From Fibrobacter sp. UWB2 (lineage in GTDB: Bacteria; Fibrobacterota; Fibrobacteria; Fibrobacterales; Fibrobacteraceae), in contig NZ_MWQK01000006.1 of NCBI RefSeq assembly GCF_002210425.1, forward strand, positions 62,001 through 126,000: a stretch of 64,000 nucleotides of DNA, given 5' to 3'. Of this stretch, positions 1 to 64,000 are shown in pieces. The notes under the pieces were generated by a model. It worked only from the letters and a program-made list of their open reading frames with translations, searched no databases and was not told the DNA's origin. The position numbers and the translations under genes were made by a program. How positions within the stretch are numbered: position 1 is the stretch's first letter; each line of letters starts with the position of its first letter.

Positions 1-492
1 GATACGACGAAGCTTGTGTCTACAAAGGAAAAATTCCGTCGCTTTTACCTTGAAAAGGCTGTAGTTCCTGACTTTTACAAGCAAAAGGCCTTGGCTTTTA
101 TCGATACGGTTCCCGATACTCCGTATTGTCTTCATGGCGATTTGCAAATCAGCAATGTCATTACCGATGGAGCGCGAACGCTCTGGATTGATATGGGTGA
201 TTTCGGCTACGGTGACCCTGGTTGGGATTTGGGTATGTTGTGGAGCATGACGCACAGAATGGATGAGCAAAAGGCGGATCTTGTTTTCCACATGAATAAA
301 GAAGCGCTTTTGGCTCATTGGAACATTTTCTTCCCTGCTTATTTGGGAACGACAGACCCGCAGAAAATCGCGGAAGCCACGAAACGGATTTTGCCGTTTG
401 CAGCAGTCAAGATTCCTTATATGTTCTATATCGCAAAGCATTTCACTTTGCCGGATGAAGCCTACCCGTATATCGCCAAACTGTTTGGATAA
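1..492 (+). CDS. Phosphotransferase of the APH/choline-kinase fold, C-terminal part (cut by window edge)
   Basis: The frame is open to the left edge, so this is the last 163 residues of a longer protein; the GTG at 16 is probably internal. The catalytic loop is visible as HGDLQISN (HxDxxxxN) and is followed by a metal-binding segment with WIDMGDFGYGDP and WDLG, as in the APH phosphotransferase superfamily. It resembles the lineage-specific Fibrobacter phosphotransferase paralogous family (TIGR02172 as I recall it), whose substrate is unknown. No N-lobe can be seen here. The fold is well supported, the subfamily is an inference from memory, and a role in antibiotic resistance should not be assumed. 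The next gene lies 91 bases downstream and probably has its own promoter. Confidence 0.8.
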   Translation, partial: DTTKLVSTKEKFRRFYLEKAVVPDFYKQKALAFIDTVPDTPYCLHGDLQISNVITDGARTLWIDMGDFGYGDPGWDLGMLWSMTHRMDEQKADLVFHMNKEALLAHWNIFFPAYLGTTDPQKIAEATKRILPFAAVKIPYMFYIAKHFTLPDEAYPYIAKLFG

Positions 493-583
493 AGTTTATT
501 CAATATTTTTGCACGTAATTTGTTTTGAAATACACAACTTTAATAATTGTTTCTATTTTATATAAATAGAACGGAGTTTTGTA

Positions 584-1216
584 ATGGGAATCGAATTTGG
601 AGTGTTGAAACGTGAAGAGCTAAGCGATGCTGTGGAACTTTCGTTTCGGGCCTATGAATACTATGAGTATTTTTTTAATTTTTTCCCGGATTTGGGCTTG
701 AGGCATAAGGTGATACGGTCCGTTTTGTACGGAACGTGGCGTGCGGTTATGCAAAAGTCCCATTTCTTGACGGTAAAAATTGACGGGAAAATTGTAGGCT
801 TGGCAGTGCTCGAAGATCCGCATTACAAGAAACCGTCGGATTTACAGTTCCTACTTCATGGCTGGTGGAATGTCTATTTTAGCGCAGGCATAAAACGTGT
901 GAATGCTTGGGTTAATATGGATGAAACAGCAGGGACTCCATGTCATGATTACCAGCACAATGGCGAAAATATTTGGTATTGCAGTTCGTTGACAGTGGAC
1001 CCGCCATATCAAGGAAAGGGTGTTGGTACACAGCTTGTTGCGTTTATGGAAGAATACATTCGTGAACATGGAGGTAAGCAACTGACTTTGTTCACAAACT
1101 CAGAGAAAAATCTTGCGTTCTATAAGAAGAATAATTTTGAGGTTTTTGATGAACGCGATATTGCTGTCCGAGATGGCTTGAAAATGAGAAGCTGGAGCGT
1201 TAAAAAATCGCTTTAG
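584..1216 (+). CDS. GNAT family N-acetyltransferase
   Basis: This 210-residue protein carries a GNAT domain in its C-terminal half. The acetyl-CoA pyrophosphate loop is the segment around residues 138-148 (VDPPYQGKGVGTQL, the Q/RxxGxG/A motif), followed by the helix LVAFMEEY and the terminal motif LFTNSEKNLAFYKKNNFEVF, where Asn and Tyr sit as in active GNATs. The N-terminal half is the variable substrate arm. No signal peptide or membrane segment is seen, so it should act in the cytoplasm. The ATG at 584 is preceded by GGAG at a suitable distance, and TATAAA at 561-566 could be its -10 element. The substrate cannot be told from sequence. Confidence 0.85.
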   Translation: MGIEFGVLKREELSDAVELSFRAYEYYEYFFNFFPDLGLRHKVIRSVLYGTWRAVMQKSHFLTVKIDGKIVGLAVLEDPHYKKPSDLQFLLHGWWNVYFSAGIKRVNAWVNMDETAGTPCHDYQHNGENIWYCSSLTVDPPYQGKGVGTQLVAFMEEYIREHGGKQLTLFTNSEKNLAFYKKNNFEVFDERDIAVRDGLKMRSWSVKKSL

Positions 1217-1231
1217 CGCTATCATGAAAAA

Positions 1232-3217
1232 TTAATCTTTGCCAGCTCCGTAGACTACGGGGCCTTCTTCGTCATCATCATCGTCGCCATGCTCGGCGAG
1301 GTAAGCCTGGTATTCTTCGTCTGTCATTCCGCCTTCTTCATCTTCGGGCATGAAGGATTTGCGCTCGGACTTTTTCGCAGGCTTGTTTTCTGTTTGCTTT
1401 TCCAGATTCGTCGGAGATGCCGTGGACTTTGATTCTTCTTTGCGGCTTGCGCGAGCGCTGCGGTTCAAGTAGGCGATGTATTCCTCGTCTGTCATTTCGT
1501 TGCCGAAACTGTAAGAGGAATAACGGTCTTCTTCTGGTTCGGCCGAACCGTAAGAGGACGTGCTGCGCGAATCCGCGGAGATCGGCTGCGTGGCGCTTGT
1601 TTGTGCCTGCGTTGAGCTTGTAGTTGATTGCGCGGATGTTGCAGCGGATTGTGCGTTGTTAGACTGCGCGGAACTTGCGTTGTTGTAGAATGCTTGGGCC
1701 TTTTGCATAAAGGCGGCAAACTCTTCATCGCTCATCTGCTGGACAGACTGCTCGTTCAAACCTTGGAATGAACTTTCTGCACTGGAATCGTCCGAACTTT
1801 CGGTGGTCTCTTCCGTTACGGATTCTGCTTCACCGGATTCAATTTCATCTTCATCAAGATTTTCTTCTTCAAGTTCTTCGACGAGTTCATCTACCGGTTC
1901 GAATGTGTGGGCGCGTTCTTCGGAATCGTCATCGTCGTTAGCGCCGAATTCAGGAATTGAACTCTTGCTAAGTACTGGAGCTTCGTCCTCGCTAGCGGAC
2001 ATTTCTGCACTTTCCAAAGTTGCGGACTGCGCGGCTTCTTGAGCCGAAACTGCTTCCGTATTTTCGACCGGGGCCGCAGCGTTGTCATTTGCAGTAGCGG
2101 CATTTTGGCTCGGTGCGGTTTCTGCGTTTTCTGGAGTTGTGGGCTGTTGGGCGGTGTCTCCAGCGGGTGCGCTTGCTGCCTGCTGTGCACCTTCGGCGGC
2201 GTCCGCTTCCGCAATCATATCGGCAAACGGATTGTCCTGCACTTCGGAAATATCTTCGCGACCTTCGAGCATGGCATTGAGGTCTTCGTCCGTAACGTTC
2301 CTGCCACGCTCCGTCCAAAGGACGGCTTCGCGCATCGTAGCGGCAAGGTCGCCCACGCTCTTTTCCTTGGAACGCGCGATTGCCTGGCTGCGGATTGTTT
2401 CCACAAGCCCTGCCTTGACTTCGGGATCCTTGCTGAAGAACACGGTCTCGTGCGCCATTTCGTCGGCGTACTCGGGATTGTTCTTCTTGCGGTAAATCCA
2501 AATCGGTCCGAAAAGCTCACTCTGACGGAAAACGATATCGTCCGTCTTGATCATTTCGAGCATAGCCATGAACGTCACCGCCGCGACAATCGGGTGTGAA
2601 TCGTTATCGAGCAAGTCTTCAAAAAGCGCACGTCCATGCACATTCAAGAAGTTGTTGATGGCCTGCTGACGGTCCTGAATGGTCACGTAGTCCAATTCAA
2701 TATGGTGGATCGTCTCGGAAATCTTTGTCTTTAAGCTCTTTTGGTAAGCGCGGAAAAGCTGCCAGATGTTTGCATCGGCGAGCGTGTCGTCGTCGCTCTG
2801 CGTCTTTTCGAGGCGTCCACGGGAGTACGTTCCGAAGTTCTTCGCTTCCATTTCCTGGAGGCCACTGGCGACCTGCTTGAAACGCTGGTATTCCAACATT
2901 TCCTTCATGAGCTTTTCGCGGTCTTCGTTGTATTCCTCTTCCATCTCCGGATCGCGTTCTTCGGCCGGGAGCAACTCCTGCACCTTGAGCGCCATCAAGC
3001 GGCTTGCCATAAACAAGAAGTCGCCTGCCTTGGAAAGGTCTGTTTCGGAATATTCGTTCACCCACTTGAGAAAGTCGTCTGCGATTTCTGCAATGGGGAT
3101 CTGGTCCAGCGTCATTTCCTTTTTCTGAACGAGATAGACAAGCAAATCCATCGGCCCGTTAAACGAACCGATTTTTACTTCGTAGTCTTCTTGCTCAAGA
3201 ACTTCGGAATCAACCAT
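1232..3217 (-). CDS. scpA: Segregation and condensation protein A with a very long acidic C-terminal extension
   Basis: The first roughly 250 residues match ScpA, the kleisin that bridges SMC heads with ScpB in the bacterial condensin complex: the N-terminal segment KIGSFNGPMDLLVYLVQKK is diagnostic, followed by the helical region with ASRLMALKVQELLP. Family members usually have about 230-300 residues, while this one has 661. The extra 400 or so residues are low-complexity, rich in Glu, Asp, Ser, Ala, Thr and Gln. They contain three copies of a short motif M-[ST]-D-E-E-[FY]-x-A-[FY]-[LM] near residues 495, 575 and 631. No scpB is adjacent. The ATG at 3217 has no clear Shine-Dalgarno, but the conserved N terminus starts only about 14 residues later, so the start is probably right. 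The tail's role is unknown. Confidence 0.88.
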   Translation of the reverse strand: MVDSEVLEQEDYEVKIGSFNGPMDLLVYLVQKKEMTLDQIPIAEIADDFLKWVNEYSETDLSKAGDFLFMASRLMALKVQELLPAEERDPEMEEEYNEDREKLMKEMLEYQRFKQVASGLQEMEAKNFGTYSRGRLEKTQSDDDTLADANIWQLFRAYQKSLKTKISETIHHIELDYVTIQDRQQAINNFLNVHGRALFEDLLDNDSHPIVAAVTFMAMLEMIKTDDIVFRQSELFGPIWIYRKKNNPEYADEMAHETVFFSKDPEVKAGLVETIRSQAIARSKEKSVGDLAATMREAVLWTERGRNVTDEDLNAMLEGREDISEVQDNPFADMIAEADAAEGAQQAASAPAGDTAQQPTTPENAETAPSQNAATANDNAAAPVENTEAVSAQEAAQSATLESAEMSASEDEAPVLSKSSIPEFGANDDDDSEERAHTFEPVDELVEELEEENLDEDEIESGEAESVTEETTESSDDSSAESSFQGLNEQSVQQMSDEEFAAFMQKAQAFYNNASSAQSNNAQSAATSAQSTTSSTQAQTSATQPISADSRSTSSYGSAEPEEDRYSSYSFGNEMTDEEYIAYLNRSARASRKEESKSTASPTNLEKQTENKPAKKSERKSFMPEDEEGGMTDEEYQAYLAEHGDDDDDEEGPVVYGAGKD

Positions 3218-3240
3218 TGTGTGGTAAATGTAGTAATTGA

Positions 3241-3411
3241 ACGCGAGTTACTAGTTCTAAGTTCCTAGTTACTAGGGCGACTGCGTCGCAGTTAACAGTT
3301 CAAAGTTATCAGTTACTGAGATTGCTTTGCAACAATTTCAAGTTTGGAGTTGCTAGACATTTATTCTCTAGTAACTAATAACTAGTATCTAGTAACTGCG
3401 GCTTCGCCGCA
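3241..3411. repeat. Intergenic modular repeat: GC-rich mini-hairpins joined to AGTTACTAG-type words
   Basis: The spacer between glmS and scpA (both minus strand) is made of small modules. GCGGC-ttc-GCCGC at 3398-3410 touches the glmS stop codon and is followed, on the minus strand, by AGTTACTAG words. A second hairpin, GCGAC-tgc-GTCGC, lies near 3271-3283, also followed by AGTTA words. The same architecture recurs after the leucine-rich-repeat gene (10373-10415). Nothing here looks coding. Confidence 0.6.
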
Positions 3412-5241
3412 CTATTCCACCGTCACGCTCTTGGCGAGGTTTCTTGGCTGGTCCACGTCGTTTCCGCGCAACACGGCGATGTGGTAGGCGAGCAACTGGA
3501 GCGGGATGCAGGTGAGAATCGGCATGAGCATCGGGCGAGTCTTCGGGACCGTGATGATATGGTCGGCGATTTCGTCGAGCGGGTGGCAGTCTTCCGTCGT
3601 GACGGCGATGACCTTGCCGCCGCGAGCCTTGATTTCGCGGATGTTGCTGATGATCTTGTCGAAGAGCGAATCCTTCGGGGCAATGACCACGACCGGCATG
3701 TTTTCGTCGATGAGGGCAATCGGACCGTGCTTCATTTCTGCAGCGGGGTAGCCTTCAGCGTGGATGTAGCTGATTTCCTTGAGCTTCAAAGCACCTTCCA
3801 TGGCGACCGGGTAGCAGAAGTGGCGACCGAGGTACAAGAAGTTGTTTGCCTTGCAGAGCGTCTTGGCAATTTCGGCGATGCTGTCGGAGAGCTTGAGCGT
3901 TTCCGTCACGAGGTCCGGAAGTTCCAAGAGGTCCTTCACGATGTCGGCGCCAGTTTCAAAGCTGAGTCTGCGCTGGCGGCCGAGCAAGAGGGCGATCATG
4001 GCGAGCACGGTCACCTGGCTTGTGAATGCCTTGGTGCTGGCCACGCCGATTTCCGGACCGGCGTGCAAGTAGACGCCGCCATCGCTTGTACGTGCAATTG
4101 TAGAGCCGACACCGTTACAGATGGCGAGTGCGGTCGCGCCTTTCTGCTGGGCTTCGCGGAGAGCGGCGAGCGTATCTGCCGTTTCACCAGACTGGCTGAT
4201 GGCAATCACGAGAGTGCCCGGCTTGATAATCGGGTTTCTGTAGCGGAATTCCGAAGCGTATTCGACTTCGACCGGAACGCCAGCCAAGTCTTCGATCATG
4301 TATTCACCGACCATGCCTGCATAGTAGCTCGTGCCGCAGGCGGTGATGATGATGCGGTTGATGTTACGGAGTTCCTTGATGTTCGTGTCGAGGCCGGCGA
4401 GCTTGGCGTTACCTTCGGCGGTGAGCAAACGGCCGCGCATAGTATTGCGGAGCACTTCGGGCTGTTCGAAAATTTCCTTGAGCATGAAGTGCGGGAATCC
4501 GCCCTTGGCGACTGCGTCGGCGTCAAATTCCACGTCCTGGACTTCGCGCTGCACTTCGTGGCTGCTCATGTTCACGATGGAATAGCCGCCGTCCTTGATT
4601 TGGACAACGTCATTGTCATCGAGGTAAACAACTTTTTGCGTGTGGTTGATGATGGCGGAAACGTCACTCGCGAGGTAGAAATCGCCATCGTTTCCGATAC
4701 CCAAAATGAGCGGACTTCCGCGGCGGGCGCCAATCAAGACGTTCGGTTCGTCACTGCAGACAACGCCAAGGCCAAAAGTACCTTCAATCTGCTTGAGAGC
4801 CTTGAGTACGGCGGACTTGAGGTCGCCATTGTAATAGCGGGCAATCAGGTGGGCTACGACTTCAGTATCGGTTTCAGACTTGAATTCGATGCCTTCAGAG
4901 ATGAGCTTAGCCTTGAGGCTTGCATAGTTTTCGATGATGCCGTTGTGGACTATCGAAATCTTTCCATCATAGCTTGTGTGCGGGTGTGCGTTTGTTTCGG
5001 TGGGGGCACCATGGGTGGCCCAACGCGTGTGGGCGATACCGACAGAACCCTTGAGCGGAGTATTCTTGAGTTTGTCTTCGAGAGCCTTGATTTTACCGGA
5101 GGCACGGACGACTTTTATCTGGTTATTGTCGATAACGGCTACACCTGAGCTATCGTAGCCACGGTATTCCATTTTCTTGAGACCTTCGACGAGGACGGGT
5201 AATGCTTCACCTTTGCCGTTATATCCAATAATTCCGCACAT
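3412..5241 (-). CDS. glmS: Glutamine--fructose-6-phosphate aminotransferase (isomerizing)
   Basis: GlmS converts fructose 6-phosphate and glutamine to glucosamine 6-phosphate, the first step towards UDP-GlcNAc for peptidoglycan and lipopolysaccharide. The 609-residue length is typical. Cys2 follows the initiator Met (MCGIIGYNG) and is the N-terminal nucleophile of the glutaminase domain, with RWATHG and HNGIIENY as further conserved segments. Two sugar-isomerase (SIS) domains follow, containing CGTSYYAG and SQSGETADT, then the C-terminal signature ending PRNLAKSVTVE. AGGA precedes the ATG at a normal distance. No glmS ribozyme is evident in the 129-base upstream spacer. The gene diverges from the FKBP lipoprotein gene. 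Confidence 0.97.
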   Translation of the reverse strand: MCGIIGYNGKGEALPVLVEGLKKMEYRGYDSSGVAVIDNNQIKVVRASGKIKALEDKLKNTPLKGSVGIAHTRWATHGAPTETNAHPHTSYDGKISIVHNGIIENYASLKAKLISEGIEFKSETDTEVVAHLIARYYNGDLKSAVLKALKQIEGTFGLGVVCSDEPNVLIGARRGSPLILGIGNDGDFYLASDVSAIINHTQKVVYLDDNDVVQIKDGGYSIVNMSSHEVQREVQDVEFDADAVAKGGFPHFMLKEIFEQPEVLRNTMRGRLLTAEGNAKLAGLDTNIKELRNINRIIITACGTSYYAGMVGEYMIEDLAGVPVEVEYASEFRYRNPIIKPGTLVIAISQSGETADTLAALREAQQKGATALAICNGVGSTIARTSDGGVYLHAGPEIGVASTKAFTSQVTVLAMIALLLGRQRRLSFETGADIVKDLLELPDLVTETLKLSDSIAEIAKTLCKANNFLYLGRHFCYPVAMEGALKLKEISYIHAEGYPAAEMKHGPIALIDENMPVVVIAPKDSLFDKIISNIREIKARGGKVIAVTTEDCHPLDEIADHIITVPKTRPMLMPILTCIPLQLLAYHIAVLRGNDVDQPRNLAKSVTVE

Positions 5242-5370
5242 AGTAATCCTGATATTATATATTTCTTGCGGAAAATATACTAAATGTAATGGTAAAAAGA
5301 AAATTATTGTAAGCTTTATGGGGATTGTTTTACTATTTTAAGAACGTCTATTTTTTCATAGAGGATAAAC

Positions 5371-6183
5371 ATGAAGACTAAAATGCTTATTGCAGCTGGC
5401 GCTCTTGCCATGCTTATGACCGGTTGTGAACCGTGCAAAACCGCATCTGCCGAAAAGACTTCGCTTGTGACCGAAAAGGACAAGTACAGCTACGCTCTCG
5501 GTGCTCATTTCGGTAACCAGGCACGCTTCCAGCTCGTGACTCGCGACTCCATCGATCTCGACCTCGACCTCTTCATCCAGGCTTTCAAGGAACGCTACAA
5601 TAGCGATTCTGCAAAGTACTTGATGAACGACTCTGTCATCATGGAAACGCTCAACAAGCTTTCTGCTGACCGCCAGGCCGAAAAGATGAAAAAGGACAGC
5701 CTCGCTGCCGAAAAGAACAAGGCCGAAGGCGAAGCATTCCTCGCTCAGAACAAGACTGCTGAAGGCGTCGTGACTACGCAGAGCGGTCTCCAGTACAAGA
5801 TTATTACCGAAGGTCAGGGGGCAACCCCGACGGACGAAGACAAGGTCAAGGTCCACTACACCGGTACGCTCCTCGATGGCACCAAGTTCGATAGCTCTGT
5901 CGATCGTGGCCAGCCGCTCGAATTCCCGGTCACTGCCGTTATCGCAGGTTGGACTGAAATGCTCAAGCTCATGAAGGTTGGCGAAAAGGTCACCGCATGG
6001 ATCCCGAGCGACCTCGCTTACGGTCCGCGTGGCAACCGTGCTATCCCGGGCAACTCTGTCCTCAAGTTCGAAATGGAACTTTTGGAAGTGATTCCGCCTG
6101 CAAAGCCGGTCGAAGAACAGAAGCCTGCTGCAAAGCCGGCCAAGCCTGCTAAGGCTGCCAAGAAGGCTGCTGCTCAGCAGTAA
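5371..6183 (+). CDS. FKBP-type peptidyl-prolyl cis-trans isomerase, lipoprotein
   Basis: This 270-residue protein begins with a lipoprotein signal peptide ending in the lipobox MTGC near residues 16-19, so it should be anchored in the envelope. Residues about 30-125 form the helical FKBP-N dimerisation region as in Mip/FkpA proteins. Residues about 130-248 are the FKBP domain, with VKVHYTGTLLDGTKFDSS, a Trp-containing active-site segment (VIAGWTEML) and AYGPRG. The tail is rich in Lys, Ala and Pro, perhaps binding acidic envelope polymers. Its expected role is periplasmic or outer-membrane protein folding. Start: ATG at 5371 with AGAGGA upstream. A strong terminator follows at 6209. Confidence 0.93.
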   Translation: MKTKMLIAAGALAMLMTGCEPCKTASAEKTSLVTEKDKYSYALGAHFGNQARFQLVTRDSIDLDLDLFIQAFKERYNSDSAKYLMNDSVIMETLNKLSADRQAEKMKKDSLAAEKNKAEGEAFLAQNKTAEGVVTTQSGLQYKIITEGQGATPTDEDKVKVHYTGTLLDGTKFDSSVDRGQPLEFPVTAVIAGWTEMLKLMKVGEKVTAWIPSDLAYGPRGNRAIPGNSVLKFEMELLEVIPPAKPVEEQKPAAKPAKPAKAAKKAAAQQ

Positions 6184-6208
6184 TCTTAAGCAATCCGCTT
6201 AATTTTAG

Positions 6209-6242
6209 ATACCTCGCGCCCACCCGCGCGGGGTATTTTTTA
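6209..6242 (+). terminator. Rho-independent terminator after the FKBP gene
   Basis: Stem ATACC plus CGCGC pairs with GCGCG plus GGTAT (one bulge) around a short C/A loop, followed directly by a run of T. It lies 25 bases after the FKBP stop codon. Confidence 0.85.
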
Positions 6243-6275
6243 TCTTTGCTTTTGAAATTTTAAGAGCGGGTGCTT

Positions 6276-7583
6276 ATGTCTAGAATCTTCTTTTTGTTGT
6301 GCGTTATTGCTATTGCACTTACCGGATGTAACGAACAGAAAAAAATCGATGCGCTGACGCAAGAAAATGCAAGGCTTGTCGCTGCGGCCGATTCCTTGAA
6401 GATTCTCATAGCAAAAGCTCAGGGCGAAACCTCGAAGTGGCTCGTGAAAAACGATACCGTTCGTGCGGGAGACGGCCTTTTCCAGGTGCTTTACCGCATG
6501 AACATCAACGAAAAGGAACGCGGCAAGATTGTGCTTGCCTTGCAGGACTCCGTTGAACTTGCAGCGCTTCGCGTGGGGCAAGTGTTCTATGCCGCTCTCG
6601 ATACCGCAGGCGAAGTCCAGCGTTTCCGCTTTGCGCCGAACCCGGCAACGGTCCACATGTTGAGCAAGGTCGATTCCGGTTTTGCCTATAGCCGTATCGA
6701 CAAACCTGTAACGATCCGTCAGTCCGTTTTCGAAGGCGCCCTGGAAAACGGGAGCACGCTGAGCGGCATCTTGCACAAGGTCGGCATTCCTGGCCGCATG
6801 GTGGGAGTCGTGAGCGCCGTTTTGCAGTGCAAGGTCTCTTTCCAGCTTGCACGCCCGGGTGACAAGTTCCGCATTTTGCTCGAAGAAAAGTTCTATCAGG
6901 ATTCCATCTGGATTAGCGGCAAGGTGCTTTACGCTGAATTTAACGGTTACACGGTTGGTCATCATGAAGCTTTCCGCTACGAAGACCCGGATCCGAAGAG
7001 TACGTTTAATGCCCACTACACTGAAAAGGGCGAGGCTCTCATTTTCGAAGGTCTCCGCTACCCGCTCGACCGTTTGCATATCACAAGCCCCTATGGTGCG
7101 CGCATCCACCCGATTACGGGCCGTCGCACGGTGCATCACGGTATCGACTACGGTAGCCCCAAGGGTTCTCCGGTCTATGCGGTTGCTGCTGGTGTCGTGA
7201 CGGTTTCGGGTTACGATGACTTGAGCGGTAACAAGATTGCGATTCGCCACAGGGACAATACCGAAAGCTGGTACATGCACCTCTCCGTGCGTGGCGTGAA
7301 CGTCGGTGCGAAGGTTGCTCCGCGTCAAGTTATCGGTAAGGTGGGTTCTACTGGCCGCAGCACGGGCCCGCATTTGCATTTAGGCTTCAAGGATAATCGT
7401 GGCAACTGGATGAACCCGGCCAAGAAGACTATGATTGCTACGCCGAAGCTCGAAGGCAATCGTATGGCCCGCCTCAAAAAGCAAGTGGCCGATATCCGCA
7501 AGGAAATTGAACTTACGCTTGCATCGCCGGCCGTCAAGGTCAACGATACGGACGTCATGGTCCGTATGCGCGTGCTGAAGTAA
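6276..7583 (+). CDS. M23 family metallopeptidase, lipoprotein (murein endopeptidase-like)
   Basis: The 435-residue product has a lipoprotein signal with lipobox LTGC near residue 15, then a short coiled-coil-like stretch (KIDALTQENARLVAAADSL), a middle region resembling the OapA/LysM-adjacent part of MepM-type proteins, and a C-terminal peptidase M23 (LytM) domain. Zinc ligands are visible: HHGIDYG gives the first His and Asp, and GPHLHLGF gives the HxH pair; WYMHL supplies the active-site His. These features predict cleavage of peptidoglycan cross-links in the periplasm. I prefer ATG at 6276 over the GTG two codons upstream because the signal peptide then starts MSRIFF. The gene converges on the S41 gene, with only a short hairpin between them. 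Confidence 0.92.
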   Translation: MSRIFFLLCVIAIALTGCNEQKKIDALTQENARLVAAADSLKILIAKAQGETSKWLVKNDTVRAGDGLFQVLYRMNINEKERGKIVLALQDSVELAALRVGQVFYAALDTAGEVQRFRFAPNPATVHMLSKVDSGFAYSRIDKPVTIRQSVFEGALENGSTLSGILHKVGIPGRMVGVVSAVLQCKVSFQLARPGDKFRILLEEKFYQDSIWISGKVLYAEFNGYTVGHHEAFRYEDPDPKSTFNAHYTEKGEALIFEGLRYPLDRLHITSPYGARIHPITGRRTVHHGIDYGSPKGSPVYAVAAGVVTVSGYDDLSGNKIAIRHRDNTESWYMHLSVRGVNVGAKVAPRQVIGKVGSTGRSTGPHLHLGFKDNRGNWMNPAKKTMIATPKLEGNRMARLKKQVADIRKEIELTLASPAVKVNDTDVMVRMRVLK

Positions 7584-7602
7584 GCGCGGTTTAGCCGCAG
7601 TT
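7584..7602. repeat. Post-stop mini-hairpin module
   Basis: Directly after the M23 stop codon lies GCGG-ttta-CCGC followed by AGTT. This is the same layout as the modules at 3398-3410 and 10403-10415. It may help terminate transcription in this 21-base convergent spacer. Confidence 0.45.
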
Positions 7603-7604
7603 GC

Positions 7605-9008
7605 TTACCAAATAAATCTTCTATACTCTTCAGGTAAAAGGTAGAATCCTGGCATGGTGTCGGGTTCTACAGCTGCTTTGGCAAAATGTCCGGTGTTTAC
7701 GGTTCCGTAGCCGGCGACTCGAATGTAATTTTGATCTTTGGCGAGTGCAAGCGCTTTTTCGAGTGCCAGGTCGTTATCGCTTATCGCAAAATCAGGTGCA
7801 ATGCCGTATTTGTGATAAGTTGTTTTTTGTTTGTCTATAATTTTCATGGATGTGATTGAGACCAACGACATTGACGGGGTGAAGAATCGTGATTGTCCAA
7901 TTCCTTTTCCGTAAGTGGTTGTCCCGATGACCGGATATTTCTTGTTTGTCGTGACGCTTGCAAGCATCAGTTCTGAGCAACTTGCGGTCTTTTCGTTTGC
8001 GAGGAATACAAAATAACGGTCCTTTGCGATTCCGTCGGTCTTGTTGAAGAAATATAATGTATCGATAACCTGTTTTTTATGGATTGTATCGGGGAGCGCC
8101 CTAATGACTCCTATCGCTGTGTCGTTCTTAGAAAGAAACTCTTGCGCCATGGGGATGCAATGGTCCATGTCTCCGCCGCCATTATTGCGCAAGTCAATAA
8201 TGGTAGTTCTGTATTTTTCGGTTTCATGGAGGGCTTCGACAAATTCCGCGTATGTGCCGGAGTCGTTGGATGTATACGCCGTAAATTCCTTTATTTTAAT
8301 GATGGGGATGGAATCCTCGAAGGTCGTTTCTACTGTTGGCGTGAGGTAGGATTCGATTTCGACTGGAATGGTTTGGGTGGTGGAGTCTCGTTTGATTGTG
8401 AAGGTGATGGTGTCGCCTTCGCTTGCGATAGAGAGCCTTTGGAAAACGATGTCATTTGTTATCGGAGTTCCCTCGATTTCCGTAATTTCGTCGCCCGCCT
8501 TAAGCCCTGCTTTGTCTGCAGGGGATTTCTTTATGACTTGCTTGATGACGTACTTTTGTTTAATGACCGTAGAATCCAGCGTGAATCCAGCATCGGTTTT
8601 GGGGTCAGATGTACTCCATGTGCTCATCAGGCCTACAGAACGTGCCGGATCTATGTAATATGTAAATGCGTCATTCATCATGGCGTACATATAGTAGATG
8701 TCGTGATAATCCCAGGGGTACCCGCTTTGAACCAGTAACTTGACTTGCTCTTTATCTAATTTGTCTATGTAGTCCTCGGGCTTGCCTAGGTACAGGTCTT
8801 TATTGATGTAGAGATAATACAACTGTGAGTAGTTGTATAAAAATTCCTTGGTATAGCTAGACGCTTTCAGTTCATTGGCTGAAGTCCCGCTGTCCGAAGA
8901 ACAGGCGGTCGCACCCATGGCAAAACATGCAAGTGAAAAAGCCGAGATGGTGTAAATTAATGAATAGACTTTTCGAAAGCCTTTAGATAAAAGTCTGCAT
9001 CGGCCCAT
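7605..9008 (-). CDS. S41 family (C-terminal processing-like) protease, lipoprotein, distal member of a pair
   Basis: This 467-residue protein has an N-terminal signal segment with a cysteine at ATACSSD (residues about 34-37), suggesting a lipoprotein with a long n-region. A PDZ domain lies around residues 135-210 (KKSPADKAGLKAGDEITEIEG). The S41 catalytic domain follows: the nucleophile is the Ser of TASCSEL and the general base is the Lys of TTYGKG, so it looks active. Its start overlaps the upstream S41 gene by 52 bases. AAGGAG at a good distance before ATG 9008 supports this start and translational coupling. It is clearly related to its upstream neighbour but quite diverged. The substrate is unknown. 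Confidence 0.88.
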   Translation of the reverse strand: MGRCRLLSKGFRKVYSLIYTISAFSLACFAMGATACSSDSGTSANELKASSYTKEFLYNYSQLYYLYINKDLYLGKPEDYIDKLDKEQVKLLVQSGYPWDYHDIYYMYAMMNDAFTYYIDPARSVGLMSTWSTSDPKTDAGFTLDSTVIKQKYVIKQVIKKSPADKAGLKAGDEITEIEGTPITNDIVFQRLSIASEGDTITFTIKRDSTTQTIPVEIESYLTPTVETTFEDSIPIIKIKEFTAYTSNDSGTYAEFVEALHETEKYRTTIIDLRNNGGGDMDHCIPMAQEFLSKNDTAIGVIRALPDTIHKKQVIDTLYFFNKTDGIAKDRYFVFLANEKTASCSELMLASVTTNKKYPVIGTTTYGKGIGQSRFFTPSMSLVSITSMKIIDKQKTTYHKYGIAPDFAISDNDLALEKALALAKDQNYIRVAGYGTVNTGHFAKAAVEPDTMPGFYLLPEEYRRFIW

Positions 9009-10294
9009 ATGACAGCTCCTTCTTCAGATTTTGAACCCGAATACTCTTTAACCCCTAGTGCGCGTTTGGCTAGAGATGCGTCCTGCGCAGGACTCTTGAC
9101 GCCATAGAGCTCGTATGCCACTTGGGCAACGCAGTTTTCGGTAATGGTTCCAGAACAGTCGAACTTAGGCTGGATGCCTTTCTTGTGGTATGAGTTGCCC
9201 TTGGGTGTCAAAAATTCGAAATTGGTGATGGTGGCCATCCCGCCGGCGTAGGTAAAATAGGTTGTCTGCCCAACGCCTTTGCCGTATGTCTTGACGCCTG
9301 CATGCGGAATATCGGTTGTCTCTGTGACCGCTGCGGTAAAGATTTCGGCGGCGCTTGCGGTGCCTCCGTTTGTCAGGATGATAAATTTGCCCGATTCCCC
9401 GATATCGCCCGCTTTTGCATCGGTATGCGATTGTACGTAGATTGATTCTCCGTTGTCGTTTATGGCGCGTTGGCGCATGGTGGACATTGTTCCCTTGCTT
9501 ACAAACAAATCGGCCATCTTGAGGCTTTGCATCACGAGCCCGCCGGGATTGTTTCTCAGGTCGAGAACGCGTACACGCTTGTCTGAGGTTGTTGAATCGA
9601 GGTAGCTTTTAAGTTCACCGAATGTCCCGAGCTTTCTGTTGGCGGTAGAGTCTTTAAAACCCTCGATAGAGACAAATATGATGCCCGGGTAGCCTTTTGC
9701 TGAATCTTCATATAGCGTATCGACAAAGACGGTCGGTGCGTAGACGGTTTCCTTTTCGAGCTTGAACAGGGTCGTATCGCCCTTGTAGGCGACGACTAGG
9801 TCTATGTTCTTGGTGTAACTTAAGACGGAATCGTAGGTGGCTTTGGCTTTTTCGCCCGTGAGGTCAATGTCGTTTACCTTGAGGATGTTTCCGTCTCTTG
9901 GAACTCCTGCTTGCCCTGCGGGGCTGATGGGGTAAACTCGGGCAATCTTGATGGGGTGCTCAAGAGTAAGATCGACGGTGTAGCGCATTCCGACGTCGCC
10001 ACCGATGATTTTGCTTGTATTGATGATCGTCGATCGCTCTTCGCTCTTGGCGGGAGGTGTATATGAAGTGTAGGGGTCCTTGAGGAAGGAATAAAGCTGT
10101 TGTTGTATGGAATCGGAATCTCCGTCTTTGGGCAAGTCGGAGAGTCTCTCTTCGTACAAGAATACTTTCTGCAGGAGCCAGTAGTTGAATGCGTACTCAG
10201 ATTCCGGTTCAGGTGTACTCTTGACCGGATGGATAAAGTCTGAGCATCCGAGCAGGCACAAAAGCGTCGCAGCTAGAATTATTCGGAGAGACAT
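8957..10294 (-). CDS. S41 family protease, lipoprotein, first member of a pair
   Basis: This 445-residue protein starts with a signal peptide and lipobox LLGC at residues 14-17. The order is a helical N-terminal region, a PDZ domain near residues 100-160 (ISPAGQAGVPRDGNILKVND) and the S41 catalytic domain with DLRNNPGGL, the nucleophile Ser in GGTASAAEI and the base Lys in KTYGKG. All catalytic residues seem present. Such proteases trim C termini of envelope proteins, but many cell-surface S41 lipoproteins of the Bacteroidota/Fibrobacterota have unknown targets. It forms an operon with the overlapping downstream S41 gene, and a third S41 protease is encoded at 38237-40015. Confidence 0.9.
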   Translation of the reverse strand: MSLRIILAATLLCLLGCSDFIHPVKSTPEPESEYAFNYWLLQKVFLYEERLSDLPKDGDSDSIQQQLYSFLKDPYTSYTPPAKSEERSTIINTSKIIGGDVGMRYTVDLTLEHPIKIARVYPISPAGQAGVPRDGNILKVNDIDLTGEKAKATYDSVLSYTKNIDLVVAYKGDTTLFKLEKETVYAPTVFVDTLYEDSAKGYPGIIFVSIEGFKDSTANRKLGTFGELKSYLDSTTSDKRVRVLDLRNNPGGLVMQSLKMADLFVSKGTMSTMRQRAINDNGESIYVQSHTDAKAGDIGESGKFIILTNGGTASAAEIFTAAVTETTDIPHAGVKTYGKGVGQTTYFTYAGGMATITNFEFLTPKGNSYHKKGIQPKFDCSGTITENCVAQVAYELYGVKSPAQDASLAKRALGVKEYSGSKSEEGAVIWADADFYLKAFEKSIH

Positions 10295-10341
10295 GACTTT
10301 ATCCTTTGAATGTTGGAATTGTGATAGCTCCTAAAAAGGAG

Positions 10342-10363
10342 ATTCCCGGTCTATGCCGGGAAT
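10342..10363. repeat. Hairpin ATTCCCGG-N6-CCGGGAAT
   Basis: A perfect 8-bp inverted repeat in the spacer between the leucine-rich-repeat gene and the S41 pair, both on the minus strand. It resembles the widespread dispersed element family that carries a CCCGG...CCGGGAATGACA core. There is no T-run, so it is a repeat rather than a typical terminator. Confidence 0.5.
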
Positions 10364-10372
10364 GACAATCTT

Positions 10373-10415
10373 CTAGTAACTAAGGACTAGTGACTAGTAA
10401 CTGCAGCGTAGCTGC
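10373..10415. repeat. Second copy of the post-stop hairpin plus AGTTACTAG module
   Basis: GCAGC-gta-GCTGC (10403-10415) reaches into the stop codon of the leucine-rich-repeat gene and, on the minus strand, is followed by AGTTACTAG, ACTAGT and TTAGTTACTAG words. Order and spacing match the element beside glmS at 3361-3410 although the hairpin bases differ. Confidence 0.6.
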
Positions 10416-11167
10416 TACTGGTCGATGCTCAGTCCCTTCTTGTCGAGGAGCACGCGCGGGATTCCACCTTCGAGCGGGTTTTCGATAACGGAGATGGTCT
10501 GGAGGCTTTCGCATTCGGCAAGGCTTTCTGGGAGGGTCGCAAGCTGGTTTGCGTCAAGCACGAGTTCGCGGAGGCTCTTCAGGTTGCTGAATTCCGACGG
10601 GATGGCGCCCAGGCGGTTACCGGAAATCATGAGGATTTCGAGGTTCTCGAGGTGCGAGAGCGTTGCCGGGATGGTCGTAAGTTCGTTGTTGTCGAGGTAG
10701 AGCTTCACGAGGCTCTTCATCTTGCCGATGGTCGGCGGAATTTCGGAGAGCATGTTGTCGTGGAGCGAGAGCTTGACCACCTTCTGCCAGTTGCCGACTT
10801 CGAGCGGCAGGTCCAGAAGCTGGTTTTTCGCGATGTTCACCGTCTGGAGGTTCACGAGCTTGCCCACGGATTCCGGAAGGTCCGAAAGGCTGTTATAACC
10901 GAGGTAAAGGTTTTCGAGCTTGGTGAGTTCGCCGATGGATTCCGGCAGTTCCATGAGGTCGTTTTCGCTCACGGAGAGGCTCTTCAGGTTCTTCAAAAGG
11001 CCGATGTCGTCAGGAATTTCGACGAGCAGGTTGCGGTCGAGGTTGAGTTCCTCAAGGGATTCAATTTCAAAAAGTTCCGGGGGCAGAAGACGCAGGCCTT
11101 TCTGGGAAAGGTCGAGAGTCTTTGCTTTTTCCTGTTTTGCTTTGGCGATAACGTCTAGTAAATTCAT
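10415..11167 (-). CDS. Cytoplasmic leucine-rich repeat protein
   Basis: Nearly all of this 250-residue protein is a run of about ten 23-residue leucine-rich repeats with the pattern LxxLxLxxNxLxxLPxxI, from LDLSQKGLRLLP near residue 18 to the last one near residue 225. The short N-terminal helix (MNLLDVIAKAKQEKAK) caps the solenoid. There is no signal peptide, membrane segment or enzymatic domain, so it is probably a cytoplasmic binding protein. The repeats are of the plant-like/SDS22-like IP-type common in bacterial stand-alone LRR proteins. AGGAG lies before the ATG at 11167. The partner is unknown and the neighbours give no hint. Confidence 0.85.
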   Translation of the reverse strand: MNLLDVIAKAKQEKAKTLDLSQKGLRLLPPELFEIESLEELNLDRNLLVEIPDDIGLLKNLKSLSVSENDLMELPESIGELTKLENLYLGYNSLSDLPESVGKLVNLQTVNIAKNQLLDLPLEVGNWQKVVKLSLHDNMLSEIPPTIGKMKSLVKLYLDNNELTTIPATLSHLENLEILMISGNRLGAIPSEFSNLKSLRELVLDANQLATLPESLAECESLQTISVIENPLEGGIPRVLLDKKGLSIDQ

Positions 11168-11367
11168 ATAAAGCTCCTAATGTTTAAATCATAGCTTTTT
11201 TGTCCGAAAAAACGTAAAGTCGATAAAAAAAAATGTAAAAAATGAGATTTTTACACATTTGTGCACCGAATTTTTACTAGATTATTAAAAAAAATTAAAT
11301 GTTTTATCTTTTTTGCACGCAAATATTATGATTTGAAACTATTTTTATGGTGCAAATTACGAATATT

Positions 11368-11394
11368 CCAATATATAATAATATTGTATATTGG
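11368..11394 (+). promoter_or_regulatory. Promoter with palindromic operator upstream of the AIPR gene
   Basis: A perfect -10 hexamer TATAAT lies at 11374-11379. It is framed by an inverted repeat CCAATATA (11368-11375) and TATATTGG (11387-11394) whose arm centres are 19 bp apart, about two helical turns. The predicted start of transcription is near 11386, about 35 bases before the AIPR start codon. No convincing -35 is seen. The layout suggests a repressor dimer covering the promoter. The rest of the 253-base AT-rich spacer (11168-11420) holds no gene that I can support. Confidence 0.55.
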
Positions 11395-11420
11395 TTTTCT
11401 GTGTAATTATTGAGGAAAAA

Positions 11421-13313
11421 ATGGAACTAACAAAATCGCAGGAACGCCGCTTAGCATTTGTCGCTAGCCTCTTGAGCTTGAACCCTAACGACCCGAACGA
11501 TAGAATTAAGGCACTCCGGCATCTGAACCTAGATGAAAATGGATGCTTCCACGGCTTCCAGTATTCACAGGGCTTTATGGAATTCTTCATCTTCCTGGAC
11601 GAAGATACTCCGCTTGAAAAGGTCGTGGCTCACCTGAACGCCGATCTGAAGCAACTCCAGATTGCCGTGTTCCGTACTAGCGATCCGACAAATCCGTTCT
11701 TCCTCTCGCTTCGCGAAGAAGCTGACCCGTGGGCAGTCAACAAGATTTCTGACGATGAAACCGAAGAAGATGTCGATGCCCCGGCAAGCCGTCCGTACAT
11801 GGAAACGCTCGAAATCACCGTGCTCCGCACTCGCGCAAGCCGCGACATCACGGACTCCGAACTCGAACGTACCCTCAAGGACATGCGCAGAAAGCTCACG
11901 CTCTGGAAGGCTGACGTCAAGGCAAAGCTCGAAATCATTGCCGAACATGACGACCTCACCCGCGACTTCCGCAGCGCAGACGACAAGCTTGAAATCGAGA
12001 TGGACTCCGAACCGCTCCACCTCACATCTGATCACGGCGAGCTCTTCCTCGGCTTCTGCCCGATCCGCACGATTTTTGACTACCACGTTGCCCTTGGTAA
12101 GCGCCTCAAGACCAAGCACAACATGGCTATCGTCAGTTCCAACATTCGTACTTACCTCGGTAACCTCACTCATACGAACGCCGCTCTTATCGATGCCTTC
12201 CAGACCATGGAAAGGAATGACGACAAGAACGTGAACGTCGATGACTTCCCGTTCCTCCACAACGGTATGACCCTCACGGGTGATGACCTGCGCCTCAAGG
12301 AACGCGATGGCAAGAAGGTCCTCTTCATTGAACGCCCGAAGATCATCAACGGTGCTCAGTCCCTTTTCACGTACGAACAGTATGCCAAGAAGAGCAAGCA
12401 CCCGGTGAACCCGCAGGTGCTCGTGAAGGTCGTTGTGCCGTACCAGGGCGCCGACAACTTCTTGAACCAGGTGACCATGGCTAACAACCGCCAGAACCCG
12501 GTGTTCAGCTACCATCTGCGTGCCGCTGACGACTTGCAGTTCTTCATTTGGCAGCGTTACCAGGAAGAAGGCTTTACCTACGTCTATAAGGACGGTGTCC
12601 GCCTCAAGGCCCGTACCCGTAAGCTCGAAGTCCGCATGCGCCCGGAACTTGCAAAGACCCTCTTCATGATGGATGGCAAGCTCAGCGAATGCCGCTCCAG
12701 CGACTGCATTTTCGATAAGGAAACGCTCTACCAGCGCTGCTTCGGTGCGTTTGTGCGCGTTGCCCCTGAAAAGGAAAAGGATTTTGTCCGTAAAACCATC
12801 GCCTTCACGAAGGCATGGCAGCTCCTTAGCCGTCTCCCGATCAAGATCCGCAAGGTTACTCCGGGTAAGGGCGTGTCTATCGAAGCTAACGACGATAACC
12901 CGCTGACCCGCATCACGTGGAATGGCCGCCTCGAAGATAAGTTCATCTTCCGCAGTGCCGTGAAGGACCTCGTGGTCGCTCTCGCTCTCCGTCACTGGCT
13001 CATCTACGGCAATCCGATCCAGGACTTCGAATGGCTCGTCGAAAACGAACTCAATTTCAATGATTCCATCCTCAAGTACGCCTCCCGCATCTACACGGAT
13101 GACTTGAAGAACATCTTGATTTCTGAATTCAAGGACAACACGAACTACTACGATACCATCACGACGATCGACAAGGATTCTGGTGAATCTGTGGAACGTC
13201 GCTTGTGGAAGGGCTTCTCCAACACGGCTACTTACGACAAGATGATTGAACTCTTGTGCAAGAAGAATCCGGCTTGGGAAAAGTGCCGCGGTGGCATTGA
13301 AGTATTCCTCTAG
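11421..13313 (+). CDS. AIPR family protein (abortive infection phage resistance-like)
   Basis: This 630-residue protein shows the AIPR core between residues about 215 and 380: a segment resembling the family motif for the first strand/helix (NIRTYLGN), then FLHNGMTLTGD, IERPKIINGAQSLFTYEQ and MANNRQNPV, in the expected order and spacing. The family was named after a lactococcal phage abortive infection protein; its biochemistry is poorly known, though DNA or nucleotide targeting has been proposed. Here it stands alone, without restriction, methylase or toxin partners. Codon use matches well-expressed host genes, arguing against recent transfer. ATG 11421 is preceded by GAGG; the ten-codon upstream extension is unlikely. 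A strong terminator follows. Confidence 0.78.
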   Translation: MELTKSQERRLAFVASLLSLNPNDPNDRIKALRHLNLDENGCFHGFQYSQGFMEFFIFLDEDTPLEKVVAHLNADLKQLQIAVFRTSDPTNPFFLSLREEADPWAVNKISDDETEEDVDAPASRPYMETLEITVLRTRASRDITDSELERTLKDMRRKLTLWKADVKAKLEIIAEHDDLTRDFRSADDKLEIEMDSEPLHLTSDHGELFLGFCPIRTIFDYHVALGKRLKTKHNMAIVSSNIRTYLGNLTHTNAALIDAFQTMERNDDKNVNVDDFPFLHNGMTLTGDDLRLKERDGKKVLFIERPKIINGAQSLFTYEQYAKKSKHPVNPQVLVKVVVPYQGADNFLNQVTMANNRQNPVFSYHLRAADDLQFFIWQRYQEEGFTYVYKDGVRLKARTRKLEVRMRPELAKTLFMMDGKLSECRSSDCIFDKETLYQRCFGAFVRVAPEKEKDFVRKTIAFTKAWQLLSRLPIKIRKVTPGKGVSIEANDDNPLTRITWNGRLEDKFIFRSAVKDLVVALALRHWLIYGNPIQDFEWLVENELNFNDSILKYASRIYTDDLKNILISEFKDNTNYYDTITTIDKDSGESVERRLWKGFSNTATYDKMIELLCKKNPAWEKCRGGIEVFL

Positions 13314-13348
13314 TTTATCCTTTAATTAGGGCCTAGAATCCGATTTTG

Positions 13349-13384
13349 AAGCGTCCTCATAAAATGGGGACGTTTCTTTTTTTC
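13349..13384 (+). terminator. Terminator of the AIPR gene
   Basis: A 12-bp stem (with two G-T pairs), an AAA loop and eight T residues. It lies 35 bases after the AIPR stop. It also contains the in-frame TTG 13346/ATG 13364 region that might otherwise be taken as the sprA start. Confidence 0.88.
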
Positions 13385-13435
13385 TATGTTATCGGTGGTA
13401 ATTTTGAACGTCCCGTTTTTGTATTTTGTACACCG

Positions 13436-16400
13436 TTGCGTTTTAGAAAGTTTTTAAAATCTGCCCTCTGGGGTTTTGCTGCAAGCAGCATTGTGGCTGT
13501 GGGTTCCGTCTGGTCTCAAGATGGAACGCTTAGCTCGTATGAATCTCTTTTTGACGATGAACTTTTCCAGGATGTGCCCGCTCCAAAGTCGACTGCCTCT
13601 GTAGCGTCGTCTTCGAGTGCAACACCAGCTTCAAGTGCCGCGCCGTCCAAGCAGGAGTCTCAACCGTCTGTGGCGGTTTCGTCTGCTGCGGTCCCATCAT
13701 CTAGCGCTATGGCGCCGAAATCGTCGGCCGTTGCCTCAAGTGCATCAAAGCCTGCGTCGAGTGCGGTTGCTCCGGCATCCTCCTCTGCTGTCCCGGTTTC
13801 TTCTGCAACCGCTTCGAGTGCTGTTTCTAGCGCTACGGCCCCGGCTTCGTCTGCCGTAAGGCCTGCATCGAGTGCAGTAATCTCGTCGTCGAGCTCTGCT
13901 CGTTCTTCGTCATCGCGCGTTGTTGCCGCTGCTGAACCTACAGCGGAAAACGTTTCGGACGAATGGAACCCGGCAATCAAGTATATCCCGGTACCTAAGT
14001 CGACATCTCCGCTCGACGGCTTGCTGCCGTTTGGTGGTGTGGGGGCTCGCCCGGGACTCATGAATACTTCGAAGGGCCAGATTTTTTCACATGATATCGA
14101 TGTTGCGACCCGTGAAATTGACGTGACCGAGAAGCGTGTGAACTCTGTTTCCCGCACGGATACAACGGTACTTTGGACATCGCATTATCCTGAACTGGCA
14201 GATTACGTTTCGGACATGTACGATGTGGGCCGTAAGCGCTTGTGGCTTAACGGGCTTGTGGGCCAGAGCGATGGTGGTTACGAAGCGCCTGAGACCGGCT
14301 CCGTATTCGATATTACGATTCCGGTGAACATGCCTGCGTGGATGAAGGACTTTGGTTTCAACAAGCCGAAGCTCATGCTCAAAGGTTCGATGGACGTGCG
14401 CTTCAAGGGCTATGGCGAAAAGGACGATGCCGAGGGTAGCACCAAGACGAGCCTCTGGCCGTCTCCGTCCTTGGACTACAACCCGAGCTTCATGGTCGAA
14501 GGTAAGATTGGTCCGTACATTACTGTCGAAATTAAGAATGTGGATGAAGGTCTCGGTTCGCAGAACGAAGTTCGCGTCGTTTACGAGGAATCGTTCAAGG
14601 GCGAATTCGAAGACTACATCTTGCAACGCGTCGAAGCAGGTACGACAAATTTGTCTTTGGCCGGTACTGAATTTACGGGTTATTCAGAAAATCACCAGGG
14701 ACTTTTCGGTATCAAGGCGGAATGGAAGCTTGGCGACTGGAGACTTACGACGATTGCCTCTCAGGATGGCGGCCAGCAAGAGGAATATTCCCTTAAGGCA
14801 AGCGAATCGACAACGGAATTCCAGGTGACAGACAAGCAGTTTGTTGCTTACCGCTATTACTTCTTGAACCACGATGCTAGGAACGCTTATGTCGAAGAGG
14901 CTATCAAGGGCCGTTCGACTTCGAACTACAAGGTTGCTGATCTTAAGCTCTATAAGCGCAGCGCCTTGAATACGTCTGATGACGTTATCAAGGATGTCAC
15001 TGTAGTCTATACGACTCAGCAGGGAAAGGAAATCAGGAAGGTCGTGAACCGCATGGTGGAAATCCCGCGTTCCGATTATAAGTATGATTCCAAGACGGGT
15101 ATCTTAAAGATTAATGGCGTCAACCGTAATACGCTTATTGCGGCAAACTACAGTAATGACAAGCGAAAAGGGACGGACTTGCGCAATGGTGGCGAAGCCG
15201 TCCTTATCCAGTGGGACGCTACATTGAGTGAACTTACCGACATCGACAAGTTGATGTTGCGTAATGTCTATTCTATCGGTATTTCGGATGCGAGTGCGAA
15301 CAACTTTGTGCTTCGCATGAAAAACAAGGCCGGTGTTGCCGGGAATTATCTGAAAATGCTTGGCCTTGCGGATGAATCGAACGGAACTCCGCTGGTCAAT
15401 GACGCTACGATATTCAAGAAGGATTCCTTGGGTAGCTACACGGGCGAAATGTGGTTGCCCTGTAAGCCGTTTACCGATTCTATTTATAGCGGGCGTTCAA
15501 ACGCACTGGAATTGGCGAAGCAGAACTGCTTGGAACCGTTGCGCAACTTGGATTCTAGCGCCACGATGCAACAGCTCTATAACTTGCCGGTTTACAACCT
15601 GAGCCGTTACACAAGCCAGTTCTATTTTGAATCTGTCGGTAAGCGCCGTAATTCCATGATTAGCGTGCGTGACCCGAATTCGAGCTACTCCGTCAATAGC
15701 GGTAGCTGTATGGATATTTCTCCGGGGTCCGAAAAGGTGACTGCCGGTTCTACAACGCTTATCCGTGGTACGGACTACGAAGTCAACTATGAACTTGGAC
15801 AGATCGAACTTTTGAGTGAACGCGCTCTTGACCCGAACAAGGAAATCAAGGTCAAGTTTGAATGCGAACCCATGTTCGAAATTGATAACAAATTGCTTTT
15901 GGGCGCTCGCGCTGAACTGCCTCTTGACTTGTACGGCTTTGGTGCAGGTTCTGTCTTCGGTGTGACCGCCCTTTACAAGAGCCAGAGCACGACGGCCGAA
16001 GTCCCGACTCTTGGAAACGAACCGTATTCTAGCTTCCTGTGGGGCTTTAACCTCCGCTTGCAGGATTCTGTACAGGCCCTCACGGACTTGGTGAATGCCA
16101 TCCCGGGTATCCAGACTACGGCATCCTCGAATTGGCGAGTCGAAGCTGAATTTGCCGGTAGCCGTCATAACGCCAACACGAGCAGCACTCAGACCGCTCT
16201 TGTCGAAGACTTTGAATCGACCTCGACAGGCCTTGTCTATCCGCTGTCCAGGCTTTCTTGGTATCAGGCTTCTCCTCCGGGCGGTATCGATTCGCTCCCG
16301 TTCAGATCGACCTATAATGAGAATTTGGACTATCGCCATCAGGGTGAATTTATTTGGCATAGCAACAACACGGAACTCTACAAGTACATTTACGATAACG

Positions 16401-19400
16401 TAGGCAATTCCGATGTCGATAACCAGCACTTGACTGTGCTCAAGATGACGCTCCGTCCGAACGATAACCTCTCCGGTAATTCTTGGGGTGGTATCATGCG
16501 TGCGAACAGCTCCTACTATCAGGACTTGAGCGAAATGAAGTACCTTGAGATTGTCGCTCGCGGTAATTCTGGTTCAATCTTTATCGACTTGGGTCTTGTC
16601 AGTGAAGATATTTCGATTAATGGCCATAAGCCGAATGGTATATACAATGGTGAAAACCAACTTGGCATGACGACGGCTCGGCATGACCGCGGCCTTGACG
16701 AAGTGACCGGCACAGAAGAAACCCGTGTGGTGTGGAACTGCCGTTATGCGGAGTGCAGGGCAGATACGTTGAGATTTGGAACGGTGGATCCGTCGACTAG
16801 GGATATTGCAGGCGATGACTTCAAGGATCTCGATGAAGAAAGCGACCCGCCCAGGGCCATCAACGGTACTGAAAACAACTTGGGTGAACGTGCCTACGAT
16901 ACCGAAGATATCAATAAGAACGGCGCCTTTGATACGGATATCAGCTTTGTCCGTTACCGCATCGACCTTTCGAGCACGGATAAGGCAGAATTTGAAGAAT
17001 TGAAGAATGGCTGGCGCAGATGGCGAATCCCGCTGAACCAGTACGATACGATTGTTTCTTCGACGGGTAGCAGCTATAAGGAAATCCTTGCGGAATCCCA
17101 ATATACCCGTATGTGGCTTGGCCGCCTTGGTCCGGGTGTTTCCGAAGCGAAGGTCCAAGTGGTAAGTCTTGGCGTTTTGGGAAATGCCTGGGAAGAAACG
17201 ACGGTTGCAAGCCTTTATCGCACATCGACTAATGAAAATTCGCAGATTGTCGAAGTGAACGGTGTTGAAAGCCGCGTCACGGAATCGGTCTCGATGATGG
17301 ATACGACCTACATCAAGGTCTCTACCATCAATAACCGCGAAAATGCAAAACAGTATTACAAGTCGCCCAATACGGTCACGGAACGCGATGCCGATTCGAA
17401 TGCTCCGCTCAAGGAAACGGCCCTCGTTTTGGAATACCATGACATGAGCCCAGGGCAGGAAGTGGGCGTGACTCGACTGTTTGAAACGGATACCAAGAAC
17501 TTCTCGGCGTACAAGTCGCTGAAGATGGAAATTCATTACGAAAATGGTGGAGAATCGAAGACCGATAAGCCGCCTGTCCGTTTTGCCTTGCAGTTCGGTG
17601 AAGGTTCTATTGACGGTTCCCGCGATTATTACGAATGGAGCTTCCGCCCGAAGGACTTGGACATGTCGGTCTGCACTCCTGACCGCGTGCAGGATTGCCA
17701 TGAACAGAACTGGATTGACAACGCCTTCGCGATGGACCTCTCTGATTTCTCGGACCTCAAGCGCGGTCGCCATCCGCCGTATTTGGAACCTGTCGTAAAG
17801 AACCTTGGTGGTGAACGTGAAGAAAGGATTCGCTTGGTCGGTAATCCTTCGATTACGAAGGTGGACTGGATCCGCTTTGTGATTATTGCAGATTCCTCGG
17901 CTTCGCGTAATGACCTCAAGGGTACATTCTGGGTAAACGACCTTCGCCTTTCTGACATGGAAACGGAATGGGGCTATGCGGCACGTGTGAATGGCCAGGT
18001 AAACTTCGCAGACTTCATCTCGCTTTCTGGTGCCGTGCGTTACCAGGACGGCGATTTTGCAACGCTCTCCAATTCGGGCCGCTCTCCGAAACCGGACCTT
18101 GCAACGGCAGCCTCCCAGCTCGATGTGTCGGCGGACATTTCTGTGGCGCTCAACAAGTTCTTGAACGATTCGCTTGGATACCACATTCCGATGGCGTTTA
18201 GCTATCACAGCACGACAAAGCGCCCGTACATGAAGCCGACGGATGACATGAGGCTTAAGAAGAGTAGCTTTGTGGATTTGACGGGCGATATGTTCCAGGG
18301 CGACCTTGCCGTTGAATCGGATGACGAAGAAAACCGCTTGAGGGACAATGCCGAATCTAAGGGCTATGAATCCTACGTGCAGGACTTGGGCTTCAGCGTC
18401 AGCTACCACAAGGACTACAAGGCTAGCGAAACCAAGCTCGGTGAATTCCTGTCGCAGACATTCCTCGAACGTCCGGCACTCAGCTATTCTTACCACCAGT
18501 CCGAAGGCCGTGCAACGACATCGGCAGACTCTACATATTCTTACCACACCTTGTTTGAATACAAGTTGGGTACGTTTAGCATGTTCAAGTTTAAGCCGTT
18601 CGAAGGCCTTGCCAAGTATTCTTGGCTCAAGGAACTTTCGAAGACGGAATTTGAACCTTGGCCGCAGACATTTGACTTGACTTTGTTTGACTTTAGCTAC
18701 GTGCGCTATGTGAACCAGACTCGCGATCCGGACTTTGTGGAACCGCAAGTCGATAAGGTCGTGACCTATACCGCAGAACTCAACCATAAGTTGAATATGC
18801 GCTGGAACATCTTCTCGTTCCTTTCGACGAACTACTCCATCAACATCAGACGTGATATGTTTGGTGGTGGCGACCGTGAAGCATTTACGAAGGAAAACTT
18901 CTTTAGCTTTGATGAAGGTGGCCTCTTTGCTAGTGGCTATATCTTTGACCATGACCATTCCGACAGAAAGATTTATGTGTCTCGCGACAGTCTTGTGATT
19001 ATCCCGGTGGATACGATTGCAAAGACGGATGCGAGCGGCAAGCAGTTGCCGATTGACATGCAAAATCCGGATTCCTACGAAATCCGCTACGATACGACGG
19101 CGTTCTACAAGGTCGATAGCGTTGGACATCGCCAGTATGGCCGTGCCTATGGTATTCTCCGTAACGAACGTTCCAGAAACCAGCAGTTCAGGATAAACTT
19201 CAATCCCAAGCTGATTCCGTTCATCCCGTTCAATATGCAGTTCTCCTCTGACTTTAATCAGCAGAAGAGCATTCCGGATGATTTCAGTTTCGATGATCCG
19301 TCTAGTGTCGAAAAGAACTACTGGACGATTTCGCAGACGAACCGTTTTGAATTTACTCCGACCCTCAAGGTTATTGAATTGGCGAACTTGTTCGGGAAGG

Positions 19401-20683
19401 ACAACGCCGTGTCTGGATTCTTTAACAAGATCAAGTGGCGTGAAGTCAAGTTCAACTGGAATGCAAGTACGAACACCATTGGTGAAAACTTTACGCTTGC
19501 CCAGCTGTACGAAGAACAGGGTGTGACACCGTTCCAGTATTACCTCTATGGCCTAGGTCTTGGCGATGGCCATGGCGGCCGTGGCCTCTGGAATATCATG
19601 ACGGGTAACATGGGCATGACTAGCCGCGACGACTTTACGGGATTTGCCCAGTACAGGAACAAGAATGTGGATACGCTTGTCTATCAGGGCAGCTTCCGCA
19701 ACTCCGTTTCCCGTTCGTTGCAGATTTCTACAGGATTTACCTTGCCGTTCTGGGATATTTCCTTGTCGACGGATTTCCAGTGGAAGGAAGATTTCTCGCA
19801 GTCTCGTGAGTACCCGCTGTTCATTGATACGACTACGACATTCCCGAAGTTTGGCATTGGCATTGCTATCCCGAATATCGCGCAGAAGGTTTCGTTCCTG
19901 AACAGCTTCCGCAGTGTAAGCTTGAACAGCCGCTTTGACTATAACCGCACAATGACGAGCCGTCCGTTCCAGAGTGCCGAAGATTCCTGGGCTCGAGTCT
20001 GGAACTTTAATCCGCTCATTCGTGTGACGTTCCTCTTGCAGAACAACATGCGCATCGAAAATAGCGTGCGTATGAAGATTGAATCGACGAACCGCCGCCC
20101 GAAGGAAGAAGTAATTTCGAATCCCTGCTGGCCGGACGAGACCGAAGAAATTTGTACGGATACCACAAGTTACTTCCTTGAAACACCGTGGATCCCGACT
20201 TGGCTTTATAATGACTTTGCCATTAATGTTGGCGATGACTTCTCGATTTCGTACCCGCTCAAGCTCGACAAGGGATTCCAGCTTTGGAAGTGGTTCTTTA
20301 AGCTCAAAAACAATATTGACTTGAAGCTTACTGCCGGTTACGATTACAGGAAGACAATCCGTAAGGAATATAAGCCGGTGGAAGGCTATGACATGATGAA
20401 TGAGGACTCCGGTACGGATGGCGTTTTTGTGAGGTATGAGTACGATTCCGGTGTGAAGCCTTTTGTGGCTTACAAGCCGAAGCTCGAACTGAACTACCGC
20501 ACGGTTCCGTCGAGAACGCATGAATGGTTCATCCGCCCGAGTGCATCTTACACGTTCAACAAGATGGCCTCTCTGAGTTCGTACATCGAATACAGGCAGA
20601 TCTACGAAAAGCTGGATGACGAAACGGCTCACATGCGCCAGATTCTCCAGTTCGAACTTGCTTTGATGTTGCGTTTTGACTAG
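13436..20683 (+). CDS. sprA: SprA/Sov-like outer-membrane translocon protein of the type IX secretion system
   Basis: At about 2,415 residues this has the size of SprA/Sov, the giant outer-membrane channel of type IX secretion. Family-like segments include LVEDFESTSTG followed by LSWYQASPPGG, a repeat of beta-rich regions, WVNDLRLSDMETEWGYAA and a C-terminal strand ending in LMLRFD. An N-terminal signal-like segment (FRKFLKSALWGFAASS) precedes an unusual Ser/Ala/Pro-rich linker at residues about 50-165. In-frame starts at 13346 and 13364 lie inside the AIPR terminator, so I place the start at TTG 13436, although no Shine-Dalgarno is visible. No other type IX gene is in the window. mnmA follows 13 bases after the stop. 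Confidence 0.82.
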   Translation: MRFRKFLKSALWGFAASSIVAVGSVWSQDGTLSSYESLFDDELFQDVPAPKSTASVASSSSATPASSAAPSKQESQPSVAVSSAAVPSSSAMAPKSSAVASSASKPASSAVAPASSSAVPVSSATASSAVSSATAPASSAVRPASSAVISSSSSARSSSSRVVAAAEPTAENVSDEWNPAIKYIPVPKSTSPLDGLLPFGGVGARPGLMNTSKGQIFSHDIDVATREIDVTEKRVNSVSRTDTTVLWTSHYPELADYVSDMYDVGRKRLWLNGLVGQSDGGYEAPETGSVFDITIPVNMPAWMKDFGFNKPKLMLKGSMDVRFKGYGEKDDAEGSTKTSLWPSPSLDYNPSFMVEGKIGPYITVEIKNVDEGLGSQNEVRVVYEESFKGEFEDYILQRVEAGTTNLSLAGTEFTGYSENHQGLFGIKAEWKLGDWRLTTIASQDGGQQEEYSLKASESTTEFQVTDKQFVAYRYYFLNHDARNAYVEEAIKGRSTSNYKVADLKLYKRSALNTSDDVIKDVTVVYTTQQGKEIRKVVNRMVEIPRSDYKYDSKTGILKINGVNRNTLIAANYSNDKRKGTDLRNGGEAVLIQWDATLSELTDIDKLMLRNVYSIGISDASANNFVLRMKNKAGVAGNYLKMLGLADESNGTPLVNDATIFKKDSLGSYTGEMWLPCKPFTDSIYSGRSNALELAKQNCLEPLRNLDSSATMQQLYNLPVYNLSRYTSQFYFESVGKRRNSMISVRDPNSSYSVNSGSCMDISPGSEKVTAGSTTLIRGTDYEVNYELGQIELLSERALDPNKEIKVKFECEPMFEIDNKLLLGARAELPLDLYGFGAGSVFGVTALYKSQSTTAEVPTLGNEPYSSFLWGFNLRLQDSVQALTDLVNAIPGIQTTASSNWRVEAEFAGSRHNANTSSTQTALVEDFESTSTGLVYPLSRLSWYQASPPGGIDSLPFRSTYNENLDYRHQGEFIWHSNNTELYKYIYDNVGNSDVDNQHLTVLKMTLRPNDNLSGNSWGGIMRANSSYYQDLSEMKYLEIVARGNSGSIFIDLGLVSEDISINGHKPNGIYNGENQLGMTTARHDRGLDEVTGTEETRVVWNCRYAECRADTLRFGTVDPSTRDIAGDDFKDLDEESDPPRAINGTENNLGERAYDTEDINKNGAFDTDISFVRYRIDLSSTDKAEFEELKNGWRRWRIPLNQYDTIVSSTGSSYKEILAESQYTRMWLGRLGPGVSEAKVQVVSLGVLGNAWEETTVASLYRTSTNENSQIVEVNGVESRVTESVSMMDTTYIKVSTINNRENAKQYYKSPNTVTERDADSNAPLKETALVLEYHDMSPGQEVGVTRLFETDTKNFSAYKSLKMEIHYENGGESKTDKPPVRFALQFGEGSIDGSRDYYEWSFRPKDLDMSVCTPDRVQDCHEQNWIDNAFAMDLSDFSDLKRGRHPPYLEPVVKNLGGEREERIRLVGNPSITKVDWIRFVIIADSSASRNDLKGTFWVNDLRLSDMETEWGYAARVNGQVNFADFISLSGAVRYQDGDFATLSNSGRSPKPDLATAASQLDVSADISVALNKFLNDSLGYHIPMAFSYHSTTKRPYMKPTDDMRLKKSSFVDLTGDMFQGDLAVESDDEENRLRDNAESKGYESYVQDLGFSVSYHKDYKASETKLGEFLSQTFLERPALSYSYHQSEGRATTSADSTYSYHTLFEYKLGTFSMFKFKPFEGLAKYSWLKELSKTEFEPWPQTFDLTLFDFSYVRYVNQTRDPDFVEPQVDKVVTYTAELNHKLNMRWNIFSFLSTNYSINIRRDMFGGGDREAFTKENFFSFDEGGLFASGYIFDHDHSDRKIYVSRDSLVIIPVDTIAKTDASGKQLPIDMQNPDSYEIRYDTTAFYKVDSVGHRQYGRAYGILRNERSRNQQFRINFNPKLIPFIPFNMQFSSDFNQQKSIPDDFSFDDPSSVEKNYWTISQTNRFEFTPTLKVIELANLFGKDNAVSGFFNKIKWREVKFNWNASTNTIGENFTLAQLYEEQGVTPFQYYLYGLGLGDGHGGRGLWNIMTGNMGMTSRDDFTGFAQYRNKNVDTLVYQGSFRNSVSRSLQISTGFTLPFWDISLSTDFQWKEDFSQSREYPLFIDTTTTFPKFGIGIAIPNIAQKVSFLNSFRSVSLNSRFDYNRTMTSRPFQSAEDSWARVWNFNPLIRVTFLLQNNMRIENSVRMKIESTNRRPKEEVISNPCWPDETEEICTDTTSYFLETPWIPTWLYNDFAINVGDDFSISYPLKLDKGFQLWKWFFKLKNNIDLKLTAGYDYRKTIRKEYKPVEGYDMMNEDSGTDGVFVRYEYDSGVKPFVAYKPKLELNYRTVPSRTHEWFIRPSASYTFNKMASLSSYIEYRQIYEKLDDETAHMRQILQFELALMLRFD

Positions 20684-20696
20684 GAGCGCTTGCGGC

Positions 20697-21764
20697 ATGT
20701 CTAAAACTAGAGTCGCAGTCGGCATGAGCGGTGGCGTGGATTCGTCCGTGGCCGCTCTTCTTTTGCAACAGCAGGGTTACGAAGTCGTGGGCGTGACGCT
20801 CCGCGTTTTGCCTGATGTCGATAGCGCCTTTGATGCTGAAAACGACCCGAGCGTAGTCCGTGCGAAAATGATTGCCGAAAAGCTAGGCATCGAACATCAT
20901 GTGGCGAATTGCTCCGACGCTTTTACAGGTGAAGTTTTAAAGCGCTGCCATGCGGACTTTTCGCATGCTCGTACGCCGAATCCTTGCTGCTACTGCAATC
21001 GCTTTATCAAGTTCGGCTGGATGATGGATTATGCCAAATCGCTCGGCGCCGAATTTTTGGCGACAGGACATTACGTGCGCATCGAAGAAGTGAATGGCGT
21101 GCGTAGGCTTTTGCGTGGGCGAGACCCCGGCAAGGACCAGAGTTACTTTTTGTTCTGGGTTCCCGATGAACGCCGCAATCATGTGCTCACGCCGCTTGGA
21201 ACGTACGTGAAAAGTGAAGTGCGCGAAATCGCCGAGCAGAACGGCTTTGTGAACGCCAAGACGGGAGACAGCCAGGACATTTGCTTTGACATTTACGGTT
21301 CGCAATACACGGAGTTTTTGAAGGAACGCTTTGGCGAGATGACGCGCCCGGGCCGCTTCGTGGATGAGAAGGGCAAGGTTTGGAATACGCACGATGGGTT
21401 TCATAAGTACACGGTCGGTCAGCGCAAAGGCCTGGGCGTGGCCATTGGCGTGCCTGCGTTCGTGAAGCATGTGGACCCGGAAACGGGCGATATCTTGGTG
21501 ACGGGCGACAAGTCATCGGTCTGCTTTGATCGCGTGGAAATGGTGAACTGCGAATGGCACGGCGGTGCGCGGGAGGTCGGGACGACGTTCCGCGCCGAAG
21601 GCATGGTGCGTTACCGCCAGCGGGCGGTGGGCTGCGAAATTACCATCGTCGATACGAACAAGGCGGTCGCCGTTTTTGACGAACCGCTCTTTGCCGTGAC
21701 TCCGGGGCAATGTGCCGTCTTTTATGATGGCGATATGGTTCTCGGCGGCGGCCAAATTGTTTAA
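20697..21764 (+). CDS. mnmA: tRNA-specific 2-thiouridylase MnmA
   Basis: MnmA thiolates the wobble uridine of tRNAs for Lys, Glu and Gln, with ATP and a sulfur relay. The 355-residue protein has the PP-loop GMSGGVDSS near its start, the first catalytic cysteine in NPCCYCNRFIKFG and the second in GDSQDICF, then the C-terminal beta-barrel with YTVGQRKGLG and the ending FAVTPGQ...GGGQIV. Length is as expected. ATG 20697 has AGGAG upstream, overlapping the sprA end region; the earlier in-frame TTG at 20676 lies inside sprA and is not needed. The short spacing suggests an operon with sprA and the following lipoprotein gene. Confidence 0.97.
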   Translation: MSKTRVAVGMSGGVDSSVAALLLQQQGYEVVGVTLRVLPDVDSAFDAENDPSVVRAKMIAEKLGIEHHVANCSDAFTGEVLKRCHADFSHARTPNPCCYCNRFIKFGWMMDYAKSLGAEFLATGHYVRIEEVNGVRRLLRGRDPGKDQSYFLFWVPDERRNHVLTPLGTYVKSEVREIAEQNGFVNAKTGDSQDICFDIYGSQYTEFLKERFGEMTRPGRFVDEKGKVWNTHDGFHKYTVGQRKGLGVAIGVPAFVKHVDPETGDILVTGDKSSVCFDRVEMVNCEWHGGAREVGTTFRAEGMVRYRQRAVGCEITIVDTNKAVAVFDEPLFAVTPGQCAVFYDGDMVLGGGQIV

Positions 21765-21781
21765 TCTTTTTTAGACGCGAT

Positions 21782-22264
21782 ATGTTTCGATATGTTATTT
21801 TAATATTGGCAACGGCTTTACTTTTTGTCGGGTGTGCATCCAGTTACGAAATGTGGGTCTCCGTATCCGATGGCAAAGGAGATTATTCCATTTATTGCGA
21901 TGGAAAACAGGTTTGTCCGACAAGCGATTATTGCCGATTTAAATCTTCAACAAGTGAAGATGCGATTTATCTGGAAGCCCGCAAAGATGAAATTGTTTAC
22001 GGCAACTTGTGGGTAAATCGCGGCGAATCCTCGTATCATTTTAGCGCAGGCTTGTTGCGCTATTGGCCGTTCTTTTCAGATGGTAGAGGTCACGGTAGCG
22101 TTGCAGTGACTATGTTGTTTTTGGATATGATTGCGCTTCCTGTAGCTGTCGTTACAGCTGTTGTTCCAACGAGGGAATCTGGAAAATTCCCTACAGAAGT
22201 CACCATTCCTATTACGCGAGTGGATTCTGCATGGGTTAGCCCCTGGGACAAACCCTTCAAGTAA
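21782..22264 (+). CDS. Small lipoprotein of unknown function
   Basis: This 160-residue protein has a lipoprotein signal with lipobox FVGC at residues 15-18. The remainder is a beta-rich domain (WVSVSDGKGDYSIYCDG) followed by a hydrophobic segment near residues 110-130 (VAVTMLFLDMIALPVAVVTAVV), so it may also insert in a membrane. It resembles small lipoproteins with PEGA-like or DUF-type beta domains, but I do not recognise a family. It starts 17 bases after mnmA. Its stop codon abuts that of batE on the other strand, with no room for a terminator. Confidence 0.75.
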   Translation: MFRYVILILATALLFVGCASSYEMWVSVSDGKGDYSIYCDGKQVCPTSDYCRFKSSTSEDAIYLEARKDEIVYGNLWVNRGESSYHFSAGLLRYWPFFSDGRGHGSVAVTMLFLDMIALPVAVVTAVVPTRESGKFPTEVTIPITRVDSAWVSPWDKPFK

Positions 22265-23035
22265 TTACTTCACAATCCCGACTTCGCTGAGCTTTACGAA
22301 TCCGCGGATTTTTTCGCCGAGGCGGATTTCTGCAAAGTTGCCTTGTTCGCCGATGACTTCGAAGCTTGTGCCTTCGGAGAGCGTGTTAAGTGTTTGTGAC
22401 TTGTCGCTTGGGGCGCTTGTCACGTCGGCGCTTGAGGCGGTCACGACGCCCGTGATGTCTGTTTCGAGCGTGTACATCTTGTAGAGAGCGCTTGCGCCAA
22501 TCGTGCAGAGAATAACACTCATACCGAATACAACGCCTGTGCAGATGTTCTTGCCGCGGCTGCCGTTCACGAAACGGCGGGCGAGAATCACGAGTGCGAT
22601 TGCCCAAAAGAGAACGAGCGAAATGTTCATCTGGCTCTTGAGCGAAAGCGCGTGGTGCAAATCCATGAGTCCTTCGAGAATCGGGTTCTCTTCTTCGTCG
22701 CCTTCCTTGTCGCGAGTTTTTGTCTGTGCGAAATTCAGGTTGTGCTGGATGTCGTCATCGCTTGGGTGCAAACGGAGTGCTGACTTGTAGTAGAAAATCG
22801 CAAAGCCGAGTTTCCCGCTGCGGTAGTAGGCGTTGCCCAGATTGTAATAGAGGTCCGCATTGACGATGCCTTCGTCAACGCAGGTGCGCCATTCGTCAAT
22901 CGCGCGCTCAAAATCGTTTTCGTTATATGCCTTGGTTCCGGCTTCGAGGCCGTTGCATTTGTCGGCGGCGCTTGCTGCGGAGGTGAGGAGAAGCGCTGCG
23001 GCGATCGTCAAAATAATCTGCTTAAAGTTCTTCAT
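22265..23035 (-). CDS. BatE-like protein: TPR repeats, two membrane helices and SH3-like domain
   Basis: The 256-residue product has a cleavable signal (LTIAAALLLTSAASA), tetratricopeptide repeats at residues about 25-100 (DLYYNLGNAYYRSGKLGFAIFYYKSALRL), two hydrophobic helices near 130-170 and a C-terminal bacterial SH3-like domain ending RGFVKLSEVG. This is the layout of BatE of the Bat (Bacteroides aerotolerance) operon. ATG 23035 gives a normal signal peptide; a longer frame upstream merely overlaps batD. It starts 13 bases after the batD stop, so the two are co-transcribed. The role in Bat systems is linked to oxidative or envelope stress, but the mechanism is unclear. Confidence 0.82.
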   Translation of the reverse strand: MKNFKQIILTIAAALLLTSAASAADKCNGLEAGTKAYNENDFERAIDEWRTCVDEGIVNADLYYNLGNAYYRSGKLGFAIFYYKSALRLHPSDDDIQHNLNFAQTKTRDKEGDEEENPILEGLMDLHHALSLKSQMNISLVLFWAIALVILARRFVNGSRGKNICTGVVFGMSVILCTIGASALYKMYTLETDITGVVTASSADVTSAPSDKSQTLNTLSEGTSFEVIGEQGNFAEIRLGEKIRGFVKLSEVGIVK

Positions 23036-23048
23036 GTTTTTACCGACG

Positions 23049-24872
23049 CTACTTGAGTTTTTCGAGGCTTTCGCAGAGCTTTTCGACATCTGCGAGCATT
23101 TGGGACTGTTCTTCGGTCGATGCAGTGACCGGAGCAAAACGCACAAACGAGCATTTTTCAAGCCAGCTGTTGATGGCTTCAATCGTTTCTTCCTTGACGC
23201 CGCGCTTTGAAAGTTCTTGCTTCATTTGCGGGCGGGTCATGCCCTTGAATTCGACGTTCGTCAAATTGCTGAGGTAATCGATGAGGCCGTTTTCAAGTGC
23301 TGCGAAGAATGCCTTGCCGTCGCCGTTCTTGAGGGCGGTGCGGGCGTTCGCGAACTTTTCCTTGAGAAGCTTGTTGGCCTTGCCCTTGCGGACGAGTGCC
23401 GTGTTGCTGTTGCGTTTGCGGTTTCTCGTGATGGCAAAGTTTGCAATCAGGTAGAACGGAATCGCTGCTGCAAACAGAACCCAGAAGAGCACGCTCCTGT
23501 GCGGGGCGCTAGATTCGGACTTGTCTGTAATCGGGTGGATAAAGCGGATGTCGCTGCCGAGGAATTCAATTTCCTGCTTTTGAACGACAGGAGCCGAGGT
23601 GCCTGTGCCTGCGGAAATCGGAGCTTGGTAAACGGGTTCTGCGGGGGCATCGCTCTTTTCAACTTCGATAGTCCACGGGCCTGCCGAAGCTGCTTCGTAC
23701 TTCTTTTTAGCCGGGTTGAACCAGGAATATGTAATGGCGGGGATTTCGAAAGTCCCCTTTTTCTTCGGGTAGAGGAAAACCTTGATATCCTTTGAGGTAA
23801 TGACCTTGTTGCCCTTGACCTTCTTGTTGATGCTGTTTTCGGGCGGGACGGAGCGGAATTCGCTAAAGTCGGGGAGTTTCGGGTCCGTGATGGTTCCCGG
23901 AGTGCCGTCGCCCTTGATGCTGATGGCGAGTGTCAACGCTTCGCCGACCTTGAGGTTTGTGCGGTCGAAGTTGGCGCTAAAGCTGTAGTTACCGACCATT
24001 CCCGAGAAATCGGCAGGCTTGCCTTCGGTCGGGAGCGGGAGAACGGTAATGGAAAGCGGAGCGGTGGAGGTTTCCGTTTCGATGGATTCCTGCTTTACGC
24101 TACGGCTGGAGAATGACATGCCGCCCATTTGCTTCTTTTCTTCGACGATTTTGGGTTCACCGAGCTTGGTGTACTTGAACTTGAAAGACGGAATTTGGAG
24201 TGTTCCGCTCTTGGTCGGGCTGAGCCATGCGTATTTGGCGGATGCCTTCATTTCGCGACGGGCGCCTTCGACCGGCTTGAAATCCAGATTCGAGAGGTCG
24301 TTGCGGTGGACGATGAAATCGTTGCCGGTGCTCATGTCGGTAGCCTGGAGGCCGCCCTGGAAGTGCTCAAAAGTGTGGAGGCTGAGGGTGACGCTGAACT
24401 GTTCACCTTCGTAAATGGATTTTTTGCTCGGGGTAAGGCTTACGGCGAGAGCGTCGTCGTTATAGGAACGCTGCACGCTGACCGGGATTTTGCTGCTGAT
24501 GGTGTTGGCTTCGCCGTTAATCATCCATGTGAGCGTTCCGAGGTCTTGTGTACCCGTCTTTTTTGGGGCTTTAATCTTGAAGGAATAGACGCGAGCCTTG
24601 TAGGCTCTTCCGCCCCCACCGAAAAACGAGTTGAAAATATCGTCCATGTCCGGGCGCATCACCTGATCGGCACTGTCGAGCCCGAGGAGCTTAAAGTTAT
24701 TGCGTGTTTCGAGGCGGAGCGCGCCTCTGTTCTGCGGCAGTTCCTGAATCGGAACGATGAACTGCAAATTGAATGTCTGACCCGCTTCGATGCGGTCGCT
24801 ATCGACTTGAAGAGATGGCTTTGCGTTTACAAATGCTGTTAAACCGAGACATAAAAGCAAAAATCGTTTCAT
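23049..24872 (-). CDS. BatD-like protein (oxygen tolerance family)
   Basis: This 607-residue protein carries a signal peptide (MKRFLLLCLGLTAFVNA), two or three immunoglobulin-like beta domains of the BatD type (GQTFNLQFIVPIQELP; YEGEQFSVTLSL; LKVGEALTLAISIKGDGTPG), a transmembrane helix near residues 475-500 and a cytoplasmic helical tail (residues about 520-607). Phe/Gly-rich FNSFFGGGGR around residue 75 is typical of the family. ATG 24872 gives a proper signal peptide; the upstream extension is rejected. It is paired with batE, but batA, batB, batC and the MoxR ATPase are not adjacent, which is unusual compared with the operon of Bacteroides. Confidence 0.86.
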   Translation of the reverse strand: MKRFLLLCLGLTAFVNAKPSLQVDSDRIEAGQTFNLQFIVPIQELPQNRGALRLETRNNFKLLGLDSADQVMRPDMDDIFNSFFGGGGRAYKARVYSFKIKAPKKTGTQDLGTLTWMINGEANTISSKIPVSVQRSYNDDALAVSLTPSKKSIYEGEQFSVTLSLHTFEHFQGGLQATDMSTGNDFIVHRNDLSNLDFKPVEGARREMKASAKYAWLSPTKSGTLQIPSFKFKYTKLGEPKIVEEKKQMGGMSFSSRSVKQESIETETSTAPLSITVLPLPTEGKPADFSGMVGNYSFSANFDRTNLKVGEALTLAISIKGDGTPGTITDPKLPDFSEFRSVPPENSINKKVKGNKVITSKDIKVFLYPKKKGTFEIPAITYSWFNPAKKKYEAASAGPWTIEVEKSDAPAEPVYQAPISAGTGTSAPVVQKQEIEFLGSDIRFIHPITDKSESSAPHRSVLFWVLFAAAIPFYLIANFAITRNRKRNSNTALVRKGKANKLLKEKFANARTALKNGDGKAFFAALENGLIDYLSNLTNVEFKGMTRPQMKQELSKRGVKEETIEAINSWLEKCSFVRFAPVTASTEEQSQMLADVEKLCESLEKLK

Positions 24873-24919
24873 AGCCCATAATTTACCAATTTTGGAACAT
24901 ATAGACAAATCAAATTGGT

Positions 24920-24947
24920 GAAAAAGCCCCCGCAAAAATGCAGGGGC
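24920..24947 (-). terminator. Terminator of the toxin-antitoxin operon
   Basis: On the minus strand GCCCCTGC pairs with GCGGGGGC (one wobble pair) around a T-rich loop, followed by TTTTT. It lies just past the antitoxin stop codon and separates this operon from batD. Confidence 0.8.
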
Positions 24948-24956
24948 AAGTAAAAA

Positions 24957-25289
24957 TTAAGCCGGTTCTATGTCTAGCTTACCTTCTGTGTAGCGTTTCA
25001 CGATCGAGTTCAAAAGCGTCTGGTAGGGAATCCCCACTCGTTCAGCTTTTGCCTTGAACGCTTCGAGAACGCCGGGGTCAAAGCTGGTTCCGACTTTTGA
25101 CTTCCTGGACTTTGCTGCAGTCCTTTCTTTGGATGCCGCAATGGCCTTAGATAGTGCACCCGGGCCACTGAAAGATAGCCCGTTCTTTACGGCCCACTTG
25201 TGGTCTTCAAGTTCTTGCGCTTCTGTGCGGTTTTCGAAGTAAGCCGCCTTTTTTATTGCATCCCGTTCTATTTTGTCAATTTTAGCCAT
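24957..25289 (-). CDS. BrnA-like / CopG-type antitoxin
   Basis: The 110-residue protein ends in a ribbon-helix-helix segment: VGTSFDPGVLEAFKAKAERVGIPYQTLLNSIVKRY, typical of antitoxins such as BrnA. The N-terminal part is Lys- and Ala-rich and likely wraps the toxin. Its start overlaps the toxin gene by 22 bases, and GAGG before ATG 25289 marks it as translated in its own right. Toxin first, antitoxin second is the order in brnTA loci. It should neutralise the toxin and repress the operon by binding the direct repeats in the promoter. Confidence 0.72.
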   Translation of the reverse strand: MAKIDKIERDAIKKAAYFENRTEAQELEDHKWAVKNGLSFSGPGALSKAIAASKERTAAKSRKSKVGTSFDPGVLEAFKAKAERVGIPYQTLLNSIVKRYTEGKLDIEPA

Positions 25290-25522
25290 TGGTTTTTCCT
25301 CAGCTTGAAAGCGGTTGTTACTGTGTTTGTTATGTAAGAGTAAACGATCTTACAATATTTCCCGGAAATTTCAGCCAGTATTTCGATGCAGTCTTCATAT
25401 TCTTTTGACTGGTAGGCCTTCACTACCGGGATTTTCTCGTCAAACAGGTCTCTTACTTCCTGTTCCGTTATCGAGCAAGAAGCCATGTGCTGTTTTGCGT
25501 GGTCGCTTATTCTTATGTTCAT
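25268..25522 (-). CDS. Putative toxin, BrnT/DUF4258-like RelE-fold protein
   Basis: This 84-residue protein has an N-terminal HA...HM motif (ISDHAKQHMASCSITEQEVRDLF) as seen in DUF4258 and some BrnT relatives, then beta strands (DCIEILAEISGKYCKIVYSYI) and a C-terminal basic TTAFKLRKNQWLK. Size, basic character and pairing with a ribbon-helix-helix gene suggest an RNase-type toxin, but similarity to BrnT itself is limited and catalytic residues are not certain. The promoter places transcription start at the A of the ATG (25522), predicting a leaderless mRNA. A DUF4258 protein without toxic function is the main alternative. Confidence 0.65.
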   Translation of the reverse strand: MNIRISDHAKQHMASCSITEQEVRDLFDEKIPVVKAYQSKEYEDCIEILAEISGKYCKIVYSYITNTVTTAFKLRKNQWLKLTK

Positions 25523-25528
25523 ATCCTT

Positions 25529-25557
25529 AATATATGATAATGTCTAGATGATGTCAA
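25529..25557 (-). promoter_or_regulatory. Promoter of the toxin-antitoxin operon with direct repeats
   Basis: On the minus strand TTGACA (25557-25552), exactly 17 bp, then TATATT (25534-25529). Two direct repeats GACATCATC and GACATTATC, 11 bp apart (forward coordinates 25547-25555 and 25536-25544), fill the space between the hexamers; the first overlaps the -35. They are good candidates for antitoxin-binding half-sites. The predicted +1 is 25522, the first base of the toxin start codon. Confidence 0.75.
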
Positions 25558-25673
25558 GATATTTTATTTTTGTCGGTGAAAAATGACTATTGGTTGACTT
25601 GTCCCACTTCCGCGGGCGTAACAGTCCTAAAAACGGTTTCGAAAAATTTTCGCGAAATATATACTTTTCCCCC

Positions 25674-25702
25674 TTGAAACGTTAGTAAAAAAATGTTATC
25701 AT
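25674..25702 (+). promoter_or_regulatory. Promoter of micro-gene copy 1
   Basis: TTGAAA at 25674-25679, 17 bp, TATCAT at 25697-25702; predicted start near 25709, giving a 24-base leader. An imperfect palindrome CGAAAAATTTTCG at 25640-25652 and the shared tract CGAAATATATACT lie just upstream. Confidence 0.7.
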
Positions 25703-25732
25703 TGGCGCCGTCAAAACAAGGAGTCAAAAACA

Positions 25733-25795
25733 ATGTACTGCATTCTCGCCGCCCTCTTGATTAAGAGCTTTAAGAAATACGCAAAGCGCGCTTAA
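25733..25795 (+). CDS. 20-residue micro-protein, copy 1 (novel)
   Basis: A 21-codon frame: MYCILAALLI followed by KSFKKYAKRA, then TAA. The first half is hydrophobic with one Cys, the second is strongly basic (net charge about +5), so it may sit at or across the membrane. AAGGAG at 25718-25723 is nine bases before the ATG. Compared with copy 2 there are four base differences, all at third codon positions and all silent, which is the signature of protein-level selection. Function is unknown. Possibilities are a type I toxin-like peptide, a small regulatory membrane protein or a secreted cationic peptide. It was too short for ordinary gene calling. Confidence 0.72.
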   Translation: MYCILAALLIKSFKKYAKRA

Positions 25796-25834
25796 TCCAA
25801 AAAGATTTTTCTCTCTCCAACTAACGAACGCGAT

Positions 25835-25864
25835 GCCACGGTTTTTCCGTGGCTTTGCTTTTTT
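25835..25864 (+). terminator. Terminator of micro-gene copy 1
   Basis: GCCACGG, TTTTT loop, CCGTGGC, then a T-rich tail. It ends the transcript about 40 bases past the copy 1 stop. Confidence 0.88.
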
Positions 25865-25949
25865 AGGGGCAAAATCGTTCAAGGTCGGCGCCGCATTTTG
25901 CTATGGACGAAATGTCCAAAAAAGTTGCCGAAATATATACTAAAATACC

Positions 25950-25978
25950 TTGACGTGTTAGTAAAACTTTGTTAATAT
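25950..25978 (+). promoter_or_regulatory. Promoter of micro-gene copy 2
   Basis: TTGACG at 25950-25955, 17 bp, TAATAT at 25973-25978; predicted start near 25985 and a 24-base leader, as in copy 1. The word TTAGTAAAA in the spacer is conserved in both copies. Confidence 0.75.
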
Positions 25979-26008
25979 TGGCGCCGTCAAAACAAGGAGT
26001 CAAAAACA

Positions 26009-26071
26009 ATGTACTGCATTCTCGCCGCCCTCTTGATCAAGAGCTTTAAGAAGTACGCAAAGCGTGCCTAA
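26009..26071 (+). CDS. 20-residue micro-protein, copy 2 (novel)
   Basis: Encodes exactly the same peptide as copy 1 (MYCILAALLI then KSFKKYAKRA) with four silent changes: Ile ATT to ATC, Lys AAA to AAG, Arg CGC to CGT and Ala GCT to GCC. AAGGAG at 25994-25999 is again nine bases before the ATG, and the leader is identical. A terminator follows 30 bases after the stop, so it is not a leader peptide for malQ, which starts at 26181. The function is unknown. Confidence 0.72.
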   Translation: MYCILAALLIKSFKKYAKRA

Positions 26072-26101
26072 TTCTATAAAGAACGATTAAGAATAAGAAT
26101 T

Positions 26102-26127
26102 GGTCTCGGGTTTCCGAGCCTTTTTTT
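26102..26127 (+). terminator. Terminator of micro-gene copy 2
   Basis: GG plus CTCGG pairs with CCGAG plus CC (one bulged T) around a GTTT loop, followed by seven T residues. It separates the micro-gene from malQ. Confidence 0.85.
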
Positions 26128-26180
26128 ATTTGCTAGCAATTTAAAAGTTTCTTTTACAAAATTAGAGTTATATTTGAAGC

Positions 26181-28154
26181 ATGCGATATGGTGATTTAAC
26201 TTCCTTTCAAACCGGCGTAGCCGTTCCCCTTTTCAGTCTTCACAGCAAGCACAGCATTGGCATTGGCGAATTCCTGGACTTGATTCCGTTCGCCCAGTGG
26301 GCCAAGTTCTGCGGATTCAATATCATTCAGCTTTTGCCTGTAAACGATACCGGCTCCGAGCCGAGTCCTTACAGTGCCCGCAGCGCTTTTGCCTTGAACC
26401 CGGTGTTCATTAATGTGCAGTCTGTTGAAGGAGCCTCTGTCCTCGAACATGAAATCGAAAAGGCCCGTGAACAGTTTGCTGAACTTGAACGTGTGGACTA
26501 CTACCACATTACCACATGGAAGCGCGCCATCCTCCGCAAGATTTTTGATAATCAGTACGATGTCCTGAAAGCTTCGAAGAAGCTCCTTGCCTGGATTGAC
26601 AAGAATTCCTGGGTCAAGTCCTATTGCGTCTATTGCACGCTCAAGGCCCAGAACAACGAAGCTAGCTGGAAGGACTGGAAAAAGTTCCAGAACCCCTCTG
26701 CTGCCGATGTCGACAAGCTTTGGATGAAGAACTACAGGGACGTGCTGTTCCAGGCTTGGATGCAGTACACTGCCGAAGGTCAGTTTACCGCCGCTGTGAA
26801 CGAAGTCTCCAAACTCGGGCTCCGCCTGAAGGGCGACGTGCCTATCCTCATCAACGAAGACAGTGCCGACGTCTGGTTTGACCGCAAGTACTTCTCGCTT
26901 GCAGACCGCGCGGGTGCACCTCCTGACATGTTCAGCTACGGTGGCCAGAACTGGGGCTTCCCGACTTACCGCTGGGATGTGCTTGAAGCCGATGACTTTG
27001 GCTGGTGGCGTCGCCGTTTGGCTCAGGCCAGCAAGTTCTATCATGCTTACCGCATTGACCACGTGCTTGGATTCTTCCGCATCTGGGCGATTCCTGAATC
27101 TGAATCGACAGGTATCTTGGGACGCTTCCAACCGTCCATCCCGCTCACTTGGGACGTACTCCGCAATGCGGGCTTCTGCCGCGAATCGCTGGAATACCTG
27201 CGCCGTCCAAACTTCTCTATAGACCAGCTGCGTGAATTCCTCGGTGCCGAAACGGAAAGGCTCGTGCCGAAGTGCTTCACGAACTTGCCGGGAACGTTCG
27301 ACCGCTTTATCATCAAGCCGGAACTTTTGTCCGAACGCGCCATCCTTGCTCTTGACGAACCGCAAGAAGTCAAGGATTCCATGCTCCGCGTTTACTGGAA
27401 CCGCGTGTTTATCCCGACGGGTGACGAAAATACGTTCTACCCGTACTGGTACTGGTACAACCAGCCGGTGCTCTTTACACTCCCGCAGAACGAACAAGAT
27501 AAATTGCACGATTTGATTGGCCAGAATGAACAGGCTCAGAACGCACTCTGGGAACAGAATGCCATGAAGCTTTTGTCTGTACTCGCCAACGAAACGGATA
27601 TGCTCGTTTGCGCCGAAGACCTTGGTGCAGTGCCGCCGTGCGTGCCGACTGTGCTCAAAAAGCTCGACATCATGTCGCTACGCATTGAACGCTGGGCCCG
27701 CAACTGGAACGTTCCGTATTCTCCGTATTACAGCATGGAAGATTATCCGCGCCTCTCCGTTTGCACAACGAGTTGCCATGATACTTCGACGCTCCGCGGC
27801 TTGTGGGAAGAACCTGATTTTGACAAGGGCTTCTACTGGTCTCATGCGGGCCTGCCGGGCGTTGCTCCCGAAAAGCTTACGCCGCCTGTGGTGCACGACA
27901 TCTTGTCGCATGTGTTTACTGCAAATAGTTTGTTCTGCATTCCGCCGATCCAGGACTACTTTGCGCTTTCGGCTTCGCTTTCTGAGTGCGACCCGAAGGA
28001 AGAGCGCGTCAACATTCCGGGAACGGTCGGTGGCAAGAACTGGACTTATCGCACGCCGTGCAGTGTCGAGGACTTGCTTGCCAATGCGGGCTTGATTTCG
28101 GAGATTAGCAAACTTGTCGAAGAACGTAAGTCCCGTGCCCTCTGGAAGATTTAG
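26181..28154 (+). CDS. malQ: 4-alpha-glucanotransferase (GH77)
   Basis: MalQ disproportionates maltodextrins by moving glucan segments between chains. The 657-residue protein has the GH77 signatures: SPYSARSAFALNPVFINV near residue 70, the nucleophile Asp in YRIDHVLGFFRIW (about residue 290), the acid/base Glu in CAEDLGAVPP and the third Asp in SCHDTSTLRGLW. It lacks obvious N-terminal starch-binding domains, so it is MalQ-like rather than a full DPE2. It has no signal peptide and should act in the cytoplasm on stored glycogen or imported maltodextrins. The start at ATG 26181 follows a 50-base gap after the micro-gene terminator. The GH13 gene overlaps its 3' end. Confidence 0.95.
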   Translation: MRYGDLTSFQTGVAVPLFSLHSKHSIGIGEFLDLIPFAQWAKFCGFNIIQLLPVNDTGSEPSPYSARSAFALNPVFINVQSVEGASVLEHEIEKAREQFAELERVDYYHITTWKRAILRKIFDNQYDVLKASKKLLAWIDKNSWVKSYCVYCTLKAQNNEASWKDWKKFQNPSAADVDKLWMKNYRDVLFQAWMQYTAEGQFTAAVNEVSKLGLRLKGDVPILINEDSADVWFDRKYFSLADRAGAPPDMFSYGGQNWGFPTYRWDVLEADDFGWWRRRLAQASKFYHAYRIDHVLGFFRIWAIPESESTGILGRFQPSIPLTWDVLRNAGFCRESLEYLRRPNFSIDQLREFLGAETERLVPKCFTNLPGTFDRFIIKPELLSERAILALDEPQEVKDSMLRVYWNRVFIPTGDENTFYPYWYWYNQPVLFTLPQNEQDKLHDLIGQNEQAQNALWEQNAMKLLSVLANETDMLVCAEDLGAVPPCVPTVLKKLDIMSLRIERWARNWNVPYSPYYSMEDYPRLSVCTTSCHDTSTLRGLWEEPDFDKGFYWSHAGLPGVAPEKLTPPVVHDILSHVFTANSLFCIPPIQDYFALSASLSECDPKEERVNIPGTVGGKNWTYRTPCSVEDLLANAGLISEISKLVEERKSRALWKI

Positions 28155-29412
28155 CGCTCCCGCTTGGGTCAAGGACGCTGTTTTCTATCAGATTTTTCCG
28201 GACCGCTTTTGCCGTAGTGCAAAGTACAAGGCGGTCGGAAAGTTTGTGGATTGGGATACGCTCCCGACCCGTGAAAACATGTTCGGCGGAAACCTCGCGG
28301 GCATTTGCGAAAAACTGGAATACATTGCGTCGCTTGGCGTGAATGCGATTTACCTTTGCCCGATTTTCAAGAGCAATTCGAATCACCGTTACCATACGGT
28401 TGATTATTTTGAAATTGACCCTGTTTTGGGGACTCTCAAGGATTTTGACACGCTTGTCAAGAAGGCGCACAAGCTTGGGCTTCGTGTGATTCTGGATGGC
28501 GTGTTCAACCACTGCTCGCGCGGTTTTTTCCAGTTCAACAGCTTGATGGAGCTCGGCAAGAATTCCCCGTACGTGGACTGGTTCCATGTGCACGGCTGGC
28601 CGCTCCATGCGTATTCGGGTAAGCCCAATTACGATTGCTGGTGGGGGTATCCTGCACTTCCGAAGTTCAATACCGATAATCCCGACGTTCGCGATTACCT
28701 TTTCTCGGTGGGTGAGTACTGGATGAAGCGTGGCATTGATGGCTGGCGCCTCGATGTTCCGAACGAGATTGACGACGATAGCTTCTGGCAGGAATTCCGT
28801 CGCCGCATCAAGGCGATTAACCCGGACGCCTATATTGTCGGTGAAATTTGGGACGAGCCTTCGCGCTGGCTGCAAGGCGACCAGTTTGATGGCGTGATGA
28901 ATTACCAGTTCCGTAAGGCTGTGCTTGCGTACCTCTTTGACGAGAAGCCGATAGACGTGGCTGAATTTGCGAAGCGCTTGCAGGGCGCGTTCCCAGAAGG
29001 TCGTTTTGGTGTGCCGATGAACTTGCTCGGGAGCCATGATACGATTCGCTTGGCGTCACTTCCATGCTCAAATTTGCAGCGAGTGAAGCTTGCGCTTGCG
29101 CTGTTGTTCTTTTTGCCGGGCGCTCCCTGTATATATTATGGCGAAGAAATCGGCATGTTGGGTGGCAAGGACCCCGATAACCGCAGGGCGTTCCCGTGGG
29201 ATAAATTCCCGGAAATGCAGAAGGCGCCTATCTATGACTATATAAAAAGCTTGATTGCGCTCCGCAATAAGGAACGCGTGCTGCGCGATGGCTCGCTTGA
29301 GATTGCTTATAGTGCGGGCCGCCTAGAAATTGTCCGTACCCTCGGCAAGAAGAAGATGACGCTTGCGATTTCGGCTGCAAAGCCGGATCCTGCGTTTGAA
29401 ATAAATGACTAA
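28114..29412 (+). CDS. GH13 alpha-amylase family glycosidase (cyclomaltodextrinase/neopullulanase-like)
   Basis: This protein of about 432 residues lacks a signal peptide and holds a complete GH13 barrel: FYQIFPDRF near the start, the first conserved region DGVFNHCSRGF, the nucleophile Asp in GWRLDVPNE, the acid/base Glu in IVGEIWDE and the transition-state Asp in LLGSHDT. It suits cytoplasmic hydrolysis of linear or cyclic maltodextrins beside MalQ. Its start overlaps malQ by 41 bases: TTG 28114 has GGAG ten bases upstream, while GTG 28135 is a shorter alternative. The pair is probably translationally coupled. It is short for GH13 and lacks the N-terminal domain typical of neopullulanases. 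Confidence 0.88.
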   Translation: MSKNVSPVPSGRFSAPAWVKDAVFYQIFPDRFCRSAKYKAVGKFVDWDTLPTRENMFGGNLAGICEKLEYIASLGVNAIYLCPIFKSNSNHRYHTVDYFEIDPVLGTLKDFDTLVKKAHKLGLRVILDGVFNHCSRGFFQFNSLMELGKNSPYVDWFHVHGWPLHAYSGKPNYDCWWGYPALPKFNTDNPDVRDYLFSVGEYWMKRGIDGWRLDVPNEIDDDSFWQEFRRRIKAINPDAYIVGEIWDEPSRWLQGDQFDGVMNYQFRKAVLAYLFDEKPIDVAEFAKRLQGAFPEGRFGVPMNLLGSHDTIRLASLPCSNLQRVKLALALLFFLPGAPCIYYGEEIGMLGGKDPDNRRAFPWDKFPEMQKAPIYDYIKSLIALRNKERVLRDGSLEIAYSAGRLEIVRTLGKKKMTLAISAAKPDPAFEIND

Positions 29413-29466
29413 ATTGCTATCTTTGTCCCGCAACTAGTATGTTTAATGCCTTTTAAGGGATTACAA

Positions 29467-32097
29467 ATGAATAAACATAAATTCGGCTTCCGAGAAATTA
29501 TCATTCTCCTAGTCATCATTCTTTCAGCCATCTCTGTATGGCCGTCTATCCAGGTTCACTCCAAGAAGGGTGAAGCCAAGCAGGCTTTCCTTAAGGAAAA
29601 TCCGAAACTGAGCTCTCGTTCTGTTAACTTCGGTTTGGATCTTGCTGGTGGTACTAGCATCACGCTCCAGATTGATCAGTCTGGCCTCAAGGAAGGTGAA
29701 GATATCAAGGATATCCAGGCCCAGTCCCTCGAAATCATTCGTAACCGTGTTGACCAGTACGGTCTTTCTGAACCGCAGATTTCTCTGGCTGGCGATGACC
29801 GCATTGTCGTTGAACTGGCTGGTGTGGATGATTCCACGGCTAAGGCTCTCGTGGGTTCCACGGCAAAGCTCGAATTCAAGATTCTCGCTGAATCTGAAAA
29901 GTTTACGCAGGTTGTTGGCCTCATCGACCAGTACTTGACCCGTCAGACGACGGATATCATTGCTGATTCCACGGTGAGCGATTCTGCTAAGGTTGATTCT
30001 GCCAAGAAGGCTCCGGAAGCTAAGGATCAGGCTTTGTCTGATGAAGAACTTCTTGCTGGTGGCGTTGCAAAGGCAGAAACCGCTGAAAAGAAGGATTCCG
30101 CTGTTGCTGAAGCCGCTCCGGCAGACGTGGTCGGACAGTCCCTTTCCTCCTTCTTCATCTCTTACGGCAATGGCGGTTTCATTGCTGAAGAAAGCGTCGA
30201 AAAGGTGAAGAAGCTCCTCGCTACAGAAGGTGTTCAGAAGCTCATCCCGCGCGATGTCGCTTTCGCTTTCGGTAGCGGTCTCGAAAAGCTCCGCCGCGAT
30301 GCCAACATCAAGGCCAAGCGTCTTTACCTCCTCAAGCGCCGCGCAGAAATGGGCGGTGACGATATCACGGATGCTCGTCCGTACCGCGTCAGCGATGGTA
30401 TGAGCGCCGGTGAAGTTGCCGTGAACCTCAAGTTCGGCGGCATCGGTCCTAAGAAGTTCTCTGCTGTTACTGCTGCTAACGTCGGCAAGCAGATGGCCAT
30501 CGTTCTTGATAACCAGGTCATTAGCGCTCCGGTCATCCGTGACCGTATCCCGAACGGCGAAGCTCAGATCACGGGTCTCGACGACATTGCCGAAGCTAAC
30601 CGCCTCGCTGTCGTTTTGAAGGCTGGCGCCCTCAAGGCTCCGATGCAGATCATCGAAAGCCGTAGCGTTGGTGCAACCCTCGGTGAAGAAAACATTGCTC
30701 AGGGCTTTGGTTCCGGTGCAATCGGCCTCTTGCTCTGCTTGGTGTTCATGGTTGCTTACTACCGTCTTGGTGGCTTTATCGCAAGTATCGGTGTGATGAT
30801 CAACGCCGCTGTGACTGCCGCTGTGATGTCTGTGTTTAACGCCACGCTTACTCTCCCGGGTATTGCCGGCTTCATCCTCGTCGTCGGTATGTCTCTCGAC
30901 GCGAACGTGATTATTTTCGAACGTATTCGTGAAGAACTCAAGAACGGCCTTACGGCTCGCGCCGCTGTCGCCAAGGGTTATGAACGTGCATTCAGCGCCA
31001 TCTTGGACTCCAACTTGACGACGGTCTTGACGGGTCTTATTTTGTACAAGATTGGTACGGGTTCTGTCAAGGGTTTCGGTCTTACGCTTATGATCGGTAT
31101 CCTCACTTCTCTCTTCTGCGCTATTACGGTTTCTCGTGCCGTCTTGGATTGGAGACTTGCAAAGCGCGATAGAACGACGCTCTCTATCGGTTCTGGCTTC
31201 AAGACTTTGAACAATGCTAACCTCCAGATTATGAAGAACCGTGGCAAGTTCAAGGTTCTCTCCTGGATTCTCATTATTGCAAGTGTCGCTTGCATTGCAG
31301 TGAAGGGCTTTGACTTCAGCATCGACTTCACGGGTGGCCAGGTCTACACGATCCAGTATCAGGATACTGAAAAGCACGAAACCGACTTGAACAAGGCTTT
31401 GAGCAAGGCTGGCATTGAAGGTGCTCGCGTCCGCTCTCTCGGCGGTACGTCTGCTAACTCTTACCAGGTCAGCGTTCGCGGCGATGACACGAGCTTCGAA
31501 CTCGCTATGACCAAGGCTTTCGAAGCCGCCAACCAGAAGTGCGAAATTGTGGCTAAGGACTCTGTGGGTCCGACCATCGGTAAGGAACTCCGCTTCAATG
31601 CTATTTTGTCTGTGATTATCGCATGGCTCTGCATTGCCCTCTACGTTTGGTTCCGATTCGGTAAGCTTGGCCTTGGCTTCGGCGTTGCTGCTGTGCTTGG
31701 CCTTATTCACGATACCATCATCACGCTCGGCTTCATCTCTGCCTTCGGTCTTTCTTTCGATGGCGCCTTGATCGCTTCGCTCCTCACGATGATTGGTTAC
31801 TCCGTCAACGATACCATCGTGAACTTCGACCGTATCCGTGAAAATACCGCTCTCTTCGGTGCTGCAAAGTACGAACAGACAATCAATAGCTCTTTGAACC
31901 AGTGCTTCAGCCGTACGGTGATTACCTCTCTCACGACTCTCTTCGTTTGCGTGGTTCTCGCTGTTATGGGTGGTTCTTCCATCCGCGACTTCGGTCTTGT
32001 CCAGTGCTTCGGTATCCTCATCGGTACTTACTCTTCTGTGTGCGTCTGCTCTCCGATCGTTCTCTGGTGGAGCAAGAAGTTCAAGAAGGGTGTGTAA
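29467..32097 (+). CDS. secDF: Protein translocase SecDF (fused SecD and SecF)
   Basis: One 876-residue polypeptide joins SecD and SecF, the proton-driven accessory that pulls exported proteins out of the Sec channel. The SecD half starts with one membrane helix (EIIILLVIILSAISVWPS), has FGLDLAGGTSITLQID and the P1 periplasmic region, then five helices including LPGIAGFILVVGMSLDANVIIFERIREEL. The SecF half begins near residue 590 (FDFSIDFTGGQVYTIQY) and has GYSVNDTIVNFDRIREN. A low-complexity insert rich in Ala, Asp, Ser and Lys occupies residues about 160-225 within P1. I prefer ATG 29467, which has AAGGGA upstream, to the ATG at 29446. A GC-rich terminator follows at 32171. Confidence 0.96.
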   Translation: MNKHKFGFREIIILLVIILSAISVWPSIQVHSKKGEAKQAFLKENPKLSSRSVNFGLDLAGGTSITLQIDQSGLKEGEDIKDIQAQSLEIIRNRVDQYGLSEPQISLAGDDRIVVELAGVDDSTAKALVGSTAKLEFKILAESEKFTQVVGLIDQYLTRQTTDIIADSTVSDSAKVDSAKKAPEAKDQALSDEELLAGGVAKAETAEKKDSAVAEAAPADVVGQSLSSFFISYGNGGFIAEESVEKVKKLLATEGVQKLIPRDVAFAFGSGLEKLRRDANIKAKRLYLLKRRAEMGGDDITDARPYRVSDGMSAGEVAVNLKFGGIGPKKFSAVTAANVGKQMAIVLDNQVISAPVIRDRIPNGEAQITGLDDIAEANRLAVVLKAGALKAPMQIIESRSVGATLGEENIAQGFGSGAIGLLLCLVFMVAYYRLGGFIASIGVMINAAVTAAVMSVFNATLTLPGIAGFILVVGMSLDANVIIFERIREELKNGLTARAAVAKGYERAFSAILDSNLTTVLTGLILYKIGTGSVKGFGLTLMIGILTSLFCAITVSRAVLDWRLAKRDRTTLSIGSGFKTLNNANLQIMKNRGKFKVLSWILIIASVACIAVKGFDFSIDFTGGQVYTIQYQDTEKHETDLNKALSKAGIEGARVRSLGGTSANSYQVSVRGDDTSFELAMTKAFEAANQKCEIVAKDSVGPTIGKELRFNAILSVIIAWLCIALYVWFRFGKLGLGFGVAAVLGLIHDTIITLGFISAFGLSFDGALIASLLTMIGYSVNDTIVNFDRIRENTALFGAAKYEQTINSSLNQCFSRTVITSLTTLFVCVVLAVMGGSSIRDFGLVQCFGILIGTYSSVCVCSPIVLWWSKKFKKGV

Positions 32098-32118
32098 TTA
32101 GACGAGAGTATGCCGCTT

Positions 32119-32166
32119 AGGTTGGTGAGCCTGCCGAACCACGCGGCTACAGACGAAAGACTAGAG
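32119..32166. repeat. Intergenic repeat-like words (GGTT...AACC hairpin and GACGAAAGAC)
   Basis: The spacer after secDF contains a GGTTGGTGAGCCTGCCGAACC-type hairpin of the class that is dispersed in many bacterial genomes, followed by GACGAAAGACTAGAG. Related words (TCTTTCGTCTA) occur at 32240-32262 and 51170-51222. No gene is seen here. Confidence 0.4.
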
Positions 32167-32170
32167 ATTT

Positions 32171-32198
32171 GCCCCGGCTTAGCGCCGGGGCTTTTCTG
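32171..32198 (+). terminator. Terminator of secDF
   Basis: GCCCCGGC and GCCGGGGC form a perfect 8-bp stem with a five-base loop, followed by TTTTCTGTT. Confidence 0.85.
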
Positions 32199-32296
32199 TT
32201 GCTATTATCTGCTGTTTTTAATGGAATTTTTTCATCCTTGGTCTTTCGACTTTCGTCTAATTTTCTATATTGCCCATGTTCGATAAAGGGGGCGGT

Positions 32297-33229
32297 ATGC
32301 TCAAGTATTACAAAATCGAATCCGGTCGTCTCTCAGTAGCTCCGAACGAAGAAGCTGCTGACATCGTTATGATGGGTTCTTTAAGCCAGGAACAGCGCAG
32401 CATCCTTGTTAAGGAATATGAGATAACGGAACATACGATTGCCTCCGCATTTGACTCGGACGAACTTTCCCGTATCGAATACGACGATGATTTTACGACC
32501 ATCGTGTTCAAAAAGCCCAAGAATTATTCTGCCGAGGATAATTTCCAGTTCCGCGTGGAATCTTTTGGCATCTTCATTTTCAAGGACTGGGTCTTGCTCC
32601 TTACGGACAGCGACATCCCGGTGATGGATGAACGCAAGTTCTCGAAAATCGATAGCCTGAATACGTTTGTGCTCCGCGTGCTGAGCTTTGCTATTGCACA
32701 CTTCAATGAACACTTGAAGATCATCAACCGCATCAATGACGACTTGGAACTTCGTCTCAATACTTCGATGGAAAACAAGTATTTGCTCTCGATGTTCAGC
32801 TTGAACAAGGGCTTGATTTACTACGTGAGCGCCTTGAACAGTAACGATACGCTGCTCCGCAAGCTCCAGCTTGGCCGCAGCCTCAACTGGACCGAAGCCG
32901 AACGCGAACTCTTGGAAGATATCCAGATTGAAAACGGGCAGAGCTTGCAACAGGCAAACATCTACGCGAACATTTTGACGTCCATGATGGATGCGCGCGC
33001 AAGCGTGATCAACAACAACGTGAACCAGTTGATGAAGAACCTCACTATCGTGACGATTTCTATCTCGCTCCCGACGTTCTTCGCAAGCTTGTTTGGCATG
33101 AACGTGAAACTCCCGTTTGGCATGAACGGCGATGCGACTGTCGGATCCCCGGTGGCGTTCTGGATTATCATCGCCATTTGCTTCCTCTCCGTGTTTGTCT
33201 TCTTGGCCGTCTGGATGCGCAAGAAGTAG
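32297..33229 (+). CDS. corA: CorA-family divalent metal ion transporter
   Basis: The 310-residue protein has the CorA layout: a large N-terminal cytoplasmic alpha/beta region, a long helical part (residues about 130-235, with QSLQQANIYANILTSMMDARAS) and two C-terminal membrane helices. The pore signature GMN is present (LFGMNVKLPFG) at the end of the first helix. CorA proteins carry Mg2+, Co2+ or Ni2+ inwards; the ion cannot be set from sequence. ATG 32297 has AAGGGGG close upstream and is preferred over ATG 32276. A promoter presumably lies in the 100 bases after the secDF terminator. Confidence 0.93.
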   Translation: MLKYYKIESGRLSVAPNEEAADIVMMGSLSQEQRSILVKEYEITEHTIASAFDSDELSRIEYDDDFTTIVFKKPKNYSAEDNFQFRVESFGIFIFKDWVLLLTDSDIPVMDERKFSKIDSLNTFVLRVLSFAIAHFNEHLKIINRINDDLELRLNTSMENKYLLSMFSLNKGLIYYVSALNSNDTLLRKLQLGRSLNWTEAERELLEDIQIENGQSLQQANIYANILTSMMDARASVINNNVNQLMKNLTIVTISISLPTFFASLFGMNVKLPFGMNGDATVGSPVAFWIIIAICFLSVFVFLAVWMRKK

Positions 33230-33270
33230 TTTTGCGCTTTACGCAAGTCACTCGAATTACTAGTTACAAG

Positions 33271-33299
33271 AAAACGCGACCGTTGTGGCCGCGCTTTTC
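33271..33299. terminator. Bidirectional terminator between corA and a convergent lipoprotein gene
   Basis: Stem CGCGACC/GGCCGCG has one mismatch and is flanked by AAAA on the left and TTTT on the right, so it can serve the two converging genes. Confidence 0.6.
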
Positions 33300-33321
33300 G
33301 TTTAAACGGGATGTTTGACGC

Positions 33322-34008
33322 TTACTTCAAAATCGGCGTTCTGGCGATGCTTCTCTTGACGAATGCCAAGACGCACTTTTCCCAGTCGGAGCGTGTCATG
33401 GCGTATGCGAATTTGCTGCGGATTTCTTCGTGACCGAAGGCGACGCGTTCGCCGGACTGATTGTAGATGGCGTAGTCTGCATAAATCCAGAGACCTTTTT
33501 CAACAATCGTTTCGCCTGCGAATGCCATGCTGTTTTGTCCCGGATTTACGTTTGCGCCAAATGCAGCACCTGAAGAATAATAGGCTTGATTGGCGTGAGC
33601 ATCTTCTCTGCGGCTAAAGATAACATTAGAGATTGCCAAGTAGTACCCGTTGCCCTGTTCCATGGATGTGGGCTTCGGGGTCTTGAATTCTGTGGAGTCA
33701 ACGTGATCCGTTTCGATAATCATGCCTTCGGCATCGACCTTTTTATAGTCCAATGCGATAGCTCCCTTGATGTAGGTCTCGTAGTCCTTCTTGAGTTCGA
33801 GCTTGAACCATTCACCAAAGTTGTTTGCGTATTCTTCGATGTCGTCCTTGAGGTCGTCTTCGTTTTCAACGAGAGGTTCCGTGAACACGATTGTCAGCTT
33901 GGAAGGCTTCTCGGTCCATGTCTGTGCAACAGAGAAGGTTGGGGCTTTCTTGGCGCAACCTGCAAAAATCAATGCAATTGCGGCGAGTAAAATCAGTTTG
34001 AGTTTCAT
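33322..34008 (-). CDS. Lipoprotein of unknown function
   Basis: The 228-residue protein starts with a lipoprotein signal and lipobox FAGC at residues 15-18. The rest is soluble with mixed alpha/beta prediction: KLTIVFTEPLVENEDDLKDDIEEYANNFGEWF, then a Ser-Gly-Ala-rich part around residue 145 and a helical C terminus. I do not recognise a family; KLTIVFTEP and GEEIR...AFGHE suggest a protein of the LpoB/LPP20-like envelope class, but this is weak. It stands alone in a convergent arrangement with corA and behind the polyprenyl synthase terminator. Confidence 0.75.
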   Translation of the reverse strand: MKLKLILLAAIALIFAGCAKKAPTFSVAQTWTEKPSKLTIVFTEPLVENEDDLKDDIEEYANNFGEWFKLELKKDYETYIKGAIALDYKKVDAEGMIIETDHVDSTEFKTPKPTSMEQGNGYYLAISNVIFSRREDAHANQAYYSSGAAFGANVNPGQNSMAFAGETIVEKGLWIYADYAIYNQSGERVAFGHEEIRSKFAYAMTRSDWEKCVLAFVKRSIARTPILK

Positions 34009-34057
34009 TCCATTTTCTCCTTTTTGGATTTATTTGTGCTCAAAATATAGCATAAAA

Positions 34058-34092
34058 TAAAAAAAGAAAAAGCCTGCGATTATCTCGCAGGC
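34058..34092 (-). terminator. Terminator of the dciA-gyrB-polyprenyl synthase run
   Basis: GCCTGCG and CGCAGGC with a seven-base loop, followed on the minus strand by TTTTTCTTTTTTTT. It lies 40 bases past the polyprenyl synthase stop. Confidence 0.88.
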
Positions 34093-34132
34093 TTGACTAA
34101 TTATAAACTTATTCTAAGAATGTATCGCCGTT

Positions 34133-35137
34133 TTAGTTTCCGCGATCGCTCATGCTTGCGAACATAGCGGTGATTTCTTCGGTGAAGTTGCTCTTCGGGA
34201 ACTTGTCGGCAATGGCAAGCGCTTGTTCCAAGTGTTCCTGGGCTTCGGCTTTCGCCTTTGCAAAGCTCTTCCTTGCCATCAGTCGGTCCTGAATCTTTTC
34301 TGGGATGCCTTCTTCAGAAGCCTTAGCGATAAAGCCTTCCATTTCGCGACGTTCTTCGGCGGTGCAGTCCTCGAAGTAATAGAGGAGCGGCAACGTGATA
34401 AGTCCGTTCGAAAGGTCTGTGAACTTCGCCTTGTCCATATTCACAGAACCGTAGCCATAGTCCAGCAGGTCGTCGATAATCTGGAAAGCGATGCCAAAGT
34501 GCGTTCCCATCTTGGCGCATTCGTCAACCATAGGCTGGTCAAAGCCAGCCATGATACCACCGAGGCGAGCGGCTGCGTCAATGAGAGCGGCGGTCTTTCC
34601 GTCGATGATTTCGTTGTAGGCCTTGCGAGAAAGTCCCATGTCACCGCAATGGTCGAGCTCCAGGATTTCTCCGATGATGAGCTTGTCTGCCGCATCAGAA
34701 ATGATCAGAGGAACGTTACGGGCTTCTTCGTTGATGACACAGCGCATGGACTGCGAAAGCACATAGTCGCCAATCAAAACGGCTACTTGTGTGCCCCATT
34801 CGCGGTGGGCTGTCTTTTGACCACGGCGGACGTCCGTACCATCAATGATGTCATCGTGGACGAGGCTAGCGAGGTGCAAAAGTTCTACGGCCGCACAGGC
34901 GTGTGCAACGCGGTCAATATCCGGTTTTTGCGTTCCGCAGTTTGCGAGCAGGCAAAGGAGCGTCGAACGGATGCGCTTGCCTTTACGGCTGAATAGCGTT
35001 ACAAGGCGGTCGCTAATCCCAGCGGGGGCATTCTTTGCCACCTGCATAATGACTTGTTCCGTCAGGTCTAGTTCTTGTTTTACCAAGTCTCGTGCTTGAG
35101 ATAAAACGGCTTTGAAGTCGGCTTTCGTCGGACTCAT
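34133..35137 (-). CDS. Polyprenyl diphosphate synthase (long-chain trans-isoprenyl transferase)
   Basis: This 334-residue enzyme elongates isoprenoid chains with isopentenyl diphosphate, giving side chains of quinones or similar. Both aspartate-rich motifs are present: LVHDDIIDGTDVRRG near residue 80 and QIIDDLLDYGYG near 215, and GKRIRSTLLCLLA near residue 55 is the family's KxxRP-like region. The long first-motif spacing (DDIID) is that of trans-type IspA/IspB/HepT enzymes; chain length cannot be set from sequence. Its ATG directly abuts the gyrB stop (TAAATG), so translation is probably coupled. Confidence 0.92.
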   Translation of the reverse strand: MSPTKADFKAVLSQARDLVKQELDLTEQVIMQVAKNAPAGISDRLVTLFSRKGKRIRSTLLCLLANCGTQKPDIDRVAHACAAVELLHLASLVHDDIIDGTDVRRGQKTAHREWGTQVAVLIGDYVLSQSMRCVINEEARNVPLIISDAADKLIIGEILELDHCGDMGLSRKAYNEIIDGKTAALIDAAARLGGIMAGFDQPMVDECAKMGTHFGIAFQIIDDLLDYGYGSVNMDKAKFTDLSNGLITLPLLYYFEDCTAEERREMEGFIAKASEEGIPEKIQDRLMARKSFAKAKAEAQEHLEQALAIADKFPKSNFTEEITAMFASMSDRGN

Positions 35138-37099
<1,962 letters not shown>

Positions 37100-37423
37100 T
37101 TAGATGAATCGTATTCCTTGAATAAAAGGCTTCCCTAAAAGGGTATTACACTTCTCAATAATAGCTTTTTTTTGGAGGTTCATTTCGAACTTTAACGCCG
37201 AATTAGCGACCTTAAGCACCAATATTTTTTTGTCGATTTTTTCAGGTTTTACATGGCTTACCAGGAGGGGGCCAACCACCTCCGAAAACCGCTCCGAAAT
37301 GGTCTTAAAGTTGATATCTTCAGTGATATGGTTCTTCTGGAGAACGCGTTCTAGGAGGACTTGGATGTCCTGAACTTTGTTCCCCGTGTAGCTCTTGTTG
37401 CTCGTGCGTTTTGTTTCGAACAT
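37100..37423 (-). CDS. DciA family protein (DUF721)
   Basis: This 107-residue protein has the DciA/DUF721 profile: an N-terminal helix (IQVLLERVLQKN), then FSEVVGPLLVSHVKPEKIDKKILVLKVANSALKFEMNLQKKAIIEKCN, matching the KH-like domain with the characteristic ALR-type helix. DciA is the ancestral bacterial helicase operator that helps load the DnaB-type replicative helicase. Such genes often sit near recF and gyrB. It precedes gyrB with a 21-base gap. The start at ATG 37423 fits the family's short N terminus. Confidence 0.85.
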   Translation of the reverse strand: MFETKRTSNKSYTGNKVQDIQVLLERVLQKNHITEDINFKTISERFSEVVGPLLVSHVKPEKIDKKILVLKVANSALKFEMNLQKKAIIEKCNTLLGKPFIQGIRFI

Positions 37424-37441
37424 TTGTACAAATTTATCGCG

Positions 37442-38215
37442 TTAAACAAGCAGCAATTTGGAAAGCGTAAAACCGCCAATCAGGATGCTTGTCATGCCGG
37501 CAACCACGGTCGCCTTGGTGCTCTTGCCCACGCCTTCTGCACCGCTGTGGGTAAAGAAGCCGAAGAAGCAAGCGTAACTCGAAATGAAGAATCCGTAAAG
37601 TGTTGCCTTGATAAGGCCCACGACCAAGTCCCAGTTCTGGTAGAACATGCGCACTCCGTAAAAGAACACCGACCACGAGACTTCCTTGTAGAGGTGCGCC
37701 ACTTCGTAACCGCCGACAATGCCGATGAAAATGCTCAAAATTGTCAAAACCGGAAGCATGATGACGGTTGCAATGAGTCTTGGCGCAAGCAAGTACTTAT
37801 AGGGATTAAGTCCTAATACTTTGTATGCATCAAGCTGCTCCGTGACCGCCATAGTGCCAAGCTCCGAACACATCGAAGCGCCGATACGGCCTGCAAGCAC
37901 CATCGCCGTAAGAATTGGGCAAAGTTCCACCATCACGGACTTGCCAACGGCCATGCCGACAAACATCATGGGAATCATGTCGCCAAACTGGTAGGCGAGC
38001 TGCCATGACATGATGGCGCCTGTAGCAAGCGATGCGGCAAACACCACGGGAATACTCGTGATACCCACGTGGTGCATCTGTTCAACAGTCGTGTGAAGAT
38101 TGGTGAAGGCCCCGGGAATGTTCTTGAACAGTTCCCAGATAAACAGCACGTAACCCACGACCTTGTTCAGGAAGCGTCTTACGGCTTGTCCGAGGCCTTC
38201 GGCCATTTTGTTCAT
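37442..38215 (-). CDS. MlaE-family ABC transporter permease (phospholipid transport)
   Basis: This 257-residue permease has five or six hydrophobic helices and the MlaE signatures: GITSIPVVFAASLATGAIMSWQ, MVELCPILTAMVLAGRIGASMCSELGTMAVTEQLDAYKVLGLNP and GYEVAHLYKEVSW. MlaE forms the membrane part of the Mla-type system that moves phospholipids between membranes. No ATPase or MCE subunit gene lies next to it. Start choice is uncertain (TTG 38227, ATG 38215 or ATG 38206; none has a clear Shine-Dalgarno). It sits 21 bases after ctpA, so it is probably in the same transcript. Confidence 0.88.
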   Translation of the reverse strand: MNKMAEGLGQAVRRFLNKVVGYVLFIWELFKNIPGAFTNLHTTVEQMHHVGITSIPVVFAASLATGAIMSWQLAYQFGDMIPMMFVGMAVGKSVMVELCPILTAMVLAGRIGASMCSELGTMAVTEQLDAYKVLGLNPYKYLLAPRLIATVIMLPVLTILSIFIGIVGGYEVAHLYKEVSWSVFFYGVRMFYQNWDLVVGLIKATLYGFFISSYACFFGFFTHSGAEGVGKSTKATVVAGMTSILIGGFTLSKLLLV

Positions 38216-38236
38216 TATGAAAATCAAATTGGACCG

Positions 38237-40015
38237 TTACTTCTTAGGCTTTGCAGCGCCTTTCTTTTTAGCAGGTGCGCTGATGGACTTCTTGAAAAGA
38301 TTCATGTCGCTCAGGTACTTGATGGCTTCGTTCAGCTGCTTGTCGCGCTTGAGCGAGAATGCCGTGCTGACGGAGTCATTCACAAATGCCGTGAGGAGTT
38401 CGCGCTTGATGCCGTCCTTGATGTAGTCCTTGTTGGCTTCGAACTGGGCATCGCGGTTATCTTCAAGAGCCTTGCGCATTTCGGTGATGCGCTTCACGAG
38501 CGTAGAATCCGAAATGGTCTTTGCGCTGTCGCCCATGTAGTTCTGTTCGCGGATGATGCTCTTTTCAAGCTGGTCTACGCCGACGAGGGCGTTGCTCTTG
38601 ACCTTCATGAAATTCGTGTCCTTTTTGCAGAACGCCTTGAACTGCGTGAAGAGGGAATCCGGCACGGTCCATTCGGAGTTCACCTTGACGCCTGCCTTTT
38701 CGAGGCTCGGGCGAATCTTGACGGCAAACTTGAAGTACATGGCCATGCGTTCCTGCACCTGGACAACCCACGGCATCGGATCGAGTTCCACATCGACGTC
38801 CGGCGTAATGCCGCCGCCGCCAAACATCATGCGGCCGTTGTTCGTGTAGAACGTGTCGCGCTTAGCGGTATCGGCCTTTACAGAATCGGTCTTTGCGGCT
38901 TCCTTTTCGTCGTCATATTCATCATCTTGCAGGGTGAGACCCTTGATGCCGTTTTCCGGCTTGTTGATGCAACGACCGAAGGGGAGGTAGTAGAATGCTG
39001 TCGTGAGCTTGAGAGCGTTACCGGCATTGTCGAGCGGGAAGATGGTCTGCACGGAACCCTTGCCGAACGAGGTCTTACCGACGATCAAGGCGCGGTCCCA
39101 GTCCTGCAATGCGCCCGAGACAATTTCGGCGGCACTAGCGGAACCCTGGTTCACGAGGACGACCATCGGAACATCGGACTTGAGCATCGGATTTCTGCGC
39201 GAGGCGCTTTCGGTCTTCTGGGTGCGGCCACGGGTGCTGACAATCACGTTACCCGGCTTGAGGAAGAGTTCGCTGATTTCGATAGCCTGGTTCAAAAGTC
39301 CGCCCGGATTGTAGCGCATGTCGAGGATGAGCTTCTTCATGCCCTGCTTCTGGAGGCCACGGATGGCGTTTTCGACATCGCTTGTGGTCTTGTCGCTAAA
39401 GGTGGCGAGCTTGATGTAGCCAATTTCCGGAGTGACCATGCCGTAATACGGAACGGCGTGCACGATGATTTCTGCTCTGGTGATGGTGTAGTCCATGAGG
39501 TCGGGAACGCCTTCGCGTTCAATCGCGACGGTCACGTCTGTTCCAATTTTACCACGGAGCTTGTTGACGGCGTCGTCAAGCGACATACCTTTTGTTTCTT
39601 TGCCGTCGATTTTGCGGATGCGGTCACCTGCGCGGATGCCGAGCTTGAATGCTGGCGTGCCGGAGAGCGGCGAAATGACGGTGAGGATGTTGTCGCGGAG
39701 ACTGATGGTAATACCCACGCCACCGAACTTGCCTTCCATCGAAACGCGAAGGCTTTCGTAGTCCTTGGGGGCGAAAACGGTCGTGTGCGGGTCCAGAATG
39801 TTTCTGATGCCATTGATGGCGGCGTCCGTGAGTTCGGTCGGATTGACGTTTTCAACGTACTTGCGGTTGACTTCGGAAAGGACCTTGTTCAAACGCGAAA
39901 CTTCGTCGTAAAAATCTCCAGGAGGAGTTTTCTTATCGGTAGCGGCGTTCGCGATGCAAAGCGCGGACAGCGTTGCCATGAATACAGAGCGGAAACAAAA
40001 AGATTTAAACATCAT
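38237..40015 (-). CDS. C-terminal processing peptidase (S41 family, CtpA-like)
   Basis: The 592-residue protein has a signal peptide (FCFRSVFMATLSALCIANA), an N-terminal helical region, a PDZ domain at residues about 95-180 (GGVGITISL; GTPAFKLGIRAGDRIRKIDG), the S41 catalytic domain and a long C-terminal region of about 200 residues ending in a Lys/Pro/Ala-rich tail. The nucleophile is Ser in NQGSASAAEI and the base is Lys in TSFGKGSVQT. This is the general CtpA type that processes envelope proteins in the periplasm. Two in-frame ATG codons (40015, 40012) are adjacent. It is the third S41 protease in the window. Confidence 0.93.
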   Translation of the reverse strand: MMFKSFCFRSVFMATLSALCIANAATDKKTPPGDFYDEVSRLNKVLSEVNRKYVENVNPTELTDAAINGIRNILDPHTTVFAPKDYESLRVSMEGKFGGVGITISLRDNILTVISPLSGTPAFKLGIRAGDRIRKIDGKETKGMSLDDAVNKLRGKIGTDVTVAIEREGVPDLMDYTITRAEIIVHAVPYYGMVTPEIGYIKLATFSDKTTSDVENAIRGLQKQGMKKLILDMRYNPGGLLNQAIEISELFLKPGNVIVSTRGRTQKTESASRRNPMLKSDVPMVVLVNQGSASAAEIVSGALQDWDRALIVGKTSFGKGSVQTIFPLDNAGNALKLTTAFYYLPFGRCINKPENGIKGLTLQDDEYDDEKEAAKTDSVKADTAKRDTFYTNNGRMMFGGGGITPDVDVELDPMPWVVQVQERMAMYFKFAVKIRPSLEKAGVKVNSEWTVPDSLFTQFKAFCKKDTNFMKVKSNALVGVDQLEKSIIREQNYMGDSAKTISDSTLVKRITEMRKALEDNRDAQFEANKDYIKDGIKRELLTAFVNDSVSTAFSLKRDKQLNEAIKYLSDMNLFKKSISAPAKKKGAAKPKK

Positions 40016-40060
40016 GCTTTAAAGATACAATTTCCTATAAAAAATCACCACCTTATAAGG

Positions 40061-40088
40061 AAAAACCGGCTATGAATAGCCGGTTTTT
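40061..40088. terminator. Bidirectional terminator between ctpA and the sigma factor gene
   Basis: AAAAACCGGCTA, TGAA loop, TAGCCGGTTTTT: a perfect 12-bp symmetric stem with A and T runs. On the minus strand it ends the sigma factor transcript. Confidence 0.9.
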
Positions 40089-40133
40089 TTATGAAAGGAG
40101 AGAGTATGAAACTTGTTAGGAGCAATAAGAGTG

Positions 40134-40985
40134 TTATGCGGCTTCGCAGAGGAGGCGTTCGACGTCGGCATCGCGGAGCTTGTTCAAGGCGTTTTCCTTG
40201 AGCTGGCGGACGCGTTCCTTGGAGAGACCCACCATCGGAGCGATTTCCTTGAGGTTCAGGTCGGAATCCATCTTGAAACCGTAATAGAGCTTGAGGATTT
40301 CCTTTTCCTGGCTCGAAAGGTTCTTGTCCATCACCTTGTCGAACACTTCTGCACGGTTGTTGTTATCGGCAAGTTCGTCGGTGCGGCTCTGGGAATCGGA
40401 AATGGTATCGCCAAGCGTTGCGTCGCCATCTTCGTTGACCGGGGTGTCAAGCGATGCTGCGCTGCTACCCATCATGAGAATCTTTTCGATTTCGTTAGCC
40501 TTGTACTTGGAAAGGCCTTCGAGCGACTGGGCGTTGACGGTGTATGTTCCGCCAATGACCTGCTGAACATCCTTAGCGTGACGGTTGAAGCGGCGAAGCA
40601 TCAATTCCTTTTCGGCGCTAATGCGGATCATGCGACCTTTTTCGGAAATGGCGCGGGTGATGTTCTGACGGATCCACCACACGGCATAGCTGATAAACTT
40701 GATATTCTGGGAGCGGTCAAAACGGCGGGCGGCTTCAATGAGTCCCATGTTCCCTTCGTTAATGAGTTCCATGATATCGAGGCCACGGCCCTTGTAGAGA
40801 TTGGCAATGTTCACGACAAAGCGGAGGTTGGCGTTGACCAACATATCCAAGGCAGCCTTGTTGCCTTCGGCGGACTTCTTGAGCAATATCGTTTCCTGTT
40901 CTCTTGTGAGTAACGGGTAACGGGAAATGTCGTTCAGATATTGCATGTAAATGTCTTTTTGATCGTGATTGTTAAGGGTTTTCAT
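40134..40985 (-). CDS. rpoD: RNA polymerase sigma-70 factor (short RpoD/SigA type, no region 1.1)
   Basis: The 283-residue sigma factor has region 1.2 (DIYMQYLNDISRYPLLTREQE), region 2 with the -10 recognition helix (FDRSQNIKFISYAVWWIRQNITRAIS), region 3 (RISAEKELMLRRF) and region 4 with the -35 helix-turn-helix (LKEIAPMVGLSKERVRQLKENALNKLRD). Region 1.1 is absent. Short primary sigma factors of this size are typical of Bacteroidota and relatives, so it is likely the housekeeping sigma, though a group 2 role is possible. GAGGAGG precedes the ATG. A CRP/FNR-like palindrome lies about 110 bases upstream in the divergent spacer. Confidence 0.88.
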   Translation of the reverse strand: MKTLNNHDQKDIYMQYLNDISRYPLLTREQETILLKKSAEGNKAALDMLVNANLRFVVNIANLYKGRGLDIMELINEGNMGLIEAARRFDRSQNIKFISYAVWWIRQNITRAISEKGRMIRISAEKELMLRRFNRHAKDVQQVIGGTYTVNAQSLEGLSKYKANEIEKILMMGSSAASLDTPVNEDGDATLGDTISDSQSRTDELADNNNRAEVFDKVMDKNLSSQEKEILKLYYGFKMDSDLNLKEIAPMVGLSKERVRQLKENALNKLRDADVERLLCEAA

Positions 40986-41093
40986 GGTGACCTCCTCATT
41001 TTTACATTATCAAATTTACCTCCAGTTTGAGTTCCTTGTGTCATTACTTAGAATGGTGCGTGCAAAAGTTAAATTGAGTTTTTGTTAAAAAAG

Positions 41094-41113
41094 TTCGTGA
41101 TTTTTGTCACGAA
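41094..41113. promoter_or_regulatory. CRP/FNR-type operator TTCGTGA-N6-TCACGAA
   Basis: A perfect inverted repeat with 7-bp arms and a six-base spacer, matching the TGTGA-N6-TCACA geometry of CRP/FNR-family sites. It lies between the divergent sigma factor (starts 40985) and kinase (starts 41162) genes, about 108 and 50 bases away respectively. Confidence 0.6.
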
Positions 41114-41161
41114 ATTGTCATAAAGCGCCAAATAGGTTGGTTTTTGACTAAATTTTTTAGT

Positions 41162-42376
41162 ATGAATGACAATGTTTCTACAAATAACACTGAAAAGTGT
41201 GAAGGTCTTTTCCAAAGAACTCGTAACAAATTCGCCGTTTTGCAAGAAATCGGCTTTGAACGCAATGAAAACAGGCTTCGTGAGCTCTTGAAAGACGAAC
41301 GCGACTTGGTTCAGTTCCCTATTCCGCTTTTTTTGCCTGCATTTTTAGTTTGGCTGTTCATGCTTTTGTTCCCGCTGGTGCTTATTCTAGACCCGACAAA
41401 TGCGTTGAATATGAGCGTAAACATTAATGGGCTTGTGGGCTTTTATTTGCCCATGCTGAGTACGGTTTTCGTTTTTATCTTGAACCAAAAGTTTATGGTG
41501 CCGCAGCTTGTGTTTAAAAAACGCTATGCGACGTATTTTGTCTGTAATTCCGTTTTAGTGGTGGCAACGTTGTTCTTTAGAGAAGTGGCGTTCTTTGTGA
41601 TGGAACGTTCTCCGAACGAAGGGGTTGGTGACTTCTTTAGTTCCTATTGTTTCTCGTTTGTTAAAGGACACTTTGGCGTTTGGCCCGTTATATCGTTTAC
41701 TATCCTTGTTGTGTTTGTTTGCATTCTTTGCGTGCTGTACCACGTGATGTTCCGACAGATTGTGCGTGCGTTTATTTTGCGCGAACAGAAACGCTCGGAA
41801 TTGCAGTACGAGCTGGATTTTTTAAAAAATCAGTTAAGCCCGCATTTTCTCTTTAATACTTTGAATAACATTTCTGCTTTAATCCAGATTGATCCGAAGC
41901 GGGCTGAAAGTTCGATGAACAAACTTTCGCAACTTTTGAGGATGATGCTTTACCAGGTCAAGGACAAGTATATCACTCTGAAAGAGGATGTGGATATTTT
42001 GCAAAAGTATGCAGACTTGGAAAAACTTCGCCTTGATGAAAGTTTTGACTTTGTCTTTAATGTGAATCTTGAAAATCCGAATTTGATGATTGAACCTTTG
42101 CTGGTGATGCCGCTGATGGAAAACGCGATGAAACATTGTGTGAATCCGAACGGCAAGAGTTTTGCGCATATCACGATTACGCAGACGGGTGAGACATTCC
42201 ACTTCCATTCGGAAAATTCCAATTTCCCGAGAAAGTCGACTCGCAAGAGTAGCGGACTTGGACTTTCGACTTTCGAAAAACGTCTAGATTTAATTTATAT
42301 GGGAGCTTATGAGTATTCTGTGAATATTGTCGATGATGTCTATATCAGTGACTTGATTATTCATTTGAAAAAATAA
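41162..42376 (+). CDS. LytS/YehU-type sensor histidine kinase
   Basis: The 404-residue protein has about four membrane helices in residues about 50-200 (for example FLPAFLVWLFMLLFPLVLIL and VISFTILVVFVCILCVLY), then a histidine kinase domain of the LytS family: the phospho-acceptor His in QLSPHFLFNTLNNI, the N-box VMPLMENAMKHC and the G-box SGLGLSTFEKRLDLIYMG. Such kinases usually pair with a LytTR response regulator, but none is adjacent. ATG 41162 is used; the TTG six codons upstream is not needed. It diverges from the sigma factor gene and shares a putative CRP-type operator with it. A hairpin after the gene can end transcription. Confidence 0.88.
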   Translation: MNDNVSTNNTEKCEGLFQRTRNKFAVLQEIGFERNENRLRELLKDERDLVQFPIPLFLPAFLVWLFMLLFPLVLILDPTNALNMSVNINGLVGFYLPMLSTVFVFILNQKFMVPQLVFKKRYATYFVCNSVLVVATLFFREVAFFVMERSPNEGVGDFFSSYCFSFVKGHFGVWPVISFTILVVFVCILCVLYHVMFRQIVRAFILREQKRSELQYELDFLKNQLSPHFLFNTLNNISALIQIDPKRAESSMNKLSQLLRMMLYQVKDKYITLKEDVDILQKYADLEKLRLDESFDFVFNVNLENPNLMIEPLLVMPLMENAMKHCVNPNGKSFAHITITQTGETFHFHSENSNFPRKSTRKSSGLGLSTFEKRLDLIYMGAYEYSVNIVDDVYISDLIIHLKK

Positions 42377-42435
42377 AAATCATAAAATTTTTTATTAACC
42401 CCTTTACACAATTAAAAAATTATTGTAGTTTAATG

Positions 42436-42465
42436 ACCGCTTCGATTCTGTCGAGGCGGTTTGTT
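42436..42465 (+). terminator. Terminator after the kinase gene
   Basis: ACCGCTTCGA and TCGAGGCGGT (one G-T pair) with loop TTCTG, followed by TTGTTAT, a short T-rich tail. Confidence 0.6.
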
Positions 42466-42563
42466 ATATCCTTGTTTATATTCTTCCTTACATCATTTAA
42501 TAGATCCTTTACGGCTGAATAAGCCTGTTTATTCTCAAATTCAATAAAAGAAGGAAAAATCCT

Positions 42564-43841
42564 ATGATGCGTAGGATGTTTAAGGGCGTTGCCTTAGCGG
42601 GAGCCTTGTTGGCTCTTGATGGCTTTGCCGAGGAATGTAAGGGCGTCGCGCTGTATTCTGACGGTAGCGACAATGGTCAAATGATTGAAACGGGGAGAAC
42701 TTTCCCGGAGTCGCCGGAATGGAAGGCGAACTGGGGAAACTTCGATGGAATGAATGCTCCGTATATCCGGTTGTCTGGCATGAAAAATGTGCAAGGCGAC
42801 TGGAAAGGATTGCTCTCGTTCCCGTCGCTACCACTGCATGTTGATGGCGGTATGCTCCGTTTGAAGGTGCGTGCTACGCAAAATGCAAAGTTCGGCGTTT
42901 GGTTGAAGGGGACTTCATCGGAGAGTCGCGTCTACTACGTGAACTTGACGGCGGATAAGACGCAGTCTCTCGAAATACCGCTTGAAAGTCTTGGCGTGAC
43001 AGGTTCGATGGATGTTGCAAATGTGGGCGTTGGGCTATTTGGTGTTCCGCAATACCAGTACACGACACTCTTCATTGACGAAGTCGAACTCAGCTGTACG
43101 AAAAGCGGTTCGAGTGTAGTATCGTCTTCATCTTCGGTTGCATTTGCCAATGATGAACGTTGGGAATATGAATTTTCCAATGTCGAATCATGGTCGGTGA
43201 ATCGTGAAGCGCGTCTGTTGCCTGCTGTGGAATCGGAATTTGGCGCTGCGTATTCCCCGCAAGAGCGAAATGCGCTTCTCTCGACGACAGATGCTGATTT
43301 TGTCGTGAGTATGCTAGACCATCTGAAAATCGTGAATAGCATACGTGCTAAGGAAATGACTGCCCAGAAGTCGCGATTGTCATGGTACGATAATTTGTAT
43401 ACGGTTGTCCGCAATAGACTTCGCGAAAATGTGGTGGCAAATCCGAAACAGCTTTATTTCGAAGCCGAGGCGATTGCTGCCAATTCGGACTATACGGTGA
43501 TTCCCCTGCTTGTGGCGGATTTGGATTACGTGTATAGCGCGTGTTCGGATGCAACGTGTGCATCGACGCGTAATGTGAATGCTCATTTGCTTACGGCGGG
43601 GCTTCCGACATCATTTGTTCGCGGATCTAAAGTAAGCCTCGTGTTGGACCCGTACTTTATCGTGACAAAACAACGTGAGTTGCCTTCTGTTTCTGTTTGC
43701 GTTGCAGGCTCGTGCAAGTCGGTTTCTCCTGGAAATCAGCTAGAACTGGAATTTCCGTCGTCAGGCTTACAGACGATTGTTGTCAAATTGAAAAGCGGGG
43801 ACCAAAATGTTGAACAGAAGCTCTTTGTGGAGGTGAAGTAA
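42564..43841 (+). CDS. Secreted protein with N-terminal beta-sandwich domain, function unknown
   Basis: The 425-residue protein has a signal peptide (GVALAGALLALDGFA), an N-terminal jelly-roll-like beta domain at residues about 25-185 (GGMLRLKVRATQNAKFGVWLKG; IDEVELSC), a short Ser linker (SGSSVVSSSSSV), and a C-terminal region with helices and a final beta domain (residues about 210-425). The beta domain resembles carbohydrate-binding sandwiches, but I cannot assign a CBM family. Its stop overlaps the start of the next gene (TAATG), so expression is coupled to the secreted lipase-like hydrolase; the two may work together. AAGGA precedes ATG 42564. Confidence 0.78.
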   Translation: MMRRMFKGVALAGALLALDGFAEECKGVALYSDGSDNGQMIETGRTFPESPEWKANWGNFDGMNAPYIRLSGMKNVQGDWKGLLSFPSLPLHVDGGMLRLKVRATQNAKFGVWLKGTSSESRVYYVNLTADKTQSLEIPLESLGVTGSMDVANVGVGLFGVPQYQYTTLFIDEVELSCTKSGSSVVSSSSSVAFANDERWEYEFSNVESWSVNREARLLPAVESEFGAAYSPQERNALLSTTDADFVVSMLDHLKIVNSIRAKEMTAQKSRLSWYDNLYTVVRNRLRENVVANPKQLYFEAEAIAANSDYTVIPLLVADLDYVYSACSDATCASTRNVNAHLLTAGLPTSFVRGSKVSLVLDPYFIVTKQRELPSVSVCVAGSCKSVSPGNQLELEFPSSGLQTIVVKLKSGDQNVEQKLFVEVK

Positions 43842-46333
43842 TGATGCGCTATTTATGGCTTTTTCTTATGATGTTCTTTGCGTCTAACGCTATGGCGGCG
43901 CATAAGGATTTCTCGTTCTTTGTCGATGAAAATGATCGTCTTTGCATACAAAAGGGTAAGTTCCTTGTTAATCTGAGAGGTTATGATAATGAAGGAAAAC
44001 TTTGTAGCGGGAAAACGCAATCTGTGCGAATCCGAGTTATCGACGCTCCTGAAGATAAACATACACCGACTGATATCTATTTGGAACGTCCGTTCATAAT
44101 TGTCGACGGTATCAATTTAGATCCAGAAGAAAAGAAAACCTTGACAGATTTGGAAGACCAAATTAATCAGGTCTGGTTACCAAATTTGTTGAAAACTTTG
44201 GGATATACACCTGTTCTTGTGCAGTTTACGGAAACAGTTCGAACGTCATTGCAAGAAAACTCAAAGGTGTTGAGCCAGTTGTTTGCATTCTTGAATAACA
44301 ACAAGTACATTCCCTTTCCTGGAGCGAAGGAAGATGGCTTTGTCATCATGGGGATAAGTCAGGGTGGCGTCATTGGACGCTATGGGTCTTACCTGTATGA
44401 TACGCATCGTAGTCCGTCTGATGCTCCGATTCGGATTTTCTCTTCGCTAGATTCTCCGCACCAGGGAGCTGTCATGCCTATGGGTCTTTTCAATACGGTT
44501 GCCTTCTGGGGTGATAAGGGCGGTTCTGCATCGGCTTCGATGTTCAAGGATATTCTGCTTTCGAAGGGCGCGGCTGACCTCCTGGTTTATGAAAACAAGT
44601 GCGATGGAAATTCGTGTAGCTCAGAAGTGAATACGAAGGGGAGGTTTCTCTTTGAAGATTACCGCAAGGCTGCAGAATATAAGGGCTTCCCGACGGTACT
44701 TGTTTCTCAGGGACAGTTGAAGGGCGTAAGCCCAGCTCATAGTAATGACTACTATCATTTGAGTCGCCATGTTGAAAAGTTTTCGATGGTTTTAGGTTCG
44801 GCGGTAAGCCGTATGCATTATTCAGAAAATAATGGGACGCTTGCCCGTAACCGCAAAAAGGAGACAACGGACGATGCCGTTTTGGAAGATTACAAGGGGT
44901 TTTCTAAATACGACTTTATTCAAGGTTCTACGTATCCGTTTGCAGAGACTATCTATAAATCGCTCCGTGGTGGATTCTTGGATGCAATGCCGGACAAAAT
45001 GGAAGAAGATTTTCTCCTTTTTGATCTTGACATGAATACGTCTTGGGATGTTGATGTGTTGACTCAAGGCTGGAGTACGTTTATTCCGACTGTTAGTGCC
45101 ATGGATATGAAGTGTAATGGGGAATTGGCAATCCGTTCGGATTGCGGTTTTACTCAGTCCTCTGCGGGATTCCCGTTTGAAAATCCGGGCGCGAGAAGTA
45201 CGGCTACGGCAACTTTTGCTGTGGACCCGACTCATCCGCGTTATAGCGAAGCTTTTAGTGGGCGTCACATTGAATTACCTTTTGAAACATTAAACCTTAT
45301 GCCTGTTATATATGGTATGCGGGTGGATATGTGGCGTATTTTGTGCGAAGTAGCTAAGTACGATTATGACGCTAGTGTAGGACAATTCAGAAATCCGAAG
45401 TTGATTGGGTATTTCTCGCCGGATACGAAGTGCATGGATGCAAGTAAGATGCCTGATGTTCTCGGTCATATGGGATTGTCCAAGAAGGTTTCGTTTGCGT
45501 ATGCCCGCTATGATTACAATAAGGATGCGACAGAGGCTAATTCCTCGGTGAAGTTCAATTTGCCGGCGGGCTGGAAAAAGGTGGGTTCATGGAACTACGG
45601 TGAAAATGTCCAGGCAAATACATCTTTTGAAGTCAATGTGAAGGTGGAAAATCCAAAGGGTAACTGGATGAAGGCGGAACTCCTTGTGTGCCGTACGAAG
45701 TTCTGTTCGGGACATTTGCAGTTGAACGAATTTGATGTTCCTGTCGATGGTAAATCGCATACGTTGCGCTGGCAGTTGCCTGCAAATGACGGTGCGCTCG
45801 ATGGCATGCGATGGTTCCGTCTTGTGCTCAATTCCGATGGCGGCGATGTAACCATATCGGATGCCTCTTTGTTGCTTGATACTCGTAGCGAACAGGCTGT
45901 TCCTTCCAAGATCGGTTCTGCGGTTGTTTATCCGAACAACTATGAATATTTCCCGTGGACTGATGATGTCCATGTACAATCTTTTGTGGATGTGCTTGGT
46001 TCTGGCCTTGAAATTAGTTATGGTAAGGCTCGTAGTGGTATGCATTTTGAATTTGGCAAAATGGTTTCAATGGATGACTATAGCAATCTTGTCGTAGATT
46101 ACTGGCCAGGAACATGCCAAAATACGATTGCATATTTTGACTCGAAAAAGCTGACGGAAGCGAACCTTGATAACGGTAGTTTGCAAAATGGATTTGTACG
46201 GAAAATTTTACCATTGAGCGAAATTATCGATACGGATGTTACCCCCAATGGCTCAAAGTCCGCTCATCGCCTGAATTTGCAGTCTGTATATGCTAATGAA
46301 CGTTGTGTCATAAAGTCGATTATGCTGAAATAG
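43841..46333 (+). CDS. Secreted alpha/beta hydrolase (lipase/esterase-like) with C-terminal beta domains
   Basis: The 830-residue protein has a signal peptide (LWLFLMMFFASNAMA) and an alpha/beta-hydrolase region at residues about 85-360: FIIVDGINL (strand before the oxyanion region), the nucleophile elbow GISQGG near residue 171 with Ser as nucleophile, and SSLDSPHQGAVMP, as in PGAP1/lipase-like hydrolases. The catalytic Asp and His cannot be fixed with certainty. After residue 560 there are two beta-rich domains (GWKKVGSWNYGENVQANTSFEVNVK; LEISYGKARSGMHFEFGK), probably for binding polymers. It probably acts outside the cell on ester bonds in lipids or plant polymers. Confidence 0.8.
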   Translation: MMRYLWLFLMMFFASNAMAAHKDFSFFVDENDRLCIQKGKFLVNLRGYDNEGKLCSGKTQSVRIRVIDAPEDKHTPTDIYLERPFIIVDGINLDPEEKKTLTDLEDQINQVWLPNLLKTLGYTPVLVQFTETVRTSLQENSKVLSQLFAFLNNNKYIPFPGAKEDGFVIMGISQGGVIGRYGSYLYDTHRSPSDAPIRIFSSLDSPHQGAVMPMGLFNTVAFWGDKGGSASASMFKDILLSKGAADLLVYENKCDGNSCSSEVNTKGRFLFEDYRKAAEYKGFPTVLVSQGQLKGVSPAHSNDYYHLSRHVEKFSMVLGSAVSRMHYSENNGTLARNRKKETTDDAVLEDYKGFSKYDFIQGSTYPFAETIYKSLRGGFLDAMPDKMEEDFLLFDLDMNTSWDVDVLTQGWSTFIPTVSAMDMKCNGELAIRSDCGFTQSSAGFPFENPGARSTATATFAVDPTHPRYSEAFSGRHIELPFETLNLMPVIYGMRVDMWRILCEVAKYDYDASVGQFRNPKLIGYFSPDTKCMDASKMPDVLGHMGLSKKVSFAYARYDYNKDATEANSSVKFNLPAGWKKVGSWNYGENVQANTSFEVNVKVENPKGNWMKAELLVCRTKFCSGHLQLNEFDVPVDGKSHTLRWQLPANDGALDGMRWFRLVLNSDGGDVTISDASLLLDTRSEQAVPSKIGSAVVYPNNYEYFPWTDDVHVQSFVDVLGSGLEISYGKARSGMHFEFGKMVSMDDYSNLVVDYWPGTCQNTIAYFDSKKLTEANLDNGSLQNGFVRKILPLSEIIDTDVTPNGSKSAHRLNLQSVYANERCVIKSIMLK

Positions 46334-46397
46334 CGACACCTTGTTGTTTTTGATGAATTAAAATATATTAGCTACGCAAAAATAAGTAGGAGATAAA

Positions 46398-47162
46398 ATG
46401 AAAGCGTCAGTTCTTTTCTGTTTCTTGTCTGCGGTGTCGTTGTCCCTGTGCGGTTGCTTGAATCCGCATATCAGTTCGATGGGCGCATCCCAGATGATTG
46501 TTGCTCACCAGCCGCGACTTGCTGTTAATGGAGACACATCTTCGATGACCTTGTCTGTTGATGCTTATGGCGGTGCGAAAATGCAGGGCCGTAGCATCAA
46601 GGACGGTTTTACTGGTGGTGCCACGGCGGCGTTGGGTTACAGGCCGTTTGGCTTCTCGTCTCCGTTGTATGTAGAAGCTGCTTTTGGTGGCAAGGGCGGG
46701 CAAGCCTCGCTTGATTGTACGGAAGGCGGCAAGTGCAATGACGGCTACAATGCTTGGCTTGAGACTAAAGAAGGGAAGAAAAAGTATTCGTTCTGGAACT
46801 TGCAGGAGCGCATTGCTCTCGGTGCGGACTTTGATGTTGGTCCTGTGATTTTGGGGCTTGGCGCTGGCATTCAGCTTTTTGAAGGTGGTGGCGATTTTGA
46901 TGACATTCGCGACTATCTCGGAAAGAGCCTTGCTGACAATGACGACGAAGGATATGGCATAAAGCTTTATTCGTCGGCTCGTGTTGGTGCGCGTCTTGGA
47001 TCGTATGGCGTTGTGGCGTTCGATGCCGACTTCATGTGGCTCAAGACGTTAAATGTAGGCTTTATGCTGAATTATTATCATCCGTCTGGATTTCACGGCG
47101 GTCTCTTTGCGGCCCAGAAGGTTGGCTACGGCGTGAATTTCGGCAAGACGTTTAGCTTCTAG
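46398..47162 (+). CDS. Outer-membrane beta-barrel lipoprotein, function unknown
   Basis: This 254-residue protein has a lipoprotein-type signal (FLSAVSLSLCGC). From residue about 45 on, alternating hydrophobic and glycine-rich strands (GGAKMQGRSIKDGF; ALGYRPFGF; VGARLGSYGVVAFDADF; GVNFGKTFSF) and an aromatic C terminus (final Phe) suggest a small beta-barrel. The combination of a lipid anchor signal and a barrel is slightly unusual, so the Cys may instead lie in an ordinary signal peptide. It follows the hydrolase gene after 64 bases with a possible promoter and a strong terminator after it. Confidence 0.7.
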   Translation: MKASVLFCFLSAVSLSLCGCLNPHISSMGASQMIVAHQPRLAVNGDTSSMTLSVDAYGGAKMQGRSIKDGFTGGATAALGYRPFGFSSPLYVEAAFGGKGGQASLDCTEGGKCNDGYNAWLETKEGKKKYSFWNLQERIALGADFDVGPVILGLGAGIQLFEGGGDFDDIRDYLGKSLADNDDEGYGIKLYSSARVGARLGSYGVVAFDADFMWLKTLNVGFMLNYYHPSGFHGGLFAAQKVGYGVNFGKTFSF

Positions 47163-47202
47163 ATGTAGCAAGTGTAAGTTTATTTTGCTGTCCTTATAAA
47201 AC

Positions 47203-47234
47203 AAAGGACTTCGAGCAAAGCTCGAAGTCCTTTT
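47203..47234. terminator. Bidirectional terminator
   Basis: AAAGGACTTCGAGC, AAA loop, GCTCGAAGTCCTTTT: a perfect 14-bp stem between two converging genes, with T/A runs at both ends. Confidence 0.9.
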
Positions 47235-47275
47235 CAATGCTTGAGGCGAAGTCTTTAGACTTTCGCGAAAGCCTC

Positions 47276-48853
47276 TTACTTGCTGAGGGTCTGAACCTGA
47301 ACGTCCCAGCTCTGGTTGCCGAGGGCGATACGGTAGGTGCTTGCAGCGCCAGCCTTCATGTTCTTGGTGTCGACAGCAGGAGCGGCATTCGGGTCCTTCT
47401 TCGGCACGCCAATGTGGCGGTTGCCCTTGAGGAATTCGATACCCTTGTTGCCAGCCTTCGTCTGGAGGCAGCCCGTGATGAAGATGGTTTCGTCGTTGAC
47501 CGGGAGACCATTTTCTTCGAGGAGCTTCTTTGCCTTCGGAATACCCGGTTCGAGAATTTCTTCTGCGCACTGGATGCCCGGATAGGCTTCCTTGAACGGC
47601 TTCATGCCGAACTGGTCGGCAGCAATCTTCACGAGTTCCGGATCCGGTTCGCACGGAGTCTTACCCTGGTAACCGAGGAGCATCTTGCCGTAGCCTTCGG
47701 TCATCTTGAACCACGTGCCGCGGCCTGCAGCCTGGTTCAAGGTGTTCATGTAAGCCTGCTGGAAGTAGAACTGAGAAACCGGCGTCACAGAGGAAGCGAA
47801 GCCACCGCGGCGTACGCATTCACTCATGTTTTCGATAACCTTCGGGAAGAGGTGGAAGGTCTTGGTTTCGCGCATCATGAGCGTGTTAGCCGTGAGAGCG
47901 CCACCCGGCATCGGGCTGAAGATAACGTCGGTCGTGATCTGACGTGCTTCAGGCGGGAAGTTGTAGTCCTTGAGGCATTCAACAGCGACGTTGTTTGCTT
48001 CCATGAGTTCCGGAATGTGATCGTCGACGATGCTGTCTTCACCGAGGGCGAGCTTGTATTCCGTACCCTTGAGGGCATGGAACATGGAGAAGAGGTCCGG
48101 CTGAGCCGTACCGCCAGAAAGCGGCTTGCGGCCGAGGTCGACGCCATCAGCGCCACCTTCGATAGCAGCCTTGTACTGGGCCACACCGGTACCGCAGGTG
48201 TCATGGCTGTGGATGCGGAGTTCGACCTTGTCACCGAGGAGCTTACGAGCGCGCTTGAACGTTTCGTAGACCTTGGTCGGGTTCGTCGTACCGGAAGCGT
48301 CCTTGAAGCAGACGGAAGCGAACGGAACACCGGCGTCCAAGATGTTGCGGAGGATGCGTTCGTAGAATTCCGGATTGTGTGCGGCGTTGAGGTCGCATCC
48401 CGGAGGAAGTTCCATCATGGTAACGACGACTTCGTGTTCGAGACCGGCGTCCGTGATGCACTTACCGGAGTAGATGAGGTTGTTGACGTCGTTCAAAGCA
48501 TCGAAGTTACGGATGCGGGTCATGCCGTGCTTCTTGAACATGTCGGCATGGAGCTTGATCATATCGCGCGGCTGCGGAGCGAGGGCAACCACGTTGATAC
48601 CACGAGCGAGAGTCTGGAGGCGGATCTTCGGACCGACAACGCGACGGAATTCATCCATCATGTCGAATGCGTCTTCACCGCAGTTCTGATAGAGAGCCTG
48701 GAAACGGGCGCCGCCACCTGCTTCGAAGTGGGTGATGCCAGCCTTGACGGCTGCTTCAACTGCAGGCATGAAGTCTTTCATGAACACGCGTGCGCCGAAG
48801 ATGGACTGGAAGCCATCACGGAACGAGGTGTCTTGGAACAGAATCTTTTTCAT
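47276..48853 (-). CDS. Carboxyltransferase (oxaloacetate decarboxylase alpha / pyruvate carboxylase B family) without biotin domain
   Basis: The 525-residue protein matches the biotin-dependent carboxyltransferase family: FQDTSFRDGFQS near the start, CFKDASGTTNP (the catalytic Lys-Asp segment near residue 190) and the metal-binding RIHSHDTCGTGVAQY (HxH near 220), followed by the helical PYC/OadA domain. The usual first motif is DTTLRDAHQS; here it is DTSFRDGFQS. The C terminus ends in YRIALGNQSWDVQVQTL just where the linker to a biotinyl domain would begin, so the biotin carrier must be a separate protein. It is likely the carboxyltransferase subunit of a decarboxylase or transcarboxylase in succinate/propionate metabolism. 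ATG 48853 has AGGA upstream. Confidence 0.85.
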   Translation of the reverse strand: MKKILFQDTSFRDGFQSIFGARVFMKDFMPAVEAAVKAGITHFEAGGGARFQALYQNCGEDAFDMMDEFRRVVGPKIRLQTLARGINVVALAPQPRDMIKLHADMFKKHGMTRIRNFDALNDVNNLIYSGKCITDAGLEHEVVVTMMELPPGCDLNAAHNPEFYERILRNILDAGVPFASVCFKDASGTTNPTKVYETFKRARKLLGDKVELRIHSHDTCGTGVAQYKAAIEGGADGVDLGRKPLSGGTAQPDLFSMFHALKGTEYKLALGEDSIVDDHIPELMEANNVAVECLKDYNFPPEARQITTDVIFSPMPGGALTANTLMMRETKTFHLFPKVIENMSECVRRGGFASSVTPVSQFYFQQAYMNTLNQAAGRGTWFKMTEGYGKMLLGYQGKTPCEPDPELVKIAADQFGMKPFKEAYPGIQCAEEILEPGIPKAKKLLEENGLPVNDETIFITGCLQTKAGNKGIEFLKGNRHIGVPKKDPNAAPAVDTKNMKAGAASTYRIALGNQSWDVQVQTLSK

Positions 48854-49096
48854 AATGTTTTCCTGTGGGATAGAATCCCTGTGTTTTACTGTACAATAAA
48901 ATACGGGCGAAAATTTAGCAATTAGCAAAAAGAACTTAAAACTTAAAACTCAGAAATGTTCGAAAATTCAGGACTTGGAGCTTGGAAACGACAACTTGCA
49001 TGTAAACAAAAGTTTTCGTTCGAAAGCGAAACTATCGAAACTAATTGTATCATCTAAAAATACGTACTGCGAAAAATGTATTTTTGGTCTAATCAT

Positions 49097-49102
49097 TATA
49101 AT
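49097..49102 (+). promoter_or_regulatory. -10 element for the FISUMP-OmpA gene
   Basis: A perfect TATAAT 38 bases before the ATG at 49140, in an AT-rich divergent spacer. No good -35 is visible at 16-18 bases upstream. The spacer (48854-49139) holds A/T words such as AACTTAAAACTTAAAACTC and no gene that I can support. Confidence 0.4.
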
Positions 49103-49139
49103 ACAAACACGCTTATTTGTGTTGGAATACGGAGTCTTT

Positions 49140-51098
49140 ATGAATAAAAAGTACGCTCTTGCTATGGCGACTTCTCTTTTGGCTGCGGAATCGGTTTTTG
49201 CCGCTCCGTCTGGTGACAAAACTGTGGTCGCGTGTAGCTTTGACGACATGTTCGGCAATTCTTGCTACTGGCGCTGCCCGGATATGGAAGATACGTTTAG
49301 AACGGAAAAGAAGGACGATCGTTGCGCCAATGTGCTTTTCAGGTGCGCCAATTATCCGCGTTCTTTTATGCGTTCGTCTGTAGGTAGCAGCGAAATTTGG
49401 GTTACACCGGACAAGTACAACTACTATTTTGGCAAGCTTCCGCAGGAATATGACTGCAGTATTTCTGAAGAAGAACGCGTGGCCCAGGCTTCTCGCCCGA
49501 CACAGCCGCCTCCGCCGAATCCGTATGCCGCAAACAAGTACCAGAACACTTCGACTTACGATGAATCGAAGAACCTTTTGATCGATAACCGCGATGGCGA
49601 ACGCTATACGACGGTGAAGATCGGTGGCCGCGTATGGATGGCAGAAAACCTGAAGTTCCGTTTGCCGGAAAGCTACTGCTACGAGAACAATACCCAGAAC
49701 TGCGAAAGCTACGGTAGACTTTATACATGGAATGCCGCCAAGAAGGCTTGCCCGGATGGCTGGAGCCTGCCGATGGGCGATGATCTCAACTACCAGGACT
49801 TTAACCTGAACAGCTTTAGAGTGCTTGACGGCGGTTACTATGTCGATGGTGAACGCTATATCGACCTCGGCAACCGTGCATTCTTCTGGCTTGGTGATGA
49901 TAAGGGCGGTGACCGAGCCGACGCTATGAGCTTTAGAGGCCAGAACCTCGAAACGTTTGCGTTTCAGGGTCGCAAGGCAAATGGTTACTCTGTGCGCTGC
50001 ATCCAGGATTGGGAAGCTGCTTGTAAGGAACGTCTTGGTGGCGTGATGGACGATGCCGGTAGGACTTACAGAACGCTCAAGGTGGGCGACCAGAATTGGA
50101 TGGCTGAAGATGTGATTCTCGACCGCCTAGACGAAATGGAAGCTCGAAACCTTGGACGTGCTTGCCCGCGTGGTTGGCATGTGCCGGAACAGGCTGAATA
50201 TGAACAGCTTTTCTCGAAGGCTTCTGAATTTGAAATCCATGCCAATGACAAGCGCAAGAGAAGCGGTCGCGATACGAAGGAAAATCCGTGCAGCTTGAAT
50301 TTCGACTTCAAGCGCGGCTACTGGACTTCTTCGAAGAACGGCAACGAAATGACTTATGTGGACTGGAAGTACAATGCCATCCGCGAAAAGGGTACGCCGT
50401 ATTTCAAGCATGGTGACGCTTATACGAACAAGCTCCGCTGCGTGAAAAATTCGTCCTCTTATTATGGTTCGCCGAAGCCGACGGTTACGACTTCCCAGGC
50501 TACAACTGCAAAGCCTGCAACTCAGACGAAGTCTGCCGCAAACAAGACCATCCTCGAAAAGTTCATTTTGCAGGGTGTGACATTTGGCGTGGGTCAGTCC
50601 AAGTTTACGCGTGAATCTTCTGACGGCTTGAACAGACTTGCAAGCCATTTGAGAAACTATAACGGTAAGACGATTGAAATTGTCTCCCATACGGATAACC
50701 TCGACCGTCCGGAAAGAAGCCGTGTGCTTGCCTTGAAGCGTGCTGAAGAAGTGAAGAGCTACTTGGTGATGGCGGGCCTTTCTGGTCAGGATATCATTGC
50801 AACGGGTAAGGGCGGTGACGAACCTCTCGTCCCGAACACGACTCCGGATAACCGCATGAAGAACAACCGCATCGAAGTGTTTGTGTATTCCTATGACGCT
50901 CCGGCCCAGGCCGCTAAGCCTCAGCAGAACAATGCCCAGGCTGCCGAACCGGCTGCGAAAAAGCCGTGCAAGGAACGCGACATGGCTAATAACAAACTTG
51001 GCGAATGCTACTCCTACACGGAAGGCACGAAGGATCACAGAAGGTGCATGGCAGCGTACAAGAACCTGCTGAACCTCGCCAATTCTAAGTGCAAATAA
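49140..51098 (+). CDS. Cell-surface protein with two FISUMP domains and a C-terminal OmpA domain
   Basis: The 652-residue product has a signal peptide (MNKKYALAMATSLLAAESVFA), a Cys-containing N-terminal part with a Pro-rich linker, and two Fibrobacter succinogenes major paralogous (FISUMP, TIGR02145) domains at residues about 148-290 and 303-440, each marked by GRVWMAENL or DQNWMAEDV, then CPDGWSLP or CPRGWHVP and a final YSVRCI or LRCVK. Residues about 480-587 form an OmpA-like peptidoglycan-binding domain (SHTDNLDRPERSRVLALKRAEEVKSYL; NNRIEVFVY). This predicts an envelope protein anchored to peptidoglycan that shows FISUMP domains outside. A Cys-rich tail ends the protein. ATG 49140 has GGAG upstream. 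Confidence 0.92.
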   Translation: MNKKYALAMATSLLAAESVFAAPSGDKTVVACSFDDMFGNSCYWRCPDMEDTFRTEKKDDRCANVLFRCANYPRSFMRSSVGSSEIWVTPDKYNYYFGKLPQEYDCSISEEERVAQASRPTQPPPPNPYAANKYQNTSTYDESKNLLIDNRDGERYTTVKIGGRVWMAENLKFRLPESYCYENNTQNCESYGRLYTWNAAKKACPDGWSLPMGDDLNYQDFNLNSFRVLDGGYYVDGERYIDLGNRAFFWLGDDKGGDRADAMSFRGQNLETFAFQGRKANGYSVRCIQDWEAACKERLGGVMDDAGRTYRTLKVGDQNWMAEDVILDRLDEMEARNLGRACPRGWHVPEQAEYEQLFSKASEFEIHANDKRKRSGRDTKENPCSLNFDFKRGYWTSSKNGNEMTYVDWKYNAIREKGTPYFKHGDAYTNKLRCVKNSSSYYGSPKPTVTTSQATTAKPATQTKSAANKTILEKFILQGVTFGVGQSKFTRESSDGLNRLASHLRNYNGKTIEIVSHTDNLDRPERSRVLALKRAEEVKSYLVMAGLSGQDIIATGKGGDEPLVPNTTPDNRMKNNRIEVFVYSYDAPAQAAKPQQNNAQAAEPAAKKPCKERDMANNKLGECYSYTEGTKDHRRCMAAYKNLLNLANSKCK

Positions 51099-51140
51099 AG
51101 TATTGATGTCCGCCTGCTGGCGGTAATATATGGTTTATGC

Positions 51141-51171
51141 AAGAAGCGCAGCTCACTGAGCTGCGCTTCTT
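51141..51171. terminator. Hairpin between two converging genes, possible terminator
   Basis: A perfect 14-bp stem (AAGAAGCGCAGCTC, ACT loop). The T-run is weak, so termination is likely but not certain. Confidence 0.6.
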
Positions 51172-51223
51172 GTCTCTCGTCGTTCGTCTGTAGCGAGCGA
51201 CGTGAGCGTTCTTTCGTCTATCT

Positions 51224-52048
51224 TTAGATGAACATCATCGTGTTGAGCTTTGCTCGGTACTTCCAGGTGAGCTCGTGCTTGGGGCCGAGAACGCCGAAGA
51301 GCGTGAGCATTGCCTTCTTGGCAGCGCCGTTGTTCCATTCCGGAGCTTCGACATACAAGTTCAGGAATGCCTGGAGTGCGCTTTCGAAATCTTCTTCGCA
51401 GGCGAGCTTGCAAGCTTCGTGATAAACGATGGCCTCTTTGCCTTGAACGTCCTTTTTGGCGACTTCGGCATGGAAGTCGAGAAGTTCCAAAAGCGATTTG
51501 GCTTCGCGGTACTGGTCGTCGCTTTCGACAAACTTGGAGAGGATATCTTTTGCCTTTGCGGTATCGCCGAGACCGAGATTAGCCTTTGCCCACAGGAGCT
51601 GGAGCTTCTTGTCGTTTGGGTTCTTGGCGAGAGCTTCGTCGAGCATCGGGAGCGCCTGGTCGAAGTTCTTTTGTGCGATGGCGTCTTCGAGAGCGGTCTG
51701 GAAACGGGCTTCTTCGGAGACGTAGAACTTTTCGAGACGCTTTTTGAGTTCTGCTTCGGGGAGCACGCCCTGGATGACGTCTGCAATCTGGCCTTTATCG
51801 ACCACGTGAATCTCGGGGACAGATTGTACGCGGAACATCTGGATGAGGCGCATGTTTTCGCGGTCATCGCAGCTCACGACGCCGAGCGTAAAGTCCATGC
51901 TTGTGGAAAGCTGGCCTGCCAACTGGGAGTACGGAGCGCAATCCGGATATTCTGCGGAAGAGAAAAGAATCGCGACAGCGCGCGTTTCGGAGGCCTTGAT
52001 GACCTCTTCTTCAAAATTTTCTGCTGTAATTTGAACTACTTTAGCCAT
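51224..52048 (-). CDS. CnoX/YbbN-like thioredoxin-fold protein with TPR repeats
   Basis: The 274-residue protein has an N-terminal thioredoxin fold (FEEEVIKASETRAVAILFSSAEYPDCAPYSQLAGQLS; FRVQSVPEIHVVDKGQ) and a C-terminal helical TPR-like part starting near residue 120 (AIAQKNFDQALPMLDEALAKNPNDKKLQLLWAKANLGLGD). This is the CnoX/YbbN layout of a holdase that passes clients to GroEL. The active site has YPDC with one Cys, not CxxC, so a redox role by disulfide exchange is doubtful. It diverges from the zinc-ribbon gene, with a 33-base spacer. ATG 52048 is preferred over an upstream start at 52078. Confidence 0.88.
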   Translation of the reverse strand: MAKVVQITAENFEEEVIKASETRAVAILFSSAEYPDCAPYSQLAGQLSTSMDFTLGVVSCDDRENMRLIQMFRVQSVPEIHVVDKGQIADVIQGVLPEAELKKRLEKFYVSEEARFQTALEDAIAQKNFDQALPMLDEALAKNPNDKKLQLLWAKANLGLGDTAKAKDILSKFVESDDQYREAKSLLELLDFHAEVAKKDVQGKEAIVYHEACKLACEEDFESALQAFLNLYVEAPEWNNGAAKKAMLTLFGVLGPKHELTWKYRAKLNTMMFI

Positions 52049-52081
52049 GCGTTTAAATATAGAATTAACTATATTCAAAGT

Positions 52082-52585
52082 ATGTGTAAATGTTCTTTTT
52101 GCGGTTCAGAAGTCGAGTCCCTCAGAATTGTCAATCTTGATCTGAGGATTTGCCCGAAGTGTTATTCCATTTATTTCCCGTGCAACCAGACGTTCGCCTT
52201 TTACGGAGGACTCTCGGACAAGACGCGTGAATTGTGGCTCAATGACTTGAACAAGAAAAACGTGCAGGACCCGCCCTGCGAAAATCCGGTGTGCATCGAT
52301 CACGGTAAACCGCTTGTGAAAGGCAAACTTCCGCATTACGGTTTCGATGGCTACGTGACGACTTGCTGCGAAACGTTCCATATGCCTCCTTCGACGGTGA
52401 AACAGCTTTTGCAGTGGTCCCTGGATATCAAGGCGGCTCCGCAGGCAAAAGAAGGCAAACACCACTTTTTCTTTATCCATTGGATTGATTCGCTTGTGAA
52501 CAAGCTTTTTGGAGAAAAGCCTGTGGAAGAAGATCCGCTGGATTACATTCAGTACAATAGAACTTTAAGGAAATTTTTTGAGTAA
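52082..52585 (+). CDS. Zinc-ribbon protein of unknown function
   Basis: The 167-residue protein begins MCKCSFCGSEVES and continues LRICPKCYSIYFPC, giving two CxxC pairs of a zinc ribbon. A second Cys/His cluster (PPCENPVCIDHG; TTCCETFH) lies at residues about 60-100. The rest is soluble, with no signal peptide, so it should be cytoplasmic. The family is not recognised. Its stop codon directly abuts the next ATG (TAAATG), making it the first gene of a tight operon with two membrane proteins and an AI-2E family transporter. A long frame upstream of 52082 merely runs antisense to the CnoX-like gene. Confidence 0.75.
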   Translation: MCKCSFCGSEVESLRIVNLDLRICPKCYSIYFPCNQTFAFYGGLSDKTRELWLNDLNKKNVQDPPCENPVCIDHGKPLVKGKLPHYGFDGYVTTCCETFHMPPSTVKQLLQWSLDIKAAPQAKEGKHHFFFIHWIDSLVNKLFGEKPVEEDPLDYIQYNRTLRKFFE

Positions 52586-53317
52586 ATGAAAAAATCATAT
52601 ACGATTTTAGCAATCATTGCGATTATTGTTGTTGCCATCTATGTAATGCTTCCGAAAGAGCGATTTGCTGAAACTGTGTTTCCACTAGGGGATGGTGCAA
52701 AAGTATCTGCTTACGACGATAATGCAGACGGGGGTACGTCTGTGGTCCAGTTTAAATCTTCGGATTCTCTAGCGTCGTTCCAGTGCGCGTTGGGCATGGA
52801 CGAAAAGAAATCGGCCTGGTGCGGGCTTGTTTTTGACTTTGACCCGAATGGCGAAAAGAAGTACCACAACTGGAAAAATGTCGATACGCTTTATCTGGAT
52901 ATCGATATTGCGGGGACGAGTGAAGTCAACGTAAAGACGTGGACTTATGACCCGGATGTGACTGATTTGTCGAATCCGAGTTCGTTCAGAATGCTCTTGA
53001 AGGAAGTCCCTGTTAAATCGGGACGCAACCAGATTGCCATCCCGTTCGAACAACTTTACATTCCTGATTTCTGGTACGACAATTTGGGCGTGAAGCGTTC
53101 CCGTAACCGTCCGCATCACGAAAGTGTTGCACGCGTAGAAATCTCGGCCGGCTGGAACCAACCGCGCGGGAAGAATTTTGTTGTCAATGTCCGTGAAATT
53201 ACGGTGAGCGGGACGAGCAACAGGGCTTATGGTATATTCCTGTTTATTATTCTTGGACTTATGATCGTGGCGATTGGACGCAGCCACCCAGTGAAGGAGT
53301 ACGATGAAAAAAAGTAG
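52586..53317 (+). CDS. Bitopic membrane protein with beta-sandwich domain, paralog 1
   Basis: The 243-residue protein has membrane helices at both ends (residues 5-22 ILAIIAIIVVAIYVML and about 215-235 GIFLFIILGLMIVAIG) and an extracytoplasmic beta domain in between, with LYLDIDIAGTSEVNVKTWTYDP, LKEVPVKSGRNQIAIPF and FWYDNLG. It aligns with the next protein over most of its length: LKEVP versus LEKEIP, and IPDFWYDNLG versus VPEWWLSQQG. The domain looks like carbohydrate-binding jelly-roll folds seen in sensors, but I cannot assign a family. It overlaps the next gene by 14 bases. Confidence 0.75.
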   Translation: MKKSYTILAIIAIIVVAIYVMLPKERFAETVFPLGDGAKVSAYDDNADGGTSVVQFKSSDSLASFQCALGMDEKKSAWCGLVFDFDPNGEKKYHNWKNVDTLYLDIDIAGTSEVNVKTWTYDPDVTDLSNPSSFRMLLKEVPVKSGRNQIAIPFEQLYIPDFWYDNLGVKRSRNRPHHESVARVEISAGWNQPRGKNFVVNVREITVSGTSNRAYGIFLFIILGLMIVAIGRSHPVKEYDEKK

Positions 53318-54089
53318 GTGGATTGGAATCTCGATTTTCCTAGTCCTGCTTATTGCTTGGGGCTTTTTCTATTCACGCTGTGGGGGAGTGACGGTGGAGT
53401 TTTTCCCTGAGCGGACGTTCGATGTTTTCCCGCTAAACGATAGCGCTGTCGGTGGATTTTCGACAAGTGAAGTCCAGCTGACGGATACGCTCCTGATTTC
53501 ATCGGTCGTGATTCATTCGGGGAAGGCTTTTACTTATGCGGGTGTTGGCTTTAACCTAAAGTCTAAGGATAAACGCCCCGGTAGCGTTTTTGACCTGACG
53601 AAGTTTGATTCCTTGGAAATCCATGTCGCATCGAAGCGCATGAATTCTATGAAACTTCGCATTTTGACGGATGACCCTGTCTATACGCGTAATGGCGATT
53701 ATGCAACGCTTCGCGTCTTGGAAAAGGAAATCCCGTCGGCGCCTTACTTGCTGATGGGCGGCTCGAAGGAACGCTTTGCGGTGAGCAAGTTCTCGCTGAG
53801 CGAATTTCGAGTGCCGGAATGGTGGCTTTCGCAGCAGGGGCTTGAAGAAGATGACGGCAAGACCTATCTGAATCGCGGCTCGTTTTTTGAAATTGTGAGC
53901 GGCGGATCGACGCTTCGCGGCATTCCGGATGAAATGGAAATCCGCTATGTGCGCCTCTGGGGTGCAAATGAAGACCAAAAGAAAACGATGCATATAGTGC
54001 TCGGGGCCATTCTCTTTGCACTTGTGCTATTTTTAGTGTGTTCTGCGAAGTCATGCAGGAGGGAAAATGCAAAGAAATTGGACGCTTGA
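53304..54089 (+). CDS. Bitopic membrane protein with beta-sandwich domain, paralog 2
   Basis: The 261-residue protein has the same plan as its neighbour: N-terminal helix (IGISIFLVLLIAWGFFY), extracytoplasmic beta domain (SLEIHVASKRMNSMKLRILTDDP; FRVPEWWLSQQG; MEIRYVRLWG) and a C-terminal helix (MHIVLGAILFALVLFLV) with a short basic Cys-containing tail. It is clearly a diverged duplicate of the preceding gene, suggesting a heteromeric complex. AAGGAG lies just before the ATG inside the preceding gene, and the transporter gene overlaps the end by 23 bases. Confidence 0.75.
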   Translation: MKKSRWIGISIFLVLLIAWGFFYSRCGGVTVEFFPERTFDVFPLNDSAVGGFSTSEVQLTDTLLISSVVIHSGKAFTYAGVGFNLKSKDKRPGSVFDLTKFDSLEIHVASKRMNSMKLRILTDDPVYTRNGDYATLRVLEKEIPSAPYLLMGGSKERFAVSKFSLSEFRVPEWWLSQQGLEEDDGKTYLNRGSFFEIVSGGSTLRGIPDEMEIRYVRLWGANEDQKKTMHIVLGAILFALVLFLVCSAKSCRRENAKKLDA

Positions 54090-55194
54090 TAGGGTAATGC
54101 GCTATGTGCTGATTGCTGTAGCAGTTGCTGTATCTCTTGTAGTTTTGAATTATTTGAGCGGTGTCTTGTTCCCGTTTTTTGCGGCGTTCTTGATTGCCTA
54201 TATTATGGACCCGCTTGTCTGTAGATTGCAAATAAAATTCCGCTACCGCGTCATTGCGGTTGTGGTCGTGCTATTAGGTGCCGCTGTGATTATTGGCGGT
54301 TGTATGTATTTCTTTATTCCAAAGGTCGTGCACGAAGTCCAGTACTTGGGAACGCTTATTTCGCGAATCTTTACGGACTCGACTTGGAGTGATAGAATCA
54401 TGACGTTCTTGCCTGCAGATACGTGGGCGTCCGTGAAGACGATGATTTCTTGGAACAGCATTGCAGAAGCGATGGAATCGCTTGATGTGTGGAGCGTTGT
54501 CCAGACTGTTTCGGACCGCATTCTTCCTGGCGCTTGGGACATTCTCTCGAAAACGTCGACAGTGTTGATGGGCGTGTCCAGTGCGGCTGTTGTATTCATG
54601 TACCTTGTCTTCATTATGCTTGACATGCATAAAATCAGAAAGGGCATCCGCCGTTTAATCCCGAGACGCTACCGCCGCGAAGCGGGTGAATTCGCTAGTT
54701 CTACGGACAAATTTATGGGCACGTACTTCCGTGCTCAATCCATGGTCGCCTTTACGGTTGGCGTTTTGTATGCAATCGGCTTTAGCGTGATGGGACTCCC
54801 GATGGGCATGGCGTTTGGACTGTTTTCGGGCGCCTTGAACATGATCCCCTATATGCAGTTGACGACGATTCCGTTGGCCCTACTGCTAGCGGTGGTTTAC
54901 GCTCTAGACAAGGGAATGCCGTTCTGGGAAGTGGCTGTTATCATCCTTGCGATTTACCTTGTTGTGCAGATTATCCAGGACTTCTTCTTGGTGCCGCACA
55001 TCGTCGGTAAGTCCATGAATTTGCCGCCTGTAGGGATCCTTCTCTCGCTCTCGATTTGGGGCAAGTTGCTCGGCTTCTTGGGACTATTGGTGGCGATTCC
55101 CTTTACATGCATTTGCCTTGTCTATGTAGAGAAATTAAGGACTAAAGCCGACCAATACGTGGAAGATGTGGGCAGACTGGCTCCCAAGGCTTGA
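54067..55194 (+). CDS. AI-2E family transporter (PerM/YdiK/TqsA-like)
   Basis: This 375-residue integral membrane protein has eight or so hydrophobic helices in the AI-2E exporter family pattern: FAAFLIAYIMDPLVCRL, MLDMHKIRKGIRRLIPRRYR, QSMVAFTVGVLYAIGFSVMGLP and the conserved VQIIQDFFLVPHIVGKSMNLPP, followed by VGILLSLSIWGKLLGFLGLLVAIPF. The family contains autoinducer exporters, Na+/H+ antiporters and many uncharacterised members, so the substrate is open. AGGAGG precedes ATG 54067. It is the fourth gene of the operon starting at 52082; its role may depend on the two paralogous membrane proteins. Confidence 0.88.
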   Translation: MQRNWTLDRVMRYVLIAVAVAVSLVVLNYLSGVLFPFFAAFLIAYIMDPLVCRLQIKFRYRVIAVVVVLLGAAVIIGGCMYFFIPKVVHEVQYLGTLISRIFTDSTWSDRIMTFLPADTWASVKTMISWNSIAEAMESLDVWSVVQTVSDRILPGAWDILSKTSTVLMGVSSAAVVFMYLVFIMLDMHKIRKGIRRLIPRRYRREAGEFASSTDKFMGTYFRAQSMVAFTVGVLYAIGFSVMGLPMGMAFGLFSGALNMIPYMQLTTIPLALLLAVVYALDKGMPFWEVAVIILAIYLVVQIIQDFFLVPHIVGKSMNLPPVGILLSLSIWGKLLGFLGLLVAIPFTCICLVYVEKLRTKADQYVEDVGRLAPKA

Positions 55195-55254
55195 TTTTAT
55201 GGGGTTTTAAAAACTTTTTTCAAATAAAAATATTCTTATCTAAGAAAAAAAAAG

Positions 55255-55260
55255 TATAAT
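55255..55260 (+). promoter_or_regulatory. -10 element of the HU gene
   Basis: TATAAT follows an A-rich stretch; the predicted transcript starts near 55267, 35 bases before the HU ATG, and AAGGAG lies at 55289-55294. No consensus -35 is seen, although the upstream A/T tracts could act as an UP element. Confidence 0.55.
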
Positions 55261-55301
55261 ATTACCAAACAATTCACAAATCTGACTCAAGGAGTTAAAA
55301 A

Positions 55302-55604
55302 ATGAACAAACAAGATCTCATTGAAGCCGTGCTCGCTAACAAGGAAGCTGGCATTGAATCCAAGGCTGCTGCTGCTCGCGCAATCGACGCTGTCCTCGAC
55401 GGTATCGCTGCTGGCATCAAGAAGGACGGCAACGTCCAGCTCATCGGTTTCGGTACTTTCTCTGTGAAGTCCCGTGCTGCACGTACTGGCCGCAACCCGC
55501 AGACTGGTGCTACCATCAAGATCAAGGCTTCCAAGACTGTCGGCTTCAAGGCTGGTGCAGCTCTCAAGGAAACCGCTGCTAAGAACAAGCCGGCTAAGAA
55601 GTAA
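55302..55604 (+). CDS. hup: HU family DNA-binding protein
   Basis: The 100-residue protein has the HU fold: MNKQDLIEAVLANKEAG, then a helix with KAAAARAIDAVLDGI, the hallmark IGFGTFSVKSRAARTGRNPQTGATIKIKASKTVGFKAG (the DNA-binding arm) and a basic tail with LKETAAKNKPAKK. HU bends and compacts DNA. Codon use is strongly biased to the preferred host codons, which suits an abundant protein. It has its own promoter and terminator. Confidence 0.97.
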   Translation: MNKQDLIEAVLANKEAGIESKAAAARAIDAVLDGIAAGIKKDGNVQLIGFGTFSVKSRAARTGRNPQTGATIKIKASKTVGFKAGAALKETAAKNKPAKK

Positions 55605-55638
55605 TCTCTCTGAGCTAGATTTGCTTTTTGCAAAGGTT

Positions 55639-55664
55639 GGGTCGCTTTCGGGCGGCCCTTTTTT
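55639..55664 (+). terminator. Terminator of the HU gene
   Basis: GGGTCGC pairs with GCGGCCC (one wobble) around a six-base loop, followed by TTTTTT. Confidence 0.85.
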
Positions 55665-55744
55665 GTTGCTGAAAAATTGTTGCTGAAAAATTTATTGAGA
55701 AGAGTTTATTATATTGAGAGATAATAACTTAGAGGTTTTGTACA

Positions 55745-55933
55745 ATGCGTAAATTGTTGAGCTTGCTTATTGTGACATCGGTCCTTGGAATTGTTGCTTG
55801 TGCAGCACCGGATGATGCTGATTATGAAACGCTTCGTGAAAAATGCAAGAACAATCCGTCGCTTCCGGAATGCCAGGATGAAGATGACTGGGGCGGAAGT
55901 GATGATGGCTCTTCGTCGGGCGACGATTTTTAG
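55745..55933 (+). CDS. Small acidic lipoprotein
   Basis: The 62-residue product has a lipoprotein signal (LLSLLIVTSVLGIVAC) with the lipid-carrying Cys near residue 19. The mature part is only about 44 residues, containing a Cys pair (EKCKNNPSLPEC) and an acidic, Ser/Gly-rich tail (DEDDWGGSDDGSSSGDD). Similar tiny lipoproteins are common in this lineage; function unknown. It has no obvious partner and is followed by the carB leader region. Confidence 0.7.
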   Translation: MRKLLSLLIVTSVLGIVACAAPDDADYETLREKCKNNPSLPECQDEDDWGGSDDGSSSGDDF

Positions 55934-56096
55934 TACCCGCTATTGAAAGGATCTATCACTTATTCTATATTTGCGCAAGTTTAAGTCTTTGTGAAATAGG
56001 AAAGTGATGAACGGAATGCTCAAAAACGCTAAGCGCAATTGCGACATTATGCATGTCGCGCCGTTCGCTACTATTTCTATTTCCATTTTTAGTTTT

Positions 56097-56129
56097 ATTG
56101 CTGGACTTTTTAGTTCAGCAATTTTTTTA
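56097..56129 (+). terminator. Intrinsic terminator 74 bases before carB, possible attenuator
   Basis: ATTGCTGGACT pairs with AGTTCAGCAAT (one wobble) around TTTT, followed by seven T residues. It may end the small lipoprotein transcript or act as an attenuator for carB. A second hairpin, GCGACA/TGTCGC, lies at 56041-56059 upstream. Confidence 0.8.
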
Positions 56130-56137
56130 TTCCTACG

Positions 56138-56163
56138 TCATTGCGAGCGTAGCGAAGCAATCC
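56138..56163. repeat. Dispersed repeat element of the TCATTGCGAGC type
   Basis: A short element, TCATTGCGAGCGTAGCGAAG followed by CAATCC, of a class found in intergenic regions of many bacteria. It is palindromic in its core (GCGAGCGTAGCGAAGC) and often gives false small ORF calls with RHCERSEAI. Confidence 0.6.
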
Positions 56164-56202
56164 AAGTTTTTAATAAATAATTAGTCAACGGAGATAAACA
56201 AA

Positions 56203-59200
56203 ATGAAGATTGAAGGCATCGACAAAGTCCTTATCATCGGTTCTGGCCCGATTGTGATCGGTCAGGCTTGCGAATTCGACTATTCCGGCACTCAGGCTTG
56301 CAAGGCCCTGCGCGAACAGGGTTACAAGATTGTGCTCGTGAACTCTAACCCGGCTACCATCATGACCGACCCGGTCATGGCCGATGCCACCTACATCGAA
56401 CCGCTGAACGTCGCCCGCCTCACCCAGATTATCGAAAAGGAACGCCCGCAGGCTCTCCTCCCGAACTTGGGCGGTCAGACCGGCTTGAACCTTGCCTCTG
56501 CTTTGAGCAAGGCTGGCGTGCTGGACAAGTACGGCGTGAAGGTCATCGGTGTGAACCTCGACGCTATCGAACGCGGCGAAGACCGTGAAATCTTCAAGGA
56601 AACCATGCAGAAGCTCGGCATCGATACTCCGCGCTCTGGCATTTGCCACTCTGTGGAAGAAGCCGAAAAGATCGTGTCCGAAATCGGTTACCCGGTTGTC
56701 GTTCGCCCGGCATACACCATGGGTGGTGCAGGCGGCGGTTTCTGCTACAACGTGGAAGAACTCCGCACCATTTGCTCTAACGGTCTTGAACTCTCGATGA
56801 CGCACCAGTGCCTTATCGAAGAATCCATCCTCGGTTGGGAAGAATTGGAAGTCGAAGTGGTCCGCGATTCCAAGAACCAGATGATCGCCATCTGCTTCAT
56901 CGAAAACATCGACCCGGTGGGCGTGCATACCGGCGACTCCTTCTGCGCAGCCCCGTTCCTCACCATCGACAAGAAGCTCGAAGAAGAACTGAAGGAAAAG
57001 GCCTTCAAGATTGTGGAATCTATCGGCGTGATTGGCGGTACCAACGTGCAGTTCGCTCACGACCCGAAGACGGGCCGCGTGGTGATTATCGAAATCAACC
57101 CGCGTACCTCTCGCTCCTCCGCTCTTGCTTCCAAGGCTACCGGCTTCCCGATTGCCCTCATTTCTGCAAAGCTCGCCGCAGGCCTCACCCTCGACCAGAT
57201 TCCGTACTGGCGCGACGGAAGCCTCGAAAAGTACACCCCGAGCGGTGACTACGTTGTGCTCAAGTTCGCCCGCTGGGCATTCGAAAAGTTCCGCGGCGTC
57301 GATGACTGCCTCGGCACCCAGATGAAGGCCGTGGGCGAAGTCATGGCTATCGGCAAGACCTACAAGGAAACCCTCCAGAAGGCTATCCGCGGTCTCGAAA
57401 ACGGTCGTTCCGGCCTCGGCTTTGCGAAGGACTTCAACAAGAAGAGCAAGGAAGAACTCCTTGAAATGATGAAGACCGCTTCTTCCGAACGCCACTTCCA
57501 GATGTACGAAGCCATCCGTAAGGGCGCTACCGACGAAGAAATCTTCGCCGCCACTTACGAAAAGGCTTACTTCGTGCAGCAGATGCGCGAACTCGTGGAA
57601 CTCGAAGAAGAAATGCTCAAGACTCCGGGCCGCCTCCCGGCTGATGAACTCCTCATCAAGGCCAAGAAGGACGGCTTCAGCGATAAGTATATCGCCAAGA
57701 TCCTCGGCATCCGCGAAAAGGACGTGCGCAAGAAGCGTACGGAACTCGGCGTGGTCGAAGGCTGGTGTGCCGTGCCGGTGAGCGGCGTGAAGGACCAGTA
57801 CTACTACTACAGCACCTACAACTGCAAGGACGAATCTACCGCTTCCAACAACCCGAAGAAGATCATGATTCTCGGCGGTGGCCCGAACAGAATCGGCCAG
57901 GGTATCGAATTCGACTACTGCTGCTGCCACGCTGCAATGGCTCTTCGCGAGATGGGTTACGAAACCATCATGGTGAACTGCAACCCCGAAACGGTTTCTA
58001 CCGACTACGATACTTCCGACAAGCTCTATTTCGAACCGGTCAGCCTCGAAGACGTTCTCCAGATTTACCACAAGGAAAAGCCGGCTGGCGTGATCGTGCA
58101 GTTCGGTGGCCAGACCCCGCTGAACATCGCCCGCGCATTGAGCGACGAAGGCGTCAAGATTCTCGGTACGAGCATCGACTCCATCGACATCGCTGAAGAC
58201 CGCGACCTGTTCCGCAAGATGATGGATCAGCTCGGCATCCCGATGCCGGAAAGCGGCATGGCCACGAACATCGACGAAGCCCTTGCCTGCGTCAAGCAGA
58301 TCGGTGGCTACCCGGTGATGATCCGCCCGAGCTTCGTGCTCGGCGGCCGCGGCATGGAAGTCATCTACGACGAGAACATGCTCCGCGAATACGTGGCGAA
58401 GGCCGTGGGCGTGACTCCGGATCGTCCGCTCCTCATCGACCGCTTCCTCCACAACGCTCTCGAATGCGAAGCCGATGCCCTCTCTGACGGCGAACACGTT
58501 TACATCCCGTCCGTGATGGAACACGTGGAACTTGCCGGTGTCCACTCCGGTGACTCCGCCTGCATCATCCCGCCGGTGACCATCTCTAAGGAAAACTTGG
58601 CAACCATCAAGGATTACACCAGGAAGATTGCTGAAGCCCTCCACGTTTGCGGCCTCATGAACATGCAGTACGCCATCGAAGACGGCAAGGTGTTCGTCCT
58701 CGAAGCGAACCCGCGTGCCTCCCGCACGGTGCCTCTGGTCTCCAAGGTTTGCAACACCCAGATGGCCCGCCTCGCAACCCGCCTGATGCTTGGTGCCAAG
58801 CTCGAAGACCTGAAGCTCAAGGACAAGAAGTTCAACCACCACGGCGCCAAGGAAGCTGTGTTCCCCTTCGATAAGTTCCCGAAGGTGGACCCGGTTCTCG
58901 GCCCCGAAATGCGCTCCACCGGCGAAGTCCTCGGCCTCTCCGACGACTACTCCCTCGCTTACTACAAGAGCCAGGAAGCCGCAGGTTCCTTCCTCCCGAA
59001 CGAAGGTGCCGTGCTGATTAGCCTCTCCGACAAGGTGAACCTCTCCGAACAGGCAATTGAAATCGGTAAGGAATTCCAGAAGCTCGGCTTCAAGATTTAC
59101 GCTACCGAAGGTACCGCTAAGTTCTACGAAGCCGCCGGTGTCAAGTGCGAAGTGGTGAACAAGATTGCTGAAGGCCGCCCGAACGTTCTCGATATCATCC

Positions 59201-59421
59201 TGAACAAGCAGGTGAACCTCATCATCAACACGCCGTGGGCAAAGCGCGACGCCATCAAGGACGAAAGCGCTATCCGCAAGGCCGCCATCAAGTACAAGGT
59301 TCCGTACATCACGACGCTCGCCGGTGCCTACAACACCGTGAAGGGCATTGCGGCAGCTCGTAATGGTCATGGTGCTGTTAAATCTCTTCAGGAATATCAC
59401 GCAAGCATCGAAGAGGTGTAA
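56203..59421 (+). CDS. carB: Carbamoyl-phosphate synthase large subunit
   Basis: CarB makes carbamoyl phosphate for pyrimidine and arginine synthesis from bicarbonate, ATP and ammonia delivered by CarA. The 1,072-residue length is canonical. Two homologous halves are present: the N-terminal carboxy-phosphate part (GSGPIVIGQACEFDYSG; RPAYTMGGAGGG; EINPRTSRSSALASKATG) and the carbamoyl-phosphate part (GGGPNRIGQGIEFDYCC; RPSFVLGGRGMEV; EANPRASRTVPL), followed by the MGS-like allosteric domain (residues about 940-1072). carA is not adjacent. The spacer upstream carries a terminator, suggesting attenuation control. A terminator follows at 59467. Confidence 0.98.
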   Translation: MKIEGIDKVLIIGSGPIVIGQACEFDYSGTQACKALREQGYKIVLVNSNPATIMTDPVMADATYIEPLNVARLTQIIEKERPQALLPNLGGQTGLNLASALSKAGVLDKYGVKVIGVNLDAIERGEDREIFKETMQKLGIDTPRSGICHSVEEAEKIVSEIGYPVVVRPAYTMGGAGGGFCYNVEELRTICSNGLELSMTHQCLIEESILGWEELEVEVVRDSKNQMIAICFIENIDPVGVHTGDSFCAAPFLTIDKKLEEELKEKAFKIVESIGVIGGTNVQFAHDPKTGRVVIIEINPRTSRSSALASKATGFPIALISAKLAAGLTLDQIPYWRDGSLEKYTPSGDYVVLKFARWAFEKFRGVDDCLGTQMKAVGEVMAIGKTYKETLQKAIRGLENGRSGLGFAKDFNKKSKEELLEMMKTASSERHFQMYEAIRKGATDEEIFAATYEKAYFVQQMRELVELEEEMLKTPGRLPADELLIKAKKDGFSDKYIAKILGIREKDVRKKRTELGVVEGWCAVPVSGVKDQYYYYSTYNCKDESTASNNPKKIMILGGGPNRIGQGIEFDYCCCHAAMALREMGYETIMVNCNPETVSTDYDTSDKLYFEPVSLEDVLQIYHKEKPAGVIVQFGGQTPLNIARALSDEGVKILGTSIDSIDIAEDRDLFRKMMDQLGIPMPESGMATNIDEALACVKQIGGYPVMIRPSFVLGGRGMEVIYDENMLREYVAKAVGVTPDRPLLIDRFLHNALECEADALSDGEHVYIPSVMEHVELAGVHSGDSACIIPPVTISKENLATIKDYTRKIAEALHVCGLMNMQYAIEDGKVFVLEANPRASRTVPLVSKVCNTQMARLATRLMLGAKLEDLKLKDKKFNHHGAKEAVFPFDKFPKVDPVLGPEMRSTGEVLGLSDDYSLAYYKSQEAAGSFLPNEGAVLISLSDKVNLSEQAIEIGKEFQKLGFKIYATEGTAKFYEAAGVKCEVVNKIAEGRPNVLDIILNKQVNLIINTPWAKRDAIKDESAIRKAAIKYKVPYITTLAGAYNTVKGIAAARNGHGAVKSLQEYHASIEEV

Positions 59422-59466
59422 CGCCTAATGTCACCCTGGAGCGAAGCGATAGGGGCCAAAACATTC

Positions 59467-59496
59467 AAAGGACTGCAGCGATGCAGTCCTTTTTTG
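59467..59496 (+). terminator. Terminator of carB
   Basis: AAAGGACTGCA, GCGA loop, TGCAGTCCTTT with a T-run; perfect 11-bp stem. Confidence 0.9.
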
Positions 59497-59580
59497 CATA
59501 TCATCCATGCTAATTTACCCCCCATCTCTTTTATCTATATTTTGCGTGGTTTAACGAGTGGTGTTTTGTACATTTATCCA

Positions 59581-60813
59581 ATGTCCTTGTTTTCTCGTAT
59601 TTTTTCTTTGTTAGTGTTCCTGGCTGCATTTGCAGAAGCGGTTGAAGTGCAGGTCATTGAAGGCGATAGACATGGCCCTCGAGACCTTTCGACCAAAAAG
59701 CTAAAGGCTATGACTACGGTCTATTTGGCGGAATTGGGCTATGTTCCTAGCCCGTATGTTAAAAAGGTTGGGGTTTCTTTTTCGTCATCGAATCCTATGA
59801 TGCATCTTATACGGATGAAAAAGTTCTTGGCGGATGGTCAAATCGAAACGGATTCTTCTGTGGTCGCGGAAGTGGATGACGTTGACAACGCCGTGGAAAC
59901 CATGCTCAAGATGTCTTTTGGAAAGGCTCCCAAGATTTACAAAGGCGAAAAACCGGACGAAGTATATTTTATGGATCCCGTATTTGTAGATGTTGAAGAC
60001 AATAAGGCTAATCTTGCAACTCAAAGGGCGGAATCGGCTCTTGGGGTGCTTGGGTATAAGCTTTCTGAAAACAGCAACAAGGTCAATGTCCAGCTATTTC
60101 TGATAAAATTGAAAGATTATTATTGGGCGGGGATGGTGCGCTTGCACGGTTCCAAGGTTGTCAAGGGCGTTCATAAAAAGTTCTCGCAAGACGAAAATCT
60201 GCAATCCGTTGTTTATTCGTTGACGTGTTTGGTCATGAATCAGGATGTGGAGCCCGATAGCCCCAATACCGAAGTGGTGGATTACTCCAATACCCATGAG
60301 GCAAGCTGCCGTGCCACGCAATCTATGGCGGAATCAGGGGCTCCCGTCGGAGAAGTTGTTGCAGGACTTGTTTTCGATCTGTTGTGCTATCTTTCTGATT
60401 ATGGTGGAATAGAAGTGGGTGCAGGCGGCAAGGACCTTTATGGTAAATGGTATCCGAATTTGCGCTTTGCCTTGGTGTGGGGTTTTTCGGATTATCATTC
60501 CTGGCTATGGGAACTGGATTATGCGGGCACTATGGGACAGACCCAATCTAGATGGGCGTTTGAATCGGTCCATAGATTCTCGCAGCGTAAGGGGCTCTTT
60601 GTCGATATCGTTTGGGGAGGCGCTTATGATAGATCGTATAAAGGTTGGTTCTTGGGTGGCGATATCGGGTATAACCTTTTAGCGTCTAGTTCCAAGTCTC
60701 ATTGGCTTTCGTTGATGTTGCGCTACGATTGGACCTTGGGAAAGTCTTTTTCGAATTCTGGCCGAGTTTCGGTCAACTTGGTTTACGACCTTCGCGGTTA
60801 TTACAGCGATTGA
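59581..60813 (+). CDS. Exported protein of unknown function, probable outer-membrane C-terminal region
   Basis: The 410-residue protein has a signal peptide (SRIFSLLVFLAAFAEA). The N-terminal half (residues about 20-220) is soluble and mixed alpha/beta (VQVIEGDRHGPRDLSTKKLKAMTTVYLAELGY). The C-terminal part has Gly/aromatic strands (FALVWGFSDYHSWLWELDYAG; GLFVDIVWGGAYDRSYKGWFLGGDIGYNLL; LVYDLRGYYSD) like an outer-membrane barrel. No family is recognised. ATG 59581 gives a proper signal peptide; a longer frame overlaps the carB terminator and is rejected. It converges with the double-AAA gene with a 17-base spacer. Confidence 0.7.
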   Translation: MSLFSRIFSLLVFLAAFAEAVEVQVIEGDRHGPRDLSTKKLKAMTTVYLAELGYVPSPYVKKVGVSFSSSNPMMHLIRMKKFLADGQIETDSSVVAEVDDVDNAVETMLKMSFGKAPKIYKGEKPDEVYFMDPVFVDVEDNKANLATQRAESALGVLGYKLSENSNKVNVQLFLIKLKDYYWAGMVRLHGSKVVKGVHKKFSQDENLQSVVYSLTCLVMNQDVEPDSPNTEVVDYSNTHEASCRATQSMAESGAPVGEVVAGLVFDLLCYLSDYGGIEVGAGGKDLYGKWYPNLRFALVWGFSDYHSWLWELDYAGTMGQTQSRWAFESVHRFSQRKGLFVDIVWGGAYDRSYKGWFLGGDIGYNLLASSSKSHWLSLMLRYDWTLGKSFSNSGRVSVNLVYDLRGYYSD

Positions 60814-60830
60814 CGTAAATGAGTCCCTCC

Positions 60831-63164
60831 CTACAGTCCCATCGTTCTTCCTTCGCGGCTATCCTTGTAGGCGATTTCGGACTTGAGTGCGTTCATGATG
60901 CGGTCGGCGGTGAGTTCGCTTGCGTCGTAGAATCGGAGCGTGCTGTAGACAGCGTTGAAGTCGCCCGGGGTGAGCATGCGGAGGTTCTTCACGGCTTCGG
61001 GCATTTGCACGTTCGGGAAGAATCCGTGCCACAGCGATTCGATGCCTTCGGACTTGAGATAACCGAATTTGACTTTGAGCGCAAAGCGTCTGCGCGATGC
61101 TGTGTCGAGTTCGCCTTCGAAGTTGGTGGCTGCAATGAAGATGCCCTTGAAGTTTTCCATCTGCGTGAGCATTTCGTTCACCTGGGTCACTTCCCAGTTG
61201 TGCGATGCTCCGCTACGGTCACGGATCAGACTGTCGGCTTCATCGAGGAAGAGAATGGCCTTAGACTCTTCGGCTTCCTTGAACATCTTGCGGATGGCCT
61301 TTTCTGTTTCACCGACGTAGCTGTTCAGCAAGTCGCTTGTGCGTTTGATGATGAGCTTGCGGCCGAGCGTGCGTGCGATGTGCTTGGCGAATTCCGTCTT
61401 GCCGGTGCCGGGGGCGCCGTAGAGGAGCATGTTGAGGCTATCCGGGCGGTCTCCGTCTTGCATCTGTTTCCACTTTTCGTCAAACGCGCTCATGACTTTT
61501 AGCACGTTTTTCATGTCAACATCGATGTTCAACGCGTCGAGCAGGTATGTGGGCGAACGGCTTTCCTTGTCGCGGTTGGCATAAACCATGTCCAAGTCCA
61601 AAAGTTCCGATTGCGCTTCGGCGATAGTGCGGATGGCCTTGATGGGGTCGATTTTGCAACCGGACTCCATGAGCTTTTTGGCGCCGACGATAGCTTGCGT
61701 GATGCCGCCTGCGGTAATTTGCAATTCTTCGGAGAATCGCTTCACGACTTCTTGCGGGATAATGGATGATGCGCTGTGTTCGCTGACAACGGATTCCCAG
61801 ACTTGCAAACGCTTTTCGGCATCGGGGCGGTCGAAATGGATGGAGTAATTGAAACGGCGGAGCGTGCTGTTTTCAATCCAGCGCGTGGTATTCGAAATCC
61901 AGATGACGGGAACCTTGATCTGTTCGAGGAAGAAATTCAGAGAGCCTTTTTCGCAACAGTTGAGAATGACATCGGATTCATCCACGAGGAGAATCGCCTT
62001 CTTTTTCTGGAATTTTGTGGCTGCATAAAGGATGCTCCCCATGCGGCTGCGGACGACAGAGTTTTCCTTGCTTTCGCGGTGTTCACCGACAATGCTGATG
62101 TTTGTGAGCACGAGCGGGCGGTTGAGCTTTTTTGCAATCGCTTTGGCGAGTTCTGTTTTGCCGGTACCTTCGACACCGTAGAAGAAAAGGTTCAAGCCTT
62201 CGCCGACTTTGGCGTGCTTGATCATGTTGAAAGCCAATTCCACTTTCGGGTTATTGTTGCAGAGTTTCTTGAACGGGACGGAATCGCCTTCATAGACTCT
62301 AAAATAGAGGCTGTCCAGATCGTTGCCGGAATGACCATCGAGGAACGTGCCGATGCGCTTGGAAATGTCGAGGTCTTCGTCAAGGATGCCCATCTGCTTG
62401 AGCGTCCCCTTGTTCGAGACTGCGTTTTCGAAATCAACGTCTGGATAAAGCTGAGGGAAAATGTCCGGAAGCACAGCTCCCCTGAACCTGCGGGAACCGA
62501 TTATCTCCAAAAGCGAACTGCATTGTTCCTTGTTGAAGAAAATCCACGAGAACATCATGATTTCCATTTCGTCGTCGGTCAGGTTGAACGACTTCTGCAC
62601 GATTTCAAGGCGCTTGTAATACGCGTCGTGCACGTCTTTGTTCTCTTCCAGAAAGCCGAGCAGTTCACGGACGATGCTATCGTAGAAAACCTTTTGCGAT
62701 TGCTGGTCAAAAATGCCTTCGCCGCACAGGTAATTGCGCACGAAATCCGTGATTTCGCGGACGGAGCAGGAACGGTCAATGACGTCGTTGAATCGTACGA
62801 CAGCCATTTGGCGGCGCTGGTAGGCGACGCTCATTTCTTCGCTCTCTTCGTTGCAGCGGAGTCTCTTGCCGGCATAATTGCCGTTCGATTCCTTGATGAA
62901 GCGCTTCTTGGCGTTAATCGGGAGGCTGTCTTCTTCGGCGTTGAGCTTTTCGAAATGTTCAGAGAGGTCTTTTAGCACGCGGGAGGCACGTTCTTTGGAG
63001 ATGATGGCGATGCAGTCGTCGGCATCGGGGTAGCTCTTGCAAATCCGCATCATGCGAATCCAGTATTCATAGCTCTTGAGCGTTACGAAATCGAGCTCAA
63101 AGTTTTTGCGGGTGCACTCAGTATTCAGGGAATTTAAAACGCGACCGAAGTAATTTTCTCTCAT
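60831..63164 (-). CDS. ATPase with two AAA+ domains
   Basis: The 777-residue protein has an N-terminal region of about 300 helical residues of unknown type and two AAA+ domains. Domain 1: Walker A GVEGTGKTE near residue 330, Walker B ILLVDESD near 391 and an Arg-rich sensor segment (NSTLRRFNYSIHF). Domain 2: Walker A GAPGTGKTE near 580, Walker B ILFLDEADS near 638 and SRRRFALKVKFG. Domain 2 resembles the p97/Vps4-like AAA group, while domain 1 is more diverged. AAGGAGG directly before ATG 63164 is a near-perfect ribosome-binding site, so the seven codons upstream are not used. The substrate is unknown; possible remodelling partners are not encoded nearby. No membrane segment is seen. Confidence 0.85.
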   Translation of the reverse strand: MRENYFGRVLNSLNTECTRKNFELDFVTLKSYEYWIRMMRICKSYPDADDCIAIISKERASRVLKDLSEHFEKLNAEEDSLPINAKKRFIKESNGNYAGKRLRCNEESEEMSVAYQRRQMAVVRFNDVIDRSCSVREITDFVRNYLCGEGIFDQQSQKVFYDSIVRELLGFLEENKDVHDAYYKRLEIVQKSFNLTDDEMEIMMFSWIFFNKEQCSSLLEIIGSRRFRGAVLPDIFPQLYPDVDFENAVSNKGTLKQMGILDEDLDISKRIGTFLDGHSGNDLDSLYFRVYEGDSVPFKKLCNNNPKVELAFNMIKHAKVGEGLNLFFYGVEGTGKTELAKAIAKKLNRPLVLTNISIVGEHRESKENSVVRSRMGSILYAATKFQKKKAILLVDESDVILNCCEKGSLNFFLEQIKVPVIWISNTTRWIENSTLRRFNYSIHFDRPDAEKRLQVWESVVSEHSASSIIPQEVVKRFSEELQITAGGITQAIVGAKKLMESGCKIDPIKAIRTIAEAQSELLDLDMVYANRDKESRSPTYLLDALNIDVDMKNVLKVMSAFDEKWKQMQDGDRPDSLNMLLYGAPGTGKTEFAKHIARTLGRKLIIKRTSDLLNSYVGETEKAIRKMFKEAEESKAILFLDEADSLIRDRSGASHNWEVTQVNEMLTQMENFKGIFIAATNFEGELDTASRRRFALKVKFGYLKSEGIESLWHGFFPNVQMPEAVKNLRMLTPGDFNAVYSTLRFYDASELTADRIMNALKSEIAYKDSREGRTMGL

Positions 63165-63374
63165 AAAACCTCCTTTAAACGGCAAATTTTCTCATAGCAA
63201 ACACCTAAAACCGCAATTATATATCGTTTTGCCTATCGAATCTGTAAAACGAAACGGTTGCTTTTTTTTTGCCGTAATTTTTTATGGCTACAATATAGAT
63301 TTGGGATGCGACAAATATCGTCGTATCCCAATGCTATGCAAAAACGGTCGCAAAACCGCTACAAATGTTTTTTT

Positions 63375-64000
63375 CTATTTGAGTTTTTTACTGATGTACT
63401 CGTCGTAGTCGACTGTACCGCACTTCATGGATTCGTTGAGCTTGAATGTTATGTCGATTTTTGGACTTTCTGAAAGCTCTCCGCAGTATTCGAACAGGAA
63501 TCCGACGTGCATGTCAAACGGGCGTGCTTCGTAGGCACAGTTGTCATGGACTTCTGTGATGGCGATGGTGTCCTTTGAAATCTTGGTAAGCACGTGTACA
63601 GCGGGCGATGTGTCGATAACGTTTAGTACATAGAGCGGGCACCCGTCCTGAGTTCTTGAAACAGCTCCGTTGTTTTCATAGAGCTTGTTGCCCATGTTCA
63701 TGGCTGTTCTTAAAAACAGTACGCCTAATCCACTGGCGTTTTCAGCGGTAAGCTTGTGCAGCCCGAGTTCTCTCAGCTTTGCGATGCTTGGACTTTCAAA
63801 ACATGTTTCTTGTGATGCGTCGCAACTTTTAAAAGTCACGTTGTAGCCGAGGACGTTGTCGTCGTAAGAGACATCGGTGATATTGTAATTTTTGAGATAG
63901 TCGTCAAGCGTGTATGCAGACGCCCCGTCTGAACCGCAATAGCATTTTGCGTCGCCTTGGCAATGACAATCGGGGTTGCCGAAACTAGGTGCGCCGCCAC
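63375..64000 (-). CDS. Unknown protein with Cys-containing N-terminal segment (cut by window edge)
   Basis: The frame stays open to the right edge, giving the last 208 or so residues of a longer protein. A Cys-rich segment (CHCQGDAKCYCG) near the left of the visible part resembles short surface or secreted cysteine motifs. The rest is soluble, with SCDASQETC and CGELSE further on and the end GTVDYDEYISKKLK. No catalytic motif is seen, and the start and signal peptide lie outside the window. Family unknown. The downstream 189-base spacer (63186-63374) holds A/T-rich sequence, probably the promoter of the AAA gene. Confidence 0.65.
   Translation of the reverse strand, partial: GGAPSFGNPDCHCQGDAKCYCGSDGASAYTLDDYLKNYNITDVSYDDNVLGYNVTFKSCDASQETCFESPSIAKLRELGLHKLTAENASGLGVLFLRTAMNMGNKLYENNGAVSRTQDGCPLYVLNVIDTSPAVHVLTKISKDTIAITEVHDNCAYEARPFDMHVGFLFEYCGELSESPKIDITFKLNESMKCGTVDYDEYISKKLK

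Follow-up and report, generated by a model that had tools for sequence, protein, structure and literature searches.

Does a frame of only 21 codons, found twice in tandem in Fibrobacter sp. UWB2, represent a gene maintained for its protein, and what would such a gene do? Fibrobacter is a major fibre-digesting gut bacterium and the Fibrobacterota are important cellulose degraders; a gene of 20 codons is shorter than common gene finders accept by default. We examined this micro-gene in its window (the whole stretch of 64,000 nucleotides that was analysed) and in other genomes. The features of the locus, in window coordinates, were the following:

23049..24872, minus strand: batD, the divergent conserved neighbour (PF13584 and synteny)
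25674..25709, plus strand: promoter of copy 1, with -35 TTGAAA, a private spacer, -10 TATCAT and discriminator TTGGCGCC
25718..25723, plus strand: Shine-Dalgarno AAGGAG of copy 1
25733..25795, plus strand: ORF of copy 1, on the batD side, peptide MYCILAALLIKSFKKYAKRA (frame list and profile match)
25807..25818, plus strand: U-tract and CUCUCUC in the 3' UTR of copy 1, TTTTCTCTCTCC, a single occurrence in the genome
25835..25862, plus strand: terminator of copy 1, hairpin and U-run
25950..25985, plus strand: promoter of copy 2, TTGACG-17-TAATAT, discriminator TTGGCGCC
25994..25999, plus strand: Shine-Dalgarno AAGGAG of copy 2
26009..26071, plus strand: ORF of copy 2, on the malQ side, same peptide MYCILAALLIKSFKKYAKRA, without the CU motif
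26105..26127, plus strand: terminator of copy 2
26181..28154, plus strand: malQ (GH77; PF02446), the 3' neighbour in the tandem clade, a separate gene outside the unit

Both frames translate to the same peptide, as the original prediction had it, and the four differences between them are silent third-position changes (ATT/ATC, AAA/AAG, CGC/CGT and GCT/GCC). The frames are part of a direct repeat of 165 nt with 84% identity (25639-25803 and 25915-26079). The AAGGAG nine bases 5' of the ATG, the 17-bp-spaced promoter and the terminator claimed for each copy were all found, and the transcripts would measure about 157 nt (copy 1) and about 144 nt (copy 2) from the predicted start. Consensus-based promoter and structure scans thus supported both copies as complete transcription units, as judged by sequence.

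The frame is conserved throughout much of the genus. DNA and profile searches recovered 85 intact copies in 70 of the 80 Fibrobacter genomes (E <= 1.5e-8; counts taken by hand from the profile-search table), and none of these copies contained an internal stop. The nine genomes (out of 61) that were negative by DNA match were the same nine that lacked a confident protein match, so nothing pointed to copies in decay; no genome searched had remnant DNA where an intact frame was missing. In the main type (57 distinct frames), silent-site changes dominated (pS 0.465, pN 0.063), giving a dN/dS of ~0.09 as a pairwise average with no tree correction. M1, Y2, C3 and A6 were invariant in 17 seed variants, while the C-terminal half was more variable, and variants such as MYCLLAYLIVKQLKSGKALI retained the same promoter. 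The claim of protein-level selection is therefore borne out: the micro-gene is supported as protein-coding and under purifying selection, and it ranks with the shortest protein-coding genes whose genus-wide purifying selection is demonstrable by sequence alone.

Outside the genus the gene was not recovered: the profile search found it in 0 of 88 genomes from other genera of the phylum, and returned no homologue beyond the genus better than E 0.037. No MYC-like frame was present in the small divergent ORFs upstream of batD in other genera or in gene-less Fibrobacter. Three 99%-complete genomes (G035, G053 and G083) lack the gene, with batD directly adjoining the radical SAM gene, and it is therefore not essential to the genus. 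These three fall among gene-bearing species on the batD tree (a single gene, with moderate deep support), which suggests loss and not primitive absence. The original prediction named no family for the peptide, and we obtained no Pfam, PHROGs or PDB match at E up to 10 in library searches that have low power with 20 residues; weak Rfam matches (isrK, 21 bits; cut-off 50) were discarded as chance. The literature searched contained neither the peptide string nor a usable paper on small RNAs or ribosome profiling in Fibrobacter. GMSC, which catalogues predicted small ORFs, covers lengths of 30 nt and more (PMC11364881).

The position of the micro-gene is fixed. Almost all batD-side copies whose flank was long enough had batD on the opposite strand, usually at a gap of 175-470 nt; the gap of 861 nt in the window is the site of an inserted toxin-antitoxin-like pair. 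On the 3' side, most species have a radical SAM gene in convergent orientation; the tandem clade instead has malQ, preceded by copy 2. The tandem arrangement originally described holds for one subclade (15 of 80 genomes) and not elsewhere, most species having a single copy. From these comparisons we consider that the micro-gene is a fixed-position chromosomal gene and not a scattered or mobile element. A mobile origin was rejected, with no plasmid or phage match; the single IMG/VR match (L228) was a phage-host junction that carries the two chromosomal copies along with the first part of malQ.

The batD-micro-gene-malQ interval itself has the look of a hot spot for insertions. In L228 it contains a phage-like stretch that includes a small terminase, and in L094 and L118 extra ORFs separate the two copies. 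In the window, two minus-strand genes at 24957-25522, one BrnA-antitoxin-like and one DUF4258, probably make up a type II toxin-antitoxin system inserted between batD and the micro-gene, with a promoter TTGACA-17-TATATT. In L096, L106 and L133/L155, batD is apparently duplicated or fragmented beside the locus.

The neighbourhood also bears on whether the frame could be a leader (attenuator) peptide for malQ. Copy 2 of the tandem clade and its terminator do lie ~110 nt upstream of malQ, but the next gene is convergent in most genomes, so that nothing lies downstream to attenuate; as a general role this is ruled out, and as a reading of the locus we find it scarcely credible. Ahead of malQ, at window positions 26160-26183, we noted TTATATTTGAAGCATG, which resembles a Bacteroidetes -7 element (consensus TAnnTTTG) near the start codon.

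The promoter core matches that of the rRNA promoters of the same genome (CCTTG, TAnnnT and discriminator TTGGCGCC). Like the batD linkage and the CUCUCUC motif described below, this rRNA-like core was not part of the original prediction. The -10 with discriminator, TAnnnTTGGCGCC, occurs 15 times in the genome, and only the two rRNA and two micro-gene promoters among these sites are intergenic with an upstream CCTTG -35, the others lying inside frames or right at start codons. The two rRNA promoters lie at contig ends, next to the starts of 16S genes; in relatives, rRNA promoters share the layout CCTTG...TTGGC. The micro-gene promoter keeps its own conserved spacer in relatives (GTTAGTAAAA...TTGTTAATA), for which a search allowing three mismatches returned only the two micro-gene sites in the genome. 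By core and discriminator we thus class the promoter as rRNA-type and predict growth-rate regulation; G+C-rich discriminators accompany growth-rate and stringent control. With such a core promoter the transcript is probably plentiful and its level linked to growth rate, and high expression is predicted during fast growth. A different arrangement was seen near position 1500 of L183, L184, L185 and L190, where the -10-like element in TAnnnTTTGGCGCCATG abuts the start codon, which suggests leaderless transcripts in Fibrobacter.

The peptide has the hydrophobic N-terminal half that had been claimed, and its net charge is +5. Its ~9 hydrophobic residues (2-10) are short for a membrane span, and its helical amphipathic moment was unremarkable (a moment as high was reached by 14.6% of shuffles overall and by 3.4% over residues 5-20), with other variants being less amphipathic. 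A hydrophobic first half followed by a cationic second half is compatible with membrane binding. A leaderless, cationic and hydrophobic peptide of ~20 residues might also be secreted as an antimicrobial or signal in the manner of phenol-soluble modulins. We regard this as very unlikely, given the weak amphipathicity, the lack of a conserved linked transporter or immunity gene (batD is the only conserved neighbour) and an N-terminus near-invariant within the genus, unlike that of fast-evolving antimicrobials.

The original prediction leaned towards a type I toxin, in which the peptide would depolarise the inner membrane and an antisense RNA would restrain it. The tandem copies recall the ibs loci, which are repeated. 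The peptide agrees with described membrane toxins in size, in its hydrophobic stretch, in its cysteine and in the cationic residues of its C-terminus (PMC8309996). However, a search over the transcript gave no antisense promoter that outscored shuffled controls in any of the 82 copies (best score 8/12; shuffles reach 10), a trans-acting antitoxin aside. The leader is short and accessible with a moderately open Shine-Dalgarno, the ORF's own promoter is strong and rrn-like, and the gene sits at a fixed core locus with no plasmid or phage relatives. The toxin-like leaning is thus not upheld, and we judge a type I toxin improbable.

Downstream of the frame, a terminator hairpin was present in 80 of the 82 copies, and the motif CUCUCUC in 45 of the 82 against 0.22 expected from dinucleotide shuffles (the set was deduplicated on exact flanks, and one species is possibly present from two collections). 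The motif lies shortly 3' of the stop and 5' of the terminator, usually preceded by a U-tract. It was present in 11 of 17 divergent 3' UTR clusters, and when ten cluster representatives were aligned on it the flanking columns were poorly conserved. TTTTCTCTCTCY was found once in the genome. None of the 17 malQ-side copies had the motif, nor did several clades, and it is therefore not universal. Shine-Dalgarno self-sequestration by CUCUCUC was rejected (median summed pairing only 0.05).

These data bear on whether the small protein is the sole product, a membrane-associated peptide made from an RNA whose CU tract acts locally, e.g. in RNA stability or termination. The ORF is more widespread than the motif, malQ-side copies dispense with the latter, and a search of 21 genomes found no Hfq; against this, the motif is conserved between otherwise unalignable 3' UTRs and is single-locus in the genome. 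We consider this account possible but doubtful. A dual-function RNA would unite a working ORF with a conserved pairing stretch in a single transcript ending at a terminator; here the ORF is under selection and the CU motif, kept in part of the genus, is a candidate for that stretch. Candidate targets with GAGAGAG close 5' of the ATG were listed in four genomes. In particular, the start of an L16-like gene (rplP, assigned by eye from sequence), GAGAGAGAAGTAATTATG, was identical in 4 of 4 genomes, although it shares sequence with the end of the preceding coding frame, an overlap that may alone explain its conservation. A hydrophobic N-terminal segment was found in 7 of 9 own-genome GAGAGAG-start genes vs 13 of 37 window genes (p 0.026, a post hoc comparison of a small sample). 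We treat these genes as leads only. Related exported proteins in L270, L271 and L282 share GAGAGAG ribosome-binding sites across genomes, and an adjacent pair of exported-protein genes at about 219-220 kb of contig C3 in the own genome also has them; these could be candidate targets or merely share a ribosome-binding site.

Our preferred reading, held tentatively and with slightly less than even confidence, is a monocistronic mRNA, linked to growth, that encodes a small membrane-associated protein and possibly also acts as a base-pairing RNA. A short, genus-specific transcript would be made from the rRNA-type core promoter and translated into a 20-residue peptide with the N-terminus Met-Tyr-Cys. 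On the inner membrane, residues 2-10 would be buried and the Lys/Arg half would lie at the cytoplasmic surface, the first ten residues within the membrane surface and the cationic tail toward the phosphates, and the peptide may serve as a small regulator of the envelope or of membrane proteins. Where a lineage keeps CUCUCUC, the same RNA would probably also pair with purine-rich ribosome-binding sites. The expression level, membrane location, RNA targets and biological role are what we infer here. A fuller version, in which a growth-rate-coupled dual-function RNA combines the rRNA-type promoter and membrane peptide with CUCUCUC pairing to ribosomal-protein and envelope ribosome-binding sites, seems unlikely to us; if true, it would couple envelope synthesis to the output of ribosomes in a genus where Hfq was not detected.

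Among known systems, SpoVM-type peptides are hydrophobic/cationic, ~20-26 residues long, lack a signal peptide and lie on the membrane surface. The micro-gene peptide shares the length, character and missing signal peptide, but shows no sequence relation and weak amphipathicity, and Fibrobacter is non-sporulating. Tandem copies are a point of likeness to IbsC of E. coli (19 aa) and its kin. These also resemble the micro-gene in length and hydrophobic stretch, and some membrane type I toxins share a cysteine and C-terminal cationic residues with its peptide (PMC8309996). The micro-gene differs from IbsC-type toxins in its shorter hydrophobic stretch (the minimum for IbsC toxicity is 10 hydrophobic residues; PMC8309996), its fixed core locus and the lack of a detected antisense promoter; membrane type I toxins are described only from Proteobacteria and Firmicutes in a review (PMC8309996). 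Finally, the dual-function RNA VcdRP of Vibrio cholerae comprises a promoter, one tiny ORF (29 residues), a 3' pyrimidine stretch that base-pairs and a Rho-independent terminator (PMC8672173), and in both systems ORF and pyrimidine stretch are conserved, the latter in part of the genus for the micro-gene. The stretch is four C in VcdRP and CUCUCUC in the micro-gene, with no sequence relation; VcdRP is CRP-repressed and its pairing is proven (PMC8672173), whereas the micro-gene promoter is rrn-type, its pairing is predicted, and no Hfq was found in the 21 Fibrobacterota genomes searched. By this comparison the resemblance is a likeness of plan, not kinship, and if the CU motif does pair with mRNAs, the Fibrobacterota would gain their first defined regulatory RNA of the dual-function type.
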